Below are positions 1-64,000 of a stretch of 64,000 bases of DNA, one piece after another (positions within the stretch are counted from its first letter, which is position 1; every line of letters starts with the position of its first letter). Source of the stretch: Nocardia asteroides (GTDB lineage: Bacteria; Actinomycetota; Actinomycetes; Mycobacteriales; Mycobacteriaceae). Both the position numbers and the translations under genes were made by a program. The notes under the pieces are model-generated. The model did not search any database and was not told the DNA's origin. It saw only the letters and a program-made list of their open reading frames with translations. The stretch spans positions 5,208,001 through 5,272,000 of the forward strand of contig CP082844.1 of assembly GCA_019930625.1 (NCBI GenBank), written 5' to 3'.

Positions 1-444
1 TTGACCGCGGCAAAGTCCGGCTCGAAAATCCACCTACTGTCCGATCGGGCGGGAATACCACTGTCGGTGGCGGTTTCGGCGGCCAACACCAACGATGCCG
101 AGGCATTGCGGCCGCTGGTCAAGGCGGTCCCCGCGGTTCGGTCGCGGCGCGGTCCGCGTCGGCGCAAACCGGCCGAACTGCATGCCGACAAGGCGTACGA
201 CACCGCCGAGCTGCGGCAATGGGTGCGTGATCGGGGTATCGCCGTCCGCATCGCGCGCAAAGGCATCGAATCCTCCCAGCGCCTCGGCCGCCACCGCTGG
301 GTCATCGAACGCACCATCTCCTGGCTCACCGGCTACCACCGGCTCAACATCCGCTACGACCGCAAAGCCACACACTTCCCTGCGTTCCTCACCCTTGCCG
401 CGGCGCTGACCTGCTTCAAGAAGCTGACGAAATACGCCACATGA
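1..444 (+). CDS. IS5-family transposase, C-terminal part (cut by window edge)
   Basis: This is the C-terminal half of a DDE transposase; the N-terminal half lies outside the window. The reading frame contains the second catalytic Asp in HADKAYD and the Glu in RWVIERTISWL, both typical of the IS5/IS1647-like group, followed by the usual C-terminal GYHRLNIRYDRK segment. It ends at 442-444, and the sequence just after (GAGACATCGTC) looks like the IS right end. At positions 3-14 another frame reads DRGK, a motif that normally precedes SGSK in this family, so a frame change near base 15 is likely. Such two-frame transposases are common in IS5 elements, or the copy may be mutated. The first base of the window need not be the start. 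Confidence 0.85.
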   Translation: MTAAKSGSKIHLLSDRAGIPLSVAVSAANTNDAEALRPLVKAVPAVRSRRGPRRRKPAELHADKAYDTAELRQWVRDRGIAVRIARKGIESSQRLGRHRWVIERTISWLTGYHRLNIRYDRKATHFPAFLTLAAALTCFKKLTKYAT

Positions 445-663
445 GACATCGTCTAAGAGGCGGGACTCGAGGTTCTCAGTTCCGCGGAAGTGTAGGCGCG
501 GATGGTGCAATGGCCGCCGGGCCGCTTTCCTCGACGGAGTCCACGCAGCGCGTTGGCGGTGCGCAGGCCGGCATCGGCCGATCGTGACCGCGTCAGCTCC
601 GCTGCTCGAGGCCCGATCCCGTTGGCTCGGCCGTGGCGAATGCCGGTGATTCTGGAGCGGAAG

Positions 664-1434
664 ATGCCGGAGTTTCCGGAGTGGTCGCGGCAGCAGCCAT
701 GGGGCATGCGTCTGGAGTCGGGCCTGGCCCGGGGCGATGGCGGTGGGCCCCGGCCGCGCGTGCGTCGTCGTGGTCGACGTCTTGTCGTCACGACGTCGGT
801 GTCGGTCGCGGTCGAAGCCGGGACATACGTGCTGCCCTACCCGTGGCGCGACGGCGAGGCCACGCAGTTCGCGGCGCGGCACGACGCGGCGCTGGCGGTA
901 GGGCGGCGAGCGGTGTCCCAGCGGCAGCCGTGGTCGCTGTCTCCGGCGGCGTTGCGGCGCGCGCCGGTCGCGGCTCGGCTCGTCCTGCCCTCGCCGAATG
1001 GTTCGGCCATCTGCGCGGCCGTGACCGGTGTGCCGGTGGTCGCGGCCTGCCTGCGCAACGCGAGCGCCGTCGCCCGCTGGATCGTGGAACGAGGGTGGGG
1101 CACCGTGCAGCGGCCGGTGGCCGTGATCGCCGTCGGCGAGCATTGGCCCGGACGCGACGCATTGCGGCCCGCGGTCGAGGATTGGCTGGGCGCGGGAGCG
1201 GTCGCCGCGGCGCTGGCCCGCGGCGGAGCGGGGCCGCTGTCCGCGGAGGCTGCTGCGGCCGCGGCGGCACACGAGGGGGTCGCCGACGTCGCGGCGCTGA
1301 TCCGCGACAGCGCTTCCGGCCGGGAGCTGGCCCGAGGCGGGTTCGCGCAGGATGTCGCGGTGGCCACCGAACTCGACGTCAGCCAGGTGGTGCCGGTGCG
1401 CGCCGAGGCAGCCTTCGCCGACGCCGTCCGATGA
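664..1434 (+). pseudogene. ComB-like 2-phosphosulfolactate phosphatase family protein with two compensating frame changes
   Basis: From about residue 45 onward the product matches the ComB family: LPSPNGSAIC, ACLRNASAVA, VIAVGEHWP and a PAVEDWLGAGAV segment. The ATG at 664 begins MPEFPEWSRQQPWGMRLE, a plausible N-terminus. Between about 742 and 788 the open frame is nonsense, while the next frame over reads AMAVGPGRACVVVDVLS, the conserved strand that carries the metal-binding Asp. An extra base near 745 and a missing base near 788 would explain this, and the frame is then restored. The product as it stands lacks the VVVDVLS core, so it is probably inactive unless these are sequencing errors. 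ComB hydrolyses 2-phosphosulfolactate in coenzyme M synthesis; its role in actinobacteria is not established. Confidence 0.7.
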
Positions 1435-1463
1435 CCGTGGGCGCGCGCCGCGGCCGGTCGGCG

Positions 1464-2081
1464 CTAGAGGTGCGGGCCGACCAGCGCGATCGCGGATTCG
1501 ACCGCCACGTCGACGATGCCCGCGATGTCGTCGCCGTCTTCCACGGTGGTGGCGATCAGTTCCCGGAAGCCGCCGAAGAGGATCGTCGCCACCTGGCGGG
1601 ATGGCGGCCGCAGTCCGGCGGCGGCGAATTCAGGTGTGTCGGCGAGCTTTTGGATCAATGCGACGAACGCGTCGCCGACCTCGCGCTGCAACTGGCGCGT
1701 GGCGTCACCGAGGGCCGGCACGACACGGATCCAACTGAGGGTGAGGGAAGGCTCTTCTCGCGCGGTGGCTATCCAGGCTTCGATGGCTTGGCGGATCTGG
1801 GTGCGCCATGGCATGCAGGGGTCGACCGCGGCATCGATCCGCTGGATCATCTCCTTGTGGTGCTCGGACAGCAGGGCGATGAAGCAGTCCTGTTTGCTGG
1901 TGAAGTGCTCGTAGAAGGTGCGGCGCGAGGTGCGGGCTTGGCGGACCACGTCGGCGACGGTCGAGTCCTGGTAACCGCGTTCGCGCACCGCCACGGCCAT
2001 GGCGTCGAGCAGGCGGCGGCGAAACCCCGCGTCCGCGCCGTCGTCGGCGGAGGTGCGGGGTACCGGCTCGGCGCGTGTCAC
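1464..2081 (-). CDS. TetR/AcrR family transcriptional regulator
   Basis: The 205-residue product starts at a GTG. It has the TetR layout: an N-terminal helix-turn-helix at about residues 20-65 (STVADVVRQARTSRRTFYEHF) and a variable C-terminal ligand-binding region of about 140 residues. It lies 153 bp downstream of the cytochrome P450 gene on the same strand, so the two may be co-transcribed. Two palindromes in the P450 promoter are good candidates for its operators. The ligand cannot be told from the sequence. Confidence 0.9.
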   Translation of the reverse strand: MTRAEPVPRTSADDGADAGFRRRLLDAMAVAVRERGYQDSTVADVVRQARTSRRTFYEHFTSKQDCFIALLSEHHKEMIQRIDAAVDPCMPWRTQIRQAIEAWIATAREEPSLTLSWIRVVPALGDATRQLQREVGDAFVALIQKLADTPEFAAAGLRPPSRQVATILFGGFRELIATTVEDGDDIAGIVDVAVESAIALVGPHL

Positions 2082-2234
2082 GAGATTCAGGTTAGTCAGT
2101 CCGTTCGGCTCGTCGCGTTCCGCCCGAGCCTCGCGGGCGGGGATCCGGCCCCGGCCAGAGCACGGTCGAGATGAGGTCGGCGAGCCTGCCCGTCGACGAG
2201 GGTGACCCCCGGCCGACTTCGGGGAACCGCTCGC

Positions 2235-3578
2235 TCATGCCGTCGCCTCGGCGGCGCGGTCGCGCGCTTGCTCGCGCTGTCGGGGACTGCGACGGTGCAC
2301 CACTGCCCGGCCCTTCTTGGCCGGGACGAGCGCGACACCGCGGAAGTGCGCGCGCTCGTCGCGGGCGTCGGTGGGTTCGAGCGTGAAATCACGCAGCAGC
2401 GTGCGCAGCACGACGTTCATTTCCAACGTGGCGAACGCGGCGCCGATGCACCGGCGGCTGCCGCCGCCGAAGGGAATCCAGCTGAAGGTGCCCGGACGGA
2501 CACCGACGAATCGGTCGGGATCGAAGGCGCGGGCATCGGGGAAGAGTTCCTCGTTGTCGTGCATCAACCGGATGTTGGCCACGATCTTCTGGCCCTTGGG
2601 CAGGGTCCACCGGCCCAGCCGCAGAGAATCGGCGCGGACCTGGCGGAACGTGGCATCGACGACCGGCCGCACTCGCTGCACCTCCAGCAGCGTCGCCTCG
2701 CGCAGCTGTGAACCTCCCGCATCGGCTTCGGTGAGCAGGCGGCGCAGGATGTCCGGGTGCCTGCGCAACCGTTCGATCGTCCACGCCAGCGTTGTCGCCG
2801 TCGTCTCGTGTCCGGCCGTGAGCAGGGTCAGCAATTCGTCGGCGATCTCAGCGTGCGACATGGCCGAGCCGTCGTCGTAGCGCGCTTGCAGCAGCATCGC
2901 CAGCACGTCGTCGCGCTCATCGATCCGGTCGGCTGCGGCGCGGTCGACGAGTCGGCCGACGATTTCGTCGTAGCGTCGGCGATAGGCCGCGAACCGGGCC
3001 CAGGGACCGAGCCTGCCCAGCGCCCGCTGGGGAACCGGGACGGCCGCGAGGGCCGAGGCCACCAGCACCAGTTTGGGTAGCAGTCGGCGCAGTTCGTCGA
3101 ACTCCGCGCCCTCGGCGCCGAAGACCGCGCGCAGGATCACGTTGAGCGTGATCCGCATCATCGAGTCCATCGTCGCGAACTCGCGGCCCGACGGCCAGGC
3201 CGCCATCTCCCGGACCGCTTCCTCCTCGATGAGCGATTCGTACACCGCCAGCCTGCGGCCGTGGAAGGGCGGGGTGAGCAGTTTGCGCTGCTTGCGGTGT
3301 TCGGCGCCGGTCAGCGCGAACAACGAACCCGGCCCGAGGAACTGGCCGAGGTTGACGTCGAGGTTGTCGACGAGGTCGGTGCTCGCGGTGAACAGGGCTT
3401 TGATCTCGGCTGGATCGGCGAGCACGACGCATGGGCCGAATCTGGGCATCTGGATGGTAAAAGCCGATCCGTAACGGTCGTGCATCCGTCGCCAAGTCCG
3501 GGTTCGCCCGGTGAGTATCTGCAGGTTCTGCACGATCGGCGGGGACGAGGGCCCGTCGGGAATGCGCACAGCGGGCAT
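2235..3578 (-). CDS. Cytochrome P450
   Basis: This is a heme-thiolate monooxygenase of 447 residues. It shows the I-helix oxygen-activation motif AGHETT, the K-helix E-x-x-R in LLEVQRVRP, and the heme-binding loop FGGGSRRCIG with the cysteine ligand. There is no signal peptide or membrane anchor, so it should be cytoplasmic and rely on a separate ferredoxin; none is encoded nearby. The ATG at 3578 is chosen because GAGGAGGT lies 6-8 bases upstream; the longer frame to 3647 would run through the promoter. The substrate is unknown. The upstream region holds a good promoter and two operator-like palindromes, suggesting regulation by the neighbouring TetR protein. Confidence 0.95.
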   Translation of the reverse strand: MPAVRIPDGPSSPPIVQNLQILTGRTRTWRRMHDRYGSAFTIQMPRFGPCVVLADPAEIKALFTASTDLVDNLDVNLGQFLGPGSLFALTGAEHRKQRKLLTPPFHGRRLAVYESLIEEEAVREMAAWPSGREFATMDSMMRITLNVILRAVFGAEGAEFDELRRLLPKLVLVASALAAVPVPQRALGRLGPWARFAAYRRRYDEIVGRLVDRAAADRIDERDDVLAMLLQARYDDGSAMSHAEIADELLTLLTAGHETTATTLAWTIERLRRHPDILRRLLTEADAGGSQLREATLLEVQRVRPVVDATFRQVRADSLRLGRWTLPKGQKIVANIRLMHDNEELFPDARAFDPDRFVGVRPGTFSWIPFGGGSRRCIGAAFATLEMNVVLRTLLRDFTLEPTDARDERAHFRGVALVPAKKGRAVVHRRSPRQREQARDRAAEATA

Positions 3579-3595
3579 GCGCCCACCTCCTCGTG

Positions 3596-3647
3596 TGGTA
3601 CTTCGATGTACCACCAGTACGGTACGCTTGCGTACCGCGTGTGACAA
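3596..3647 (-). promoter_or_regulatory. P450 promoter with two palindromic operators
   Basis: Read on the minus strand, TTGTCA (3647-3642), a 17-bp spacer and TACCGT (3624-3619) form a good sigma-70-type promoter. A perfect palindrome, CGGTACGC-TT-GCGTACCG, covers 3620-3637, inside the spacer and -10. A second, imperfect one (TGGTAC...GTACCA, 3596-3613) lies just downstream, before the ribosome site. Both share GGTAC half-sites, as expected for paired sites of one dimeric repressor. The TetR protein at 1464-2081 is the closest candidate. Confidence 0.6.
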
Positions 3648-3656
3648 GGCTTACAC

Positions 3657-4889
3657 CTACCGGTCTCCGCACGCGAGGTCCCACAGCTCGGTGCTGTGGA
3701 CGGCGATCAGCGACGCGATGCGGCCGAGCGCCTCTGACACGGGCAGCCGATCGAGTCGGTGCCCGTCACGCAGGCGCAGCGCCACATCGTCGGGGGCGGC
3801 CTCCTGTGCTCCGATGATCGCTTGATACGGCACGAGACGGTGGTCGCGGATGCGCGATCCGAGACTGCCACGATCCGGCGGGCAGACCACCACGCGCAGC
3901 CCGAGGTCACGGCAGCGCCGTTCGAACCGCTCGGCCGCCGCGTGCTGCACATCGCTCACCGGCAGCACGACCACCTGGGTGGGCGCCAGCCATGCGGGGA
4001 ACCGGCCACCATGGTGTTCGACCAGGTGAGCCACGGCGCGCTCGATGCTGCCGATGATGCTGCGATGCACCATGACCGGCCGGTGCGCGGCGCCGTCGGC
4101 GCCGGTGTAGTGTAAATCGAACCGCTCGGGTTGATGGAAATCGACCTGAACGGTGGACAGGGTGGACTCCCGTCCCGCGCTGTCGCGGACCTGCACATCA
4201 ATCTTCGGGCCGTAGAACGCGGCTTCGCCTTCCACCGCCTCGTAGCGCAGGCCGGAGTCGTCCAGGACGTCGGTGAGCACCGCCATCGAGCGCTCCCACA
4301 GTCGCGGCGCGGCAACGTATTTCCCACCGGGTCCGGGCAGGGACAACCGGTAGCGAGCCGCGTCGATGCCCAGCGCGGCATAGGCGGAACCGATCATCGC
4401 CAGCGCCGCGGCGACCTCGGCACAGACCTGATCGAGGGTGCAGAAGATATGCGCGTCGTTGAGCTGGATCGCGCGCACCCGGGTCAATCCGCCCAGCACG
4501 CCGGAGAGTTCGGAGCGGTACATGCCGCCCAGTTCAGCGATCCGCAGCGGCAGTTCCCGATAGCTGTGCGCGCGGGAGCGGAACAGCAGCGCGTGGTGCG
4601 GGCACAGGCTCGGACGCAGCACCACTTGTTCGCCGCCCAGGTCCATCGGCGGGAACATGTCGTCGCGGTAATGCCGCCAGTGCCCGGAGATCTCGTAGAG
4701 TTCGCGTTTGCCGAGCACCGGCGAATACACGTGGCGGTAGCCCGCGCGGTGTTCGGCGGTGCGGATGTAGTCCTCCAGGGCCTGGCGCACCGCCGCGCCG
4801 TCGGGCAGCCAGAACGGCAGTCCCGCGCCGATCAGCGGGTCGGTGTCGAACAGATCCAGCGCACGGCCGAGGGTGCGATGGTCGGGCAT
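3657..4889 (-). CDS. Short threonyl-tRNA synthetase lacking TGS and editing domains
   Basis: The 410-residue product consists only of the class II catalytic core and the anticodon-binding domain. Housekeeping ThrRS is about 640-690 residues because of N-terminal TGS and editing domains, which are absent here. The three zinc ligands of the active site appear conserved: the Cys in RPSLCPHH, the His in NDAHIFC, and the His in VMVHRSIIGS. Motif 2 is recognisable (MYRSELSGVLGGLTRVR), and the C-terminal domain has the anticodon-binding look (VVVLPVSDVQHAAAERF). The ATG at 4889 follows GAGGAGACC. The leader upstream may carry an attenuator. This should be a second, stress- or inhibitor-inducible ThrRS rather than the housekeeping enzyme. 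A role in resistance to a ThrRS inhibitor is inference only. Confidence 0.88.
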   Translation of the reverse strand: MPDHRTLGRALDLFDTDPLIGAGLPFWLPDGAAVRQALEDYIRTAEHRAGYRHVYSPVLGKRELYEISGHWRHYRDDMFPPMDLGGEQVVLRPSLCPHHALLFRSRAHSYRELPLRIAELGGMYRSELSGVLGGLTRVRAIQLNDAHIFCTLDQVCAEVAAALAMIGSAYAALGIDAARYRLSLPGPGGKYVAAPRLWERSMAVLTDVLDDSGLRYEAVEGEAAFYGPKIDVQVRDSAGRESTLSTVQVDFHQPERFDLHYTGADGAAHRPVMVHRSIIGSIERAVAHLVEHHGGRFPAWLAPTQVVVLPVSDVQHAAAERFERRCRDLGLRVVVCPPDRGSLGSRIRDHRLVPYQAIIGAQEAAPDDVALRLRDGHRLDRLPVSEALGRIASLIAVHSTELWDLACGDR

Positions 4890-4890
4890 G

Positions 4891-4956
4891 GTGGTCTCCT
4901 CGTCAACAACGGGCGAGTGACCACAAGATGAAGCCCGGGGCACTCGCCCCGGGGCT
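4891..4956 (-). promoter_or_regulatory. Candidate attenuator: mutually exclusive hairpins before the ThrRS start
   Basis: In the transcript, hairpin A pairs AGCCCCGGGGC with GCCCCGGGCT (4956-4932). Hairpin B pairs GGGCGAGTG (4949-4941) with CACTCGCCC (4919-4911), nine perfect pairs, and uses part of hairpin A, so A and B cannot coexist. A third stem pairs GTGGTC (4924-4919) with GACCAC (4896-4891); it places the Shine-Dalgarno bases at 4901-4896 in or beside the stem, just before the ATG. No long U-run follows hairpin A. The arrangement fits ribosome-controlled attenuation or translational masking, but no folding calculation was made. Confidence 0.5.
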
Positions 4957-4971
4957 GGGATGGAACAGGGA

Positions 4972-5022
4972 TCAGCGCGCCGGGACGGATTCCGGCGTCG
5001 TCGTCACAGCAGCGCGCTTCAC
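4972..5022 (-). CDS. Possible leader peptide with three consecutive Thr codons
   Basis: A 16-codon frame, VKRAAVTTTPESVPAR, starts at GTG 5022 and stops at 4972, 82 bases before the ThrRS start. Its three adjacent ACG codons (5004-4996) would be where a ribosome stalls when charged tRNA-Thr is scarce. A short stem, CGCCGG...CCGGCG, overlaps the codons just after them, and the alternative hairpins follow. A -10-like TAGCGT lies eight bases before the GTG, so it could be translated leaderless. It is the tail of a longer open frame (up to 5181), so the start is inferred. Confidence 0.5.
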   Translation of the reverse strand: MKRAAVTTTPESVPAR

Positions 5023-5171
5023 GTCGGCGACGCTAGCAGACGCCACCGTCGCCGCACACCCGAATATCGCGTGCGCCGCCGCGAGAGGCGCGAAGATCTC
5101 GAAGCGCCCCCCGGCACGGCGGCTTTCGCGCATAATCGACTTCGATTGGCATGCAATGACATCGGGGGTCG

Positions 5172-6464
5172 ATGGGGACACGCAGAGCGGTGCTGCAAGC
5201 GGGGGTGATGCTCCCGCTGGCTGCCGCGTGCGCGCCGGATCTGCTGCTGGGCAGTTCGGACGCGGTGCGTGTCGGGGTGTCCTGGAGCGGGTCGGAACTG
5301 GCCGCCTTCCACGCCGTACTCGACGGGCTGAACCTGCCCTTCGACGTCGAAGTCATCCCGCTCGGAGACAACACCGACACCGCCTTCAGCGCAGGCGGCC
5401 GATCCGCGCCGGACGTGGTGCTGCTGCCGCAGGCGGGGCGGGTGCGGGAACTGGCCGAGCGAAAGAAACTACGGCCGATCGCCGAGACGGTGTGGACCGA
5501 CGACCTCGGTCCCCGCTACGCCCAGCACTGGCAATTGTTGCTGCGCTATGGAAGTCGTGCGTTCGGCGTGCCGTTCAAGGCCGCCGACAAGTCACTGGTG
5601 TGGTACGACCGGCGGCAGTTCGACACCTACGGGTTGGGTGACCCGGCGGAATGGACGCTACCCGACTGGGTCAACCGGATGGAGGTCCTCGCACAGTCGC
5701 CGATCCGCCTGCTCGCGCTGGCCGCCGCCGACGGATGGGTGCTGACCGACTTCTTCGAAAACGCCCTGCTGGCCGAATCACCCAGGATCTACGACGAACT
5801 GGCCTCCCGGAGCGGACGAGAGTGGGACAACCCGGCAGTGCGGGCCGCGCTCACCCACCTGGGGGTCCTGTGGGGACACCGGCACGCCTTTCCCGGAGGA
5901 GTCGGGGTCGCGTTGACCCGGCAGTTCTCCGACGCCGTCCGCGACGTGTTCCAGCATCGCCACGCCGCAGCCGTGGTCGCCCCCGATTTCGCCGAACCGA
6001 TCATCCGCAGCGCGGTGCGCGCGTCCGGCCGCGAGGTGCGGGACGTGGTCGGGGTAGCGCCGTTTCCGTCCGTCAACACCGCGTCGGGGCGGCCGAAGAT
6101 CGTCGGCGGTGACGTGATCGTGGTGACACGCGAAGCGAACCGGCGCGCCGAGGATCTGGTCGAAAAACTGGCCGGTGTCCACGCCCCTCTGCCCTGGATC
6201 GAGCGCTACGGCGGTTTCCTCACGCCGAACATGCGCACCGACGCGACGTACTCGCCGCTGCTGGCATCCTCGGCGCGTGAGCTGAACGCCCGCAGCGCCT
6301 TCGACCTGTCCGACCGGATCGGCGCGGTGGGCGCACGGGAAGGATTGTGGCGGGTGCTGACCGAATTCCTGATCGCGATCGGCGACGGTGCGCAGACGCG
6401 GGTGGCCGAGTCCATCGAACGCGCGATCACCGCGCTGGACGGCTTCGAGCGGCGGCCCCGGTGA
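5172..6464 (+). CDS. ABC transporter extracellular solute-binding lipoprotein
   Basis: The 430-residue product has a lipoprotein signal: Arg-rich start, hydrophobic stretch, and lipobox LAAAC with the Cys at residue 20. The mature part has the fold of carbohydrate-type (MalE/UgpB-like) binding proteins, with elements such as VPFKAADKSLVWYDRRQF, which resembles the FKVDTKSLVWYNK region of that family. It would be anchored on the outside of the membrane and deliver substrate to the fused permease encoded next, with which it overlaps by 4 bp. The ligand is not evident. No ATPase gene is in the cluster, as in actinobacterial sugar importers that share a common MsiK-type ATPase. Confidence 0.88.
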   Translation: MGTRRAVLQAGVMLPLAAACAPDLLLGSSDAVRVGVSWSGSELAAFHAVLDGLNLPFDVEVIPLGDNTDTAFSAGGRSAPDVVLLPQAGRVRELAERKKLRPIAETVWTDDLGPRYAQHWQLLLRYGSRAFGVPFKAADKSLVWYDRRQFDTYGLGDPAEWTLPDWVNRMEVLAQSPIRLLALAAADGWVLTDFFENALLAESPRIYDELASRSGREWDNPAVRAALTHLGVLWGHRHAFPGGVGVALTRQFSDAVRDVFQHRHAAAVVAPDFAEPIIRSAVRASGREVRDVVGVAPFPSVNTASGRPKIVGGDVIVVTREANRRAEDLVEKLAGVHAPLPWIERYGGFLTPNMRTDATYSPLLASSARELNARSAFDLSDRIGAVGAREGLWRVLTEFLIAIGDGAQTRVAESIERAITALDGFERRPR

Positions 6465-8275
6465 CGCGGCCCACGGACTTCCGAGCGAACGGGCTTAGCA
6501 TCGAGCTGGCCACCCGCCGCATGCGCGGGCCGCTGGTCGCCGGCGGCCGGCCGCGGCGCTGGCCGGCCAGGCTGGCCGCACTGCCCGCGACCGTACTCAC
6601 GGTGGCCCTGCTGGTGCTGCCCGCCGGGTGGAGCGTGGTCATCGCCACCCGCGCGCGCCCGATCACCGTGCTCGCGTGCGCGATCGTCGCGGTGAGCGCG
6701 CTGCTGCCTGCCATAGTGCGCAGAAGGCTGGGTGCGCCGCCGATACGGATCGCGGTGTGGCTGTGGGCGATCGCCGGCACGGTCGGTGGTCTGCGGCTGC
6801 TGGGCGGCACGATGACCGCCGACGGCAGAGGCGCGTACCTGCGCACGCTGCTGTGGGTGGCCTTCGGAATCGGGCTGCTGGTGTTGGCGTTGGCGATCGC
6901 GTGGTGGGGGCGCGCGGCGCGCTGGCTGTGGCTTCCGCTGATCGTGCCGTTCGGGATCTCGGCGTTCGTATCCGGTGTGGCGTTCCGGGTGATCTTCGGT
7001 TCCGGTGCGCGGTGGCTGGCCATCGAAGACGTCGGCGCCTACCGGTGGTGGCTGGCGGCGATGCTGGGGTCGGCGTTCCTGTGGACCTGGCTGGGTTTCC
7101 TCACCGCGCTGTTCCGGGCGGGCATCCACGCGATCGAGACCGACCCGGCGCGCGCCGGGTACCTGTATCGCGACGACGGCAGGCCGCTGGCGCTGCGGCT
7201 GTACGAATTGCTGCGGCCGGTACTGCTGGTCGCCGGGCTCGCGGTGGGAGTCGCGGCCGCGCGCGTGTTCGATGTCGTGCTGATCGGGGTCCCCGGGGCC
7301 CTGGAGTACCAGGTGGACAGCGCCACCGTGCACTGGTGGCGACTGACCGCCGACGCCGAGCCCGGCGCCGCGGCCGCCTACGCGCTACCGCTGGCGGTGC
7401 TCGTGGGCGCGGTCGCGTGGCTGTTGCAGCTGGACGTGCGCAGACATCGCGCCAGTTGGTCGGCGCTGCAGGCGATCTCGGTGCCGGGACGGCGGCGCAT
7501 GGGCCCGTTGCGGGTAGCGGGCATCGTGGTGGTCTCGGTGCTGGCGCTGTTCCCGATCGGCGTGCTCGCCTATACGAGTGTGCGCGGACACGACGGATTC
7601 GGGTGGTCGGCGGTCGGTCTGGTGTGGGGTGACGACGGGTTGTGGCGCTCGCTGCAGACCACCGCGTGGGTCGCGGGGATCGTGACGGTGGTCGTGGTCA
7701 CCGCTGCGGTGCCGGTGGCCTACCAGCTGGCCGCCTTGCGCCCCGACGGCACCGCCGCGCGAGTGGCCGTCGTGGCGCTGGTGGTGCTCGCGGTGATCCC
7801 GGCGCAGATCTATCTCGGGCCGATCGAAGGTCTCGTCGACACCTACCAACTGTCGGGAACGCGGATACCGCTGATCCTCGTGCACGCAGCCGCGGGCCTG
7901 CCGATCGCCATCCTCGTGCTGCGCGGCGCGCTGCTCGCCCCGCCCGGGAGCGCCGCGGCCGACGCCCTGCACGGCCTGGCCGGTCCCGGCACGATCGCGC
8001 ATCGGGTGCTCGCCTCCTCCGGGCCCGCGCTGGGTGCGGTGGCGGTGCTGGAATTCGTCCAGGTGTGGAACGACTTCTTCATCGGGCTCGTGGTCAGCGG
8101 GGCGGGAGCGAGCCCCTGGTCGCTGCTGTTGTGGGGTGAGGCAAGGCAGTTCGGGGAGAACGCCGCCCAACTGGCCGCGGGATCGCTGGTGTCGGCGGTG
8201 TTGCCGGTGGCGCTGCTGCTGGCGACCTGGCGGCGCTGGGTGGTGCCGGGACTGACCGGGGGAGTACTGCGATGA
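6461..8275 (+). CDS. Fused ABC transporter permease (two permease domains in one chain)
   Basis: The 604-residue membrane protein starts at a GTG overlapping the previous stop (GTGA). It contains two tandem permease halves, each with about six membrane segments. The first half has an EAA-like loop around residues 210-250 (AIETDPARAGYLYRDDG region). The second has one around 500-540 (ADALHGLAGPGTIAHRVL) followed by VQVWNDFFIGLV, a typical MalG-like ending. In most sugar importers these are two separate proteins (MalF- and MalG-like); here they appear fused. It should pair with the preceding binding protein and with an ATPase encoded elsewhere. Confidence 0.85.
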   Translation: MTRPTDFRANGLSIELATRRMRGPLVAGGRPRRWPARLAALPATVLTVALLVLPAGWSVVIATRARPITVLACAIVAVSALLPAIVRRRLGAPPIRIAVWLWAIAGTVGGLRLLGGTMTADGRGAYLRTLLWVAFGIGLLVLALAIAWWGRAARWLWLPLIVPFGISAFVSGVAFRVIFGSGARWLAIEDVGAYRWWLAAMLGSAFLWTWLGFLTALFRAGIHAIETDPARAGYLYRDDGRPLALRLYELLRPVLLVAGLAVGVAAARVFDVVLIGVPGALEYQVDSATVHWWRLTADAEPGAAAAYALPLAVLVGAVAWLLQLDVRRHRASWSALQAISVPGRRRMGPLRVAGIVVVSVLALFPIGVLAYTSVRGHDGFGWSAVGLVWGDDGLWRSLQTTAWVAGIVTVVVVTAAVPVAYQLAALRPDGTAARVAVVALVVLAVIPAQIYLGPIEGLVDTYQLSGTRIPLILVHAAAGLPIAILVLRGALLAPPGSAAADALHGLAGPGTIAHRVLASSGPALGAVAVLEFVQVWNDFFIGLVVSGAGASPWSLLLWGEARQFGENAAQLAAGSLVSAVLPVALLLATWRRWVVPGLTGGVLR

Positions 8276-8324
8276 GACGGATCGAACAGGCGCGATCGTG
8301 CGGCGCGGCGAGCAAGGAACGCCG

Positions 8325-10025
8325 TTGAGCGCATCGGGCGAACACCGCGAAACCGCCGGGCAGACCACGACGCCGAGGTCATCGATCTGGCTGGGGTTTC
8401 TGGGCACCGCGTCGGTGGTGGCCTACACGGTGCTGTTCGAGTTGGTACGCACCCTGGTGGTGAATTCGTTCGGCGAGAACGCCGTCGTGGAATTCCTCAA
8501 CGGCCCGTTGCGATGGTTCTCGGCGCTGTTCGTCGCCGCGGCGGCCACGTACGCGCTGCACCGGTTCGCCGTCGGGTATCGCACCAAGCTGCGCACCGCC
8601 CGCGCCATGGACTCGATGGCCGGGCTGGTCGAGCCGGGGCCCGCGCTGGCCGATCCGAGCCCACGGGTGGTCACGCCCCCGCCGCGGAGGGTCGCCGCCT
8701 TGAACGGGCATCTCATCGCCGCGGTCCTGCGGGACCTGCCGGTGCACGACTACGAGACGGTCGCGCTGCTGGCGGTGCTCAACGCCATTCGCGATACCCC
8801 GGGACGGTTGCCGGTGGCGAGAGAACCCTCGGCGCGCACCGCGACAATGCTGCTGGAAGGACTGCGCCGACGCGGCGTCCTCGCCCACGACGGTGCCCAG
8901 CGCTTCTGTGTGCGGCAGGTGCCCGAACTGCCGGATCGAGCGACGGTCACGGCGGGGCCGCAATGGGGTGCGGCGCTCACCGCGCTGCTGCACCACTACG
9001 CCGACCGCGCTGGCCGCTGGGCGATCGCGCTGGAGACGCGGCGCTTCGCGGTAGGCGCGCGCCGATGGTTCGAGGCCGAGGAACCATACCTGCGCGCCTT
9101 GGTGGCCGCGTGCGCGAATCCCGGCGTGGAATTTCCCGCGGCGGCGCTGGCGCACCTGCTCGGCATCGGTAGCGCACTGGACGTGTGGTACGCGCGAATC
9201 GGTATGGCCGAGAACGAGCGTGGAGTGCCCGACGATCTGTGCTCGCTTCCCGGACTCGACGACCTGAACCGGGATCTGATGTTGCTACGGGCCGGCCGGC
9301 TGCCAGAGCGTCCGCGCGGCTACCGGCCGCGGCGATTGTCGACGAGCCTGGCCGCCCGGTGGGAACACCACGCGGCGCTGCGACGGCTCGCCACCGTCCC
9401 GCTGGATCTGGACGAAGTCGCCGACCAACTGGAAACCGCCTGGTGGCTGCTGCCGCGTGACGACATCCCCGGCGAGGTGTGCGCGCTGATCAACCTCGCC
9501 GTCGTGCACATCCGGCAAGGACGCCTCGACGCCGCGCAGGATCGTCTCGAACTCGCCGAATCCCTCACCCGCACCGGCCTCGATCCCGACGGACGCGCCC
9601 AGACCCACGAGACGATGGGCGCCCTGTGGTGGGCTCGCGGCGAACCCCGCCGAGCGCTGCGCTGCTGGCAGCTCGCCCTGAGCGCATACCGGGTACTCGA
9701 CGACGACCCCGGCATCGGCCGCTGCCTGCAACACCTCGGTTCCGCAGTCGTCATCGCCCCCGATTACGCCACCCTGCTCCTGCCCACCGACCAGCCCCTC
9801 ACCCGCGTCGAAGCCCTCCGCCAAGCCACCGGGTGGCTCGCCGAAGCCCGCCGCAGGCATCCGGCCGCTCACCACGCCGAACGCTATGCCGCACAGGCTC
9901 GCACCGCACTGCGCTCCGGCCGTGGCTTCCGCAACCTCCTCCCGGCCGGCCATCGCACTCCACTGTCGCGCATCGACCAGTGGCCCGCATCCGTCGACGA
10001 CCACGCCCCTGCACCGGCGCTGTGA
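8325..10025 (+). CDS. Membrane protein with C-terminal TPR-like region, unknown function
   Basis: I do not recognise a named family. Two hydrophobic segments near the N-terminus (about residues 20-45 and 60-80) are followed by a long soluble part. Residues about 390-500 look like tetratricopeptide repeats (EVCALINLAVVHIRQGRLDA, then AQTHETMGALWWARGEPRRA). The TTG at 8325 is preferred because AAGGAA lies just upstream; a GTG at 8298 is the alternative. It follows the permease by about 50 bp and may be in the same operon, so it could be a regulator or assembly factor of that transporter, but nothing in the sequence proves this. Confidence 0.7.
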   Translation: MSASGEHRETAGQTTTPRSSIWLGFLGTASVVAYTVLFELVRTLVVNSFGENAVVEFLNGPLRWFSALFVAAAATYALHRFAVGYRTKLRTARAMDSMAGLVEPGPALADPSPRVVTPPPRRVAALNGHLIAAVLRDLPVHDYETVALLAVLNAIRDTPGRLPVAREPSARTATMLLEGLRRRGVLAHDGAQRFCVRQVPELPDRATVTAGPQWGAALTALLHHYADRAGRWAIALETRRFAVGARRWFEAEEPYLRALVAACANPGVEFPAAALAHLLGIGSALDVWYARIGMAENERGVPDDLCSLPGLDDLNRDLMLLRAGRLPERPRGYRPRRLSTSLAARWEHHAALRRLATVPLDLDEVADQLETAWWLLPRDDIPGEVCALINLAVVHIRQGRLDAAQDRLELAESLTRTGLDPDGRAQTHETMGALWWARGEPRRALRCWQLALSAYRVLDDDPGIGRCLQHLGSAVVIAPDYATLLLPTDQPLTRVEALRQATGWLAEARRRHPAAHHAERYAAQARTALRSGRGFRNLLPAGHRTPLSRIDQWPASVDDHAPAPAL

Positions 10026-10039
10026 GAGACTACGCAACC

Positions 10040-10651
10040 ATGCCGGAGCTTCGCGTCGCGGTGATCGCCTCCCACAACGGGTCCAATCTGCGTGCGATGC
10101 ACCGAGCTTCCGGCGTCCCGGACGCACGGTTCCGGATCGTGCTGGTCATCAGCAACAACAGCGACTCCGGCGCGCTGCGCTACGCGCGGGATCACCAGAT
10201 CCCGGTCCGGCACCTGTCCGGACGCACCCACGACGACCCGGACGAAGCCATCCGCGCCGCACTCGTCGAGCACGCGGTCGATCTGGTGGTGACCGCCGGT
10301 TACCTCAAGAAGATCGGGCCGCGGACCAGGAGCGAATTCGCCGACCGGATCATCAATGTCCACCCCGCGTTGTTACCCCGCCACGGCGGCCCCGGCATGT
10401 ACGGCGAGCACGTGCACCGAGCCGTCCTCGACGCCGGAGACCTCCTCACAGGCGCGTCCGTCCATGTCGTCTCCGGCGAATACGACGCCGGTGAGGTCAT
10501 CGCGCAGGCCACGGTGCCGGTCCATCCGGGAGACACCGCCGAGACGCTCGGTGCGCGCGTCCTGGAAGCCGAACACACCTTGCTTCCCGATGTGGTGCGG
10601 CGAATCGCGACGGACAACGCGTTCCCGGCACGCGCAACCACGTGCCCGTGA
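10040..10651 (+). CDS. PurN-like formyltransferase (phosphoribosylglycinamide formyltransferase family)
   Basis: The 203-residue product has the formyltransferase signature set: SHNGSNL near the start, VTAGYLKKIGP, the catalytic NVHPALLPRHGG loop with its His, and TGASVHVVSGEYDAG with the catalytic Asp. Length and order match PurN, which uses 10-formyl-tetrahydrofolate to make formyl-GAR in purine synthesis. It is not next to purH or other pur genes, so it may be a paralogue acting on another amine substrate. The gene ends with GTGA, where a damaged histidine phosphatase gene begins. Confidence 0.85.
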   Translation: MPELRVAVIASHNGSNLRAMHRASGVPDARFRIVLVISNNSDSGALRYARDHQIPVRHLSGRTHDDPDEAIRAALVEHAVDLVVTAGYLKKIGPRTRSEFADRIINVHPALLPRHGGPGMYGEHVHRAVLDAGDLLTGASVHVVSGEYDAGEVIAQATVPVHPGDTAETLGARVLEAEHTLLPDVVRRIATDNAFPARATTCP

Positions 10652-10800
10652 CCGCACGAGCCACTCTCGTTCTGGTTCGTCATGCCGAGCCCTACCGTCC
10701 GCGCCCAGGCGGCCCGGCGACTATGAACGTTCTCGGCAGCCACGGCTCTTCGATCTCCCGGGCTCTGGTCGGTTTCGGCGGCCGTGAGGCGACCGGGCAT
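10648..10800 (+). pseudogene. Histidine phosphatase family relic
   Basis: A frame beginning at GTG 10648, overlapping the previous stop by 4 bp, reads TARATLVLVRHAEPYRPRPGGP. The RHAE motif is the signature of the phosphoglycerate mutase-like histidine phosphatases. After about 75 bases the match moves to another frame (DYERSRQPRLF) and then stops near 10787. A whole enzyme would need about 170-200 residues, so only a shifted, truncated N-terminus remains. Its coupling to the PurN-like gene suggests a former two-gene operon. Confidence 0.55.
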
Positions 10801-10894
10801 TCAGCCGTGCGATGCCGATGCCCGCGATCTACCGGGTGGATTTCGAGAACGACCGCGTCCGGAACCGGTGGCGGGTAGGTATTCGTTTCGTGCG

Positions 10895-11305
10895 CTATTC
10901 CCCGGGGAGAAGAGGGGGAATTCGAGCCGATATATGTTCGCGCGCTTGCTCACATTCGGTCATGCTGTGCGGGCAGGCGAGAGCATGCTCGATCAGTTCC
11001 TTGGCCGCTTGTGCCTGCGCGATGCGCCGCTCGAGCTCGTCGACGTGGTGGCACAGCAGATCCCGGTGTTCCATCGGGTCCGCGGTGGACAGCACCGTTG
11101 CCAACTGCCCCAGCGTGAGACCAGCCTCCTTGCCCATCAGGATCAACGCCACGCGTTCGAGGTCCGTCTGCTCGTACAGCCGCTGGCCACCGTTGCGGCG
11201 AGCAGGCTCCAGCAGCCCGAGGCTCTCCCAGTACCGCAGCACGTGTGTGCCGAGCCCGAACCGCCGGGCCAGATCGCCGATGGTCAGCATCTCACTTGAC
11301 TTCAT
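10895..11305 (-). CDS. MerR family transcriptional regulator
   Basis: The 136-residue product has the MerR winged helix at its N-terminus (MLTIGDLARRFGLGTHVLRYW, then ESLGLLEPARRNGGQRLY), followed by a long dimerisation helix. The C-terminal part contains three Cys (CHH, ACPHSMTEC), which could bind a metal or respond to redox, but they do not match a known sensor pattern I can name. It is transcribed away from the lipoprotein gene at 11333 with only 27 bp between the starts, so it probably controls both directions from that gap. MSKSSEM-type upstream starts are not used; the ATG at 11305 gives MKSSEML. Confidence 0.88.
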   Translation of the reverse strand: MKSSEMLTIGDLARRFGLGTHVLRYWESLGLLEPARRNGGQRLYEQTDLERVALILMGKEAGLTLGQLATVLSTADPMEHRDLLCHHVDELERRIAQAQAAKELIEHALACPHSMTECEQAREHISARIPPLLPGE

Positions 11306-11332
11306 GTGTCCATTAACCGGCACGCTGGCGGC
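11306..11332. promoter_or_regulatory. MerR / lipoprotein divergent control region
   Basis: Only 27 bp separate the two starts. On the plus strand a TTGACT (11296-11301) and a CACGCT 19 bp downstream (11321-11326) would give the elongated spacer typical of MerR-controlled promoters; the plus-strand ATG would then be nearly leaderless. The -10 match is poor, so this is tentative. Confidence 0.3.
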
Positions 11333-11920
11333 ATGAGCAAACCAGTGAATCCGGAAGAGCCCGAGCGCTCCGCGGCGGTGAGGCTGCCGCAACACCGTCC
11401 CTACCAACTGATCAGGAATCGCGTATCGAACAACAAGGTGCGAGCCAAAACGGTGCTCACTGCATTCGGTGTCGTGTCACTGCTGGCCACTGCACTCAGC
11501 GGTTGCGGAGCCGGCGATGGCGACACACCGCCCCCCGCGGAGAACCAGGTCGAGATTCTCGAACTCGAAGTCGAGAACGATCAGTACGCGGCCCCAGATC
11601 TCGATCGCGCGGGAATGAGCATCGGCGATATGGATATTTTCTCCGGAAACGCTATAAAGAACGGGCAGAAGGTCGGACGCGGGGGCGGCACTTGCCAAGC
11701 CATACATGTCGACGGAGAAAAGGTCACTTCGCAGTGCTTGCTCACGATGCAGTTCGAGAGCGGCTCGGTCACGTTGCAGGCCGTGTGGGTCAGGGGCGCG
11801 AACCCGCTGGACATGGCCATCACCGGCGGCACAGGCTCCTACCTCGATGCCGGGGGCAGTGTTCGCTTCTGGGACATCGGGACACCGAACGAGAGAGTAC
11901 GCGCCGAAATCATCCGTTGA
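11333..11920 (+). CDS. Lipoprotein with allene-oxide-cyclase-like barrel domain
   Basis: An N-terminal hydrophobic segment ends in the lipobox ALSGC, predicting a lipoprotein. The mature part (about residues 75-195) resembles the allene oxide cyclase / dirigent-like eight-stranded barrel: a central GTCQAIHV...SQCLLTMQF and the MAITGGTGSYLDAGG loop, which is highly typical. Bacterial members include secreted proteins of unknown role and pericyclase-type enzymes in polyketide pathways; no such pathway is seen here. About 35 residues precede the signal sequence in the chosen frame. A GTG at 11438 would give a more normal signal peptide, so the start is uncertain. The adjacent MerR gene likely regulates it. 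Confidence 0.75.
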   Translation: MSKPVNPEEPERSAAVRLPQHRPYQLIRNRVSNNKVRAKTVLTAFGVVSLLATALSGCGAGDGDTPPPAENQVEILELEVENDQYAAPDLDRAGMSIGDMDIFSGNAIKNGQKVGRGGGTCQAIHVDGEKVTSQCLLTMQFESGSVTLQAVWVRGANPLDMAITGGTGSYLDAGGSVRFWDIGTPNERVRAEIIR

Positions 11921-12103
11921 TACGGCCGTCAGAGGCAAGGGTGCCCGCCCGCCCTCGTGATTCGTGAACGCTGCCCTTTGCCGCATGCCGGTGCCGCCGA
12001 CATTCGTGGACATCTGTCCTCGGATGCAACGGCCCAATCGAGTGGTGCTGTCCGGTGAAAGCGCAGGGAGATAAGCGGACCATTCGGTCTTGGCGAACTG
12101 GGC

Positions 12104-12310
12104 TCACTTGTGTGCCGTCTGCGGGGCAACGCCGAAGAGATCGCTGACCACGAGGGCGTCGAGATCCATGACATCGGCGATCGTCGCCGTTGCAGGATCG
12201 CGTTGCCCTCGTGGAAGCCTGTTGGTGCAGGTTACGGATTGTTGTATTGGATGCGATTCCGCCCGATTGCCGCGTGACCGGGCCTGCGACCGTGAACCGC
12301 CGGGCACGAC
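12104..12310 (-). pseudogene. Site-specific integrase C-terminal relic
   Basis: The minus strand reads ATIADVMDLDALVVSDLFGV, then APQTAHK, followed by a TGA and then in the same frame AQFAKTEWSAYL. In actinobacterial integrase/transposition proteins this segment normally reads TAHKW, so the TGA looks like a Trp codon mutated to stop. No upstream catalytic domain is left. The rest of the gap (11921-12326) shows no gene I can support. Confidence 0.4.
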
Positions 12311-12326
12311 CGGCCAATCTCCGAAA

Positions 12327-13295
12327 TCACTGCGACGGAGGCACTTTCGCTTCTCGGGGAGACCTGTCGGGACGCAGGCCGCGCCAGCTGGGGTGGCGCA
12401 GGCCCTCGGGGGTGACTTCGCGGTATTCGATGTCGGCGACGAGGACCGGCTCCACCCAGTGAGCGGTAGCGGCGAGGGCTCGCGGCGGGGCGATGTCGAA
12501 GGGCGTGTCCGGGCGGGCCAGCTCGTTCAGCCGGGTTTGCAGGGAGCGGCGGGCGTGCATGGTCCATCCGGTGCCGACATTGCCGATGTGCACCAGGTGA
12601 TCGTGGTCGTCGTATGCGCCTAGCGCGAGCGAACCGAACGTCGTGGAGAAACGGCCCGTGCCGGGCAGCCAGCCCGCGACGACGACCTCGGTCGTTCTAC
12701 GCAGCGGCGTCTTGATCCACAACGGGGACCGGCGGCCGGGGTAGTAGGCGGAGTCGAGGCGCTTGGCGATGATGCCTTCCAGGCCGTGCTCGCGGGCGAC
12801 GTCCATCAGGGTGGTGGGATCGATATCCGGGTAATACGGCGGGGTGCGGGCCAGCGGCCGGTCGAGCGCGAGTTCCGCCAAGCGCTCGCGGCGCTCGGTG
12901 TAGGGCAGATTCATCAGAAACGAACCGTCGAGGGCAAGCAGATCGAAGGCCAGGTACTGCGCCGGGAAGCCGCGCAGCAACTCCGCACCCGGCGAGATCA
13001 CATGCATCCGCCGCTGCAGGCGACCGAACGACGGCGCCCCCGTCACCGGATCGGGCGCGACGATCTCACCGTCGAGCAACAGCTCGCCTCCCTCACCCAG
13101 ATCCGCCAGAACCGCTGTGAGCTCAGGAAACGATCCGCTGAGATCCCGATTGTTGCGACTATAGAACCGGCAGTCCCCGTCCCCGCACCGCGCGATGGCG
13201 CGAATGCCGTCCCATTTCATCTCGAACGCCCACCGGCCGCGCTCCTGCGGTGGCCGTCCGGAGACGGCCAGCATCGGCGCCGGCGCTGACAGCAC
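12327..13295 (-). CDS. ATP-dependent DNA ligase (LigC-like)
   Basis: The 322-residue product joins DNA nicks using ATP. The nucleotidyl-transfer lysine lies in EMKWDGIRAI near residue 27. Further motifs are LLLDGEIVAPD (motif III), GLEGIIAKRLDSAY (motif IV/V region) and PLWIKTPLRR (motif V). An OB-fold domain follows (VVVAGWLPGTGRFSTTFGSL). The size and the lack of polymerase or nuclease domains match the stand-alone LigC type found beside LigD in actinobacteria. It starts at a GTG. The neighbours give no repair operon; no Ku gene is nearby. Confidence 0.9.
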   Translation of the reverse strand: MLSAPAPMLAVSGRPPQERGRWAFEMKWDGIRAIARCGDGDCRFYSRNNRDLSGSFPELTAVLADLGEGGELLLDGEIVAPDPVTGAPSFGRLQRRMHVISPGAELLRGFPAQYLAFDLLALDGSFLMNLPYTERRERLAELALDRPLARTPPYYPDIDPTTLMDVAREHGLEGIIAKRLDSAYYPGRRSPLWIKTPLRRTTEVVVAGWLPGTGRFSTTFGSLALGAYDDHDHLVHIGNVGTGWTMHARRSLQTRLNELARPDTPFDIAPPRALAATAHWVEPVLVADIEYREVTPEGLRHPSWRGLRPDRSPREAKVPPSQ

Positions 13296-13354
13296 ACCAA
13301 CAGCATATCCTTAGCAAACATCCGTGCCGGATCGGCTCGGCAGACCGGTCTCCA

Positions 13355-13669
13355 TCAGGGGCGGTGCATGAACGCCATCAGGCAGCACTCCTTGGTGCTC
13401 GCGCTGTCGATGCTCCGTTCGATCACGCTGACCAGCTCCCAACCCTGGGATTCGAGCAGTTCGATGCCATTGAGCAGGTGGACAACCGGCTCGAAGATCG
13501 CGGACCTGTTGTCTCCCAGGGTGCGGAACTCCACACGCGGAGGCGAGCTCAGGACCAGGTTCCGGCGCGGATAGGACCGCAGGTCCACCGCGCCGTTCAG
13601 TACGGCGATCACGTCGAAGACGGGTCCGGGTGCAGGAGTATTCACGTCCTCATCATGCATACTCGACAC
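13355..13669 (-). CDS. Small DUF4177-like protein
   Basis: A 104-residue protein whose C-terminal half has the pattern LNGIELLESQGWELVSVIER, like the L-N-x-x-G-x-x-GWELV core of DUF4177 proteins. No signal peptide or membrane segment is seen. Function is unknown. A second start at Met4 is possible. Confidence 0.6.
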   Translation of the reverse strand: MSSMHDEDVNTPAPGPVFDVIAVLNGAVDLRSYPRRNLVLSSPPRVEFRTLGDNRSAIFEPVVHLLNGIELLESQGWELVSVIERSIDSASTKECCLMAFMHRP

Positions 13670-13884
13670 CTCCGGCCAAAGTATCGAGCACCAAGCGCTT
13701 TTCGCCGCGCGCGGATGGCAAAGGGCCGCTCGATCACACGGAATTCACCGAGGGATTCTGTGCGCGACGCAGTGCCTGCCTGCATGCGGATCGCTAGGTA
13801 CGAACTGCTCTCGACCTGCGTCGCAGCCCCTCATCGCGGCAATGCGCGATGTCGCATCGAATGCGGTCATCCTGAGCCCCGCGA

Positions 13885-15090
13885 TCACAATCCGAGCTTG
13901 GTGACCGCGTTGTCCTCCAGCGGGTTGGCGGTCCGAATGTAGCCGTGGACGGTGCGCGGGTTGGACCACCGGCCTTGGCGCATGATCTCGCGGTCGCTGG
14001 CGCCGCCGAGCGCGGCCTGGGTGGCGAATCCGGCGCGCAGCGAATGACCGGAGAACAGGGCCGGGTCGAGTCCGGCGCGGGCGGCATAGCGCTTGACCAG
14101 CTCGGCGACCGCTCGGCCGGACATGGCGCGATCGCCGATCACGCCGTGCCGGGTGATGGTGGGGAACAGCGGAAGATCCGCGTCGGTGAGGGTGGTGCCG
14201 GTGAAGCCGTGGCAACGGTGGATCCCCGGCGCTCCCGCGGAAACGTCGGCCAGCCGAGCGCGCACGCCGGATGTCCCGGCGGCGGCGTGAATTTCGCGCA
14301 GACGCAGCCAGTCCGCGAGAGCGCAGACCGGACAGGTCGCGGGGCGCCGCCCCCGGGGCAGGGCCACGCGCTGTTCGGCCGAGCCGGTCGGGTCGGTCTT
14401 CGTCGCGGGCAGCCGGATCAGCAGGATCGGCTCCCCGGTGGTGTGGTCGAGGCCGACCTCGACGTCGCCGATGCGCAAACCGGCCAATTCGCTGCGGCGC
14501 AACGCGCCGGCGAAACCGATGAGCAGAACAAGGGCATCCCGGCGGCGTGCGGGTTCGGTGGGCCAGCCCGCTTCGGGAAGCCCGCCCAGGAGCTGATCGA
14601 GAGTGTGCAGCAGGACGGGGCGTTTGCGATTGGGCCGAGTGCGCCGGGTACGGCGGATACCGCGCAGCGTCAGACGAACCACATCCGAACGCGTCGGCGA
14701 CGGCAGGCCGTTGGCCGCGTGCACCGCCGCGATCGCGGCCGACTTGCGTTCCAACGTCGCCGGACTGAATGCCCACTCGCCGCTGTCACGGCGTGCGTCG
14801 GCGGCCGCGGCCAGATAAACGGCGACGTCGAGCGCGTCGGCAGGAAGCGCCTGGCGGCCCTCTGCGGTGCACCACGCCGACCAGGCCACCCAGTCGGCCC
14901 GGTAGGCACGCAGAGTGTTCGCCGATTGGGACGCTTCGAGATATCGGCGCAGCGAACCGGCTTGGTCGTCATCGAAGCGATCACGCACCAACCGCAATGC
15001 CACGGCATCGACCAGGACGCTGCGCACGCCATGCCGCAACTGCGTGCGCACCGACTCCGGGACCGCGACCACGCTGGATCGATCGTCCAT
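13885..15090 (-). CDS. Tyrosine-type site-specific recombinase (integrase)
   Basis: The 401-residue product has an N-terminal core-binding/SAM-like domain (about residues 35-140) and a C-terminal catalytic domain. The catalytic set is visible: Arg in GALRRSELAGL, HSLR in GHSLRAGFATQAAL, the Trp/His position in GRWSNPRT and the nucleophile Tyr in VHGYIR. The family catalyses strand exchange for integration or resolution. No att repeats or tRNA gene lies beside it, so the element it serves is unclear. The ATG at 15090 starts MDDRSSVVAV. It lies between a DNA ligase region and a carboxylesterase, near an integrase relic at 12.1 kb, which suggests a former integration hotspot. Confidence 0.88.
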   Translation of the reverse strand: MDDRSSVVAVPESVRTQLRHGVRSVLVDAVALRLVRDRFDDDQAGSLRRYLEASQSANTLRAYRADWVAWSAWCTAEGRQALPADALDVAVYLAAAADARRDSGEWAFSPATLERKSAAIAAVHAANGLPSPTRSDVVRLTLRGIRRTRRTRPNRKRPVLLHTLDQLLGGLPEAGWPTEPARRRDALVLLIGFAGALRRSELAGLRIGDVEVGLDHTTGEPILLIRLPATKTDPTGSAEQRVALPRGRRPATCPVCALADWLRLREIHAAAGTSGVRARLADVSAGAPGIHRCHGFTGTTLTDADLPLFPTITRHGVIGDRAMSGRAVAELVKRYAARAGLDPALFSGHSLRAGFATQAALGGASDREIMRQGRWSNPRTVHGYIRTANPLEDNAVTKLGL

Positions 15091-15256
15091 GGCTGGCTCC
15101 CGCGTTCCGGTCGGCGACTGACTGTCCGCGCCAGCACATTCGGCGCGAGAATCCAGCCTACGGCACTCCGAGAGCACCCTCACGATCGAAAGCTCGCCGC
15201 GCTCCGGCTCCGCTGCCCAGGCACTGCGCCGGACCCGCAGCAGCAATCAGCAAGCG

Positions 15257-16768
15257 TCACAGTGACAGCGGGCCGGGGAGGTCCAGGGTGTCGAACCGGT
15301 GCGTGGCCCAGATCAGCCTCGAGCGTTCCTCGGGATAGGGCTGGGTGATCGACTCGGCGGTGTAGACACGGGTGAGCCGGGTGTCCGAATCGTAGCGAGC
15401 CCAGCCGGGGTCGCCTGTGGTCGCGAAATTCACCCAGTCGCTGCGCATCTGCTGGGAGACGCGCACCACCTCATCCGCGGCGTTCGGATGAGCGGAGGGA
15501 TGGCCGCGCACATCGTCCACGCTGAGCGTGGCGAAGACGAGCATGAAGTCGAGGCTGTGTGAGGCGCCTTGCTCCGAGTTGAAGCTCCAGCACAGTTCGT
15601 AGGTCCAGACCGGCCCGCCACCGGCATGGTGGGCGTGTGCGAGATGCAAGCTGGGCATCCGAAACAGCCAGTCGGAGTTGACCAGTTCGTACAACTGCCC
15701 GTGCGTGGCATCGGGGTACGCGGCACGGTAAAGGCCAAGGCTGTCGGAGGCGGGCGCGAGACGGTCGAGTACGGCGGTCACCTGATCCTCGGTCACCTCG
15801 CTGCCGAGCAAGCCGTTGAACAGCCGGTATTCGTCCCGGGTGTGCCCAACGAGCAGATCGATGCCCTCTGCGGTGCCTGCGGCGAGCGCGCGCCATGGCG
15901 CGCTTGGGAGCACGGCACCGTCGACGACGGGTGAGAACGGTGTCGGGGTCAGCGCCATCGGTCCCCACGTTTCGACGAATCCGGGCATCTTCTGGATGAC
16001 CGCGTCCGTCGCGTTGATCAGCGCGCGCGGCGAGACACCGGCCAGCTCACCCACGGTGGCTCGCACACCGAGTTCCGCGGCGATCCTCGCCGAGATGGCG
16101 GCGGCGAGCCGCGGGGTGAAGTACGTTCCCGGGACGCTCTGGGCTATCGCTCGATGAAACAGCCCGGCGGCCATCGGCATCGTGAGCAGCGCCGCAAGAC
16201 AGCCCGCCCCGGCGGACTGCCCGAACACGGTCACCTTGCCCGGATCGCCGCCGAACGCGGCCACATTGTTCTGCACCCAACGCAACGCGGCGACCTGGTC
16301 GAGAATGCCGCGGTTGTCCGGGGCTCCGGCGATATGAGCGAAACCTTCCGCGCCGACGCGATAGTTCATGCTGACCACCACCACACCGGCCCCGGCGAGA
16401 GTCGCACCATCGTGATGCGGGTTACCGGAACGGCCACCCAGATACGCACCGCCGTGGATCCACACCATCACCGGCAGCCCGGCGGCGCCGAGGTCAGGTG
16501 ACCAGACGTTGAGGGTCAAGCAGTCGCCGGAACCGTCATCGGTGTCCCCGGACATCGACGGCACCGCGCTGCCCGCCTGGGGAACCGGTGGACCGAACGC
16601 CGACGCGTCGCGCACGCCATCCCACGGCTGTGCCGGGACCGGCGCCGCGAACCGTCGGATACCGAACGGTGGCTGGGCGTAGGGGAGACCCCGGAAGACC
16701 GCGACGGCGTCCTCCCACCTGCCACGCACAACTCCGGCAGCAGTGCGTATCTCGGGTTCGATGTTCAC
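15257..16768 (-). CDS. Type B carboxylesterase
   Basis: The 503-residue alpha/beta hydrolase has the type B carboxylesterase marks: GDCLTLNVWSP near residue 90, the oxyanion hole in WIHGGAYLGG, and the nucleophile elbow FGQSAGAG. The acidic residue is probably the Glu in TRDEYRLF. It hydrolyses carboxylic esters; the substrate is unknown and no signal peptide is seen, so it is probably cytoplasmic. The GTG at 16768 follows GAAGGAAAG; the longer frame to 16894 adds a poor N-terminus. It stands alone. Confidence 0.9.
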   Translation of the reverse strand: MNIEPEIRTAAGVVRGRWEDAVAVFRGLPYAQPPFGIRRFAAPVPAQPWDGVRDASAFGPPVPQAGSAVPSMSGDTDDGSGDCLTLNVWSPDLGAAGLPVMVWIHGGAYLGGRSGNPHHDGATLAGAGVVVVSMNYRVGAEGFAHIAGAPDNRGILDQVAALRWVQNNVAAFGGDPGKVTVFGQSAGAGCLAALLTMPMAAGLFHRAIAQSVPGTYFTPRLAAAISARIAAELGVRATVGELAGVSPRALINATDAVIQKMPGFVETWGPMALTPTPFSPVVDGAVLPSAPWRALAAGTAEGIDLLVGHTRDEYRLFNGLLGSEVTEDQVTAVLDRLAPASDSLGLYRAAYPDATHGQLYELVNSDWLFRMPSLHLAHAHHAGGGPVWTYELCWSFNSEQGASHSLDFMLVFATLSVDDVRGHPSAHPNAADEVVRVSQQMRSDWVNFATTGDPGWARYDSDTRLTRVYTAESITQPYPEERSRLIWATHRFDTLDLPGPLSL

Positions 16769-17020
16769 GCGGTGCTCGCTTTCCTTCGGTAGGTCATCGG
16801 CTGCGGGGGAGCGAAGGTGGTGATGGTCGACGCACGCACGGTCCGAATATTCACAGCCTGCAACGACATTCAACCCTGCAAGTCGTTTCGTCACCTCCGG
16901 TTTTCGCGCGCAGACATCCGAGAACTCGTCACGGCCAGGGCAAGTCTCCGACAGATCACTGCTCGAACGGAGGTGTCCCGATGTCTGCTGATCGCCCTCG
17001 GAGAGGGTGCTCGACGGGTC

Positions 17021-17711
17021 TCACCGGCTGGCGGCCAGTTGGAATTCGAGAAGTCGGCGTTGGTCGGTCAGAGCGGTCACAGTGCCGAGGACCAGTCCAT
17101 GTGAAGCGGCTAGCGTGGTGAACTCGTCGATCCGGCGCTGGCGGCCGCCGTAGTGCACCAGCATGATCAAATCCATCTCGCTGTCGGCGTCGAGCTCTCC
17201 GACTGCTTCGATCACCAGGATGCGCCCGTCCGGGTAGGCGGCCTCGACGCACCGGTCCAGGATGTGATGGACGTGCTCGTCGTCCCAGTTGTGGAGGATG
17301 TCGAACAGCAAATAGGCATCCGCCCCTGCCGGGAGCGGGTCGAAGAAGCTGCCTGCGGTCACCACGGTGCGATCGTCGAGGTCGTGAGCTCTGAACGCAT
17401 GCCCGGCGTGGGCCGCAGTTGGTGCGAGATCGATGAGATGGCCGTGTATCCCAGGATGAGCGGCCAGGATCGCGGTGAGCAGGGTGCCGTGGCCACCGCC
17501 CACATCGACGATTGGTGGAGAACCGTGACCAATCGAAACCAGCGACGACCTGCGGAATCTGCTCTCGCAACCGCACGGTCATCTGCCGGTCGAACGACTC
17601 ACGGAGGTGAGGGTGGCCGGTGAGGTCGGCCCAGAAGTCCTGCCCGTAACGACGTGGGTAGGCCGCTTTGCCGGTGGCGATGCTGTGAGCGAGTTCGACA
17701 AACGCCAATTC
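17021..17711 (-). pseudogene. O-methyltransferase, 3' part (gene split by the Tn3 transposon)
   Basis: This is the C-terminal two thirds of an SAM-dependent O-methyltransferase of the plant-caffeate/hydroxyneurosporene type: LAFVELAHSIATGKAAYPRR, the SAM-binding IVDVGGGHGTLLTAIL, and LFDILHNWDDEHVHHIL. Its 5' part is at 22881-23200, beyond the transposon; removing the transposon and one AATTC copy rejoins the codons in frame (AEL-AFVEL). In addition the frame changes near 17510-17530, between GFDWS and PPIVDVGGG, so the gene carries a second lesion of one base. Confidence 0.88.
17707..17711. repeat. Target site duplication AATTC, left copy
   Basis: AATTC at 17707-17711 and 22881-22885 flank the transposon directly. 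Five bases is the usual duplication size for the Tn3 family. Confidence 0.9.
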
Positions 17712-17747
17712 GGGGTGTCGGTAAGAAACGTGTCACCAGGTACATGA
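17712..17747 (+). repeat. Tn3 terminal inverted repeat, left
   Basis: Starts GGGGTGTCG and continues GTAAGAAACGTGTCACCAGG TACATGA. It matches the reverse complement of the right end except at positions 7 and 9. Confidence 0.93.
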
Positions 17748-17798
17748 AGCCTGCGTGAATCGGGGTTGCGGACCTGTTGGTGCGTGTAGCTTTCGCGC

Positions 17799-20756
17799 GT
17801 GATGAGGGAGCTGGACCAGGACGAGCTGATCGACCGGTGGACGTTGCTGGGCAAGGAACCGGGCGTGGTCGCTACCAAGCGGGGTGCTGCGAAGCTCGGG
17901 TTCGGGCTGATGCTGCGGTTCTATACCGAACGAGGCCGGTTTCCGCGTGGGCGTGCCGAGATCCCTGACGCCGCGGTCGATTACGTTGCACGTCAAGTGG
18001 GTGTCGAGCGAACCGAGATCGCGTTCTACGACTTCACCGGCCGTACTAGCAAGGCACACCGGACGCAGATCCGCCAGGCGCTGGGATATCGGGAATGCAG
18101 CGTGAGCGACGCCGACGAGATCGTCGGATGGCTGGTCGAGCATGTGACCCAGCGTGAGCGTAGTGGCGAACGGGTGCGCGAGCACCTGTTGGCGCGCCTG
18201 CGTGAGGTGAAGGTGGAGCCACCCACGGCCGGGCGGATCGAGCGGATGGTGCGCTCGGCGCTGCACCGCGGTGAGGAACTGCTGTTCGCTCAGGTCAGTG
18301 CCAGACTGCCGGAGCCGGTCAGAGCGCGGCTGCTGGCGTTGATCGCACCGCCCGGCGGTGGCGAGGAAACCCTGGACCGTGACGCCGAGGATGGGTCGGC
18401 GGTGCTGGTGGCGATCCGGTCGGACCCGGGCAACGTCAGCCTGAACACGATGCTCACCGAGATCGCCAAGCTGGAAGCGGTCCGCGCGGTCGGAGTACCA
18501 GCAGATGTATTCGCCGATGTCGGGCCGAAGATCGTGGTCGGCTGGCGGGGGCGCGCGGCGGTGGAGGCACCAAGCCATCTGCGGGAGCATCCGCTCGAAA
18601 CGCAGCTGACGCTGCTGGCGGCGTTGCTGTACTGCCGGTGCCAGGAAATCACCGACACACTGGTGGAGTTGCTGAATTCCACGGTGCACCGGATCAACGC
18701 CCGCGCGGAGGTGCGGGTCACCAACGAGCTGATCAAGGAGTTCAAGCGGGTCACCGGCAAGGAGAACCTCCTGTTCAAGGTGGCGGAGGCGACCGTCGAC
18801 GCGGGCGACAAACTGGTGCGGGACACGGTGTTCCCGGTCGCACCGCCAGGGGTGTTGCGGGATCTGGTGGCCGAGTTCAAATCCTCGGGGCCGACGTATC
18901 AGCGCACGGTGAAGGCCACGCTGCGCTCCTCGTACACCAACCACTACCGGGCCGGGCTGATCAAGCTGCTGTCCGTGCTTCAGTTCCGCAGCAACAACAC
19001 CACGCACCGCCCGGTGCTGGACGCGCTCGAACTGATCGGGAAGTACGCGGGAACGAGCTTGCGGTACTACCCGGCCGGTGACGAGGTGCCGGTGCATCGC
19101 GGGGTGTCAGGGGACTGGGCGGAGCTGGTGTACCAGAACGATCAGCACGGAGACCGCCGGGTGGTGCGGATGGTGTTCGAGATCGCCACGTTCCAGGCGT
19201 TGCGGGATCAGTTGCGGTGCAAGGAAATCTGGGTTATCGGCGCCGAGAAGTGGCGCAACCCCGCCGAGGATCTGCCGGCCGACTTCGAGGAACGCCGCAT
19301 CGAGCACTACGAGAAGCTGAGTAAACCCCTCGATGCAGGCGAGTTCATCGAGGGCCTGCAAGCCGAGATGCGCGCCGAGTTCAACGCCCTGCACACCGCC
19401 CTGCCGCACTGTCCCTGGCTGGAGATCAAGGAACGGCGCCACGGCGCGATCAAGCTGACACCGCTGCCCAAGGCACCGGAGCCGCGGAACCTGCGCAAGC
19501 TGAAATCCCAGGTCGGAACCCGGTGGGGGGTGGTGCCGCTGATCGACATGCTCAAGGAAGCGGTGCTGCGGACCGGGTGCCTGCGGGCGGTCACCTCGGT
19601 CGCGGACCGCGGCAATCTGCCCGAAGACATTCTGGCCGAACGGCTTCTGCTTGCGATCTATGCCTACGGCACGAACACCGGGATCAAGTCGGTGGCCGGC
19701 GGCACCGACCGCCACACCGAGGACGACATCCGCTACGTGCGTCGCCGCTACTTGAACACCGAGGCGGCGCGGCGGATCGCGATCGAGATCGCCAACGCCA
19801 CCTTCGCTGCCCGCAAGCCATCCATCTGGGGTGAATCATCGACGGCCATCGCCAGCGACTCAACGCATTTCGGCGCGTACGACCAGAACATCTTCACCGA
19901 ACACCATTCCCGCTACGGCCGCCGCGGCGTGCTCATCTACTGGAGTGTCGAGCGCAACGGGTCGGTGGTCATCCACTCCCAGCTGCTCAACTGTTCCGCA
20001 TCCGAGGTTCATGCCATGGTCGACGGGGCTATGCACCACGGCACCGAGATGGACGTGGAATCCTCCTATGTCGATACCCATGGCCAGTCGGAAATCGGAT
20101 TCGGCGTGACCAGGCTGCTGGGATTCGATCTGCTGCCCCGGATCAAGCGCATCAACAAGTGCCGGCTCTACCGTCCCGCCGCCGGGGAGCCGGACCTGTG
20201 GCCGGGACTGAAACCGGCCATGACCAGAACCATCCGGTGGGAGCTGATCTCCCAGCAGTACGACCAGATGATGAAGTACGCCACCGCGATCCGCACCCGC
20301 ACCGCCTCCACCGAGGCGATCCTGCGCCGGTTCATGAAGGCCAACGCCGCCCACCCCACCTACCAGGCGATGATCGAACTCGGCCGGGTCCAGAAGACCA
20401 TCTTTCTATGCCGCTACCTGCGCAGTCGCGAATTGCAGAGGGAGATCAACAGCGGCCTGAACGTGGTCGAGTCCTGGAACGGCGCCAACTCGGTCATCTA
20501 CTACGGCAAGACCTCCGAAATCGCGTCCAACCGGCGCGATGAACAGGAGATGTCGGTGTTGTGCCTGCGGATCTGCCAGGCCGCCCTCGTCTACGTCAAC
20601 GTCCTGATGATCCAGGACATTCTCGCCGACCCCGAATGGGACGGTGTGCTCACCGCCGAGGACGAACGTGGCCTGACCCCGCTGTTCTGGTCCCACGTGC
20701 TGCCGTATGGGGAGGTCAAGCTGAACATGAACAGCCGCCTGGCTTTGGGGGACTGA
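17799..20756 (+). CDS. tnpA: Tn3-family transposase TnpA
   Basis: The 985-residue product has the Tn3 transposase layout: N-terminal DNA-binding region of the DUF4158 type, a long helical middle, and the C-terminal DDE catalytic domain. The catalytic residues appear as Asp in ASDSTHFGAYD, Asp in YVDTHGQSEIGFG, and Glu in NVVESWNGANSV. The length is normal (about 960-1000). It recognises the 36-bp terminal repeats and performs replicative transposition in the cytoplasm. The first codon, at 17799, is 51 bp inside the left repeat. Nothing suggests damage, so it should be active. Confidence 0.96.
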   Translation: MMRELDQDELIDRWTLLGKEPGVVATKRGAAKLGFGLMLRFYTERGRFPRGRAEIPDAAVDYVARQVGVERTEIAFYDFTGRTSKAHRTQIRQALGYRECSVSDADEIVGWLVEHVTQRERSGERVREHLLARLREVKVEPPTAGRIERMVRSALHRGEELLFAQVSARLPEPVRARLLALIAPPGGGEETLDRDAEDGSAVLVAIRSDPGNVSLNTMLTEIAKLEAVRAVGVPADVFADVGPKIVVGWRGRAAVEAPSHLREHPLETQLTLLAALLYCRCQEITDTLVELLNSTVHRINARAEVRVTNELIKEFKRVTGKENLLFKVAEATVDAGDKLVRDTVFPVAPPGVLRDLVAEFKSSGPTYQRTVKATLRSSYTNHYRAGLIKLLSVLQFRSNNTTHRPVLDALELIGKYAGTSLRYYPAGDEVPVHRGVSGDWAELVYQNDQHGDRRVVRMVFEIATFQALRDQLRCKEIWVIGAEKWRNPAEDLPADFEERRIEHYEKLSKPLDAGEFIEGLQAEMRAEFNALHTALPHCPWLEIKERRHGAIKLTPLPKAPEPRNLRKLKSQVGTRWGVVPLIDMLKEAVLRTGCLRAVTSVADRGNLPEDILAERLLLAIYAYGTNTGIKSVAGGTDRHTEDDIRYVRRRYLNTEAARRIAIEIANATFAARKPSIWGESSTAIASDSTHFGAYDQNIFTEHHSRYGRRGVLIYWSVERNGSVVIHSQLLNCSASEVHAMVDGAMHHGTEMDVESSYVDTHGQSEIGFGVTRLLGFDLLPRIKRINKCRLYRPAAGEPDLWPGLKPAMTRTIRWELISQQYDQMMKYATAIRTRTASTEAILRRFMKANAAHPTYQAMIELGRVQKTIFLCRYLRSRELQREINSGLNVVESWNGANSVIYYGKTSEIASNRRDEQEMSVLCLRICQAALVYVNVLMIQDILADPEWDGVLTAEDERGLTPLFWSHVLPYGEVKLNMNSRLALGD

Positions 20757-20908
20757 AGCTTTCACAGTTGCTGATCAAGTCCCAGGGAATGGCCTGGTCG
20801 ACGGGACTGACCCCGCAGTTATGGAGCAACTCCTGTCCTACGGGATGTCGAGCTGGACCTCACCGGTCAGCCCTGGGAAGCTCGGGCGGAGGGCATACGC
20901 TCCGCGCT

Positions 20909-21967
20909 GTGACCGACACAAGGATGTCCTTTCGCGAGCAGCTGCTGCACCCTGATCCCGAGGTCAGGCACTGCGTTCTGCGCCCGCTGTACCACGACGC
21001 TGGTGAAGGCCACCGGCAGTGTCGCGAGCGGCTCACGGCGGTGCTGGACCTTCTCAACGAAAAGGCCGGCGAATACCTCCATGAGTACCAGCGCGTGATC
21101 TCCTCGGTCACCCCCGACGATTTCTCGCTTGTCATTGACGCGCTCGCGCGCACCGACACCGAGCGCCTCGCCGAGTCACTCCGCATCACCGTCCACAATG
21201 AGCACGGCCTGCGGCCGCGCACGGCGGTGCTCGTCAGCATGTTGGCCAGCGGCTGGGCGAGCCAGGCCGCCAACCAGCTGCTTTCGGGCGGACCGGAGGT
21301 CCACGACGCGACACTCGATAGAACCCTCCTGCATCGTCGCGCGCAGGATCTCGACGCCGCTGAGCCGCTCGAATCCACCTTCGTCGACGAGTGCTCCTGG
21401 TACGCGGTCCCGACCAGCGACCAGGACGCGGTGCTCGACGCATTTCAGCTCACCGGCGCGGTGCCCGTCGGCTTCCGAGAGGCCGCCGGGCTCTTCGATG
21501 CACAAGGTGCCCTGCCGCCCGACAAGGCGGTTGTCGTCACCCCGGCGTTCGACGGCTGGACCCTGCTGGTGCACAGGCAAGCCCTGGACGCCGACCTCGA
21601 AGCGCTCAGCGCCCGCTTCGGAGCGGCACACTCTTATGGCCACGGGTACCAGAGCGGCTGCGGCGACTGGTCGGACTGGACCGTCGCGGAGCACGGCAAG
21701 GTACTGCAATCGTGCTATTACGATCTGTACGGCAACGACTCCATGGGTCCGGCAAGCCGCGACGAGATGCTCGCGTGGATCAACGAGCGGCGCCGACCGG
21801 CGACTCCAAGACTCCTAGCCGCAGACGATCCCGCCTTCGACAACTACAACGACTGGGAATTCGATGCAGAATCCGTCGCACACCGCCTGTCGGTCTCGCT
21901 ACACAGGGTCGCATCCCACACCACAGTGAACGGAACCTCGCTGCTCGCCACGCCGATCGCGTCATGA
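20909..21967 (+). CDS. Tn3 passenger gene, uncharacterised protein
   Basis: I do not recognise a functional family. The 352-residue product begins at GTG 20909 (VTDTRMSFREQLL); a Met at 20924 is possible. The first half is helical. The second half, from ESTFVDECSWYAVP to the end, resembles a domain seen in uncharacterised actinobacterial proteins with a WYAVPxxD core, a VVVTPAFDGWTLLV strand and a LSARFGAAHSYG loop. A cluster GYQSGCGDWSDW follows, then YYDLYGND. There is no signal peptide or membrane segment. It sits between tnpA and the res site, where Tn3 elements carry passengers such as resistance or toxin-antitoxin genes, so it may give the element or host an advantage. Confidence 0.7.
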   Translation: MTDTRMSFREQLLHPDPEVRHCVLRPLYHDAGEGHRQCRERLTAVLDLLNEKAGEYLHEYQRVISSVTPDDFSLVIDALARTDTERLAESLRITVHNEHGLRPRTAVLVSMLASGWASQAANQLLSGGPEVHDATLDRTLLHRRAQDLDAAEPLESTFVDECSWYAVPTSDQDAVLDAFQLTGAVPVGFREAAGLFDAQGALPPDKAVVVTPAFDGWTLLVHRQALDADLEALSARFGAAHSYGHGYQSGCGDWSDWTVAEHGKVLQSCYYDLYGNDSMGPASRDEMLAWINERRRPATPRLLAADDPAFDNYNDWEFDAESVAHRLSVSLHRVASHTTVNGTSLLATPIAS

Positions 21968-22098
21968 CGACCAAACGATCTCAGCGCCGGGGACCCACCC
22001 ATCAGGCGCCCACCCTCGACACGGTCCGCCTTCCGGCCCGGAACTCCTGAAACTGTCATGAACTGCAAAGTGTACGACCGGTGCTGCTGACGTGGTGG

Positions 22099-22222
22099 TG
22101 TTCCGTAAGCCGAACGCTCAACGGAACAGCACGGCTGGAGGATTCCGACCCTGGTCACGGTGTTCCGTAGAGGTGTTCCGCGAACTGTTCCATTGATCCC
22201 CCGTCATATGGAACGATTCCGA
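22099..22222. promoter_or_regulatory. Candidate res recombination site
   Basis: A run of TGTTCCG motifs precedes the resolvase gene. TGTTCCG...CGGAACA spans exactly 30 bp at 22099-22128, right for crossover subsite I. Further TGTTCC copies lie at 22161, 22174 and 22186, and a GGAACG at 22210, consistent with accessory subsites and with control of the resolvase promoter. Confidence 0.65.
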
Positions 22223-22223
22223 C

Positions 22224-22841
22224 GTGATCGAGCCCTTCCGCGTCGGATACGTACGCTGCTCCACCGACGAACAAGACATCGAGATCCAAACCGACCAACT
22301 GATCGCCCTTGCAGTGCCACGCGAGCGGATCTTCATCGACAAAGGATTCTCCGGCACTACCCGCCGCAACCGCACCGGCCTGGACAACGCGCTCACAGCG
22401 GTCACCTCCGCCGCCGCAGCGGTCACGGACCGGCAGGTGGTGCTGACCACGACGAAGTTCGACCGGTTCGCACGCAACATGGCCGAGGCCGGCGAAATCC
22501 TCACCAGCCTGCGCGAGCGCAACGTGTTGTTCGGGCTCGGCAGCCAGATCTACGACTGGGCCGACCCGTTCGGCAAGCTCTTTCTGCAAACCCTCGCCAT
22601 GGTCGCCGAATTCGAAGCCCACCTCAACCACCTGCGCACCCGCGAGGGCATGGCCAAGGCCCGCGCAAAAGGCCGGCTCAAGGGCAAGCAGCCGAAACTA
22701 CCTTTGGCAGCACGGAAAACGATCCACCGCCGCTACCACGACCCCGACGACAACGCGAGCCTGGCCGACCTCGCCCAGGAATACAGCGTCGGCCGCTCCA
22801 CCATCCACCGCATTATCAGCGGCACCGCACCACGCGCGTAG
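22224..22841 (+). CDS. tnpR: Serine resolvase/invertase (Tn3 TnpR type)
   Basis: The 205-residue product starts at GTG and resolves cointegrates at res. The nucleophile Ser lies in VGYVRCSTDEQD, followed by the catalytic-domain elements FIDKGFSGTTRRNRTGLDNA and LTTTKFDRFARNMAE. The long E helix (FGKLFLQTLAMVAEFEAHL) and a C-terminal helix-turn-helix (LADLAQEYSVGRSTIHRII) complete the family layout and length. It ends 3 bp before the right inverted repeat. Confidence 0.95.
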   Translation: MIEPFRVGYVRCSTDEQDIEIQTDQLIALAVPRERIFIDKGFSGTTRRNRTGLDNALTAVTSAAAAVTDRQVVLTTTKFDRFARNMAEAGEILTSLRERNVLFGLGSQIYDWADPFGKLFLQTLAMVAEFEAHLNHLRTREGMAKARAKGRLKGKQPKLPLAARKTIHRRYHDPDDNASLADLAQEYSVGRSTIHRIISGTAPRA

Positions 22842-22844
22842 CGC

Positions 22845-22880
22845 TCATGTACCTGGTGACACGTTTCTTACGGTCACCCC
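22845..22880 (-). repeat. Tn3 terminal inverted repeat, right
   Basis: Read on the minus strand it starts GGGGTGACC and then equals the left repeat for 27 bases. Two mismatches in 36. Confidence 0.93.
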
Positions 22881-22885
22881 AATTC
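22881..22885. repeat. Target site duplication AATTC, right copy
   Basis: Second copy of AATTC, directly after the right end. Confidence 0.9.
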
Positions 22886-23200
22886 GGCGCGGCCGGCAGC
22901 GGAATCCAGGCGCAGGAGGATGTTGGTGAAGCCATCGCCCGCATCGGCGCATAGGTTCGCCCCGAACTCGGTAGTCCGGTAGTCGGTCGATATTCGCTCG
23001 ACTACCCCGAGGGTGGTGAGGTGGCGCAGCAACAGATCGAGCGCGACAGGTGAAACGTCGAGCTCGGCCGCGAGCTGATCGGCGGCGGCGCCGTCCCCGC
23101 GGAGCCGGTCCGGCAGGCCCAGGGTCACTGCGACCCGCAGAGCCATCGGCGTCGCCAGACCAGCCATGCGACGAAGTGTGTCGGTGTCGTTGTGTCTCAC
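22886..23200 (-). pseudogene. O-methyltransferase, 5' part (split by the transposon)
   Basis: This N-terminal part has the dimerisation winged helix of small-molecule O-methyltransferases (RVAVTLGLPDRLRGD, then ADQLAAELDVSPVALDLLLR and HLTTLGVVERI). It starts at GTG 23200 and runs into the transposon right end after AGRAEL. Its continuation is 17021-17711. Together they would encode a protein of about 340 residues. Confidence 0.88.
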
Positions 23201-23362
23201 GAAGATTCACTGTGGCAGGTATGTCAATCGCAAATCGGTCCTGCTCCGCAACTGGTGTCGAGGGTACCCAGTTTTTCGTGACTTCCGTTGGGATTTAGTT
23301 TCGTCACACTTGACGCTACTAAACGAATTGGTTCGACTGAGAGTGGATTCGGACCACCCGCC

Positions 23363-23397
23363 CTGACCTCCGATAAGGTTCACTTATCGGCGGTCAG
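23363..23397. promoter_or_regulatory. 35-bp palindrome upstream of the coiled-coil gene
   Basis: CTGACCTCCGATAAG and CTTATCGGCGGTCAG form 15-bp arms with one mismatch and a 5-base GTTCA loop. No U-run follows, so an operator is more likely than a terminator, but either is possible. Confidence 0.5.
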
Positions 23398-23442
23398 AGG
23401 AGGAGCGGTCGTTCGTCGGCCATCGAGGCCGTGGAAGATTTC

Positions 23443-23474
23443 GTTTCGTATAGATACGTCATATTTTACGAAAC
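23443..23474 (+). promoter_or_regulatory. Inverted repeat before the coiled-coil gene
   Basis: GTTTCGTA (23443-23450) and TACGAAAC (23467-23474) are perfect 8-bp arms around an AT-rich centre with a nested CGTAT-AG-ATACG. It lies 20 bp upstream of the GTG start. A -10-like TACGAT lies just before the start. Autoregulation by the gene product is a plausible guess. Confidence 0.45.
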
Positions 23475-23493
23475 AAACGCTACGATTTTCTTC

Positions 23494-24615
23494 GTGTCGA
23501 ACGTATGCAACTATCCGGGATGTTCCCGACCCATCACGCGAGTAGCAGGGCCCGGTCGCCCGTCGGAGTACTGTGACCGCCCCGATCACACGAGATGGCG
23601 GGCATGGCGCGAACGACAACGGCAACAACAGGAGTCGGAAGCGGCGACCGCTGCCGTCACTGTGACGCAACTGGGGCCGGTGACCGCCGCGCGGTTGCGG
23701 GCCGATGAGCTGCTCACCCAGTTCCGGGGACTCGCCGAGCAGCTCAACTCCACGCTGAACGCCGCCGTCGCGGAGCTGGCCACGCTGGCCGACCCGGCGA
23801 CCGCCGAAGCTCAAGTGCAGGCGGTGCAGGTGGACGCGGCACGGCGGATCGCCGAGGCCGAGGGTGCGGCCGTCGCGGCCGAGCAGGCGCGGCGGGAGGC
23901 GCAGGAGGCCAGACAACTCGCCGAATCCGCCGCCGACGATGCCGCCGGCGCCGCCGAACAGGCCGAAGCGCTGATCGCCACGGCGAATTCGGCCCGCGAC
24001 GACGCGCTGCGCGAGCTCGAACGCGTCACCAAGCAGGCCGCCGACGACGTGTTCGCCGCCCGCAGCGACGCCGAAGCAGAGATTCGCGCCGTGCGCCGCG
24101 AGTCCGCCGAGCAGATCGAACGCATCGAACAGCAAGCGGCGGACGAAGTGCAGCGCGCGCAGCGCCGCGCCGAGACCGAGATCGCCCAGGCTCAGCGGGA
24201 AGCGGCGGCGCGTGTCGCGGCCGCGCACACCGAGCGCGACGTCGCCGCGCAGCGCGCGGCCGACGCCGAGCGCGCCACCGAGCGCGCCGAACAAGCCGCC
24301 ACCGAACGAGCCGAGGCCGCCGAGGAAGCGCGCGCCGAATGGCGCAGAGTCCGCGCCGAACTCGATGCCGTCCGCGTCGAACTCGCCGAGACCCGTCGCA
24401 CCGCGGCGGCCGAACTCGCCTCCGCCCGCGCCGAAGCCGCCACGGCCGTCGAAAAGGTGCGCGCCGAAGCCGCCCAGCGACACGAAGCGCTCGATGAGGC
24501 CCGCGCTCAAACTCTCGCTCGCGCCGAACGCGCCGAAGCGCAACTGGACGAACTCCTCGCCGAAACTCGGCGCAGATCAGCCGATACCGAAGCCCCTCGG
24601 CGCGACGAGGCTTGA
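23494..24615 (+). CDS. Zinc-motif plus long coiled-coil protein (KfrA-like organisation)
   Basis: The 373-residue product starts at GTG 23494. Residues 5-40 contain C-x4-C...C-x3-H (CNYPGC, YCDRPDH), a likely zinc-binding DNA-binding module resembling that of plasmid/genome-maintenance-type proteins. Residues about 90-370 form an almost unbroken Ala/Glu/Arg-rich coiled coil (e.g. AEAEIRAVRRESAEQIERIE). This head-plus-coil layout recalls KfrA, which autoregulates and organises DNA, but homology is not shown. Two palindromes lie upstream. Base use is ordinary in the coil, AT-richer at the promoter. The function is unknown. Confidence 0.7.
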   Translation: MSNVCNYPGCSRPITRVAGPGRPSEYCDRPDHTRWRAWRERQRQQQESEAATAAVTVTQLGPVTAARLRADELLTQFRGLAEQLNSTLNAAVAELATLADPATAEAQVQAVQVDAARRIAEAEGAAVAAEQARREAQEARQLAESAADDAAGAAEQAEALIATANSARDDALRELERVTKQAADDVFAARSDAEAEIRAVRRESAEQIERIEQQAADEVQRAQRRAETEIAQAQREAAARVAAAHTERDVAAQRAADAERATERAEQAATERAEAAEEARAEWRRVRAELDAVRVELAETRRTAAAELASARAEAATAVEKVRAEAAQRHEALDEARAQTLARAERAEAQLDELLAETRRRSADTEAPRRDEA

Positions 24616-24723
24616 CCTGTCGACGGTGCGCCCGGACCGGACACCCGGCAAATGATCCGATGGAGAGGAGAGTTCGGCCAGGCGATCAAGCCATGACCGT
24701 AGCTGCGGTCATATCATGTAGCT

Positions 24724-25363
24724 ATGCCCGAAACCGAGGTAGAAGGGCGTACGGAACCACTGGCCGGGGCAGCCCGGCAGACGGTACTGGTGGCCGGTGC
24801 CTGCTCGATGATCATGGGTGTGGTCCTAGCGGTGTGGCCGCACAAGTCGCTGTCGACAGCGGAACTGCTGTCCGGCGGCTACCTGTTGCTCAACGGCGTT
24901 GTCCAGCTGGTCGTGGCGGTCGGCGCGCGCCTGGTCACCCCACTGCGGGTGCTTGTGCTGATCAGCGGCGGATTGTCGGCCCTGCTGGCGATGCTGTGCT
25001 TCGCGGGTGGTTCGACGTTGCTGCTGTCGTTCTGGATCGGGCTGGCGTGGACGATTCGCGGGATCTGTCATGCCACCGTGGCGGTTTGGGCCGACGATCT
25101 GCCCGGCCGCGCGCGACAAGAGCTGTTCGGCCTGCTCACGCTCGCACTCGGCGTGCTGGTCGGGGTGCTGCCGTTCGACTCGCTGGACGCGCTCGGCTGG
25201 GCGACCGGGGCGTGCCTGCTCGCGATCGGGGCGATGGAGGCCCTCTTCGCCGCCGGCCCCCAGGCGCAGCGCGGTGACGGTGCCGGGGCTGACGCCGACC
25301 GTGCGCCTGGATGGCTGACCGCGACTGCGCATCCGGTGGCGAGCCGCGTGCTCTCCAGGTTGA
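24724..25363 (+). CDS. HdeD-family (DUF308) membrane protein, 3' end uncertain
   Basis: About six hydrophobic segments with the HdeD pattern (TVLVAGACSMIMGVVLAVWP, then LLSGGYLLLNGVVQLVVA, FWIGLAWTIRGI, LALGVLVGVLPF). The family is usually about 190-210 residues and is linked to acid or membrane stress. The open frame runs on to 25518, overlapping the next gene by 146 bp with an unnatural Arg-rich tail. In the neighbouring frame a TGA at 25361-25363 lies just before the next start, which is where the protein would be expected to end. A one-base indel near the 3' end is therefore likely; the end given here is the expected one. Confidence 0.75.
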
Positions 25364-25372
25364 CTGGGCGAC

Positions 25373-26803
25373 ATGGCATCCCAGTATTCCGAGCTCCGAT
25401 CGCCCGCAGAGCTGATCGTGGTCACCCGAGGCGCCGACGCCGAGATCACGCCGACAGCCTTGAGCGACAGTCGCAGCGTCCAAGCGCGCTTGAACGAATT
25501 ACTCCCCGACGACGGTGAACTGGTGCGGATCTTCGGGCCCGCGAACCGATTGGAGCGCAGGCTGACCGGAACCCCGCACCTGGGGACCGGCGCGGAATAT
25601 CTCCATTACTACTTCGTCCGCGGCGTCACCGACGACCTCGACGAGCTGGCCGCGCGGTTGCGGGCCGTCGACGACGTGGCGGCGGCATACGTGAAGCCAC
25701 CCGCCGAACCGCCCATCGCACCGGAAGGTGCGGTGGTGAGAACCGGCCGCTCGGCTGCCGAGGCGCCGCCGGTGACCCCCGACTTCGCCACGCGGCAGGG
25801 ATATCTCGACGCCGCCCCCCAAGGCATCGACGCCCGGTGGGCCTGGACGGTGCGGGGTGGCCGCGGGACCGACGTGCGGGTGGTGGACATCGAGGGCGCG
25901 TGGCGATTCACCCACGAGGATCTGCAGGTCAATCAAGGCGGTGTGATCGGTGGCAGTCCCTCACCGGATCGTGGCTGGCGCGACCACGGCACCGCCGTCG
26001 CTGGGGTGATCAGCGCCGACGTGAACGCCTATGGGATCACCGGCATCGTGCCCGAGGCCTACATCCGCGCGGTGTCGATCTTCGGATCGGGCTCGGCGTC
26101 CGCGATCCGCTCGGCCGCGGACGCGCTGAATCCCGGGGATGTGATCCTGCTCGAACTGCACCGTCCCGGACCGCGTTTCGCCTTCGCCAACCGGCCGGAT
26201 CAGCGCGGTTACATCGCGATAGAATGGTGGCCCGACGACTTGGCGGCGATCCGGTATGCCGTCGGCAAAGGCATCATCGTGGTGGAGGCGGCCGGGAACG
26301 GCGGCGAGGACCTCGACGACGCCGTCTACGACACCCGTCCCACGGAGTTCCCGAGCACGTGGCGCAATCCGTTGCGCGGCGGGGAGGTCGACTCCGGGGC
26401 GATCATCGTCGGAGCGGGCGCACCCCCACCTGGATTCCACGGCCGCGATCACGGCCCGGCTCGCTCCCGATTGGAATTCTCCAACTACGGAGAGCGAGTC
26501 GATGTTCAGGGGTGGGGTCTGGAAGTCGCCACCACCGGGTACGGCGATCTCCAGGGCGGCCCCGACGAGGACATCTGGTACACCGACGTGTTCAGCGGAA
26601 CCTCGAGCGCGTCCCCGATCGTCGTCGGCGCGGTCACGAGTTACCAAGCGATGAGCGCGGCCGCGGCAGGGCGCAAAACGCCCGCCGAAGTGCGTGCCAG
26701 GCTACGCGAAACCGGTTCGCCGCAAACGGACGCGCCGGGACGGCCCGCGACACAGCGCATCGGCAACCTACCGGATCTGAAGTCGATGATCCTGCCGCGG
26801 TAG
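25373..26803 (+). CDS. Subtilisin-like serine peptidase (S8), no signal peptide
   Basis: The 476-residue product has the S8 catalytic triad: Asp in VRVVDIEGAW, His in RDHGTAVAGVIS and Ser in FSGTSSASPIVVG. The oxyanion Asn is in EAAGNGGEDLD. The first about 120 residues form an unrecognised N-terminal domain (ELIVVTRGADAEITP, YLHYYFVRG). There is neither a signal peptide nor a membrane anchor, unlike exported mycosins, so it should act in the cytoplasm or be released otherwise. In several actinobacterial defence and phage-related loci similar intracellular S8 peptidases occur, but no such partner is seen here apart from the membrane protein upstream. Confidence 0.88.
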   Translation: MASQYSELRSPAELIVVTRGADAEITPTALSDSRSVQARLNELLPDDGELVRIFGPANRLERRLTGTPHLGTGAEYLHYYFVRGVTDDLDELAARLRAVDDVAAAYVKPPAEPPIAPEGAVVRTGRSAAEAPPVTPDFATRQGYLDAAPQGIDARWAWTVRGGRGTDVRVVDIEGAWRFTHEDLQVNQGGVIGGSPSPDRGWRDHGTAVAGVISADVNAYGITGIVPEAYIRAVSIFGSGSASAIRSAADALNPGDVILLELHRPGPRFAFANRPDQRGYIAIEWWPDDLAAIRYAVGKGIIVVEAAGNGGEDLDDAVYDTRPTEFPSTWRNPLRGGEVDSGAIIVGAGAPPPGFHGRDHGPARSRLEFSNYGERVDVQGWGLEVATTGYGDLQGGPDEDIWYTDVFSGTSSASPIVVGAVTSYQAMSAAAAGRKTPAEVRARLRETGSPQTDAPGRPATQRIGNLPDLKSMILPR

Positions 26804-26960
26804 GCGCAGGAACCACGCAGCCGAGGGGCTGACCTACATCGCGCTGCGCCGATTCCGCTGGGTGGAATTGTCTAGAGGCATAGTTTCACCAGATGAAAAC
26901 GCCATGCCAGGGAGCCGACAAGGGGCGACGTCGGGTCACCGGGCCGCCATCACGGCGTAG

Positions 26961-27795
26961 TCAGCTCACCCGCGCCGCCAGCAGCCGTTCGAGCAGCACT
27001 TGGACGAACTCGGCGGGAGCGTCGGTGAAACCGCTGTGCCCACCCGGGAACTCGGTCAGGGGGATGCCGAGTTGCGCGGCGAGGGTCTCGGCCGGGCGGT
27101 AGGGAGTTTGCCCTTGCTCGCGCGGGCATGCGCCCAGCACGAGGCGATCGCTCACCGGCGCGAGGGCCGCCACGTCGGGGAGATGGGAGGTGATCGTGCG
27201 TAGTTCGTGCGCCATGTTGCGCGGCGCGTTGGCGTGCAGACGTTCGACCATCGCGGCAGCACGCGGCGACAGTCGGCTGGGATCGGGCATTTCAACCCCT
27301 CCGCCGATCCCTTCGAGGAAACGCGCTCCCGCGGCGGCGAGACCGTCGGTGACGAACAGTTCGTATACCTCGTCGACGAACGCTTTGTGCTCGGCGGCGT
27401 CGGGCAGCACGCCGAAGGACGGCGGTTCGTGCGCGATCACCAGCCGCAGCCGCTGCGGATGCCGGGCGAGCAGGTCCAGCGCCACCACTGCACCCCCGCT
27501 GCCGCCGAACACGTAGACGTCTTCGCCGGCAGGCGCGAGATGTCGCAGGAGCAGGCGGGCGTCCTCGCTTTGCGCCTCTACGGCGATGTCGGCGGGTGGG
27601 CCGGGATGGAGCACGCTGCGGGAGTAGCCGCGTGGGTCGAGGGTGACCACGGTGAAGTGTCGTGCGAGAGGATCGAGGATGGGATCGAGACCGCCGCGTC
27701 GCCTCCGCTGCCGGGCAGCAACAGCAGCACCGGCCCGGCGCCGCACACCTCGTAATACAGCGTGGCCCCGGGAACATCCAGCGTGCCGGATCTCA
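26961..27795 (-). pseudogene. Alpha/beta hydrolase with a frameshift
   Basis: A complete alpha/beta hydrolase can be read in two frames. The N-terminus MRSGTLDVPGATLYYEV, then GAGPVLLLLPGSGGDA, starts at 27795. Near 27693 the match moves by one base to LDPILDPLARHFTVVTLDPR and continues to 26961. The nucleophile elbow VFGGSGGAVVAL and the C-terminal His in FPGGHSGFTDAPAEF are present. One missing G around GACGCGGCGG would explain it. It follows a TetR gene by a few bases, so the pair was probably an operon. Whether the lesion is real or a sequencing error is unknown. Confidence 0.8.
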
Positions 27796-28290
27796 TTGTT
27801 GCTCCTTGTTGTCGGTGGGCCACTGCTCGAGGGTGACGTGCAGGGCCTCGATGATGCGTTCCCACGATTCGGCGGTGGACGGGTGTGCCCGAAACCGCCG
27901 GTTTCCTCCAGGACGCTGTATCCGTGGAAGGTGCTGCGCAGCAATCGGACGGCGTCGGTCCGGTCGGGTTCGGCCAGACCGTAGGCGCGCAGCATGCCGT
28001 AGGTCAGTTCGATGGCGCGCGGCACGCCGGTCGCGGTGCGCGCCACATCGGGATCGAAGGGAAGCTGGGTCGCGGCGTAGCGACCGGGGTAGCGAAGCGC
28101 GTAGTCACGCCAGGCGTGGGCGTAGGCGGCGAGCGCGTCGCGTCCGGCGCGACCGGCGATCGCGGCGGCGACGAGGTCGGTCTTCTCTGTCGTCGCCAGG
28201 ACGGCCACGCGCGCACGAAGGTCTCGCAGATTCTTGACGTGCGAGTACAAACTCGCGTCTTGGACGCCGAACTTCCTGGCCAGCGCCGAC
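27796..28290 (-). pseudogene. TetR-type regulator (WHG domain), truncated and frame-shifted
   Basis: The frame contains the last part of a TetR helix-turn-helix (LARKFGVQDASLYSHVKNL) and a C-terminal domain ending TFHGYSVLEETGGF, typical of WHG-domain TetR proteins. The start of the helix-turn-helix is missing; upstream sequence belongs to a WYL relic in the opposite direction, so a deletion fused the two. Near 27889 the frame moves by one base, after which ESWERIIEALHVTLEQWP follows and ends at 27796. It would have regulated the adjacent hydrolase. Confidence 0.7.
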
Positions 28291-28336
28291 GGTGCACGCC
28301 GCCGCCGAATTCCTCAGCGCCCGCGTTCCCCAGCCG

Positions 28337-28545
28337 CAGGCACGGTCGAGCCGATCGACGACACCACCTGTCTGCTCCACACCGGTGCCGACACCCCGGA
28401 AGCGCTGGCGCACAACATCGGGCAGTTGGGCATGCACGGCATCGATTTCACTGTCGGCGGACCGCCGGAGTTGGTGGAGTTGTTGCGTACCTTGGGCAAC
28501 CGCTACCTGCGTGCGGTCACCGCGGCGACGCGAGACCCAACGGTC
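28337..28545 (+). pseudogene. WYL-domain (YafY-like) regulator C-terminal relic
   Basis: The plus strand reads AGTVEPIDDTTCLLHTGADT, then PEALAHNIGQLGMHGIDFTV and GPPELVELLRTLGNRYLRAV. This is the C-terminal WCX segment of WYL-domain regulators, with the usual ending. The DNA-binding and WYL parts are absent, and it abuts the truncated TetR gene, so it is a deletion remnant. Confidence 0.6.
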
Positions 28546-28563
28546 GAGGGCGCTCATTCGCCA

Positions 28564-28770
28564 TCAGGCGCGTCCGGATCGCGCAGTGGGCGGTGATCTG
28601 TCGAAGTCGAGCAGGTGGAAGCTGTAGTGGCCGTCGATGCCGTTGTGGTCGCGGATGAACGGCGAGAGCCGGGCGGCGTCGGGCTCGGCGACCGGGTACT
28701 GCTGGGCGCGCAGTTCGGCTGGAGCGCGGGACATGTAGACGGTGTGCCACAGCACCACGCAGCTCAGCAC
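28564..28770 (-). pseudogene. Tn3-family transposase C-terminal relic
   Basis: The minus strand reads LSCVVLWHTVYMSRAPAELR, then DAARLSPFIRDHNGIDGHYSF, which is the typical C-terminal end of Tn3-family transposases. Only about 70 residues remain, with no inverted repeat found nearby. It is unlike the end of the intact TnpA at 17.8-20.8 kb, so it comes from a different element. The sequence from 28771 to 29005 shows no gene I can support. Confidence 0.6.
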
Positions 28771-29005
28771 CAGCGCCCAGCTCGGTCGTCGTCAACAGGT
28801 CGAACAACTCGAGCACATCATCCGCGGCGCGGAAGCGCAACCACTGTGAGCCGGCGCAGCTCCAGCTCCCAGATACCCCGGGCGCGGTGGCACCCGCTGG
28901 GCGGATCGACGGCGACACCGCAACCATCGTTCAACCAAAACGACGCGGTTCCTCGGCTGGCTCGCCTCACACGTCCGCTGTCTGCCGTCAAGGCGTTGAA
29001 CACTA

Positions 29006-29146
29006 CTATTTTCTGCTGGCTTTCTCGAGCATCCTCAGTGCACGCTCGTTGGCCTCGTCGGCCGTCTGTTGTGCCTTTGCCACTGCTGCGACCTCGGCGT
29101 TCGCCTCGGCTCCGCTGTCCTCGGATACGGCGGCCTGGTCAGTCAT
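29006..29146 (-). CDS. Small acidic helical protein, 46 residues
   Basis: A short frame (MTDQAAVSEDSGAEANAEVA, ending LRMLEKASRK) starts at 29146 after a perfect AAAGGAGG six bases upstream. The strong ribosome site and the Ala/Glu-rich helix composition support it as a real gene. No known family is recognised. Confidence 0.6.
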   Translation of the reverse strand: MTDQAAVSEDSGAEANAEVAAVAKAQQTADEANERALRMLEKASRK

Positions 29147-29312
29147 GACAGTGCCTCCTTTTGTCGGGCTCCGGTACCAACCGTGTGAATCATCCCATGC
29201 AGAAGGCGGGTCGGTACCAAATCATCGGCACACCGCGGGAGGCGGAAACGCGAGTCCTGACCTCCAAAACTTGCGCCACCGTGAACGATCTTGACCGCGA
29301 ACCCGATCCGGC

Positions 29313-29555
29313 TCACAAAGTGAATCGGCGTCCCTTCGCGGCCCACTCGCCGCGGCCCCGTGGCGTGATGGCCCAGCGGCCGCGGTGCTGGCAATCCATG
29401 ATCAGACCACGCGACTGCAGGCGTAACAAAGCGCTGCGCACCGACCATGCGGTCAGCCGCGCCTGCTGAGCCAGTTGCTCGACGGTGAGTAATCCGCCTG
29501 GCGCAAGCACACCCAGCACCGCGAAATCGGCGGCAGTCCTGGGTCGTCTCATCAT
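29313..29555 (-). CDS. Small winged-helix DNA-binding protein
   Basis: The 80-residue product is little more than a winged helix: AADFAVLGVLAPGGLLTVEQ, LAQQARLTAWSVRSALLRLQ, then SRGLIMDCQHRGRWAITPRG. It looks MarR/PadR-like. The ATG at 29555 follows GAGGAGAG. It is divergent from the small-protein/DUF6879 operon at 29754 and upstream of the 46-residue gene. It may regulate one of these. Confidence 0.75.
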   Translation of the reverse strand: MMRRPRTAADFAVLGVLAPGGLLTVEQLAQQARLTAWSVRSALLRLQSRGLIMDCQHRGRWAITPRGRGEWAAKGRRFTL

Positions 29556-29753
29556 GTCGAACCTCTCCTCGAGTGGAAAAGACAATCGGGGAATCGACAG
29601 CGCGCGGGGTCCCGAGTTGCCGAATCGACGGTAGAAGCCACACCCCTTCCACCGCCACGAGTTTGCGCGACTTTGCGAAGTGCGTTGACCGTCACCGTCT
29701 CCGGTAGGGACGATTGCACGACATCGTCCGTCAGCTCTCGCAAAGGATCGGCT

Positions 29754-30038
29754 ATGAACCTGCGGCTTCTCGGCTCCGGATCCGACCATGGCGCTTGTCC
29801 CGCCGTGTATGCGACCGACACCGGCGTGCTAGTGGTGCAGGGCGATGCCACCGACCGCACGGGGACGGTCCTCGTGCCGCACGAGTTGTTGGACTGGCTG
29901 GAGCCGGGCATGTGGCTACGGGTGGAGGCGAGTGGAACCTGTGGTTCCGTGCTGGTGGCCGGTGAACCGGTGACCGACCCCGAACTGCTCGCCCAGCTCA
30001 CCCTCGACTGTCACGAGACCGCCGTGGTGGTGCGCTGA
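29754..30038 (+). CDS. Conserved small protein upstream of DUF6879
   Basis: A 94-residue protein starting at ATG 29754 behind AAAGGA. It is mostly predicted beta strands (LVVQGDATDRTGTVLVPHEL, LLDWLEPGMWLRVEASGTCG). Its stop overlaps the next start (TGATG), so the two are translationally coupled. Similar small proteins precede DUF6879 genes in Nocardia and Streptomyces; the function is unknown. Confidence 0.75.
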   Translation: MNLRLLGSGSDHGACPAVYATDTGVLVVQGDATDRTGTVLVPHELLDWLEPGMWLRVEASGTCGSVLVAGEPVTDPELLAQLTLDCHETAVVVR

Positions 30039-30586
30039 TGTTGCACGTCGTGGGGGCCCGATGTTTCGAGCCGCTCTTCCGGGCGGCTCGATCCCGCGCC
30101 TTCCATCTGGAGGTGCGAGACGACTACGTGATGGAGGACGAACAGGAAGCATTGCGGCGCTTCGCCGCCGGAGTAGCGTACGAACGAGACGAACAGCCCG
30201 AGTCATGGAAAGCCTGGGATGCTCTGATGGTCGAGTCAGCCACTCGCGGGGTGACCCTCGAACGACTACGAGTCGTGACGGTCCCGCACACCGGCTACAC
30301 CCGCTGGCTGTTGTCGGCGACCGACGACAACATCGCCACCGGCGAGGCCGTGCGCTGGCTGCCGCGGCACCTGGTCGACCCCGTCGACCTGCCACACGAC
30401 GACTACTGGCTGTTCGACACGAACACGGTCGCCTTCAACACCTTCGCTGAGAGCGGGGCGTTCATGGGCCTGTCGATCACCACGGACCCGGCGCTTGTCG
30501 CCCGCTGTCTACAGGTGCGGGAGCGGCTGTGGCCTAGAGGCATCGACCATCAGCGATACTGCGAGAGTGAGCACGTGGACGAGTGA
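30038..30586 (+). CDS. DUF6879 family protein
   Basis: The 182-residue product has the family's marks: FEPLFRAARSRAFHLEVRDD near the start, LERLRVVTVPHTGYTRWLL in the middle, and DYWLFDTNTVAFNTF toward the end. DUF6879 proteins are regularly encoded next to Scr1-type XRE regulators in actinobacteria, and the pair has been likened to a toxin-antitoxin unit; activity is unproven. It overlaps both neighbours. Confidence 0.85.
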   Translation: MLHVVGARCFEPLFRAARSRAFHLEVRDDYVMEDEQEALRRFAAGVAYERDEQPESWKAWDALMVESATRGVTLERLRVVTVPHTGYTRWLLSATDDNIATGEAVRWLPRHLVDPVDLPHDDYWLFDTNTVAFNTFAESGAFMGLSITTDPALVARCLQVRERLWPRGIDHQRYCESEHVDE

Positions 30587-31419
30587 ACGGTGTGTCGGAC
30601 GCGCGTGAGGTGCTGGGTGCGCGCCTGCGCGAACTGCGTCGCGCCGCCCACCTCACCGGCCTGGAACTGGCCGCGAGGTGCGGCTGGCATTCGAGCAAGG
30701 TCTCCCGGATCGAGGGAGGCAAGCAGACGCCCTCGGAAGCGGACCTCGCCGCGTGGTGCGAGGCCTGCGGCAATATCGCCGTGCTGGACGATCTGGTCGC
30801 CAACGCGCGCAATCTGCAGTCGATGTACCTGGAGTGGCAACGCACTGTCGCCTCCGGGCACGCCCGCAGGCAACGGCAGTCGATCGACCTGGAGGCGCAG
30901 ACCACGCAGATCCGCTGGTACGCGCCCGATACGTTGCCGGGACTGTTGCAAACGGAAGCCTATGCGCGCGCGATCCTGACCGCCTGTATCGCCATAACCG
31001 GCGGACGCGACGACTTGGAGGACGCGGTGGCCGCGCGCATGGCCCGCAAGCCGGTGCTGTTCCGGGCGAAGCACCGGTTCCACTTCGTAGTCAACCAGGC
31101 CGCGCTGTGGCGAACGGTCGGCGACTCCGCGGTCATGGCCGAGCAACTGGCCCACCTGCTCGCGGTGATGGCCAACCCGAGGGTGCGGCTGGGCATCATC
31201 CCGATCTGCGCCGACTACCGGGCTCCCGCAACGAATTTCGTCATCTACGACCGTTCGCAGGTGCTGACCGAGACGGTCTCGGCCGAGCTGACCATCACCC
31301 GGCCGTCGGAGATCGCCGTGCACGAGAAGACTTTCGCGATCCTCGCCGACCAAGCCGAGTACGGTGATCGCGCCCGGTCGCTGATTGCGAAGGCGTTGGA
31401 ACGCCGCCGCGGAAGCTAG
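30583..31419 (+). CDS. XRE-type regulator, Scr1/DUF5753 family
   Basis: The 278-residue product has an N-terminal helix-turn-helix (GARLRELRRAAHLTGLELAA, SKVSRIEGGKQTPSEADLAA) and a C-terminal DUF5753 domain (WYAPDTLPGLLQTEAYARAI, ARMARKPVLF, IYDRSQVLTETVSAELTIT). This is the Scr1 TA-system antitoxin-like family. Start GTG 30583 overlaps the DUF6879 stop by 4 bp. The three-gene operon recurs in actinobacteria in many copies; Streptomyces members pair with DUF397 proteins instead, which is not seen here. Confidence 0.9.
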   Translation: MNGVSDAREVLGARLRELRRAAHLTGLELAARCGWHSSKVSRIEGGKQTPSEADLAAWCEACGNIAVLDDLVANARNLQSMYLEWQRTVASGHARRQRQSIDLEAQTTQIRWYAPDTLPGLLQTEAYARAILTACIAITGGRDDLEDAVAARMARKPVLFRAKHRFHFVVNQAALWRTVGDSAVMAEQLAHLLAVMANPRVRLGIIPICADYRAPATNFVIYDRSQVLTETVSAELTITRPSEIAVHEKTFAILADQAEYGDRARSLIAKALERRRGS

Positions 31420-31444
31420 GTGCGCCGATCGCGGTAACGGCGAT

Positions 31445-31469
31445 GCCGCCGCTGTCGCGCAGCGGCGGC
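31445..31469. terminator. Bidirectional terminator hairpin between the XRE gene and nuoN
   Basis: GCCGCCGCTG and CAGCGGCGGC are perfect 10-bp arms with a 5-base loop, placed between two convergent genes. No U-run follows, as is common in GC-rich actinobacteria. Confidence 0.65.
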
Positions 31470-31491
31470 AGCACAGCGGCCGGGAGAGACC

Positions 31492-33117
31492 TCAGCGGAC
31501 GAACGTCGCCGCTTTACCGGCCAGGTCGAGCAGCGGCTGGGGGAAGACGCCGAGCGCGAACGTGAACGCCGCGGTGATCGCCACGATCGTCGTCGTCAAC
31601 GGCGGAGTGACCGCCACCGGAGCGTCGGCGGGCGGGTCGGTGAAGAACATCAGCACGATGACCCGCAGGTAGAAGAACGCCGCGATGGCACTGCAGATCA
31701 CGCCGACGATGACCAGCGGCGCCGCGCCGCCTGCGGCCGCGGCCTCGAAGACGACGAACTTGCTGACGAAGCCGCTGGTGAGCGGCAACCCCGCGAAGGA
31801 AAGCAGGAACAGCGCGAAAACCGCGGCCAATCCCGGGGATCGGCGGCCGAGACCGGCCCACCGCGGCAGACCGGTGGCTTCCTCGCCATCCGGTTCCCGG
31901 ACCAGACTGACCACGGCGAAGGCGCCGAGGGTGCCGATGCCGTAGGCCGCCAGGTAGAACAACACCGCCGCGACGCCGCGATCGTCCGCGGCGACCGGGC
32001 CGGTGAGCAGGAAACCGGCATGGGCCACCGAGGAATACGCGAGCATCCGTTTGACGTCGGTCTGCGTGATCGCCATGACCGCGCCGACGGCCATGGTGGC
32101 GATCGCGACGGCCGCGAGGATCGGCCGCCAGTCGTCGCGCAGGCCGGGCACTGCGACCTGCAGCACCCGCACCAGCGCCCCGACGGCGGCGATCTTCGTG
32201 GCCGCCGCCATGAAACCGGTGATCGCGGTGGGAGCACCCTGATACACGTCGGGCACCCAAGACTGGAACGGCACCGCGCCGATCTTGAACAGCAGCCCGA
32301 CCGCGAGCATCGCGACCCCGAGCACCGCCAGGGTCGCGTTGTCCGGATGCTGTGCGATCGCGTCCGCGATGGCGCCGAGCCGCACCGTGCCCGCCTGGCC
32401 GTACAGCAGCGCGACGCCGTAGAGGAAGAACGCCGAGGAGAACGCGCCGAGCAAGAAGTACTTCAGCGCGGCCTCTTGAGACAGCAGCCGCTTGCGCCGG
32501 GCCAGCCCGCACAGCAGATACAGCGGCAGCGACAGCACTTCGAGGGCGACGAACATGGTCAGCAGGTCGTTGGACGCCGGGAACAGCAACAGTCCGCCGA
32601 CGGCGAGCAGCGTCAGGGGGAACACCTCGGTGGTCGCGATACCCGCCCGCAACGCCGCGGCCTCGGCCGCACTGCCGGGCACCGCCGAGGCCTGCGGTGT
32701 GAACGCGTCCACACCGCGTTCGACGGTGGCGGCGGCCCGGCTCCAGGTTCCCGGCCCGGACCGCCCCGCTCGACGCGGCTCGGCGCCGCGCTCGGCGAGG
32801 AAGCCGACGGCGAGAATCGATACGACCAGAATCGTGCCTTGCAGGAACAGCGTGACGCCGTCGATTGCCACGGCTCCGGCGATGGCGGTGGATTCGGTGC
32901 CTGCCAGCGCCACCACGGCGACCAGCGCAGCGGCCAACCCGACCACGCTCAGCACCAGGTGGGTGGCGTAGCGGTAGCGCCGCGCGACGAACGCTTCGGC
33001 GAGTACGCCGAGCACGGCGGCGCCGAACACGATGAGCATGGGGGACAGGGCGCCGTATTCGATGCTCGGCGCGGGGACGCTCGCGGCGAGTGTCGTGGCG
33101 GAGGCGAGGTCGTTCAT
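31492..33117 (-). CDS. nuoN: NADH-quinone oxidoreductase subunit N
   Basis: Antiporter-like proton-pumping membrane subunit of complex I (541 residues, about 14 membrane helices). The conserved core reads AALKYFLLGAFSSAFFLYGV, KIGAVPFQSWVPDVYQGAPT with its functional Lys, and TDVKRMLAYSSVAHAGF. The ATG at 33117 overlaps the nuoM stop (ATGA). The open frame extends far upstream through nuoM in high-GC sequence, but that extension is not coding. It is the last gene of the operon. Confidence 0.96.
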   Translation of the reverse strand: MNDLASATTLAASVPAPSIEYGALSPMLIVFGAAVLGVLAEAFVARRYRYATHLVLSVVGLAAALVAVVALAGTESTAIAGAVAIDGVTLFLQGTILVVSILAVGFLAERGAEPRRAGRSGPGTWSRAAATVERGVDAFTPQASAVPGSAAEAAALRAGIATTEVFPLTLLAVGGLLLFPASNDLLTMFVALEVLSLPLYLLCGLARRKRLLSQEAALKYFLLGAFSSAFFLYGVALLYGQAGTVRLGAIADAIAQHPDNATLAVLGVAMLAVGLLFKIGAVPFQSWVPDVYQGAPTAITGFMAAATKIAAVGALVRVLQVAVPGLRDDWRPILAAVAIATMAVGAVMAITQTDVKRMLAYSSVAHAGFLLTGPVAADDRGVAAVLFYLAAYGIGTLGAFAVVSLVREPDGEEATGLPRWAGLGRRSPGLAAVFALFLLSFAGLPLTSGFVSKFVVFEAAAAGGAAPLVIVGVICSAIAAFFYLRVIVLMFFTDPPADAPVAVTPPLTTTIVAITAAFTFALGVFPQPLLDLAGKAATFVR

Positions 33118-34742
33118 TTGTGGGCACCTCCGGAATGGTGGGCCGAGCCCGCTTCGGGCAGTGGGGGCGTCGACGGTGCGGGATCGCTGCGGCCGATGGT
33201 GGTGAGGGTCTGGTTCACCGCGGGATTGATGAAGTCGGTGAGAACCTTCGGGTAGATGCCGAGGAACAGCAGCGCGGCGATCAGCGGGATCACGACGGCG
33301 AGTTCGCGGGGCACGAGGTCGTAGATCCGCTCGCTGCCTTGCTTCACCGGCCCGGTCATCATCCGCTGGTAGAGCCACAACACGTAGAGGGCGGCGAGCA
33401 CGAGTGCGCCGGTGGCGACCACCGCGGCGAACTGGTAGCGGGCAAAGGTCCCGACCAGCACAAGGAATTCGCTGACGAACGGGGCGAGCCCGGGCAGGGA
33501 CAACGTCGCCAGACCGGCGATGAAGAACGTGCCCGCCAGCACCGGGGCCACCTTCTGCACGCCGCCGTACTCGGCGATCAGCCGAGTTCCCCGCCGCGAC
33601 ACCAGGAATCCGGCCACCAGGAACAGTGCGGCGGTCGAGATGCCGTGGTTGACCATGTACAACGTCGCGCCGGTCTGGCCCTGGCTGGTCATGGCGAAGA
33701 CACCGAGGACGATGAAGCCGAAGTGGGAGATCGAGGTGTAGGCGATCAGGCGCATCACGTCGGTCTGCCCGATGGCCAGCAGGGCACCGTACACGATGCC
33801 GATCACCGCGAGCGTGATCACCAGCGGCGCATACGTGTCCGACGCGCCGGGAAACAGCGGCAGGCAGTAGCGCAGCATGCCGAAGGTCCCCACCTTGTCG
33901 ACCACCGCCATCATCAGCACCGCGCTCGACGGTGTGGCCGCGACGGCGGCGTCGGGCAGCCAGGTGTGCAGGGGCCACAGCGGCGCTTTGACCGCGAAGG
34001 CAAACATGAATCCGAGGAACAGGGCATTGAGCACCGCGGGTCCGGCGCCGAGTTGCCCGGCGTTGGCGGCGGCGACCACGGTGCGCAGATCGAACGTGCC
34101 CGAGGATCCCTCGCCGAGGCCTTCGCGGGCGGTCAGCACGTACAACCCGATGACCGCGGCCAGCATGATCAGCCCGCCGAAAAGGTTGTACAGCAGGAAC
34201 TTCACCGCCGCGCGTGAGCGCTGCCTGCGCAGTAGCGCGTCCCCGGTGCGCGGCCCGAATCCGCCGATGAGGAAGTACATCGGGATGAGCATCGCCTCGA
34301 AGAACACGTAGAACAGCAGGATGTCCAGGGCGAGGAAGGAGACCAGCACCATCGCCTCGACGAGCAGGATGAGCGCGACGTAGGTGTGCGCCACCCGCTT
34401 GCCGCCGCCGACTTCGCGTTCGTCGTGCCAGCCCGCCAGGATCAGCAGGGGAACCAGTGCGGTGGTCAGCAGCACCAGCACCAGCGCGATCCCGTCCAGC
34501 CCGAGGGTGTAGCCGGCGCCGAATGCCGGGATCCACCGGCGGGATTCGACGAACTGGTACTGCGCGCCGCCGGGATCGAAGCGCACCGCGAGTCCGATGC
34601 CGATGACCAGAACGAGCACCGAGAAGCTCAGTGCCACAGCGCGGGCGAGGGTGCGTCGCGCGGCGGGCAGCACGAGCACGATCGCCGCACCGACGACCGG
34701 AGCCAGCCACAGCGTCGTCAACCAGGGGAACTCGTTCACCAC
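33114..34742 (-). CDS. nuoM: NADH-quinone oxidoreductase subunit M
   Basis: Antiporter-like membrane subunit of complex I, 542 residues. It has the conserved helix with Glu ([20 protein letters not shown]), [20 protein letters not shown], and [19 protein letters not shown]. The start overlaps the nuoL stop region by 7 bp. The C-terminal tail is soluble and His-rich (AHHSGGAHK). Confidence 0.96.
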
Positions 34743-36622
34743 AACCTCACCGCCAGCAGGGCGGCGGCCACCAGGGCCGCGCCGGTGAACATGGACAGGG
34801 CATAGGAGCGCACGAAGCCGGACTGCACTCGCCGTGCCCGTGCCGACAACCCGCCGATCAGCGCCGCCGTGCCGTTGACGACGCCGTCGATGCCGCGGTT
34901 GTCGAGGAAGACCAGCGCCCGGGTCAGGTGCTGCCCCGGCCGCATGAACGCGGCCTCGTTGACCGTGTCGCCGTACAGATCCCGCCGCGCGGCGACCGTC
35001 AACGCGGACACCGCTCCGGGTGCGGTCTCGGGGACCTCGCGCTGCGCGTACTGCGAGTAGGCGACCGCGACACCGATGGCGACCACCCCGAGCGCCAATA
35101 CCGTGACCAGCGCCGCGGGTACGGTTTCGGTGCCGTGGTGGGCGCCGACGACCGGTTCGAGCCAGTTCTGCAGGGATGAGCCGAACGCGAACACCGCGCC
35201 TGCGCCGACCGAGCCGAGCGCGAGCAGGATCATCGGGCCGGTCATCACCACGGGAGCCTCGTGCGGGTGGGTGTCGGGTTTCCAGCGGCGCTCGCCGAAG
35301 AACGTCATCAGCATGACCCGCGTCATGTAGAACGCGGTCAGACCCGCGCCGAACAGCGCCACCAGCCCCAGTGCGATCCCGCCGAGGCCGCCTTGGTTGA
35401 ACGCCGCCTCGATGATCCGGTCCTTGGAGAAGAACCCGGCGAACGGCGGCACACCGATGATGGCGAGATAGCCGAGACCGAAGGTGACGTAGGTGATCGG
35501 CAGCAGCGTGCGCAGTCCGCCGTAGCGGCGCATGTCGGTTTCGTCGTTCATCGCGTGCATCACCGAGCCCGCGCCGAGGAAGAGCCCGGCTTTGAAGAAC
35601 CCGTGGGTGAGCAGATGCATGATGGCGAAGGCGTATCCGGCGGGACCGAGGCCCGCGGCGAGCACCATGTAACCGATCTGACTCATCGTGGAGGCGGCGA
35701 GGGCCTTCTTGATGTCGTCCTTGGCGCAGCCGATGATCGCGCCGAACAGCAGGGTGACCGCGCCGACCAGCACCACCCCGAGCCGTGCGTTCGGCGCGAG
35801 GTCGAAGATCGCGTTGGAGCGCGCGATGAGGTACACGCCTGCGGTGACCATGGTGGCCGCGTGGATGAGCGCCGACACGGGGGTGGGGCCCTCCATGGCG
35901 TCACCGAGCCAGGATTGCAGCGGCACCTGGGCGGACTTGCCGCAGGCGGCCAGCAGCAGCAACAGCCCGATCGCGGTGAGTGCGCCTTCGCTCGCGGCGG
36001 GCGCGGCGCCGAACACGACATCGAAGTCGACCGACCCGAACGTCGCGAACATGACCATCATCGCGATCGCCAGGCCCATGTCGCCGACTCGGTTGACCAC
36101 GAACGCCTTCTTGGCCGCCGTTGCGGCGGAGGGTTTTTCGTGCCAGAAACCGATCAGCAGGTAGGAGGCCAGGCCCACCCCCTCCCAGCCGAGGTAGAGC
36201 ACGAGATAGTTGTTCGCCAGCACCAGCAGCAGCATGGCCGCGAGGAACAGGTTGAGGTAGGCGAAGAACCGCCGCCGCGCCGGGTCGTGGCTCATGTAGC
36301 CGATCGAGTAGACGTGGATCAGCGAGCCGACGCCGGTGATCAGCAGCGCGAAGCACACCGAGAGCTGGTCCAGTTGCAGCGAGAAGTCGACCTGCAGGCC
36401 GGCCACCTCGACCCAGCTGAACAGATCCTGGTGCACCGCGCGTTCGGCGGTGTCGCGTCCGAGCATGGCGACGAAGGCGAGGGCGGCGACGGCGAACGAA
36501 GCCAGCGCCATCGCGGCGCCGAGCAGATGACCCCACTTGTCGGCATAACGTCCGGTCAGTAGCAGGACGATCGCGCCCGCCAGGGGGAGTGCGGGCAGCA
36601 GCCACAACGTTGCGGTGTCCAC
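34736..36622 (-). CDS. nuoL: NADH-quinone oxidoreductase subunit L
   Basis: Largest antiporter-like subunit of complex I, 628 residues, normal length. Typical segments are [40 protein letters not shown] with the pumping Lys, and [19 protein letters not shown]. The C-terminal lateral helix region follows ([20 protein letters not shown]). It starts at GTG 36622, one base from the nuoK stop. Confidence 0.96.
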
Positions 36623-36623
36623 G

Positions 36624-36923
36624 TCAGAACTTCAGCAGGTTGGCGTCGTCGACCGAGGTCGAGCGGCGGGCGCGGAAGATGGTCATGATGATGGCCAGGC
36701 CGACGACCACCTCGGCCGCGGCGACCACCATCGTGAAGAACGCGAAGACCTGTCCGTCGAGGTCGGCGTGCATCCGGGCGAAGGTGACGAACGCGAGGTT
36801 CACCGCGTTGAGCATCAACTCGATGCACATGAACACGACGATGGCGTTGCGCCGCAGCAGCACTCCTGCCGCGCCGATCGTGAACAGCAGGGCGGACAGG
36901 AACAGGTAGTTCTCGGGGTTCAC
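36624..36923 (-). CDS. nuoK: NADH-quinone oxidoreductase subunit K
   Basis: Small membrane subunit of complex I, 99 residues with three helices. The buried Glu pair is visible in [15 protein letters not shown] and [15 protein letters not shown]. Starts at GTG 36923, overlapping the nuoJ stop by 4 bp. Confidence 0.96.
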
Positions 36924-37750
36924 CGGTTGCCTTCCTCGTCGCTGGGGTTGTCGGTCTCCTCCGGTGTGGGCGTGGTGCCTACCGAGATGACGGCCGCTTC
37001 GGTGAGCGCCCTGGTGCGGCGGTGGCGCAGGATGGTGCTGACCGACAGTTCCTCGAACGACCCGTCGGGCAGTCGCGCGGGGACGTCGACCGCGTTGTGC
37101 CTGGCGTAGACGCCGGGGGTGGGCAGCGGTGTCGCGCGGTGTCCCTTCTCTCGGAACCGGCGGCGCGACAGTTCCCGCTGGCCGGTGCGGGATCCGAACT
37201 GCTCGCGATGGGCCAGCACCATGGCTCCGATGGTGGCGGTGATCAGCAGGGCTCCGGTGAGTTCGAAGGCCCAGACGTAGCGCAGGAAGATCAGCTCGGC
37301 CAGCTCGCCGATCACGTCACGGCCCGCGAAACCGGAGGCGGGGAAGACGATGCCGGACTCGCGGACGCCGTGGGCGATGCCGCCGCTGAGCAGCAGCCCG
37401 AAGCCGAGGCCGACCGCGGCGGCGGCGAGCCGCTGCCCGCGGATGGTCTCCTTCAGTGATTCGGCGGAGTCGACGCCGACGAGCATCAGCACGAACAGGA
37501 ACAGCATCATCACCGCGCCGGTGTAGACCACGATCTGCACGACACCGAGGAACAGCGCGTCCTCGGCGATGTAGAACGCGGCCAGCGCGATCATCGTGGC
37601 GGCCAGGCACAGCGCGGAATGCACCGCCTTGGAGGCGAACACCATGCCGAGCGCGCCCAGCACGGCCAGCGGGGCCAGGATCCAGAACTGGACGGTCTCG
37701 CCGGTGGAGGCGTTGGTCAACGGCTCCGCGGCCAGGATCAGATCGGTCAC
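36920..37750 (-). CDS. nuoJ: NADH-quinone oxidoreductase subunit J
   Basis: Membrane subunit of complex I, 276 residues with five helices ([20 protein letters not shown] is the signature). The C-terminal about 95 residues form a long charged soluble tail, longer than in E. coli NuoJ (184) and usual in actinobacteria. GTG 37750 overlaps the preceding stop (GTGA) and follows GGAAGGAG, which sets the start; the longer open frame upstream is not used. Confidence 0.95.
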
Positions 37751-39648
37751 CGTGGTGCTCCTTCCGTGCCCGCGGTGGCAGGTTGCCGGGCCGCGTCGGC
37801 CGGGATCGTTGCCGTGGCACCACTGGTGGGTGTGAGGTTGCCGGGCACCCGGCCGAGGTAGTAGTCCGCCTCGTCGGAGCCGGGGTGCATGGCGTGCGGC
37901 GGCGCGGTCATCCCGGGCTGCAGGGGGGCCAGCAGACGGTCCTTCTCGTAGATCAGGTCGGCCCGGTTGTCGTCGGCCATCTCGTAGTCGTTGGTCATCG
38001 TGAGCGCCCGGGTGGGGCAGGCCTCGATGCACAATCCGCAGCCGATGCAGCGCAGGTAGTTGATCTGGTAGACCTGCCCGTACCGTTCACCGGGCGAATA
38101 CCGTTCGGTCTCGGTGTTGTCCGCGCCTTCGACGTAGATCGCGTCGGCGGGGCATGCCCACGCGCACAGCTCGCAGCCGATGCACTTCTCCAAGCCGTCG
38201 GGATGACGGTTGAGCTGGTGCCTGCCGTGGTAGCGGGGCGCGGTGGGGATCTTCTGCTCGGGATAGAACTCGGTGTTCGGCTTCTTGAACATGGTCGCGG
38301 CGGTGACCGCGAACCCCGACAGCGGTTCGAACAGACCGGCCTTGGCGCGGGTGGCGTCGCGGGCGTGCGCGTCGGCGGGCAACGGCGGCACCGGGAAACC
38401 GAGGAAGACCGTCGAATCGGCGGAATCCGCGGTCACAGGCTCCTCGGCCGGTAGCGGTGTTCCCGGCGCCCGGCCCGCCCGCAGGAACTGCAGCACCAGC
38501 AGCCCGGTGACCGCCAAGCCGCCGATCACCAGAACGGGAGTCTGCACGGGGTAGCCCTCGGCCTGCAACACCCGCGCTGTGGCCACGACCATGACCCAGG
38601 CCAGGGAGGTCGGAATCAGCAGTTTCCAGCCGAGATTCATGAACTGGTCGTAGCGCAGCCGGGGCAGGGTGCCGCGCAGCCAGATGAACACGAACAGGAA
38701 TGTCCAGACTTTGGCGGTGAACCACAGCACCGGCCACCATCCGGTATTCGCGCCGTCCCAGATGTTCAGCGGCCACGGCGCCCGCCAGCCACCCAGGAAC
38801 AGCGTGGTGGCCAGGGCGGAAACCGTTGCCATGTTGACGTATTCGGCGAGCATGAACATGGCGAACTTGAGCGAGGAGTACTCGGTGTGGAAGCCGCCGA
38901 CCAGTTCGCCTTCGGCTTCGGGCAGGTCGAACGGCGCCCGGTTGGTCTCGCCGACCATCGAGACGCAGTAGATCAGGAACGACGGCAGCAGCAGGAACAC
39001 ATACCAGGTGCCTTCCTGTGCGGACACGATGCCGGAAGTGGCCATGGTGCCGCCGAGCAGGAACACGGTGGCGAAGCACAGCGCCATCGCGATCTCGTAG
39101 GAGATGACCTGCGCGGTCGAGCGCAAGCCGCCCAGCAGCGGATAGGTGGAGCCCGACGACCATCCGGCCAGCACGATGCCGTAGACGCCGATGGAGGTGA
39201 TCGCCAGGATGTACAGCACCGCCACCGGAAGATCGGTGAGCTGCAGGGCGGTGGTCACGCCGAAGACGGACACCTCCGGTCCGAACGGGATCACCGCGAA
39301 GGCCATGAACGCGGGCACCACCGAGATGACCGGCGCCAGAATATAGATCGGCTTGTCCACGATCGCCGGGACGATGTCCTCCTTGAGGGCCATCTTCACG
39401 CCGTCGGCGATGCTCTGCAGCGAGCCGAACGGGCCGGTGCGGTTGGGGCCGATCCGCATCTGCATGCGGGCGACGATCTTCCGCTCCGCGAGCACCGCGA
39501 CCAGTGGTATGAGCATCAGGTAGACGAACACGGCGACGGCCTTGGCGATCACGAGCCACAGCGGGTCGTGTCCGAAGCCGGTGAGGGTGTAGGGCTCGGC
39601 GGCGTGGTTGATCGCGGACGCCATGACGAGCGCGGCGGAATCACTCAT
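37747..39648 (-). CDS. nuoHI: NuoH-NuoI fusion: complex I subunits H and I in one reading frame
   Basis: Residues 1 to about 410 are NuoH, the quinone-site membrane subunit ([40 protein letters not shown]). Residues about 440-633 are NuoI, the two-[4Fe-4S] ferredoxin arm, with [16 protein letters not shown] and [16 protein letters not shown]. There is no stop between them; the linker reads [20 protein letters not shown] then [19 protein letters not shown]. In relatives nuoH and nuoI are separate. No internal start with a ribosome site is evident in the linker; the first Met is in TMFKK. It is either a natural fusion or a base error that removed the nuoH stop. Confidence 0.9.
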
Positions 39649-42178
39649 GACGGTGCTCCTTCATCCTCTCGTCGGCGTGCCGCAGGTGCACGATCGCGCC
39701 GGGCTGGACGGCGAGCTGCTCGGTGATGGAGCAGCCGGGCGAGTGCTGCGGCAGCCACACCACGCGGTCGGGCAGGTCACTGATCATCAGGGGGAGCGTG
39801 ACGGCGCCGCGGCTGCTGGCGACGGTGACGGGATCGTCGGGTTGGACGCCGAGTTCGGCGGCGGTGGCGGCCGACAGGCGCACCACCGGCGGGCGGGCGA
39901 TGCCGGCCAGATTCGGTTCGCCGTCCTGCATACGTCCCGCGTCCAGCAGCATGCGCCAGCCGGCCAGCACCGCGGTGCCGGGTTCGGGCCGCGGCAGCGG
40001 ATTCGGCGGGTGGGTGGGCGCGGTGACGGGCGCGCCGTCCCATGCGCCGAGTTCGGCGAGTTCGGCGCGGGCGGACTCGGTGTCGGGCAGCCCCAAGCGC
40101 ACCGACATCTCGTCGGCGATGGCGTGCAGCACTCGCTGATCCGACAGCGGCGCGGTCTGGCGGCGCACCATGTCGTCGCCGAGCGCGGCGGCGAACGGAC
40201 GCGGCCTGCCCTCCCAGGTGCGGAAGGTGCCCGCTTTCTCCATGGCCGCGGCTACCGGAAAGACCACGTCGGCGCGCTCGGTGACCGGGCTGCGGCGCAG
40301 TTCCAGGCTCACCACGAATCTGGCCGCGTCGATGGCGGCCAGCGCGGCCGCCGGGTCGGGCAGGTCGGCGACGTCGACGCCGCCGATGACCAGCGCGGCG
40401 AGGCCGGAGGCGGCCTCCAGGATGGCCGTCGTGTCACGGCCGGCGCCGACGGGCAGCTCGGGCACGTTCCATACTGCCCGAACCTGTTGGCGGGCACGAG
40501 GATCGGCGACCGGGCGGCCGCCGGGAAGCAGGCACGGCAGCGCGCCCGCTTCGACCGCGCCGCGTTCGCCCGCCCGGCGCGGAACCCAGGCCAGGGCGGC
40601 TCCGGTTTCGTCGGCGAGCCGCACTGCGGCCGACAGGGCGCCCGCGATGCCCGCCATCCGTTCGCCGACCATGATCACCGCACCGGGTTCCCGCAGCAGC
40701 CGGGCCAGATCGGCCAGGCGGGCGGGATCCGCGCCGGGTGTGGTGATCTCGCCGGTGCGGATGGCGTCGAGCAGATGCGGTTCGGCGCCCGGCACGGCGC
40801 GCATCAGGCGCCCGGACATGCGTTCGAGGCCGCGCGAGGTGTACGGCGCGAGCGAGTAGACCGGCAGGCCGCGTTTGCGGGCGGCCTTGCGCAGCCGCAG
40901 GTAGACGATCGGCGACTCTTCCTCGGGTTCGAATCCGACGAGCAGGACGACCGGCGCGGCCTCCATGCTGTCGTAGGTCACCGTGCTGTCCTGGCCGGCG
41001 ACCCTGGCGGCGAGGAAGTCGGCTTCCTCCGCCGAATGCGCGCGGGTGCGGAAGTCGATGTCGTTGGTGCCGAGGGCGACTCGCGCGAACTTGGCGTAGG
41101 CGTAGGCATCCTCCTCGGTGACCCGGCCGCCGACGAGCACGCCCGCGTTGCCGAAGGCCGCGGCCAGCCCCTCCGCGGCCGCGGCCAGCGCCTCCGACCA
41201 GGAGGCCGGGGCGAGCTCGCCGTCCCAGCCGCGCACGAGCGGGGTGGTGAGCCGGTCGGGTTCGGTGGCGTAGGTGAAGGCCCACCGGCCCTTGTCGCAG
41301 TTCCACTCCTCGTTGACCTGTGGGTCGTCACCGGCCAGCCTGCGCAGCACTTTTCCGCGCCGGTGGTCGGTGCGCTGTGCGCAGCCGGACGCGCAATGCT
41401 CGCAGACGTTCGGGCTGGACACCAGGTCGAACGGACGCGCGCGGAAACGATAGGCGGTGCCGGTGAGCGCGCCGACCGGGCAGATCTGCACGGTGTTGCC
41501 GGAGAAGTAGGAGTCCAGCGGTTCGGCCTGCGCGGTGCCGACTTGTTGCAGCGCGCCGCGGTCCATCAGCTCGATGAACGGATCGCCTGCGATCTGCTGG
41601 GAGAAGCGGGTGCAGCGGGCGCAGAGCACGCAGCGTTCCCGGTCCAGCAGGACGGCCGTCGACAGCGGAATCGGTTTCGGGTAGGTGCGTTTGTGTCCGT
41701 CGAACCGGGACTCGGCGCGGCCGGTGGACATCGCCTGGTTCTGCAGCGGGCACTCGCCGCCCTTGTCGCACACCGGGCAGTCGAGCGGATGATTGATCAG
41801 CAGCAGTTCCATCACGCCCTCCTGCGCCTTGTCCGCGGCGGGGGAGGTGAGCTGGGTGCGGACCACCATGCCGTCGGCGACGGCCATGGTGCAGGACGCG
41901 ACGGGTTTGCGTTGCCCCTCGACCTCGACCAGGCATTGGCGGCAGGCGCCGACCGGGTCGAGCAGCGGATGGTCGCAGAAGCGGGGGATCTGGATGCCGA
42001 TCAGCTCGGCGGCCCGGATCAGCAGGGTGCCTGCCGGCACGCTGACGGCGTTGTCGTCGATCGTCACGGTCACCAGGTCGGCGGGAGCGGGCGCGCCGGT
42101 GCGACCGCTCACGGTGGCCGACCTACCCCTCGCCCGAGCGCCGCCGGAGATCGAATCGCTGCGCGATGCCGGTTTCAT
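39641..42178 (-). CDS. nuoG: NADH-quinone oxidoreductase subunit G
   Basis: Peripheral-arm iron-sulfur subunit, 845 residues. The [2Fe-2S] site is in [20 protein letters not shown]; the His-ligated cluster in [17 protein letters not shown]; further clusters in [14 protein letters not shown] and in [10 protein letters not shown] plus a distant Cys ([10 protein letters not shown]), the extra N7-type site. A molybdopterin-oxidoreductase-like domain follows, then a C-terminal substrate-like domain. The start at 42178 overlaps the nuoF stop (ATGA); the longer open frame upstream overlaps nuoF and is not used. Confidence 0.96.
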
Positions 42179-43497
42179 CGGACCTCTTCTCCTGACTCCG
42201 CCCATGCGGTAGAGCACGCCGGGTCGAACGGGCATCCGCCGAGCCGCAGGTGTTCGGTGTACTCCTCGCGGAAGTACTTCAGCGAGGAGACGATCGGGCT
42301 GGCCGCGCCGTCGCCGAGGGCGCAGAACGACTTGCCGTTGATGGTGTCGCTGATGTCGAGCAGCTTGTCCAGGTCGGATGCGGCGCCGGTGCCCGCTTCG
42401 ATCCGTTGCAGCAGTTGCACCAGCCAGTAGGTGCCCTCCCGGCACGGGGTGCACTTGCCGCAGGACTCGTGCGCGTAGAACTCCGTCCAGCGCAGCACGG
42501 CTCGCACCACGCAGGTGGTGTCGTCGAAGATCTGCAGCGCCTTGGTGCCGAGCATGGATCCCGCACCCGCGACGCCCTCGTAGTCGAGTGGCACGTCGAG
42601 GTGCTCCTCGGTGAACAGCGGCGTGGACGAGCCGCCCGGGGTCCAGAACTTCACCCGGTGTCCGGCGCGCACGCCACCGGCGTAGCCGAGCAGTTCGCGC
42701 AGCGTGACCCCCAGCGGCGCCTCGTACTGGCCGGGTCGGGCCACGTGACCCGACAGCGAGTAGAGGGTGAAGCCTGGGGATCTCTCGCTGCCCATCGAGC
42801 GGAACCACGCGATGCCGTTGCGGATGATCGGCGGCACGCTGGCGATGGATTCCACGTTGTTCACCACGGTCGGGCAGGCGTAGAGGCCGGCGACGGCGGG
42901 GAACGGCGGGCGCAGGCGGGGTTGGCCGCGACGGCCTTCCAGCGAGTCCAGCAGCGCGGTCTCCTCGCCGCAGATGTAGGCGCCCGCGCCCGCGTGCACG
43001 ATCAGCTCGAGGTCGTAGCCGGAGCCGAGGATGTCGTGGCCGAGGAAGCCCGCTTCGTAGGCCTGCGCCACCGCGGCCTGTAGCCGCCGCAGGACCGGAA
43101 CCACCTCGCCGCGCACGTAGATGAACGCGTGCGCCGCGCGGATGGCGTAGGAGGCGATGACGACGCCTTCGATCAGAGCGTGCGGTGAGGCGAGCATGAG
43201 CGGAATGTCTTTGCAGGTACCCGGTTCGGACTCGTCGGCGTTCACCACCAGGTAGTGCGGTTTGGTGATCCCGTCGGGCCCGGGCCCTTGCGGGATGAAG
43301 CTCCACTTCATGCCGGTGGGGAATCCCGCGCCGCCGCGCCCGCGCAGTCCCGCGTCCTTGATGGTCTGGATGATCTGGTCCGGTTCCATCCGCAGGGCGG
43401 TGCGCAGCGCCTGGTAGCCGTCGTGGCGCAGGTAGGTGTCCATCGTCCAGGACTGCGGATCGTCCCAGTAGGTGGTCAGCACCGGGGTGAGGGTCAT
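42175..43497 (-). CDS. nuoF: NADH-quinone oxidoreductase subunit F
   Basis: NADH- and FMN-binding subunit of complex I, 440 residues. [16 protein letters not shown] is the NADH site and [12 protein letters not shown] the FMN site. The [4Fe-4S] cluster is in [13 protein letters not shown] with a distant Cys in FCALGDGA. The start at 43497 overlaps the nuoE stop. Confidence 0.97.
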
Positions 43498-44264
43498 CGC
43501 AGGCCCTCCGGATCCTCTTGCGCGGCAGGAGCTTGCATGCCCTGTTCGTGGGCGACCCGCAGACCGGCGAGCGTCGCCGCACCCGCGGCGCCGTCGAGCA
43601 CGCCGGGCCGTTCGTCCGGGAATCCGGCCAGGATGCGCGCGGTCTGCTTGAACGTGCACAGCGGTGCCCCGCGAGTCGGGGTGACCTGCTGACCGGCACG
43701 AAGCGCGTCGACCAGGGCACGCGCGGATTCCGGGGTCTGGTTGTCGAAGAACTCCCAGTTGACCATGACCACGGGGGCGAAGTCGCAGGCTGCGTTGCAC
43801 TCGATGTGTTCGAGCGTGATCGATCCGTCCGGGGTGGTCTCGCCGTGCCCGATGCCGAGGTGCCGTTCGAGCGCGGCGAGGATGGCGTCACCGCCCATGA
43901 CCGCGCACAGTGTGTTCGTGCAGACACCGACGTGGTAGTCGCCGGTCGGGGTGCGCCGGAACATGGAGTAGAAGGTGGCCACCGCGGTGACTTCGGCGCC
44001 GGTCAGGCCGAGTTGCTCGGCGCAGAACTCGATGCCGGTGCCGGTGACGTAGCCCTCTTCGGACTGCACCAGGTGCAGCAGGGGCAGCAGCGCCGAGCGT
44101 GGATGCGGGTAGCGCCCGATGATCTCCTTGGCGTCGGTTTCGAGCCGCTCGCGCACGAAAGGCTGGTAGGGCTCGGGCCGGGTGCCGAGCTTCAGCAGGA
44201 TTGCCGTGCCGCCGGTCGCGGGACTACCGCCGCCGGTGGAATCGTTCTGCGATGTCGTGTTCAT
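43494..44264 (-). CDS. nuoE: NADH-quinone oxidoreductase subunit E
   Basis: [2Fe-2S] thioredoxin-like subunit next to the NADH site, 256 residues. The four ligands lie in [12 protein letters not shown] and [12 protein letters not shown]. The C-terminal about 60 residues extend beyond the usual core ([19 protein letters not shown]), as in actinobacterial forms. It starts at 44264, overlapping the nuoD stop. Confidence 0.96.
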
Positions 44265-45595
44265 CGGTCCACTCCGCCCATGACCGGGTCGATACTGGCG
44301 ACCGAGGCGATGACGTCGGCGACCATGCCGCCCTCGCACATCGCCGCGACCGCTTGCAGATTGGTGAACGAGGGGTCGCGGTAGTGCACCCGGTAGGGCC
44401 GGGTGCCGCCGTCGCTGACCATATGGACGCCCAGCTCGCCGCGCGGCGATTCCACGGCCACGTACACCTGGCCCGCCGGGACGCGGATGCCCTCGGTGAC
44501 GAGCTTGAAGTGGTGGATGAGCCCCTCCATGGACCTGCCCATGATCTTGCCGATGTGCTCGGGGGAGTTGCCGAGTCCGTCCTCGCCGAGCCGGAGGTCG
44601 GCGGGCCAGGCGATCTTCTTGTCGTCGACCATGACCGGGCCGGGCCGCAGCCGGTCCAGGCATTGCTCGACGATCTTCAGCGACTCCTTCATCTCCTCCA
44701 CGCGGATGACGTAGCGGCCGTAGCAGTCGCATCCGGTGGTGGTGGGAACGTCGAATTCGTAGTTCTCGTAGCCGCAGTAGGGCTGTGCTCTGCGCATGTC
44801 GTGCGGCAGCCCGGTGGCGCGCAGGACCGGGCCGGTGATGCCGAGCGCCATGCAGCCCTGCAGGTCGAGGTAGCCGATGTCCTGGGTGCGGGCCTTCCAG
44901 ATCGGGTTGGCGGTGAGCAGGTGTTCCATGTCGCGCAGGCGCTTGGGCAGCAGCGCGAGCAGTTCGCGCACCTTGGTGACGCCGTCGTCGGGCAGGTCCT
45001 GGGCGAGGCCGCCGGGGCGGATGAACGCGTGGTTCATGCGCAGTCCGGTGATCGTCTCGAACACGTCGAGGATCAGCTCGCGTTCGCGGAAGCCGAACAG
45101 CATCGGCGTCAGCGCGCCGAGTTCCATGCCGCCGGTGGCCAGGGCGACCAGGTGCGAGGAGATGCGGTTGAGTTCCATCAGCAGCACGCGGATGACCGTG
45201 GCGCGCTCAGGGATCTGCTCGGTGATGTCGAGCAGTTTCTCCACGCCCAGGCAGTACGCCGTCTCGTTGAAGAACGGCGACAGGTAGTCCATGCGGGTGA
45301 CGAAGGTGACGCCCTGGGTCCAGTTGCGGAATTCGAGATTCTTCTCGATCCCGGTGTGCAGGTAGCCGATTCCGCAGCGGGCCTCGGTGACCGTTTCGCC
45401 CTCGATCTCCAGGATCAACCGCAGCACGCCGTGGGTGGACGGGTGCTGCGGACCCATGTTGACGACGATGCGTTCCTCGCCCGCGCCGGCCAATGTCTCG
45501 GCCACCTGGTCCCAGTCCTGGCCCGCGACGGTGACCGTGGTGGGCTCCGGCCCGGAGTCGTGGGTGACGCCGGGCTCGGTGTCGATGTCGTTCAT
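44261..45595 (-). CDS. nuoD: NADH-quinone oxidoreductase subunit D
   Basis: The 49-kDa quinone-site subunit, 444 residues. Conserved segments are [32 protein letters not shown] and the C-terminal DPVMGGVDR. Its start shares one base with the nuoC stop (TGATG). Confidence 0.97.
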
Positions 45596-46371
45596 CAGCT
45601 GTATGCCCTCCGCTCGTCGGGCGGCGGGATACGCGCGCCCTTGTATTCGACCGGGATCCCGCCGAGCGGGTAGTCCTTGCGCTGGGGATGGCCGCGCCAG
45701 TCGTCCGGCATGGTGATCCGGGTCAGTGATGGGTGCCCGTCGAACCGGATGCCGAAGAAGTCGTAGGTCTCGCGTTCGTGCCAGTCGGTGGTCGGGTACA
45801 CCTCGTAGAGCGAAGGGATGTGCGGGTCCGCGTCCGGCGCGGCGACCTCCACCCGCAGGCGCCGGTTGTGCGTGATCGACATGAGGTGGTAGACGGCGTG
45901 TAGTTCGCGGCCGGAGTCCTCCGGGTAGTGCACGCCGTTGACGCCGAGGCAGAGCTCGAAACGCAGTGCGGGATCGTCACGCAAGGCGCGGGCGACCGAC
46001 AGCAGATGCTCCCGGCGCACGTGCAGTGTGAGCTCGCCGCGGAAGACGATCACTTTCTCCAGCGCCGCGTCCAGGCGTACGTCGCTGCCGGTGAGTGCGC
46101 CGTGCAGCACCGTGACGACCTCGTCGAAGTATCCGCCGTACGGGGCGGGCGTGCCGCCCGGCAGGGTGACCGAGCGGACCAGGCCGCCGTAGCCGGAGGT
46201 GTCGCCGGTGCCGGTGACGCCGAACATGCCGCGGCGCACACCGATCACGTCGGCGCCGGTCTCGACGGCATCCTCTTCGGGCAGTGTGCCTTCGGGGCCC
46301 GCGGTGGCCGCGGCATCGATGGCATCGTGCGCGGCCGGGATGTCGGTGTTGTCGGGGGTGTCGAAGGTCAT
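45595..46371 (-). CDS. nuoC: NADH-quinone oxidoreductase subunit C
   Basis: The 30-kDa subunit, 258 residues. The signature [20 protein letters not shown] and the [20 protein letters not shown] end are typical. An N-terminal extension of about 75 residues precedes the core. The ATG at 46371 overlaps the nuoB stop; the longer frame upstream is not used. Confidence 0.96.
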
Positions 46372-46922
46372 CGCAGCAGACCCTCCATCCGGATGGTCGG
46401 CGTCGAGGCGAGCGCGGCTTGTTCGGCGGCCCGGATGGCCTCCTCGCGGTTGACGCCGAGCGGCATCTCCTGAATCTTCGCGTGCAGTGCCAGAATCGCG
46501 TTCAGCAGCATCTCCGGCCGGGGCGGGCAGCCGGGCAGGTAGATGTCGACCGGTACTACGTGGTCGACGCCCTGCACGATCGCGTAGTTGTTGAACATCC
46601 CGCCGGAGGACGCGCAGACGCCCATCGCCAGCACCCATTTGGGTTCGGTCATCTGGTCGTAGACCTGGCGGAGCACGGGGGCCATCTTCTGGCTCACCCG
46701 GCCCGCGACGATCATCAGATCGGCCTGCCGCGGCGAGGCGCGGAAAGCCTCCATGCCGAAGCGGGCGATGTCGAATCGCCCCCCGCCGGTGGCCATCATC
46801 TCGATGGCGCAGCACGCCAGCCCGAAGGTGGCAGGCCACAGAGAGCCTTTGCGCAGGAATCCGGCGAAATCCTCGACCGTGCTCAGCAAGAAGCCGCTGG
46901 GCAGTTTTTCCTCGAGACCCAT
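46368..46922 (-). CDS. nuoB: NADH-quinone oxidoreductase subunit B
   Basis: The PSST subunit carrying the N2 [4Fe-4S] cluster, 184 residues. Its ligands are the tandem Cys in [10 protein letters not shown], the Cys in [13 protein letters not shown] and the Cys in [10 protein letters not shown]. Starts at 46922, 51 bp after nuoA. Confidence 0.97.
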
Positions 46923-46973
46923 GTTCTACTGACTCGCTTCCACTTGTCGGCTACGACCTCGGCTGCGCGGCGC

Positions 46974-47354
46974 TCAGTCCCAGCTGAGCCCGCCGCGCCG
47001 CCATTCGTAGGCGTAGGCCACCGAGACGTTGAAGATGAACAACGCCATCGCGGTGAGACCGAAGAGACCGAGCGCATCGAAGTGGACAGCCCACGGGTAG
47101 AGGAACACGATCTCGATGTCGAAGATGATGAACAGCATCGCGGTGAGGTAGTACTTCACCGGGAAGCGTTGTCCCGTAACATTTCCCGGTCCGCCGGCCA
47201 CGGAATGCGGCGTGGGTTCGATACCGCATTCGTAGGGTTCCAGCTTCGCCCGGTTGTGCCGCTTCGGGCCGACCAGGGCCGATAGGACGATGGAGAACAG
47301 CGCGAACGCCGCCGCGATCGCGCCGAGTACGAGCGTCGGCACCTCGATGTTCAC
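46974..47354 (-). CDS. nuoA: NADH-quinone oxidoreductase subunit A
   Basis: Membrane subunit with three helices, 126 residues, first gene of the operon. The conserved loop reads KLEPYECGIEPT, then RFPVKYYLTAMLFIIFDIE. The GTG start at 47354 follows AAGGAGGGG, which decides it; the frame continues upstream to 47483. Confidence 0.96.
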   Translation of the reverse strand: MNIEVPTLVLGAIAAAFALFSIVLSALVGPKRHNRAKLEPYECGIEPTPHSVAGGPGNVTGQRFPVKYYLTAMLFIIFDIEIVFLYPWAVHFDALGLFGLTAMALFIFNVSVAYAYEWRRGGLSWD

Positions 47355-47834
47355 GACTGCACTTCCCCTCCTTGCGAGCTGCGGCTGACGACAGCGTCCG
47401 AGGCGGGCTGACGTCGTTGTCCGCCTCGGCCGGACTCGCCCCTCGGCTTCACCGGGACCGGTCATTACCTGATCCGCTCCCATGTGAGGTAGGGCACAGC
47501 CTACAACCGAACGGGCGGCCCGCAGCGCGTTTGGCGACGGTGTTTGATCGAATTCAGTACAAGGATTTATGACCGAAACGGTGGTAATCCGTGCGGGCCG
47601 CGCAAGAGGTTGGGTGAACGGTCAGTTGGATAGCCCGAAGTGTCGGGTATCGCGACGTCACATGTGGTCCCGAGCGGGCTCAAAGTCGGAATCGGCGACA
47701 GCTGGGCGAGGATCGACAAGTCGATGGGTCGGAAACTCCGGGCTCGTTCCTTGCCGGTCGAACCGCGGTCGCAGGCCGGGTCGTACTAATTCATGATCGC
47801 TATGAATAGCGTGGTCGATGGTGGTCGGCGGTGA
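47355..47834. other. Intergenic region upstream of nuoA
   Basis: No gene is evident in these 480 bases. On the minus strand a -10-like TAGGCT lies around 47500, a plausible start point for nuo transcription, without a clear -35. ATTCAT and ATGAAT form a palindrome with a 7-base spacer at 47789-47807, an operator candidate between nuo and the regulator. Confidence 0.4.
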
Positions 47835-48254
47835 TCAAGCCGCAGAGCGGCTGCGCAGCAGCGCGACGACGGCCTCGGTGAGCCGGAGCGGATCGATGGG
47901 ATGAGCCACCGCGGCCTCCGCTCGGGACCAGCTGGCCAACCATGCGTCGTCCGGCCGGCCCGTGAGCACCAGAAGCGGCGGGCACGGATCGACTTCGTCC
48001 TTCAACTGCTTGGCGATGCCGAGTCCACCGGCCGGGGTCGCCTCGCCGTCGAGCACGGCGAGGTCTATACCGCCGGCATCCATCTGCGCGATCACCACGG
48101 GGGCGGTGGCCACCTCGAGGTACTCGAACGGCGGTAGCTCCGGGTGCGGACGCTTGCCCAAGGCCTGGATCACCTGGCGCCTGGTGTCGGCGTCGTTGCT
48201 GTACACGAGAACCCGCAGCGGGGTGGAACGAGTGGAATCGGCCACGAACGGCAT
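47835..48254 (-). CDS. Response-regulator-like protein encoded beside nuo (Rv3143-like)
   Basis: A stand-alone receiver domain of 139 residues. The likely phosphorylation Asp is in LAVLDGEATPAGG, with the acidic pocket in VLVYSNDADTRR and the Thr in LVLTGRPDD. The usual Lys before Pro is replaced (AVAHPIDPLRL), which would weaken or change signalling. It has no output domain. M. tuberculosis carries a similar gene, Rv3143, just before its nuo operon, so a link with complex I is likely, though not shown. Confidence 0.85.
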   Translation of the reverse strand: MPFVADSTRSTPLRVLVYSNDADTRRQVIQALGKRPHPELPPFEYLEVATAPVVIAQMDAGGIDLAVLDGEATPAGGLGIAKQLKDEVDPCPPLLVLTGRPDDAWLASWSRAEAAVAHPIDPLRLTEAVVALLRSRSAA

Positions 48255-48395
48255 GGTACGTCCACGAGGGTGGGCCGCGTGGCAGGTTCGGCGCAGATCG
48301 TCCCCGCGCGTCGTGCGGTGCGTGTCACCGGCGCGGCCGTGCGGGCAAAGCCGACGACAAGCAGTTGGTAAGAATCTGCCGGTAGAGTCCGGCCA

Positions 48396-49937
48396 ATGCG
48401 GGGAGACATCACGCAGGCCCTCGTCGATACCGACGTGTGGACCGATGAAATGCTTGGCAACACCGGGATTCCGGTGATCGACGTACCGTTCGTGACCATC
48501 GGCAGCGGCATCGGGTCGTTCGTCACCTACGACACGCTCCGGATCTTCGGCGTGCCCGCGGAGGCGATGGCCGTGCTCGGTCCGCAGGAGCACCCGTGGG
48601 CCTCCTACGAATACCTGACCAGGGTCTCGCAGATTCCGCGCGGCGAGCGCCTGCGCAGCGACTCGGCCTCGACGCCGGACAACATCTGGGGCTTCCCCTC
48701 CTACGCCGTGCGGGAGGCCGTCGCGGACAAGTCGATCAAGCCGCTGTGGAACGTCTTCGTCGAGCCGATCTTCGCCAATTACTACACGCCGCGGGCGGGT
48801 CAGGCGTTCGCCGCCATGGAGCGGGAGTTCCATCGCATCGGCTACGCTCGCTCGCTGCACCGCGGTCACGTTCGCATGGTGCGCAGACGCCACGGCGGCG
48901 GATACTTCACCATCCTCACCCCGCCAACGGGCTCGACACCGACCAAGCGCGTCGCCTTCCGCAGCACGTATGTCCATGTGGCCGTGGGTTACCCGGGGCT
49001 GAAGCTGTTGCCGGACTTGCAGGAATACCGGGAAACCCATCGTGACCCGACCCGCGTGGTCAACGCCTACGAGCCGCACGAGCACGTCTACCAGGCGCTG
49101 CAGCGGCGGCCGGGCACCGTGCTGATCCGCGGCAGCGGGATCGTGGCCAGCCGCGTCCTGCAACGGCTGATCGACGACCGGGACAAGTACCGCCTCGACA
49201 CCCGGATCCTGCACCTGTTCCGCACGTATATCTCCGGCTCACACGGCAAGAACATCTTCAGCAGGCGCAAGGGCGGTGACGGATGGGCCTACCAGGGTTT
49301 CAACTATCCGAAGTCGGTGTGGGGCGGTCAGCTCAAGCAGAAAGTGCGCCGCCTGCAAGGCGAAGATCGCGCGCGGGCGTACAAGGAGATCTCGGGCACC
49401 AACACCCCGATCAGGGACAACTGGCAGGAACAGTTGCGCCGTGGCCGCCGGGAGGGGTGGTACCAGGTGATGGCGGGAACGATGCGAGCTCCGCGTCCCG
49501 CCGGCGGGCGGCAAGGCGTTGTCGCGACGATCCTTCCGGACACCAGTGCGCCGCTGCCGTTTCCGCCGCCGACGCAACCGTTCGACACGACCGTCGACTA
49601 CATCATCGACTGCACAGGGCTGGAAGCCGACATCCGCGAGCACCGGCTGCTGGCCGACCTGCTCGACCACACCGGCGCAGGACGCAATCCGCTCGGCAGG
49701 CTGGACGTGGACACGACATTCGAGCTGATCGGCACCCGCAGCGGCGCCGGACGGATGTACGCCTCCGGCAGCGCGACGCTCGGCGGGCCGTTCGTCGGGG
49801 TGGACACCTTTCTCGGCTTGCAGATCGCGGCGCAGGAGATCGCCGACGATCTCGCCGCGGTCGGGCTCTGCCGGAGAATGGGGCCGCTGCGCTCGACGCG
49901 GCAATGGTGGCTGTGGGTTACGAACAAGAAGATCTGA
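48396..49937 (+). CDS. Rossmann-fold (FAD/NAD-binding-like) protein, unknown function
   Basis: The 513-residue product has two dinucleotide-binding-like motifs: TIGSGIGSFVTYDTLRIFG near residue 37 and TVLIRGSGIVASRVLQRLI near residue 240. Later it has VDYIIDCTGLEADI and LGGPFVGVDTFLGLQIAAQE, which recall flavin-dependent oxidoreductases. I cannot name a family or substrate. A TAGAGT about 7 bases before the ATG suggests a leaderless transcript. It is followed at 3 bp by a membrane protein and then a zinc-ribbon/FHA protein, so the three form an operon. Confidence 0.75.
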   Translation: MRGDITQALVDTDVWTDEMLGNTGIPVIDVPFVTIGSGIGSFVTYDTLRIFGVPAEAMAVLGPQEHPWASYEYLTRVSQIPRGERLRSDSASTPDNIWGFPSYAVREAVADKSIKPLWNVFVEPIFANYYTPRAGQAFAAMEREFHRIGYARSLHRGHVRMVRRRHGGGYFTILTPPTGSTPTKRVAFRSTYVHVAVGYPGLKLLPDLQEYRETHRDPTRVVNAYEPHEHVYQALQRRPGTVLIRGSGIVASRVLQRLIDDRDKYRLDTRILHLFRTYISGSHGKNIFSRRKGGDGWAYQGFNYPKSVWGGQLKQKVRRLQGEDRARAYKEISGTNTPIRDNWQEQLRRGRREGWYQVMAGTMRAPRPAGGRQGVVATILPDTSAPLPFPPPTQPFDTTVDYIIDCTGLEADIREHRLLADLLDHTGAGRNPLGRLDVDTTFELIGTRSGAGRMYASGSATLGGPFVGVDTFLGLQIAAQEIADDLAAVGLCRRMGPLRSTRQWWLWVTNKKI

Positions 49938-49940
49938 GCG

Positions 49941-50384
49941 ATGCTTCCTACCCTGAACGGGCGAATCCAGACCCGTCTTCTCGCGCTGAGCGTGATCGGC
50001 TTCTTCGTCGCGCTGATCATCACACCCGCGCTGCCGACCGGCTCGTTGAGCATCGGCCAGGCTTACCGGGTGACGTTGTCGGTGCTCCTGGCGACCGTTC
50101 TGGTCGGTGTGCTCTGGGAATTGCTCTACCATTTCCTGCAGCAGTTCCGCTGGGAAAAGGACTGGCCGACCTTGTTCGGTTTCGTCACCATCCTCAACGA
50201 GGGGGCGCTGATGTGGGTCCTCGTGCGCTACACCACCGTGGTGCTGCCCGAGCATCTGCGTCCGTCGCTCACCGCGTTCGGAATCCAGTTCGTCCTCACG
50301 TGGATCGTCTTCTGGCTCATCGTGAACGGGCCGATGCGGGTGGTATTCCACCGGTGGCGTTTCCAAGGTGGCAGGTTCCTGTGA
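49941..50384 (+). CDS. Four-helix membrane protein in the FHA operon
   Basis: A 147-residue protein with about four membrane helices (LALSVIGFFVALIITPALP, VTLSVLLATVLVGVLWELLY, LFGFVTILNEGALMWVLV, FGIQFVLTWIVFWLIV). No family is recognised. It lies 3 bp after the Rossmann-fold gene and overlaps the FHA gene by 4 bp. Confidence 0.75.
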   Translation: MLPTLNGRIQTRLLALSVIGFFVALIITPALPTGSLSIGQAYRVTLSVLLATVLVGVLWELLYHFLQQFRWEKDWPTLFGFVTILNEGALMWVLVRYTTVVLPEHLRPSLTAFGIQFVLTWIVFWLIVNGPMRVVFHRWRFQGGRFL

Positions 50385-51955
50385 GCGCGCAGATCGAGGT
50401 GGTGCCGGGCGCCCATCTGGTGGCGAGTGTGGGTGGCGTCGTCATGGTCGTCGCGCATCGGGGCGACGGCGCCGTCACCGTGGACACGGTGGCTGCCCGC
50501 ACGATGTCGGCGTTGCTGGACATCGTGCGAGAAGCCGTCGCGCGCGAGCGGCGCCACAGCGGGCGCGCGGTGGCGCGGCTGGCCACGACCTGGCTTATGA
50601 GCCTGTCCAACGGCGAGGAGGACGAGGTCGAATTCGGGGTGATCACGCCCCTGGACAACGGCCTGGCGGTGTTCCTGCACGGCGGGGTCACCGCCGTCCT
50701 GGCAGGTCCCGGCCGCACCGAGGTACTGCGCGGCCGGGACGCCGGATTCACCGTCGACCGCATGGTGACGCCCGCGCCCGGCAGCGGTGCGGGTTTGTTC
50801 GTGGATGAGGCGGGGTGGACCGCGGAGGCCCTGCCGGGCCGCGGAATCTGCGCGCTCGGTGAGGGGACCGCACCGGGGTCGGGCGCGGTGCTGTGGCCAG
50901 GAGCCATCGCGGAGGCAATCGGTGGCCGACCGGTGAGCGACAGTGTCACCGCGTCGGTGCGACAACCTGATGCCGGATCCGCACAAGCCGAGCCTCGGGT
51001 GCGATCGGCACGGGAGGGGGCACCCGAACCGCGACGGCCGGCGCAGCACGTCGAGGCACGGCCTGCGTCCGGACCCCCTCCCGGCGCGGAGCCACCTCCG
51101 CTCTCGGAACCGGCGCCGCCACCGCATCGGGTCCCCGGACCGCAGGCAACGCCGGATCCGCAGCGTCCCGGTGCGCGGCCGGGTTCCGAGCAGGAGCCGG
51201 TACCGCAGCCGCCACGGGTGCCGAGCCTGCGCAAGGGCGAGGAATCCGGCGACGCCGCAACGGAAGTCGATCTCCAGGCGTCGGCGCGGCGTGTGACGCC
51301 ACGCGAAGGCGGGACACCGGTGGCGCCACCGGGACCGAACCAGGGTCCGGCGCGACCGGCGCACCGCACCGATCGGGATTACGCGATCGCCAACGACGCG
51401 AACCTCGCCGAGACGGTGGTACCGAACGCCGATGTCGTCGCGGACGCGCTCGGGTCCACCGGTTCCAACGCACTGGGGCACCGCGTGATCGTGCCGGGCT
51501 TCCAATGCGCCCGCCACCATCACAACGACCCGCGGGTGTCGTTCTGCGCGGTCTGCGGCATCCGAATGGATCAGCTCACCTGCGTGCTGAGCCCGGGGGT
51601 GCGCCCGCCGCTGGGGGTGCTGCTGCTGGACGACGGCACATCGTTCGTCCTGGACAGCGACTGCGTACTCGGTCGCGAGCCGGAGCATTCCGAGGCGGTC
51701 GCCCGCGGTGCGCGCCCGGTGCGGCTGGAGGACAGCTCGGGCGGGATGTCGCGAGCGCACGCGGAGATCCGCCTCGTCGACTGGGACGTCACGGTCGTCG
51801 ACGGCGGTTCCACCAACGGCACCCACATCCGCCACCCCGGCCGCCAGGACTGGGTCCGTGCGGTTCCCGGCCATCCGGTCACCCTCGCACCGGGCACCCA
51901 GGTCCAGCTGGGCGGGCGGGTCCTGACCTTCGACTCCCAGCACGGTCAGCTGTAG
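50381..51955 (+). CDS. FHA-domain protein with zinc-ribbon-like segment
   Basis: The 524-residue product begins at GTG 50381. Its first about 190 residues are a folded domain with PP2C-like flavour (GGVVMVVAHRGDGAVTV, LLDIVREAVARERRHSGRAV). A Pro-rich linker follows (about 200-350), then a small zinc-ribbon-like motif (CARHHH...FCAVCGI), then a C-terminal FHA domain with the phosphothreonine-binding marks GGMSRAHAEIRL and GGSTNGTHI. FHA domains read Thr phosphorylation, so the operon may be under Ser/Thr kinase control. No kinase is encoded here. Confidence 0.88.
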   Translation: MSAQIEVVPGAHLVASVGGVVMVVAHRGDGAVTVDTVAARTMSALLDIVREAVARERRHSGRAVARLATTWLMSLSNGEEDEVEFGVITPLDNGLAVFLHGGVTAVLAGPGRTEVLRGRDAGFTVDRMVTPAPGSGAGLFVDEAGWTAEALPGRGICALGEGTAPGSGAVLWPGAIAEAIGGRPVSDSVTASVRQPDAGSAQAEPRVRSAREGAPEPRRPAQHVEARPASGPPPGAEPPPLSEPAPPPHRVPGPQATPDPQRPGARPGSEQEPVPQPPRVPSLRKGEESGDAATEVDLQASARRVTPREGGTPVAPPGPNQGPARPAHRTDRDYAIANDANLAETVVPNADVVADALGSTGSNALGHRVIVPGFQCARHHHNDPRVSFCAVCGIRMDQLTCVLSPGVRPPLGVLLLDDGTSFVLDSDCVLGREPEHSEAVARGARPVRLEDSSGGMSRAHAEIRLVDWDVTVVDGGSTNGTHIRHPGRQDWVRAVPGHPVTLAPGTQVQLGGRVLTFDSQHGQL

Positions 51956-52053
51956 CCGTATCGCCCAGCGGCGCGTCCGATGCCGGGGGGCCACCGGAAC
52001 GAAAGTCGAGGCAGAGACCGACCTCGTCCGCGACGTGGCGCCGGCCCGCCCCT

Positions 52054-52344
52054 TCAGGACTCCGGCGGGAGGATCGGCGAGGAGAACACTTCCTCCAGCG
52101 GAGTCGGGCCGGTGTATCGGCGGCAGTGGCAACCGACCCACTCCCGCAAGCCGTGCGTGCCCTTTCGAGAGATCTCGGCGTGACAAGTTCCTGTGGCACG
52201 GTCGTGCAGCGCCAGATCGTGACCGCAGCCGCAACGCGCGGGAAGTTTCTCCCCCGACCGGACTCGCCGACGCCCGAACCGACCACAAACCCAGCCGACA
52301 CCGACAAGGCCGGCACCGACTACGAGGCTGAGGGGATCAAACAT
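52054..52344 (-). CDS. Single-helix membrane protein with Cys-rich zinc-like domain
   Basis: The 96-residue product has an N-terminal hydrophobic segment (LSLVVGAGLVGVGWVCGRF) and a C-terminal part with C-x-C...C...C-x-C (CGCGHDLALH, GTCHAEIS, GCHCRRY), a probable metal site. The ATG at 52344 is chosen because TATACT lies 6 bases upstream on that strand, an ideal leaderless promoter. It converges with the FHA gene. Unknown function. Confidence 0.6.
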   Translation of the reverse strand: MFDPLSLVVGAGLVGVGWVCGRFGRRRVRSGEKLPARCGCGHDLALHDRATGTCHAEISRKGTHGLREWVGCHCRRYTGPTPLEEVFSSPILPPES

Positions 52345-52375
52345 AAGCGCAGTATACGTATACGCATAGCGATGG
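52345..52375 (-). promoter_or_regulatory. Leaderless promoter with GTATACGTATAC palindrome
   Basis: A perfect 12-bp palindrome (GTATACGTATAC) overlaps the TATACT -10 box just before the start of the Cys-rich membrane protein. It is a likely operator. Confidence 0.5.
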
Positions 52376-52838
52376 TCATGCGAATTGTGAACTCCGGTAT
52401 CTTGTTCTGCTGGGTGCGTCGGTGGGCTGCTTCTGCCCCCCGTCCGGCGCGCCGGCCGATCGAGTCGACCCCCGGTACGTGGGTGCGGACGACCTGATTG
52501 CTGACCGTGCGCCAGCCCCGCCGCCACCATGAGGGGCTGTCGGAACCTGCTCGGTGAACGGTCGCGACGTATCAGTTCGATAACCTCGACGGAGAGCTTT
52601 CCTCTCGGGGTGAGGACGACATCCGCTATGCACTCAGTGCGTTTGCCGAGGTAGCGGGCGAATGTGCGCAGAAGGTAACGGTTTGGTCTCGCTCGCGCTC
52701 TGGCGTTCGTGTAATGCAGTCACTCTTTCCTCCAACCTGCATAACCGCCACGATATTGATGGCTGATAGATAGCCTTGTGCCAGCTGCTATACCGAATCG
52801 CTACCTCGGTCGACCGAAACGTCGGCCTGGAGACCGCT
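52376..52838. other. Intergenic region without supported genes
   Basis: Both strands were read; open frames here have unnatural Arg/Ser/Pro-rich composition and no recognisable motif. Confidence 0.4.
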
Positions 52839-53273
52839 ATGGCCACACCCGCGTATGCACCAAACCTGTTCGGCACAGTTGACGGCGGTGTCGCCGCCAC
52901 GCCCCGGCCCAAATATGCCGCGGACCCGACGCGGTCTGTGCGTGGCCTCGATGAGCAACTCGCTCCGCTGCGGATCCCGGCGCTGGTGCTGGGCACACTC
53001 CTGATCTGCCTCGGCGTCGCGGCGCTGGTGCCATTGCGGGCATGGCTGCACGACTACGGCGGATGGCTGGTCGTCGCCGCCTACCTGCAATACATGGGCA
53101 TAGCGGTAACCCTAGGAGTATGGGGACTGCGAACGACCAGGAGGGGTGAGCCCTCCGCGGAGGGCTCAGCCCAGCATGTTCTCGATGAGGTCGACGGCTC
53201 GCATGGTGCCGCCGTCGGCTCGTCCGTCGTGCCCACGGCGGCACCGAGCGGCGGGCAACCTCCGCGTCGGTGA
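52839..53273 (+). CDS. Putative two-helix membrane protein
   Basis: A 144-residue frame starting at ATG 52839 behind GGAG. Two membrane segments are likely (ALVLGTLLICLGVAALVPL, GWLVVAAYLQYMGIAVTLGV), separated by a short Asp/Tyr loop. The C-terminal 45 residues are low-complexity and may be out of frame. No family is recognised. Confidence 0.45.
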   Translation: MATPAYAPNLFGTVDGGVAATPRPKYAADPTRSVRGLDEQLAPLRIPALVLGTLLICLGVAALVPLRAWLHDYGGWLVVAAYLQYMGIAVTLGVWGLRTTRRGEPSAEGSAQHVLDEVDGSHGAAVGSSVVPTAAPSGGQPPRR

Positions 53274-53611
53274 CAAGGCCGTTCGAAGCCGTCCGTGAAT
53301 TCTGGGCGGTGTCGATGCGGCGGGCCCGGGCGGCGTCGATGAACTGCCGCGGCTTGTGACCAGGCGATCTTTGCGACTCCACGAGGACGCCCGGGGCGGG
53401 AGGCGGGGTCCGCGCGGATGTTCGGCCCTGGCATGGGGCGCCAGGTCGGCGCGAACGTGCTCTCGGCATGGTCGAACTGCAATCCGTAGGCGCCTCGCCA
53501 GTAACTGGCGATTTCCTTTGTGGCGGCTTTGCCGCCCACTCGGGCCAACGCTGACGCGGTCCGACGCTCGGCGTCGCTCTTCCTGTGAAGCTCGGCGACG
53601 CCGGTCAGAGA
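53274..53611. other. Region with possibly decayed minus-strand gene
   Basis: The minus strand carries open frames in all three phases with partly natural composition (ARVGGKAATKEIASYWRGAY in one, NGLVTDAEVARRS in another). That may mean a gene broken by frame changes, but no family is recognised. Confidence 0.25.
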
Positions 53612-53661
53612 TTGACGTCACCTGCCGTCAGTTCTAATGTGATGGCAATTGCCATCACATT
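53612..53661 (+). promoter_or_regulatory. fadE-like promoter with a perfect 26-bp palindromic operator
   Basis: TTGACG (53612-53617), a 17-bp spacer and TAATGT (53635-53640) form a near-consensus promoter. A perfect 26-bp palindrome with half-site AATGTGATGGCAA covers 53636-53661, from the -10 box across the start point. A dimeric repressor bound there would block transcription. The acyl-CoA dehydrogenase ATG follows at 53678. Confidence 0.75.
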
Positions 53662-53677
53662 GGAAGGCGGCGTCGCC

Positions 53678-55390
53678 ATGGCCCTGTTCAACCCCAGAAC
53701 CGAGACGTTCGACGAGTTCGATCCAGCCACCAGGGCTCGGTTACGGTCGGTGGTCGAGTTCTTCGAAGCGAAGGGCAAGCAGGCGCTCACCGGCGACGCT
53801 CACCGGGCGGAGTGGTACGAGGACTGGATGGAGTTCCTGGCCGAGAGCCGGATCATCGCCTACATGGCAACACCGCGGGCAAGTGCCGGCGCGGATCCGG
53901 ACAAACGCTGGGACACGGCGTTCATTTCCCGGTTCAACGAGATCACCGGCTTTTACGGATCCCAGTATTGGTACGCGTGGGGTGTTTCCACACTTGGTCT
54001 CGCCACCATTTGGCAGAGCGCCAACGTCAAGGCGCACCTTCGTGCCGCCGAGGAGCTCGACCGCGGCGGGGTCATCGGATTCGGGCTGTCGGAGAAGGAT
54101 CACGGCGCCGACATCTATGCCACCGATATGCTGCTCACTCCCGATGGCGCGGGCGGGTTCACGGCGACCGGGAGCAAGTACTACATCGGCAATGGGAACG
54201 TGGCCAGGATCGTGCCGACCATCGGCAGACGTACCGACTCGGCGGGTCCCGACGCGTACGTCTGGTTCATCGTCGACAGTCAGCACCCGAACTACCGGCT
54301 GGTCAAGAACGTCATCCACGGCCAGAACTTCGTCAGTGCCTATGATCTGGTGGACTATCCCGTGTCGGCCGACGACGTATTGCACACGGGCCGCACGGCA
54401 TTCGACTCCGCACTCGCCGCTGTCAACTGCGGAAAGTTCAACATCGGCATGGTCGCGCTTGGGATCGTGCAGCACTGTTTCTACGAGACGATCAACCACG
54501 CCAGCGCCAAGATTCTGTTCGGCCACCCGGTCACCGACTTCGGGCAGGTGCGCCAGATCCTCTGCGACAGCTACGTTCGAATGAATGCCATGCGGCTCTA
54601 CCATGAACGAGCGATCGACTACATGCGATGCTCCACCCCGGAAGATCGCCGTTTCGTGATGTTCAATTCCATCGGCAAGATGAAAGTCACCCGCGAAGCG
54701 GAGCGTGTATTCCGGGAACTCTCGGATGTCATCTCGGCCAGGGGGTTCGAGAAGGACAGCTACTTCGCGACGGCGCGCGGCACCATCGACTCCATGCCGA
54801 GGCTGGAGGGCACTGCCCATGTCAATATGGCGCTCACTCTGAAATTCATGCCGAACTTTCTCTTCAATCCGGCGGAACTGCCTGCTGTGCCCGTGCGACG
54901 TGATCCCGGCGACGACGAATCCCTGTTCCGGCAACCGGGCGCCGCCGGGTTGAGCAAAGTTCGCTTCGCCGACTGGCGAGCGGCGTACGCGAGCTACCGT
55001 CATCTCCCGAATGTGGCGCTGTTCATCGAGCAGGCCGAGCAGTTCACCCAGTTCCCGGTGCAGGCGCCGCCCACCTCGGCTCAGCTCGAGGATCTCGACT
55101 ATCAGCTGGCAGTAGGGGAGTTGTTCACGCTGCTGCCTTACGGACAGCTCATCCTCGAACAAGCCGCCATCATCGGAACGTCGGAGGACATCATCGATTC
55201 GATCTTCGAGGTGTTCGTTCGCGACTTCTCCGCGTACGCGCTGGGAGTGTTCTCGAAGGCATCGTCGACCCCTGCCCAGCAGGATTGGGCACTGAGTGTG
55301 CTGCGCAAACCGATCATCGATGAGCAGCGGACAGCACGCCTCTACGACGAGGTGACCAGCCACGCCGGCGTCTTCGAGATGAATCCATAG
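53678..55390 (+). CDS. Acyl-CoA dehydrogenase family protein
   Basis: The 570-residue flavoprotein oxidises acyl-CoA to enoyl-CoA in fatty-acid breakdown. Family marks include GVIGFGLSEKDHGADIYATD, the strand GFTATGSKYYIGNGNVA and the C-terminal helical domain (RQILCDSYVRMNAMRLYHER, AIIGTSEDIIDSIF). It is longer than standard FadE proteins (about 380-400), with an extended C-terminal region, as in the larger actinobacterial ACAD group. The ATG at 53678 follows GGAAGG; the longer frame would run through the operator. It converges with a CoA ligase gene, so the two are functionally linked but not in one operon. Confidence 0.88.
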   Translation: MALFNPRTETFDEFDPATRARLRSVVEFFEAKGKQALTGDAHRAEWYEDWMEFLAESRIIAYMATPRASAGADPDKRWDTAFISRFNEITGFYGSQYWYAWGVSTLGLATIWQSANVKAHLRAAEELDRGGVIGFGLSEKDHGADIYATDMLLTPDGAGGFTATGSKYYIGNGNVARIVPTIGRRTDSAGPDAYVWFIVDSQHPNYRLVKNVIHGQNFVSAYDLVDYPVSADDVLHTGRTAFDSALAAVNCGKFNIGMVALGIVQHCFYETINHASAKILFGHPVTDFGQVRQILCDSYVRMNAMRLYHERAIDYMRCSTPEDRRFVMFNSIGKMKVTREAERVFRELSDVISARGFEKDSYFATARGTIDSMPRLEGTAHVNMALTLKFMPNFLFNPAELPAVPVRRDPGDDESLFRQPGAAGLSKVRFADWRAAYASYRHLPNVALFIEQAEQFTQFPVQAPPTSAQLEDLDYQLAVGELFTLLPYGQLILEQAAIIGTSEDIIDSIFEVFVRDFSAYALGVFSKASSTPAQQDWALSVLRKPIIDEQRTARLYDEVTSHAGVFEMNP

Positions 55391-55459
55391 CTCGCTGCAC
55401 CCTCCCGGCGTGGCCCGGATGACGCCCCGGCAAGAGATGGCGAGATCGACGCGGCAGCC

Positions 55460-57109
55460 CTATCCGTCGGTCTCCTCGAGTTTGCGACGCATCAGCTTGC
55501 CGGTGGCGTTCCGTGGCAGCTCGTCGACGAACACCACCTCGCGTGGCACTTTATGGCGGGCCAGGTTCGCCTTGACGTAGTCCTTGATCTCTTGCTCGTC
55601 GCGCTCGGCGCCCTCGGCCGGGACGACGAAAGCGCGCAGTCGTTTGCCGAAGTCGCGATCCTCGACGCCCACCACCGCGGCGTCGAGGATGTCGGCGCGC
55701 TCGACGAGCAGATTCTCCACCTCCAGCGGAAAGACGTTCTCGCCTCCGGAGACGATCATGTCGTCGTCGCGGCCGTCGATGAACAATCGGCCGTCGGCGT
55801 CGAAATGGCCGACGTCGCCGCTGGAGAGCAGTCCGTCGACGATTTCCTTGTGCCGGCCGTCGGTGTAGCCGGAAAAGCTGAGCCCGCTGGAGACGAAGAT
55901 GGTTCCGACCTCGCCGGGCGTGGTGATCCTCTTTCGCTGCGCGTCGTAGATCGCCACCCGGCATCCCACGGGAGGTTTGCCGACGGTCCCCGGCGCCACT
56001 CGCATGTCCTGCGGGGTGGCTACGGCGGCTACGGCGACCTCGGTCGAGGCGTAGAGGTTGTACAGCACGTCACCGAAGGCTTCGGCGGTGCGTCTGCTCA
56101 GGTCCGGGGAGACCGGCGATCCCGCGGCGAAGATCACCTTCAGCGAGCGCGTGTCGTGCTGCTCGAGCACCCCGGCTCCTAGATCGAGGATGCGCTGCAG
56201 CATCGTGGGCACGACGACCAGCGTCGCCGCGCGGTGCTCGGCGACGTTCGCGAGTGTTCGCCTGGGATCGAACTTGCGCTGCTGGAAGACCACCTTGTTG
56301 CCCAATGCCCAGCCGAGACCGAGCTGCGACAGGCCGGTGCCGTGGAAGATCGGCGCCGCCATCACGATCGTGTTGTCGCGCGGCATCGGCACCCTGTGCA
56401 GGAACTGCGCCGATTGCAGCGGTGAGACCTTCTCCCGCGGTGCGCCTTTCGGCGTACCGGTAGTGCCGCTGGTCAGGAGTACGACGCCGCCCGGCCGTGG
56501 GGGAGGCGGGAGTGCGGCAGTCGAATTCGCGGAGATGAGCGCGTCGATCGTCGGCGTATCCGCCGCCATGGCGTCGGCGTCGTCCACCCAGGTCGCCACT
56601 CGCGGAACCCGCGGAGGAATCGCATCGAGCAAGTCCATGAACTCACTGTCGAGCAGGATCGCGCCGACGTTCTCTCGCTCGGCGACGTCGGCGAGCTGCG
56701 GTCCGGCGAACCCGGTGTTCAGCAGCACCACACGAGCGCCCAGCTTTCCGGCTGCCAGCAGTGTCAGCACCATCCCACGGTGGTCGCGGCACAATGCGGC
56801 GAGCACGGTGTCGGGGCCGATGCCGGCGGCGGACAGTCCGCGGGAGAGTGCGTTCGACTGCTTGTCCAGTTGATCGAAGGTGAGCGCTCCACGTTCGTCG
56901 ACGATCGCGGGCGCGGCCCCGTTGCGACGTGCGGCATGTGCCAGCACGGTGACGAACGGGCCGTATACCGAGGCCTCGCGCATCACACGAATCGTCTCGC
57001 CGGGGCGCGCCGGATCGAACATCCCGCGCTTGGCGAGCACGACGGCCGCCGATACCGAGTCGGCCACCGACCGGATCGCCCTGACCGGCGATCGCAACGT
57101 CATTGTCAT
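55460..57109 (-). CDS. Acyl-CoA synthetase (AMP-binding, FadD-like)
   Basis: The 549-residue product activates a carboxylic acid with ATP and CoA. The AMP-binding motif is LLTSGTTGTPKGAPREK; further core motifs are YNLYASTEVAVAAVATPQ, SGDVGHFDADGRLFIDGRDD, GGENVFPLEVENLL and the C-terminal catalytic Lys in PRNATGKLMRRKL. The ATG at 57109 follows GGAGGTGTC. It probably feeds acyl-CoA to the dehydrogenase encoded opposite; chain specificity is unknown. Confidence 0.92.
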   Translation of the reverse strand: MTMTLRSPVRAIRSVADSVSAAVVLAKRGMFDPARPGETIRVMREASVYGPFVTVLAHAARRNGAAPAIVDERGALTFDQLDKQSNALSRGLSAAGIGPDTVLAALCRDHRGMVLTLLAAGKLGARVVLLNTGFAGPQLADVAERENVGAILLDSEFMDLLDAIPPRVPRVATWVDDADAMAADTPTIDALISANSTAALPPPPRPGGVVLLTSGTTGTPKGAPREKVSPLQSAQFLHRVPMPRDNTIVMAAPIFHGTGLSQLGLGWALGNKVVFQQRKFDPRRTLANVAEHRAATLVVVPTMLQRILDLGAGVLEQHDTRSLKVIFAAGSPVSPDLSRRTAEAFGDVLYNLYASTEVAVAAVATPQDMRVAPGTVGKPPVGCRVAIYDAQRKRITTPGEVGTIFVSSGLSFSGYTDGRHKEIVDGLLSSGDVGHFDADGRLFIDGRDDDMIVSGGENVFPLEVENLLVERADILDAAVVGVEDRDFGKRLRAFVVPAEGAERDEQEIKDYVKANLARHKVPREVVFVDELPRNATGKLMRRKLEETDG

Positions 57110-57324
57110 CGGACACCTCCAGTTGCGCCGCTCGATGATCGCGGCCCAGTCCCGGCTGCCGCGCGGCGGGTCAGCAGCTCGATAGAGCCTACCGCACCAC
57201 AAGAATAGTCATTCACATATTCACGACAGATAGGTTACTTGATCTGGTGATTCAGGGTTGCCCACCGCCCCGGAGGATGAGAGAATAACGTGTAATTTAT
57301 ATCAGCCCCTCGTTGGAGATCGGC

Positions 57325-58185
57325 ATGCCCCGTCCTGAACCGTCGGCACCCTCGCCGACCCCTTCCGCTCCGGATCTCGGGCGCCGACGCCGCTATATGG
57401 CAGGCCCGGCCGCGCTGCTGGGCGGCCCTGCCAACGTCATCATGCAGCTGAGTTCGCCCCCGGTCGGCCGCGGCGTGGTGGAGAGCACGGTCGACAGCGG
57501 GCGCTACACCCTGCATCCGCGCAAACGCGGCCGCACGACCCTGACCTATCTGGCGGTGGCGATGCTGGGTTCCGAGGACGACCGCGCCGCGTATCGGGCG
57601 GCGGTCGACACGTCGCATCGTCATGTGCGCTCCGCTCCCGGCAGTCCGGTGAAGTACAACGCCTTCGATCCGGAACTGCAACTGTGGGTCGCCGCGTGCC
57701 TCTACCGGGGCACCATCGATTCCTTGACCTACCTCTACGGCCGCGTGGACGACGACCTGGCCGACGAGTTGTACTGCGAGGCCAGCCGATTCGGGACGAC
57801 ATTACAGATGCGACCGGAATTGTGGCCGCGCGATCGCGCGGCGTTCGCCGAGTATTGGGAATCGAAGCTGGCCGGCATCGCGATAGACGACGAGGTGCGA
57901 GCCTATCTGCTCGACCAAGTTGTCGATCTGGGGCCTTATCGGCGAATCGAGCGGATGGCTTTCCGGCGGATCAACCGGTTTTTCACCACGGGGTTTCTTC
58001 CCCGGCGATTCCGCGAGGAACTGGGACTGGACTGGAGCCCTCGCCGACAGCGCGTCTTCGAACTCACGATGCGTTCGATCGGACTGGTGCTACGGCTGGT
58101 TCCCGAGCGCTGGCGGTTGTATCCGTTCGAAACCTATCTCTACGACATGCGCAGGCGGCGCTCGCTGGGGAAACCGCTGGTGTGA
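57325..58185 (+). CDS. Oxygenase MpaB family protein (DUF2236)
   Basis: The 286-residue product has the DUF2236/MpaB-like pattern: LLGGPANVIMQLSSPPVGRG with the early conserved turn, TYLAVAMLGSEDDRAAYRAA, then HRHVRS, and DPELQLWVAACLYRG. Members are heme- or diiron-linked oxygenases such as latex-clearing proteins and MpaB; the substrate here is unknown. The ATG at 57325 follows TTGGAGAT. It stands alone behind an AT-rich upstream region. Confidence 0.85.
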   Translation: MPRPEPSAPSPTPSAPDLGRRRRYMAGPAALLGGPANVIMQLSSPPVGRGVVESTVDSGRYTLHPRKRGRTTLTYLAVAMLGSEDDRAAYRAAVDTSHRHVRSAPGSPVKYNAFDPELQLWVAACLYRGTIDSLTYLYGRVDDDLADELYCEASRFGTTLQMRPELWPRDRAAFAEYWESKLAGIAIDDEVRAYLLDQVVDLGPYRRIERMAFRRINRFFTTGFLPRRFREELGLDWSPRRQRVFELTMRSIGLVLRLVPERWRLYPFETYLYDMRRRRSLGKPLV

Positions 58186-58366
58186 GGTCTGTTGTCAGTG
58201 GTGACAGACAACAACTCGCCACGCTGCGGCAGCGCCCTCGACCGGACGCCTCCGGCCACCCGAACCGACACCGAACCAATGCGGTAGCGCATCAGCGCTC
58301 AGTTTCCTCCGCCGTCGCGCGGGTACCACGTCGACGTCTGAAACGGGAACGAGCAAGGAATCGACC

Positions 58367-58585
58367 ATGAGCAAGAAATCGTTCAGCAAAGGTGACAAAG
58401 TCGAATGGAATAGTCACGGCAGTACCACCGCGGGCGAAGTGGAAGAAGTGATCACCTCCGACACCGAGGCGGCCGGACGTACCGTCCGGGCATCCGAGGA
58501 GGACCCGCAGTATCGCGTGCGCAGTGCGAAAAGCGGCCGTGATGCGGTGCACAAACCCGACGCTCTACGTCGGCACGGTGAATGA
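58367..58585 (+). CDS. DUF2945 (HVA1 TUDOR-like) small protein
   Basis: A 72-residue protein beginning KKSFSKGDKVEWNSHGSTTA, then AGEVEEVI and YRVRSAKSGRDAVHKPDAL. This is the DUF2945 pattern. Such genes are usually paired with DUF3140, as here. The two may be co-transcribed (18 bp apart). Function unknown; often stress-linked. Confidence 0.85.
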   Translation: MSKKSFSKGDKVEWNSHGSTTAGEVEEVITSDTEAAGRTVRASEEDPQYRVRSAKSGRDAVHKPDALRRHGE

Positions 58586-58603
58586 AATCGAACCGGAGCC
58601 GCT

Positions 58604-58933
58604 ATGGCGACAGACGACGAAGAGACACGCAAACAATTCGACAAGGTCGTCAACATGACGGCGAAAGAACTACGTCGGTGGCTCGATACCGACGAGTCCA
58701 ATTCGGTGGGGCAGAAACCGAAGGGCGGCGGCGAGTCCACCGGGCACGTCAGCGGACGCCGCATCGTGGAAATTCTCGAGAAATCCGACCCGACCGACGA
58801 CGACTACGCGCACATGCGCAAAGTCGTCGGCTATGCGCACCGCCATCTCGAACAACGACCGTCCGGAGAAATCGCGCACAGTAACTGGCGATACTCGCTG
58901 ATGAACTGGGGTCACGATCCGATGAAAAGCTGA
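58604..58933 (+). CDS. DUF3140 family protein
   Basis: A 109-residue protein with the family core: MTAKELRRWLDTDESNSVG, SGRRIVEILEKSDPTDDD, then HMRKVVGYAHRHLEQRP and NWRYSLMNWGHDPMK. It often neighbours DUF2945, as here. Function unknown. Confidence 0.88.
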   Translation: MATDDEETRKQFDKVVNMTAKELRRWLDTDESNSVGQKPKGGGESTGHVSGRRIVEILEKSDPTDDDYAHMRKVVGYAHRHLEQRPSGEIAHSNWRYSLMNWGHDPMKS

Positions 58934-58946
58934 CGGCAGAACCAAC

Positions 58947-58968
58947 CTGACGGTTCGCTTTCCGTCAG
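58947..58968 (+). terminator. Terminator-like hairpin after DUF3140
   Basis: CTGACGG and CCGTCAG are perfect 7-bp arms around an 8-base loop, placed just after the DUF3140 stop. Confidence 0.5.
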
Positions 58969-59045
58969 TTCAGCGGCGAGTTGCATGGGCAGCAGCTTCC
59001 ATGTCATCCACGGCAGGGGCCGTGGGTAGCGAGAGTCGTCCTCGA

Positions 59046-59237
59046 TCAGGTGTTGCCGTTCGTCGGGGTCCCTGAGTCCAGTGTTCGACCCGGTTCGACG
59101 ACCGCGAGCAACGGCGCCAACCCCGCGACGGCGCCGAAGACCTGCAGGACGACAACGGCGGCGAAACCGCGCAGGAACGGGCGCAGCAACCCCGCCAGCA
59201 CTTTTTTCGCAGCGGAATCGGCAACGACGCTTGTCAT
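59046..59237 (-). pseudogene. ABC exporter N-terminal relic
   Basis: The first 45 residues (AKKVLAGLLRPFLRGFAAVV, VLQVFGAVAGLAPLLAVVE) resemble the N-terminus of actinobacterial fused ABC exporters (membrane plus ATPase). The start overlaps the hydrolase stop (ATGA). A stop at 59046 and unrelated sequence follow, so about 500 residues including the ATPase are missing. A former coupled pair with the hydrolase is likely. Confidence 0.5.
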
Positions 59238-60238
59238 CGCCGTCCCGTCTCCGTTGCTCCCGTCGCGGCACTGCCCGCCTGCTCGAGCAGGTGGCAGCGT
59301 AGATGAGCGAGGATCTCAGCGCGTGCGGGCCGGGCCGCGGGGACCAGTCCGGGCATACTCATGAAGGCGTGCACCGCTTCCGGATAACGGGTCAGCGTCA
59401 CCTCGACTCCCGCTCGCCGCAGCCGATCGGCATAGGCCGGTGCCTGATCTTCCAGCGGATCCGTACCCACGGCTTGGATGAGTGCCGGGGCGAGGCCAAC
59501 GAGGTTGTCGGTGTGCAATGGCGAAATGGTGTGCGGGTCGAGGGATTCGGGCAGAGCGAGGCGTTGCACCGCGCGGCAATTGGCCGGTGTCGCGGTTGGG
59601 CTGTCCGCGTTCTCGGTGAACGACGGGTACTCGAAGACTTGCTCGGTCCAATCCAGTTGCGGGTTGATCAGTACCTGGGCACGCACCGGCAGCCCGAGGT
59701 CATCGGCTTTGATCGCGGTGAGAGCCGCGAGAGTAGCTCCCGCGCTGGCGCCCAGCACGGCGAGCCGCGTGGGGTCTGCCCCCCATACGGCGGCCTCTTC
59801 GACGATGCGGGGGACGGCGTCGTAGGCGTCCTCGATGGGAGCGGGAACGGGCTGCTCGGGTGCCAGCCGATAGTCGACCGAGACGACAACGGCCGGACAG
59901 CCGACCGCCAGATGGCTGAGGAGCCAGTCGTCCTGGTCCGGTGCGCCGAGAATGAATCCGCCGCCGTGGAACGCGGCGATCAGCGGCAGCGCCGAGTCTT
60001 CCCGCACGGGCCGGTACACGCGGGCACTCAGCCGACGCCCCGGCAGATGAAGTGTATGTGTGGTGATCAGCGCGCGACGGTCGGGCTTGCCGGTGGCGAA
60101 GCTGCCGAGGGCGGACCTGCGCCTGCGGTTCTGCGCTTCGCGCAAATTGATGACCTGGGCCGGGGTGATGGAATCCCAGTCCGGTTCGGTCGAGAGTGCG
60201 GCTAGAATCCGCACACCAAGGGGAACTTTGCCTCGCAT
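59234..60238 (-). CDS. Alpha/beta hydrolase (hormone-sensitive-lipase-like)
   Basis: The 334-residue product has the HSL-family oxyanion motif AFHGGGFILGAPDQ and the nucleophile elbow LGASAGATLAAL, a variant of GDSAG. The acidic residue and His are probably in AVGTDPLEDQ and PEAVHAFMSM. It hydrolyses an unknown ester. It starts at ATG 60238, 63 bp from the divergent AraC gene, which may regulate it. Confidence 0.9.
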   Translation of the reverse strand: MRGKVPLGVRILAALSTEPDWDSITPAQVINLREAQNRRRRSALGSFATGKPDRRALITTHTLHLPGRRLSARVYRPVREDSALPLIAAFHGGGFILGAPDQDDWLLSHLAVGCPAVVVSVDYRLAPEQPVPAPIEDAYDAVPRIVEEAAVWGADPTRLAVLGASAGATLAALTAIKADDLGLPVRAQVLINPQLDWTEQVFEYPSFTENADSPTATPANCRAVQRLALPESLDPHTISPLHTDNLVGLAPALIQAVGTDPLEDQAPAYADRLRRAGVEVTLTRYPEAVHAFMSMPGLVPAARPARAEILAHLRCHLLEQAGSAATGATETGRR

Positions 60239-60301
60239 GACTGCTCTCCAGACTCCTTGTCGACCGCCGTGGTCCGGCGGCGTACCGATACCCTGGCAAG
60301 C

Positions 60302-61081
60302 GTGACCATCGACGCGCTTTCGGAAATCTGCGGTTCGGCGCGGACGCCGGTGGCGTGGGTACGGCAGGGTCACGTCGGCTATATCGGGCCGGATCTCGGC
60401 GTCGACCCGCATTCCCCCTCGGTCGCGATGCTCAGTGTCGGCCTGGACGCGCCGCTCGTCCTGCATACCGCGAACGGGCCGATTCGCACCGGTAGTTCAT
60501 TCGCTCCCGCTCGTACGATGCAGCGCATCGTCGCAACTCGCGGATGGATTCTGGCGCTGTTCGTCGACCCCACGGGTGCGCCCGCCACTGCCATCGCCGA
60601 CGAGATGACCGCTGCCGCAGGTCCTTTCGGCCTGTCACACCGGCGGCAGCGGGAACTCATCGAGCTGTGCCGTGGCCCCATCGTGGATCCGGACCGCATC
60701 TACGCCCGAGCCGTCGCCGGTCCCGCAACCGCCCCCGATCCACGCATCGAGCGGGTCGCCGCCACCATCCGCAGCGACCCGGCCCACGCCTTCCGTGCCG
60801 ACCACATCGCCGCGAACCTGGGCCTGTCCACCACCCACTTCCTCCGCCTGTTCACCCAGCAGTGCGGTACCACATTCCGCGGCTATCAGCGATGGAACCG
60901 CATGATCCACACTGTCCGCGGCGCTGTGGCAGGCCACGATCTCACCCGATCCGCCCTCGACGCCGGCTTTGCCACCCCGTCCCACTTCAGTGAGACCTTC
61001 CGCGACATGATCGGGCTTTCCGCCACCAGGGTGCTGCGTTCCGGTATCAGCTTCGATCTCGGAACCGCTCCTGCGTCCTGA
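60302..61081 (+). CDS. AraC family transcriptional regulator
   Basis: The 259-residue product has a C-terminal pair of helix-turn-helix motifs (ADHIAANLGLSTTHFLRLFT; RSALDAGFATPSHFSETFRD, then MIGLSATRVLRS) and an N-terminal sensor of unknown ligand. It starts at GTG 60302 and is divergent from the hydrolase gene, its likely target. Confidence 0.9.
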   Translation: MTIDALSEICGSARTPVAWVRQGHVGYIGPDLGVDPHSPSVAMLSVGLDAPLVLHTANGPIRTGSSFAPARTMQRIVATRGWILALFVDPTGAPATAIADEMTAAAGPFGLSHRRQRELIELCRGPIVDPDRIYARAVAGPATAPDPRIERVAATIRSDPAHAFRADHIAANLGLSTTHFLRLFTQQCGTTFRGYQRWNRMIHTVRGAVAGHDLTRSALDAGFATPSHFSETFRDMIGLSATRVLRSGISFDLGTAPAS

Positions 61082-61093
61082 TGTTCGGGTGTC

Positions 61094-61127
61094 TCCGAGC
61101 ATTCGGTTGCCCGACAACGGGCTCGGA
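61094..61127. terminator. Hairpin between convergent AraC genes
   Basis: GCCCG-ACAA-CGGGC (61109-61122) is enclosed by CCGAGC and GCTCGG, giving a strong stem in the gap between two convergent genes. Confidence 0.5.
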
Positions 61128-61208
61128 CCAGTGGACCGGCATCGTCCAGCCCGGCATCGGGCAGGCAGCCGGACCGGATCCTCGCTGTCCGGATTCTCCG
61201 CAGGGGTG

Positions 61209-62078
61209 TCACACCGGTTCGACAGGTAGCCACAGTTCGCAGGTCGCGGTGCTGAAGTCGTCCGCGCGCTTCAGGACCGCGACCATCGAGGGACCTGGCC
61301 GCAGACGCCACGGGTTGGAGGGGAACCACTCTGTGGCGGTCGCGGCCCAGGTCTCCTGCAAGGCCTGCGGATGGGGTCCGGCAGTGTGGAAGACCGCCCA
61401 TTTGCCGTTCGGCACCTCGATGACATCGAGGTCTTCGGGGGCTGGGGTGTCCCACGAGACAGCAATGCCGTGCAGATAGGTCAGTTCGCTGCCCTCGGTG
61501 CCGTCGGGATCCAGGTCGTCGCAGACTTGCAGCAGGCCCCGGGGTTCGGTGTCGCCAAAAGCCTTCAGCCGCAGATGCTCCTCCTGCGGCAGTGCGGTGA
61601 TGTGCTGCTGGATGTGGGGGTTGATGCCCTGGTGAATGAGCGGAACCCTGGCTGCGTGTCCGACGAGCCGGAACGCGGGTCGGTCGATGATGCGGGTGTC
61701 CATGGGGGTGCTCCCTTCAACGGTCAGGCGGAACCTGAGCTGCGGTTGTGCGCGAAGGGGGCCTCCATCGCGGCGAACGTCACCGGGGCCGGCGCCGTGG
61801 ACAGCCCGGAACGCTCGGCCGAATGCTTCGGTCGAGCCGTAACCGTGTCGGACGGCGATGCTCAGCAAATCGTCCTCGCCCCGGACGACATCGCCGGCGG
61901 CAATGGTCATGCGGCGACGGCGCACGTACTCCGACAGCGGCATCGCGGCCAGGGACGAGAACATCCGGCGCAGGTGGTACTCGGTCGTGCCGAGCGTTCT
62001 GGCCAGCTCGTGGACGTCGAACTCCTCGGTGAGGTGCTCCTCGACGAGGTCGACAAGCCGGTTGAGTGCCGAGATCAA
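61209..62078 (-). CDS. AraC regulator with C-terminal GyrI-like effector domain
   Basis: The first about 100 residues are a double AraC helix-turn-helix (DVHELARTLGTTEYHLRRMF; DLLSIAVRHGYGSTEAFGRA, FRAVHGAGPGDVRR). Residues about 150-289 resemble a GyrI-like ligand-binding domain (MDTRIIDRPAFRLVGHAARV, YLHGIAVSW, DLDVIEVPNGKWAVFHTAGP). This is the organisation of Rob/BmrR-like small-molecule sensors. A TTG at 62078 is preferred because GGAAGGAGG lies just before it; the longer frame to 62174 is an alternative. Confidence 0.85.
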   Translation of the reverse strand: MISALNRLVDLVEEHLTEEFDVHELARTLGTTEYHLRRMFSSLAAMPLSEYVRRRRMTIAAGDVVRGEDDLLSIAVRHGYGSTEAFGRAFRAVHGAGPGDVRRDGGPLRAQPQLRFRLTVEGSTPMDTRIIDRPAFRLVGHAARVPLIHQGINPHIQQHITALPQEEHLRLKAFGDTEPRGLLQVCDDLDPDGTEGSELTYLHGIAVSWDTPAPEDLDVIEVPNGKWAVFHTAGPHPQALQETWAATATEWFPSNPWRLRPGPSMVAVLKRADDFSTATCELWLPVEPV

Positions 62079-62328
62079 GAGGCCTCCTTCCGACATCAAC
62101 CCTGGCCGAAAGTACCCCGGCCGCGCCCGATCGCCGCGAACCGATTCGATCATTTGCGTCGATGGGTGATCCACACCACCGCCGTAGGAGCCGCGGTGTT
62201 CTGACCTTGTCCCGAACCAGGAGGTAAGTTACCGGGACCCGAAGTGCGGTCTTCCCGACGTGGACGGCGGCAGTCACTATCGAGTCCGGTGCCGACACGA
62301 TCTGCGAAACCGTATTCGAAGGAAACAA

Positions 62329-63207
62329 ATGATGTCCAAGTCAGCTGGTTCGGTGACGGTTATCGGTCTGGGGCCGATGGGGCAGGCGATGGTTCGGTCG
62401 TTGTGTGCCTCCGGCACGAAAGTGACCGTGTGGAACCGCAGCCCCGAGAAGGCCGACGAGGTAGTCGAATTCGGCGCCGTGCGAGCCGAAACTGTGGGAC
62501 AAGCTTTGAGCGCCGGCGAGGTGATCGTCCTCAGCTTGACCGACTATCCCGCAATGTACGACGTGCTCGAGCCTGTGGCAGAGCATCTGCCGGGCAAGAT
62601 AATCGTCAACCTCTCGTCGGACGCGCCGGAAAGTACACGGACAGCGGGGGAATGGATCCGTGCGCGTGGAGGTCGATTCCTCGCTGGTGGAGTGATGGCC
62701 GACAGCGATGGCGTAGGGAGTTCCGCCGCCTATATCTTCTACAGCGGCCCCCGCGATGTCTTCGCTGCATGTGCCGACGTGCTCCGGCCGCTGGGCAGGC
62801 CGGAGTACCTCGGTGCGGACGAGGGGATCGCACAGCTGTACTACCAGGCGATCCTGGCAATGTTCCTACCCGGGCTGCTCGCCTTCGAGCAGGCACTGGC
62901 CATGATCGATCGATCAGGCGAATCGATCGAACGCTTCCTGCCGTACGCACAACGGTCGATGGGCGACATGGCGGATCTGTATGCCGCGGTGGCGGCCATG
63001 ACAACCACCGGCGGGCGGCGCGATATGGCCTATCTGCGCATGATGGCGGCCGGCGCGCAGCATGTCGTCCGAACCGCCACGGCCGCCGGAGTAGACAAGG
63101 AGTTGGCGCACGCAGTGCGGACCTACTGGATTCGGGCACTGGCTGCAAGCGAGCGAGCGGGTGTACCGATATCGACCTTCCAACTGCTCCGAGGTGACCC
63201 GAAATAG
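62329..63207 (+). CDS. Imine-reductase-like NAD(P)-dependent oxidoreductase
   Basis: The 292-residue product has an N-terminal Rossmann motif GLGPMGQAMVRSLCASG with TVWNRSPEKADE, which suggests NADPH preference. The second domain is the helical 6-PGDH-like fold. The signature LGADEGIAQLYYQAIL and NLSSDAPESTRTAGEW are typical of bacterial imine reductases. It starts at ATG 62329 behind GAAGGAAA. It is alone, with no cluster to suggest a substrate. Confidence 0.85.
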   Translation: MMSKSAGSVTVIGLGPMGQAMVRSLCASGTKVTVWNRSPEKADEVVEFGAVRAETVGQALSAGEVIVLSLTDYPAMYDVLEPVAEHLPGKIIVNLSSDAPESTRTAGEWIRARGGRFLAGGVMADSDGVGSSAAYIFYSGPRDVFAACADVLRPLGRPEYLGADEGIAQLYYQAILAMFLPGLLAFEQALAMIDRSGESIERFLPYAQRSMGDMADLYAAVAAMTTTGGRRDMAYLRMMAAGAQHVVRTATAAGVDKELAHAVRTYWIRALAASERAGVPISTFQLLRGDPK

Positions 63208-63331
63208 TGGTGTTGTCGGCGTTCGCGATGACATCGGCACCGAAACCGAGCGGCATCACTCCTGACCAGGAAAGGTTTGAGGGACAACATGATCGGCTAT
63301 TGCCGGGGGGAACGAGTGAAGGAGGCTGCTC

Positions 63332-63499
63332 ATGCCCATCAGATACCGTCAGCGCAAATCCTTCGGGCCGCTGAAACTCAATTTCACCCAGTCGGGTCTG
63401 TCCTCGTGGAGTATCAAGATCGGCCCGTGGTCGTGGAACTCCCGCAGCAAGAAGAACAATGTCGACCTGCCGGGACCGCTCAGCTGGCGCCAGCGCTGA
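63332..63499 (+). CDS. DUF4236-like 55-residue protein
   Basis: A short basic protein (MPIRYRQRKSFGPLKLNFTQ, then SGLSSWSIKIGPWSWNSRSK) preceded by a strong GAAGGAGG. The RKSFGPLKLNFTQSGLS pattern matches the N-terminal module of DUF4236, which is usually part of larger membrane-linked proteins. It was likely missed by length cut-offs. Function unknown. Confidence 0.65.
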   Translation: MPIRYRQRKSFGPLKLNFTQSGLSSWSIKIGPWSWNSRSKKNNVDLPGPLSWRQR

Positions 63500-63533
63500 G
63501 CGATCCCGCGCTCGATCACCGAACTCGCGGAGT

Positions 63534-64000
63534 TTGTTCACCTCCGCCTTGCTGCCGGATCAGCTGGATATCCGCTTTTTCGGGGATGTCGCCTTCGCGC
63601 GCATCATGCACGCAACCGGCGACGTCGCCACTCTGTTCTTCCGGCACGAAGCCGGAAGGTGGACGTTGTGCGCGGACGCTGACGAGGAGCTGTCGTTGGA
63701 ACAGCTCGAGGACAACGTGTGGCCTGCGATGCCGCCGGAGGCGACCCGTCTGATGCGCACTGTGCATGCGCTGTGGCGCAAGCCGATCGGCCGACTGACT
63801 ATCGAGGATGTTCGTTGCCTGCTGCAGCAGAACGAAGGTGTCGATGTCTTGTTGCCGCGCGCGTTGATCCAGCTGCAATGGAATCCACTTGCCGAGGGCG
63901 ACCTTTTTCCTGGCGACCTGCTGGTCGCGACCCTCCGAGTCGGCCACGAGCACTGGACACAGGATCCTGTCGCGGTCACTCGCATTCGGATCATCATCGA
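63534..64000 (+). CDS. CdiI-like contact-dependent growth inhibition immunity protein (cut by window edge)
   Basis: The frame runs open to the window end. It contains LEQLEDNVWPAMPPEATRLM, RTVHALWRKPIGRLTIEDVR, CLLQQNEGVDVLLPRALIQL, then NPLAEGDLFPGDLLVATLRV. This matches the family annotated as contact-dependent growth inhibition system immunity proteins, whose members occur singly in actinobacteria. The start is uncertain: a TTG at 63534 or 63549 is possible, or it may begin upstream. No toxin gene is visible in the window; one could lie beyond the edge. Confidence 0.7.
   Translation, partial: MFTSALLPDQLDIRFFGDVAFARIMHATGDVATLFFRHEAGRWTLCADADEELSLEQLEDNVWPAMPPEATRLMRTVHALWRKPIGRLTIEDVRCLLQQNEGVDVLLPRALIQLQWNPLAEGDLFPGDLLVATLRVGHEHWTQDPVAVTRIRIII

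Follow-up and report, generated by a model that had tools for sequence, protein, structure and literature searches.

A probable threonine-codon attenuator with a putative second, translational lock and a WblC/WhiB7-type promoter upstream of an auxiliary short threonyl-tRNA synthetase gene

Introduction

Which signals would bring into use a second, shortened threonyl-tRNA synthetase (ThrRS) in a bacterium that also carries a longer one? The question is raised by thrS2, a gene on the minus strand of the window, by which we mean the whole stretch of 64,000 nucleotides of Nocardia asteroides DNA analysed here. An earlier note on this DNA proposed that a short frame with adjacent threonine codons attenuates the gene and releases it when charged tRNA-Thr is low. 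The sequences of related loci, together with folding models, support the interpretation of the leader before thrS2 as a Thr-codon attenuator. Our analysis also adds to the earlier proposal a predicted promoter, a leader hairpin (1:2) and a predicted antiterminator (2:3).

Results

A short ThrRS gene preceded by a threonine leader

The coding features of the locus are as follows.

3657..4889, minus strand: thrS2, short threonyl-tRNA synthetase gene, 410 aa, limited to a catalytic core and an anticodon domain
4972..5022, minus strand: leader peptide ORF, MKRAAVTTTPESVPAR and stop, GTG start, predicted to be leaderless
4996..5004, minus strand: regulatory codons ACG ACG ACG, within the leader ORF

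ThrRS2 matched positions 172-562 of the 565-position profile TIGR00418 with 441.7 bits (cut-off 383.65), and PF00587 and PF03129 were its only Pfam domains. Residues C96, H147 and H275, which we take to be the zinc ligands, were invariant in eight aligned proteins. With the curated thrS model matched and these Cys and His residues kept, the protein is predicted to be a threonyl-tRNA synthetase. A second, longer ThrRS is encoded in the same genome by an open frame of 717 codons, referred to below as the primary thrS. The database protein closest to ThrRS2 (99%) is labelled Streptomyces gardneri and the next are named Nocardia (85-86%); the former label may be wrong. Elsewhere in the window (2235-3647 and 1464-2081), a cytochrome P450 gene lies downstream of thrS2 and is preceded by a palindromic GTACGGTACGC...GTACC region. 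This region is perhaps the operator of a nearby TetR-type gene and lies outside the thrS2 leader element.

The 16-codon frame with three adjacent ACG codons described in the earlier note was found on the minus strand, running from a GTG at 5022 to a TGA at 4974-4972 with the ACG run at 5004-4996. It ends 82 bases from the thrS2 ATG (4889). This predicted ORF has the run of threonine codons in a short leader that is expected of a ribosome-mediated attenuator.

Distribution of the leader

In a same-genus search of 150 genomes, a short ThrRS of at least 68% identity was found in 51, and three further loci of 46-48% identity were added. One of these 54 loci (L014) was dropped at a contig end, where the leader is not visible. 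The leader preceded thrS2 in all 53 loci with complete upstream DNA. The three divergent loci follow the common plan in other letters, with a leader of the form MQG...STTTPDTSGAFVM-x and stop, a different terminator and a different 3:5 helix. The L025 leader (L025:2701-2862, minus strand) has an N-terminus seven codons longer (MQRYQSTVHRFQMTTTPDTVPAR and stop) that looks like a partial repeat; its distance from the threonine codons to the stop is the same.

A covariance model of the leader (R1) was searched against 401 genomes of the family and matched in 37. Inspection of 17 of the matched loci (L078-L094), with eight weaker listed matches set aside, found nine genuine copies, one remnant and seven false matches, five of which adjoin another gene in a single genus (g30). 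The genuine copies belong to three additional genera of the family. In the remnant (L082, genome G099, approximately 1501-1619), an intact leader, MQRAQSTTTPDTVPAR and stop, runs into the middle of a thrS2 remnant, and the hairpins and start are gone, as in a decaying copy. The thrS2 frame is interrupted in L080 and L091 (338 and 203 residues), with the later motifs in another frame.

A protein search of named genomes returned 80 loci. The upstream DNA of 18 was inspected; L110 and L111 encode full-length ThrRSs, and the other 16 encode short ones. The short ThrRSs came from Streptomyces, Kitasatospora, Amycolatopsis, Actinocrispum, Plantactinospora and Rhodococcus, and the leader was present in 15 of the 16 loci from these six other genera. 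The exception, L098 (Streptomyces sp. ms191, 3560-4000), keeps the 3:4 hairpin and the Shine-Dalgarno region and has no Thr leader peptide; its upstream DNA appears to have been replaced.

A leader pattern matched 48 of 394 genomes of the class, compared with four for a backward control pattern, and 42 of 53 matched places were judged genuine by eye. From the class and phylum searches, 25 genuine matches were inspected, one of them lying outside the class and two belonging to the same-genus 53; 24 precede thrS2 and one runs off its contig. The comparison set used below comprises 76 leaders, 53 from the genus and 23 from outside it; L098 and L109, which does have a leader (MKRAQPSLTTTPDPVPAR and stop), are not included. 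Within the N. asteroides genome, R1 found only the thrS2 leader at E < 0.01, and no short Thr-Thr uORF was seen within 300 bases upstream of the open frame of the primary thrS. On these grounds we ruled out a second such leader in this genome, whether on the primary thrS or at another place.

Conservation of codons and peptide

At least two adjacent threonine codons were present in all 76 leaders, three in 70 and two in six. The last was ACG in every leader and the second-last in 75, with ACC in the other. Proline followed the threonine run in 75 of 76 leaders, giving a TTP motif, and serine in one (L027). ACG is not the favoured threonine codon: six ORFs of the window use ACC 82 times and ACG 43 times, and the primary thrS frame 32 and five times, respectively. 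Whole leader peptides range from 15 to 25 residues. The distance from the proline to the end is seven codons in 65 of 76 leaders, and the stretch before the proline varies from eight to 18 codons, as expected if the position of the threonine codons relative to the hairpins matters and the peptide does not. The residues before the threonine run are variable in sequence and the C-terminus depends on the clade (VPAR or, for example, GAFVMD), in line with codon sensing and RNA pairing. The earlier note had made its proposal depend on threonine codons and conserved stems in related leaders; both were kept in 53 of 53 same-genus leaders, and threonine pairs in 76 of 76.

A WblC/WhiB7-type promoter

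The predicted promoter elements upstream of the leader are listed here.

5063..5068, minus strand: WblC/WhiB7-type activator box, GATATT, one mismatch to GAAAWY, 3 bp upstream of the -35
5054..5059, minus strand: -35-like GTGTGC (poor), 18 bp before the -10, with column conservation at -24 to -22
5030..5035, minus strand: -10 box, TAGCGT (TANNNT), 7 nt before the leader start codon

The spacing of 7 nt between TANNNT and the start codon was found in 65 of 76 leaders. Across the same set, a GAAAWY-like A/T-rich box peaked at -33 to -28 from the -10, three bases before the weak -35, which an 18-base spacer parts from TANNNT. No more than two mismatches to GAAAWY were found at offset -33 in 43 of 76 leaders, whereas offsets outside -35 to -31 gave 0-6 of 76; in 22 of 76 the box was absent (at least three mismatches within one base of the position). 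The same genome encodes a WhiB-family protein with an RPRGRPR AT-hook, which we take to be typical of WhiB7. WblC promoters have the order GAAAWY, 3 bp, -35 (TKGMNN), 16-19 bp and TANNNT, and the majority of their starts lie 7-8 bp past the -10 (PMC7157823). The layout in the window (box, 3 bp, -35, 18 bp, TANNNT) would place thrS2 in the WblC/WhiB7 regulon, and activation by WhiB7 is suggested by homology. S. coelicolor thrS2 was listed as WblC-activated in 2020 (PMC7157823). A transcription start downstream of 4972, which the earlier note regarded as fatal to its proposal, is not indicated: the start is predicted at the leader start codon, in agreement with the leaderless start mapped for S. 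lividans thrL by RNA-seq (PMC8079986).

Alternative RNA pairings

The segments of the leader RNA are numbered in the order of transcription.

5012..5018, minus strand: segment 1a, AGCGCGC, pairs with segment 2
4992..4997, minus strand: segment 1b, CGCCGG, overlaps the last Thr codon and is the 5' arm of the leader hairpin; its CGG:CCG part is counted in 1:2
4974..4986, minus strand: segment 2, GTCCCGGCGCGCT, 3' arm of 1:2 and 5' arm of the predicted 2:3 antiterminator
4941..4956, minus strand: segment 3, AGCCCCGGGGCGAGTG, pivot able to pair with segment 2, 4 or 5
4932..4956, minus strand: 3:4 hairpin, terminator-like, AGCCCCGGGGC-GAGT-GCCCCGGGCT, followed by a weak U-tract, TCATCTTG
4911..4919, minus strand: segment 5, CACTCGCCC, pairs with segment 3 or, partly, with the Shine-Dalgarno region
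4891..4924, minus strand: 5:6 hairpin, GTGGTC (4924-4919)...GACCAC (4896-4891), predicted fold enclosing the Shine-Dalgarno sequence
4896..4901, minus strand: thrS2 Shine-Dalgarno sequence, GAGGAG, read from the sequence

Segment 2 pairs with segment 1 through GUCCCGGCGCGCU. The 1:2 helix was paired in 98.0% of cells among 49 distinct leaders and, being nearly invariant, offers little covariation. The 3:4 hairpin was paired in 95.9% of cells with covariation hardly above shuffles, and it is very stable (median -25.5 kcal/mol). A terminator scan of 4800-5300 found one terminator, compared with 0.1 in shuffles. U-tracts are weak in general, with four T in the first eight tail bases in the window and at least five in only 4 of 53 same-genus leaders (best L046, with seven).

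The 9-pair helix joins GGGCGAGTG (4949-4941) to segment 5 (4919-4911), and its overlap with the GC-rich 3:4 hairpin makes the two mutually exclusive. The earlier note had described this pair of competing structures; both are present and overlap. In a 50-leader alignment, 98.4% of cells in the 3:5 helix were paired, compared with 40.8-54.0% when it was slid, and 48 cells had changed on both sides, a number reached by 0 of 500 shuffles. Across genera, 91.3% were paired, with 42 double changes compared with 13.4 in shuffles. All 48 double changes lie in the four loop columns of 3:4, so they are not explained by that hairpin, indicating that 3:5 is a pairing in its own right. The covarying 9-bp 3:5 helix thus suggests a second, translational lock.

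The earlier note had also drawn a stem over the ThrRS ribosome site, and here the outcome was divided: GTGGTC and GACCAC are predicted to pair around GAGGAG, but the 5:6 hairpin showed no covariation beyond shuffles in a fixed-register test. Among the 53 same-genus tails the median probability of a paired Shine-Dalgarno sequence was 0.72 (mean z -1.7), although three or four of these tails ended too early. When the window leader was folded, as the earlier note had recommended, the predicted hairpins were found, and the single-sequence fold was only modestly unusual (z -1.8). An Rfam scan of the window returned 0 families at the gathering score, T-box included, by which a T-box or other catalogued RNA was ruled out. 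A chance origin of the leader element was ruled out by its conservation and covariation. Judged on its sequence, in which leader, codons, position, promoter box and the 1:2, 3:4 and 3:5 pairings are all seen to be conserved, the element upstream of thrS2 is real.

Folding with a ribosome on the leader

Three states of nascent RNA extending through segment 3 were folded: without a ribosome, with one stalled on the last Thr codon and with one at the stop codon. A single stall distance was assumed, 12 nt counted from the first base of that Thr codon. A ribosome at Thr yielded at least three expected 2:3 pairs in every leader but L044 (75 of 76), compared with 11 of 76 without a ribosome and 0 of 76 when it stood at the stop codon. 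The difference between the stalled and ribosome-free states averaged 7.88, compared with 3.5-5.1 in 20 shuffle rounds. Part of this response comes from GC-rich sequence alone, and no more than 13 of 76 leaders exceeded every one of their own 20 shuffles. The window leader had 10.8 expected 2:3 pairs with the ribosome at Thr, 0 at the stop codon and 11.2 with no ribosome. Since it forms 2:3 without a ribosome, its basal state would be less cleanly off than the family median. The leader thus has the mutually exclusive 1:2, 2:3 and 3:4 pairings of an attenuator, with 1:2 and 3:4 resting on pairing counts and 2:3 predicted.

When 2:3 was held and the Shine-Dalgarno sequence had not yet been made, 3:5 formed (at least four expected pairs) in 69 of 76 leaders, 2:3 being compatible with a shortened 3:5 that uses the free end of segment 3. 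In full-length equilibrium folds with 2:3 held, the Shine-Dalgarno sequence was still paired (median 0.735, compared with 0.67 in the off state). A translational 'on' step would thus need kinetic, co-transcriptional folding.

Proposed switch

We consider it likely that the auxiliary short ThrRS is controlled by a Thr-codon attenuator of the ribosome-mediated type, which has a translational lock as well and is expressed from a WblC/WhiB7-type promoter. The folding models point to the 2:3 antiterminator, the masking of the Shine-Dalgarno sequence and the following order of events. Transcription would start at the leader start codon. With Thr-tRNA charged, the ribosome would read to the stop codon and cover segment 2, leaving segments 3 and 4 to form the terminator-like hairpin; in any read-through RNA, segment 5 would mask the thrS2 Shine-Dalgarno sequence, and the gene would be off. 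With Thr-tRNA uncharged, the ribosome would halt at ACG ACG ACG and cover segment 1b. Segment 2 could then capture segment 3, blocking the 3:4 hairpin, and the end of segment 3 left free would pair with segment 5 ahead of synthesis of the Shine-Dalgarno sequence, turning the gene on. The switch would thus probably turn the spare ThrRS on when charged threonine tRNA runs out, for example when the main enzyme is poisoned.

The drug site of ThrRS2

Among the short ThrRSs of the first set, all 62 had Gln at the position equivalent to Leu489 of E. coli ThrRS, that of L080 lying in the interrupted frame; in the named-genome set 15 of 16 had Gln there, and L108 had Lys. The primary ThrRS of the same genome keeps Leu at this position. 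Gly463 was unchanged in the aligned proteins. By alignment, ThrRS2 thus appears to carry a substitution at a known resistance position.

Both Gly463 and Leu489 are described as strictly conserved, and Gly463 is the site of obafluorin resistance, whereas L489M in E. coli ThrRS gave no resistance to obafluorin (PMC11252418). Mutations at H309 and L489 raise the borrelidin Ki 300-1000 fold, the ThrRS of the borrelidin producer differs at the position matching Leu489, and the human changes L567W and L567R at the equivalent position destroyed activity (PMC4389257). Borrelidin tolerance of ThrRS2 is plausible from its sequence; the unchanged Gly463, the lack of resistance with L489M and the inactivating effect of the bulky human changes keep us from a stronger statement.

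The short ThrRSs (window 3657-4889 and relatives) are without N-terminal TGS and editing domains, and might as a result mischarge serine. The attenuator may exist to limit the cost of this mischarging.

Discussion

Could the leader act at one level alone, or sense something other than tRNA charging? In purely translational attenuation nothing would be terminated: 3:4 would keep segment 3 from segment 5, which would then mask the Shine-Dalgarno sequence, and stalling would release it. The weak U-tracts of the window and most relatives, the covarying 3:5 helix together with the ribosome-site hairpin, and S. lividans thrL, which has a hairpin and no uridine-rich tract (PMC8079986), are all consistent with this. 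However, 3:4 is very stable, T-rich tails do occur in a few relatives (4 of 53) and the Shine-Dalgarno sequence was not freed in the equilibrium folds, and we regard this account as fairly unlikely. Under classical transcription attenuation alone, 3:5 and 5:6 would be side effects of a GC-rich terminator with no translational role. The 1:2, 2:3 and 3:4 pairings suffice for an attenuator, 2:3 responds to the position of the ribosome and 5:6 does not covary, yet the 48 double-changed cells of 3:5 in the loop columns of 3:4 would go unexplained; we consider this quite unlikely. Short, leaderless peptides are known arrest sensors, and the nascent leader peptide could arrest the ribosome as a direct sensor of the drug rather than report Thr-tRNA charging. 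The TTP motif in 75 of 76 leaders would suit such a sensor, but the residues before the threonine run vary in sequence and length, the C-terminus is clade-dependent and the downstream gene charges threonine, making arrest by the peptide highly improbable. The double lock, in which an attenuator is joined to a translational step, is favoured by the covariation of 3:5 and its formation in the co-transcriptional folds, set against the bound Shine-Dalgarno sequence at equilibrium.

What the switch is for is less certain. WblC is a general responder to antibiotics that target translation, and a role in maintaining aminoacyl-tRNA supply was proposed for its regulon (PMC7157823). ThrRS2 could thus serve stress or threonine scarcity in general rather than drug tolerance, the Gln at the Leu489 position being incidental, which would also fit the unchanged Gly463 and the failure of L489M to give obafluorin resistance (PMC11252418). 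Against this, ThrRSs are said to conserve Leu489 strictly (PMC11252418), yet Gln replaces it in 62 of 62 and 15 of 16 ThrRS2s, and changes at H309 and L489 have a 300-1000 fold effect on borrelidin Ki (PMC4389257). We rate the general-stress role at slightly below an even chance. A more specific proposal, which we put forward tentatively and think possible though on balance doubtful, is that thrS2 provides many actinobacterial genera with an inducible bypass of ThrRS inhibition that takes two inputs, whereby a ThrRS tolerant of borrelidin and without an editing domain would be made only if the two signals coincide. The WhiB7/WblC promoter would report general translation stress and the Thr leader that Thr-tRNA specifically is uncharged, with segment 3 as the pivot setting both transcription termination and access to the Shine-Dalgarno sequence. 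The part of ThrRS2 as a drug-tolerant spare is suggested by homology.

An entry in a table for one Streptomyces species is now tied to a putative switch in many actinobacterial genera, whose proposed purpose is survival of ThrRS poisons from neighbouring microbes. The covarying 3:5 helix provides a handle on the level at which an actinobacterial attenuator works (transcription, translation or the two together), a question that matters where U-tract terminators are scarce. The thrS2 leader could also act as a living sensor for ThrRS inhibitors.

Comparison with known systems

In Bacillus subtilis, the second ThrRS gene thrZ offers a precedent for spare ThrRSs induced by uncharged Thr-tRNA: its T-box leaders switch it on under threonine starvation. 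The thrZ T-box RNA reads the tRNA directly, whereas the window has no T-box at the Rfam gathering score.

The leader has a homologue in S. lividans TK24 thrL, MKRVRPFLETTPGFVPAR and stop, located upstream of thrS and reported in 2021 (Table 4, PMC8079986). Like the window, thrL-thrS has a leaderless Thr leader ending in TTPGFVPAR and stop, a ThrRS gene downstream and a hairpin between them (PMC8079986). The earlier note knew of no such leader for a second ThrRS; with thrL already described upstream of thrS, and its start mapped, a claim to first description falls away (PMC8079986). From the common TTP...VPAR leader, we infer that the thrS behind thrL is a short ThrRS. The thrL account covers one species, two threonines and one hairpin, calls termination 'not clear' and, in its section 14, is silent on a second short ThrRS, on 1:2, 2:3 and 3:5, on Shine-Dalgarno masking, on a WblC box and on breadth (PMC8079986). 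S. coelicolor thrS2 heads the table line that gives the WblC-activated aminoacyl-tRNA enzymes, with a promoter layout that matches the window; those parts of the WblC account that deal with thrS2 do not mention a Thr leader on it (PMC7157823). Within the open-access literature searched, the breadth, the 3:5 helix and the altered drug site of this leader system were not found.

Among resistant ThrRSs, ObaO has Met at the position of E. coli L489, and the enzyme of the borrelidin producer is altered at its counterparts of human Q566 and L567 (PMC11252418, PMC4389257). ThrRS2 differs from both in keeping Gly463, in having Gln at 489, in having no N-terminal domains and in being preceded by an attenuator.

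The trpS2 and leuS attenuators of Streptomyces (Seliverstov 2005, PMC1262725) resemble the thrS2 leader in placing a leader peptide, antiterminator and terminator before an aminoacyl-tRNA synthetase gene in actinobacteria; the main text of that paper has 0 occurrences of thrS and threonyl. An auxiliary, antibiotic-resistant TrpRS of Streptomyces is reported to be under ribosome-mediated transcriptional attenuation (Vecchione and Sello 2010, JB 192:3565). It and ThrRS2 would both be spare synthetases governed by ribosome-mediated attenuation, with tryptophan sensed in the one and threonine in the other.
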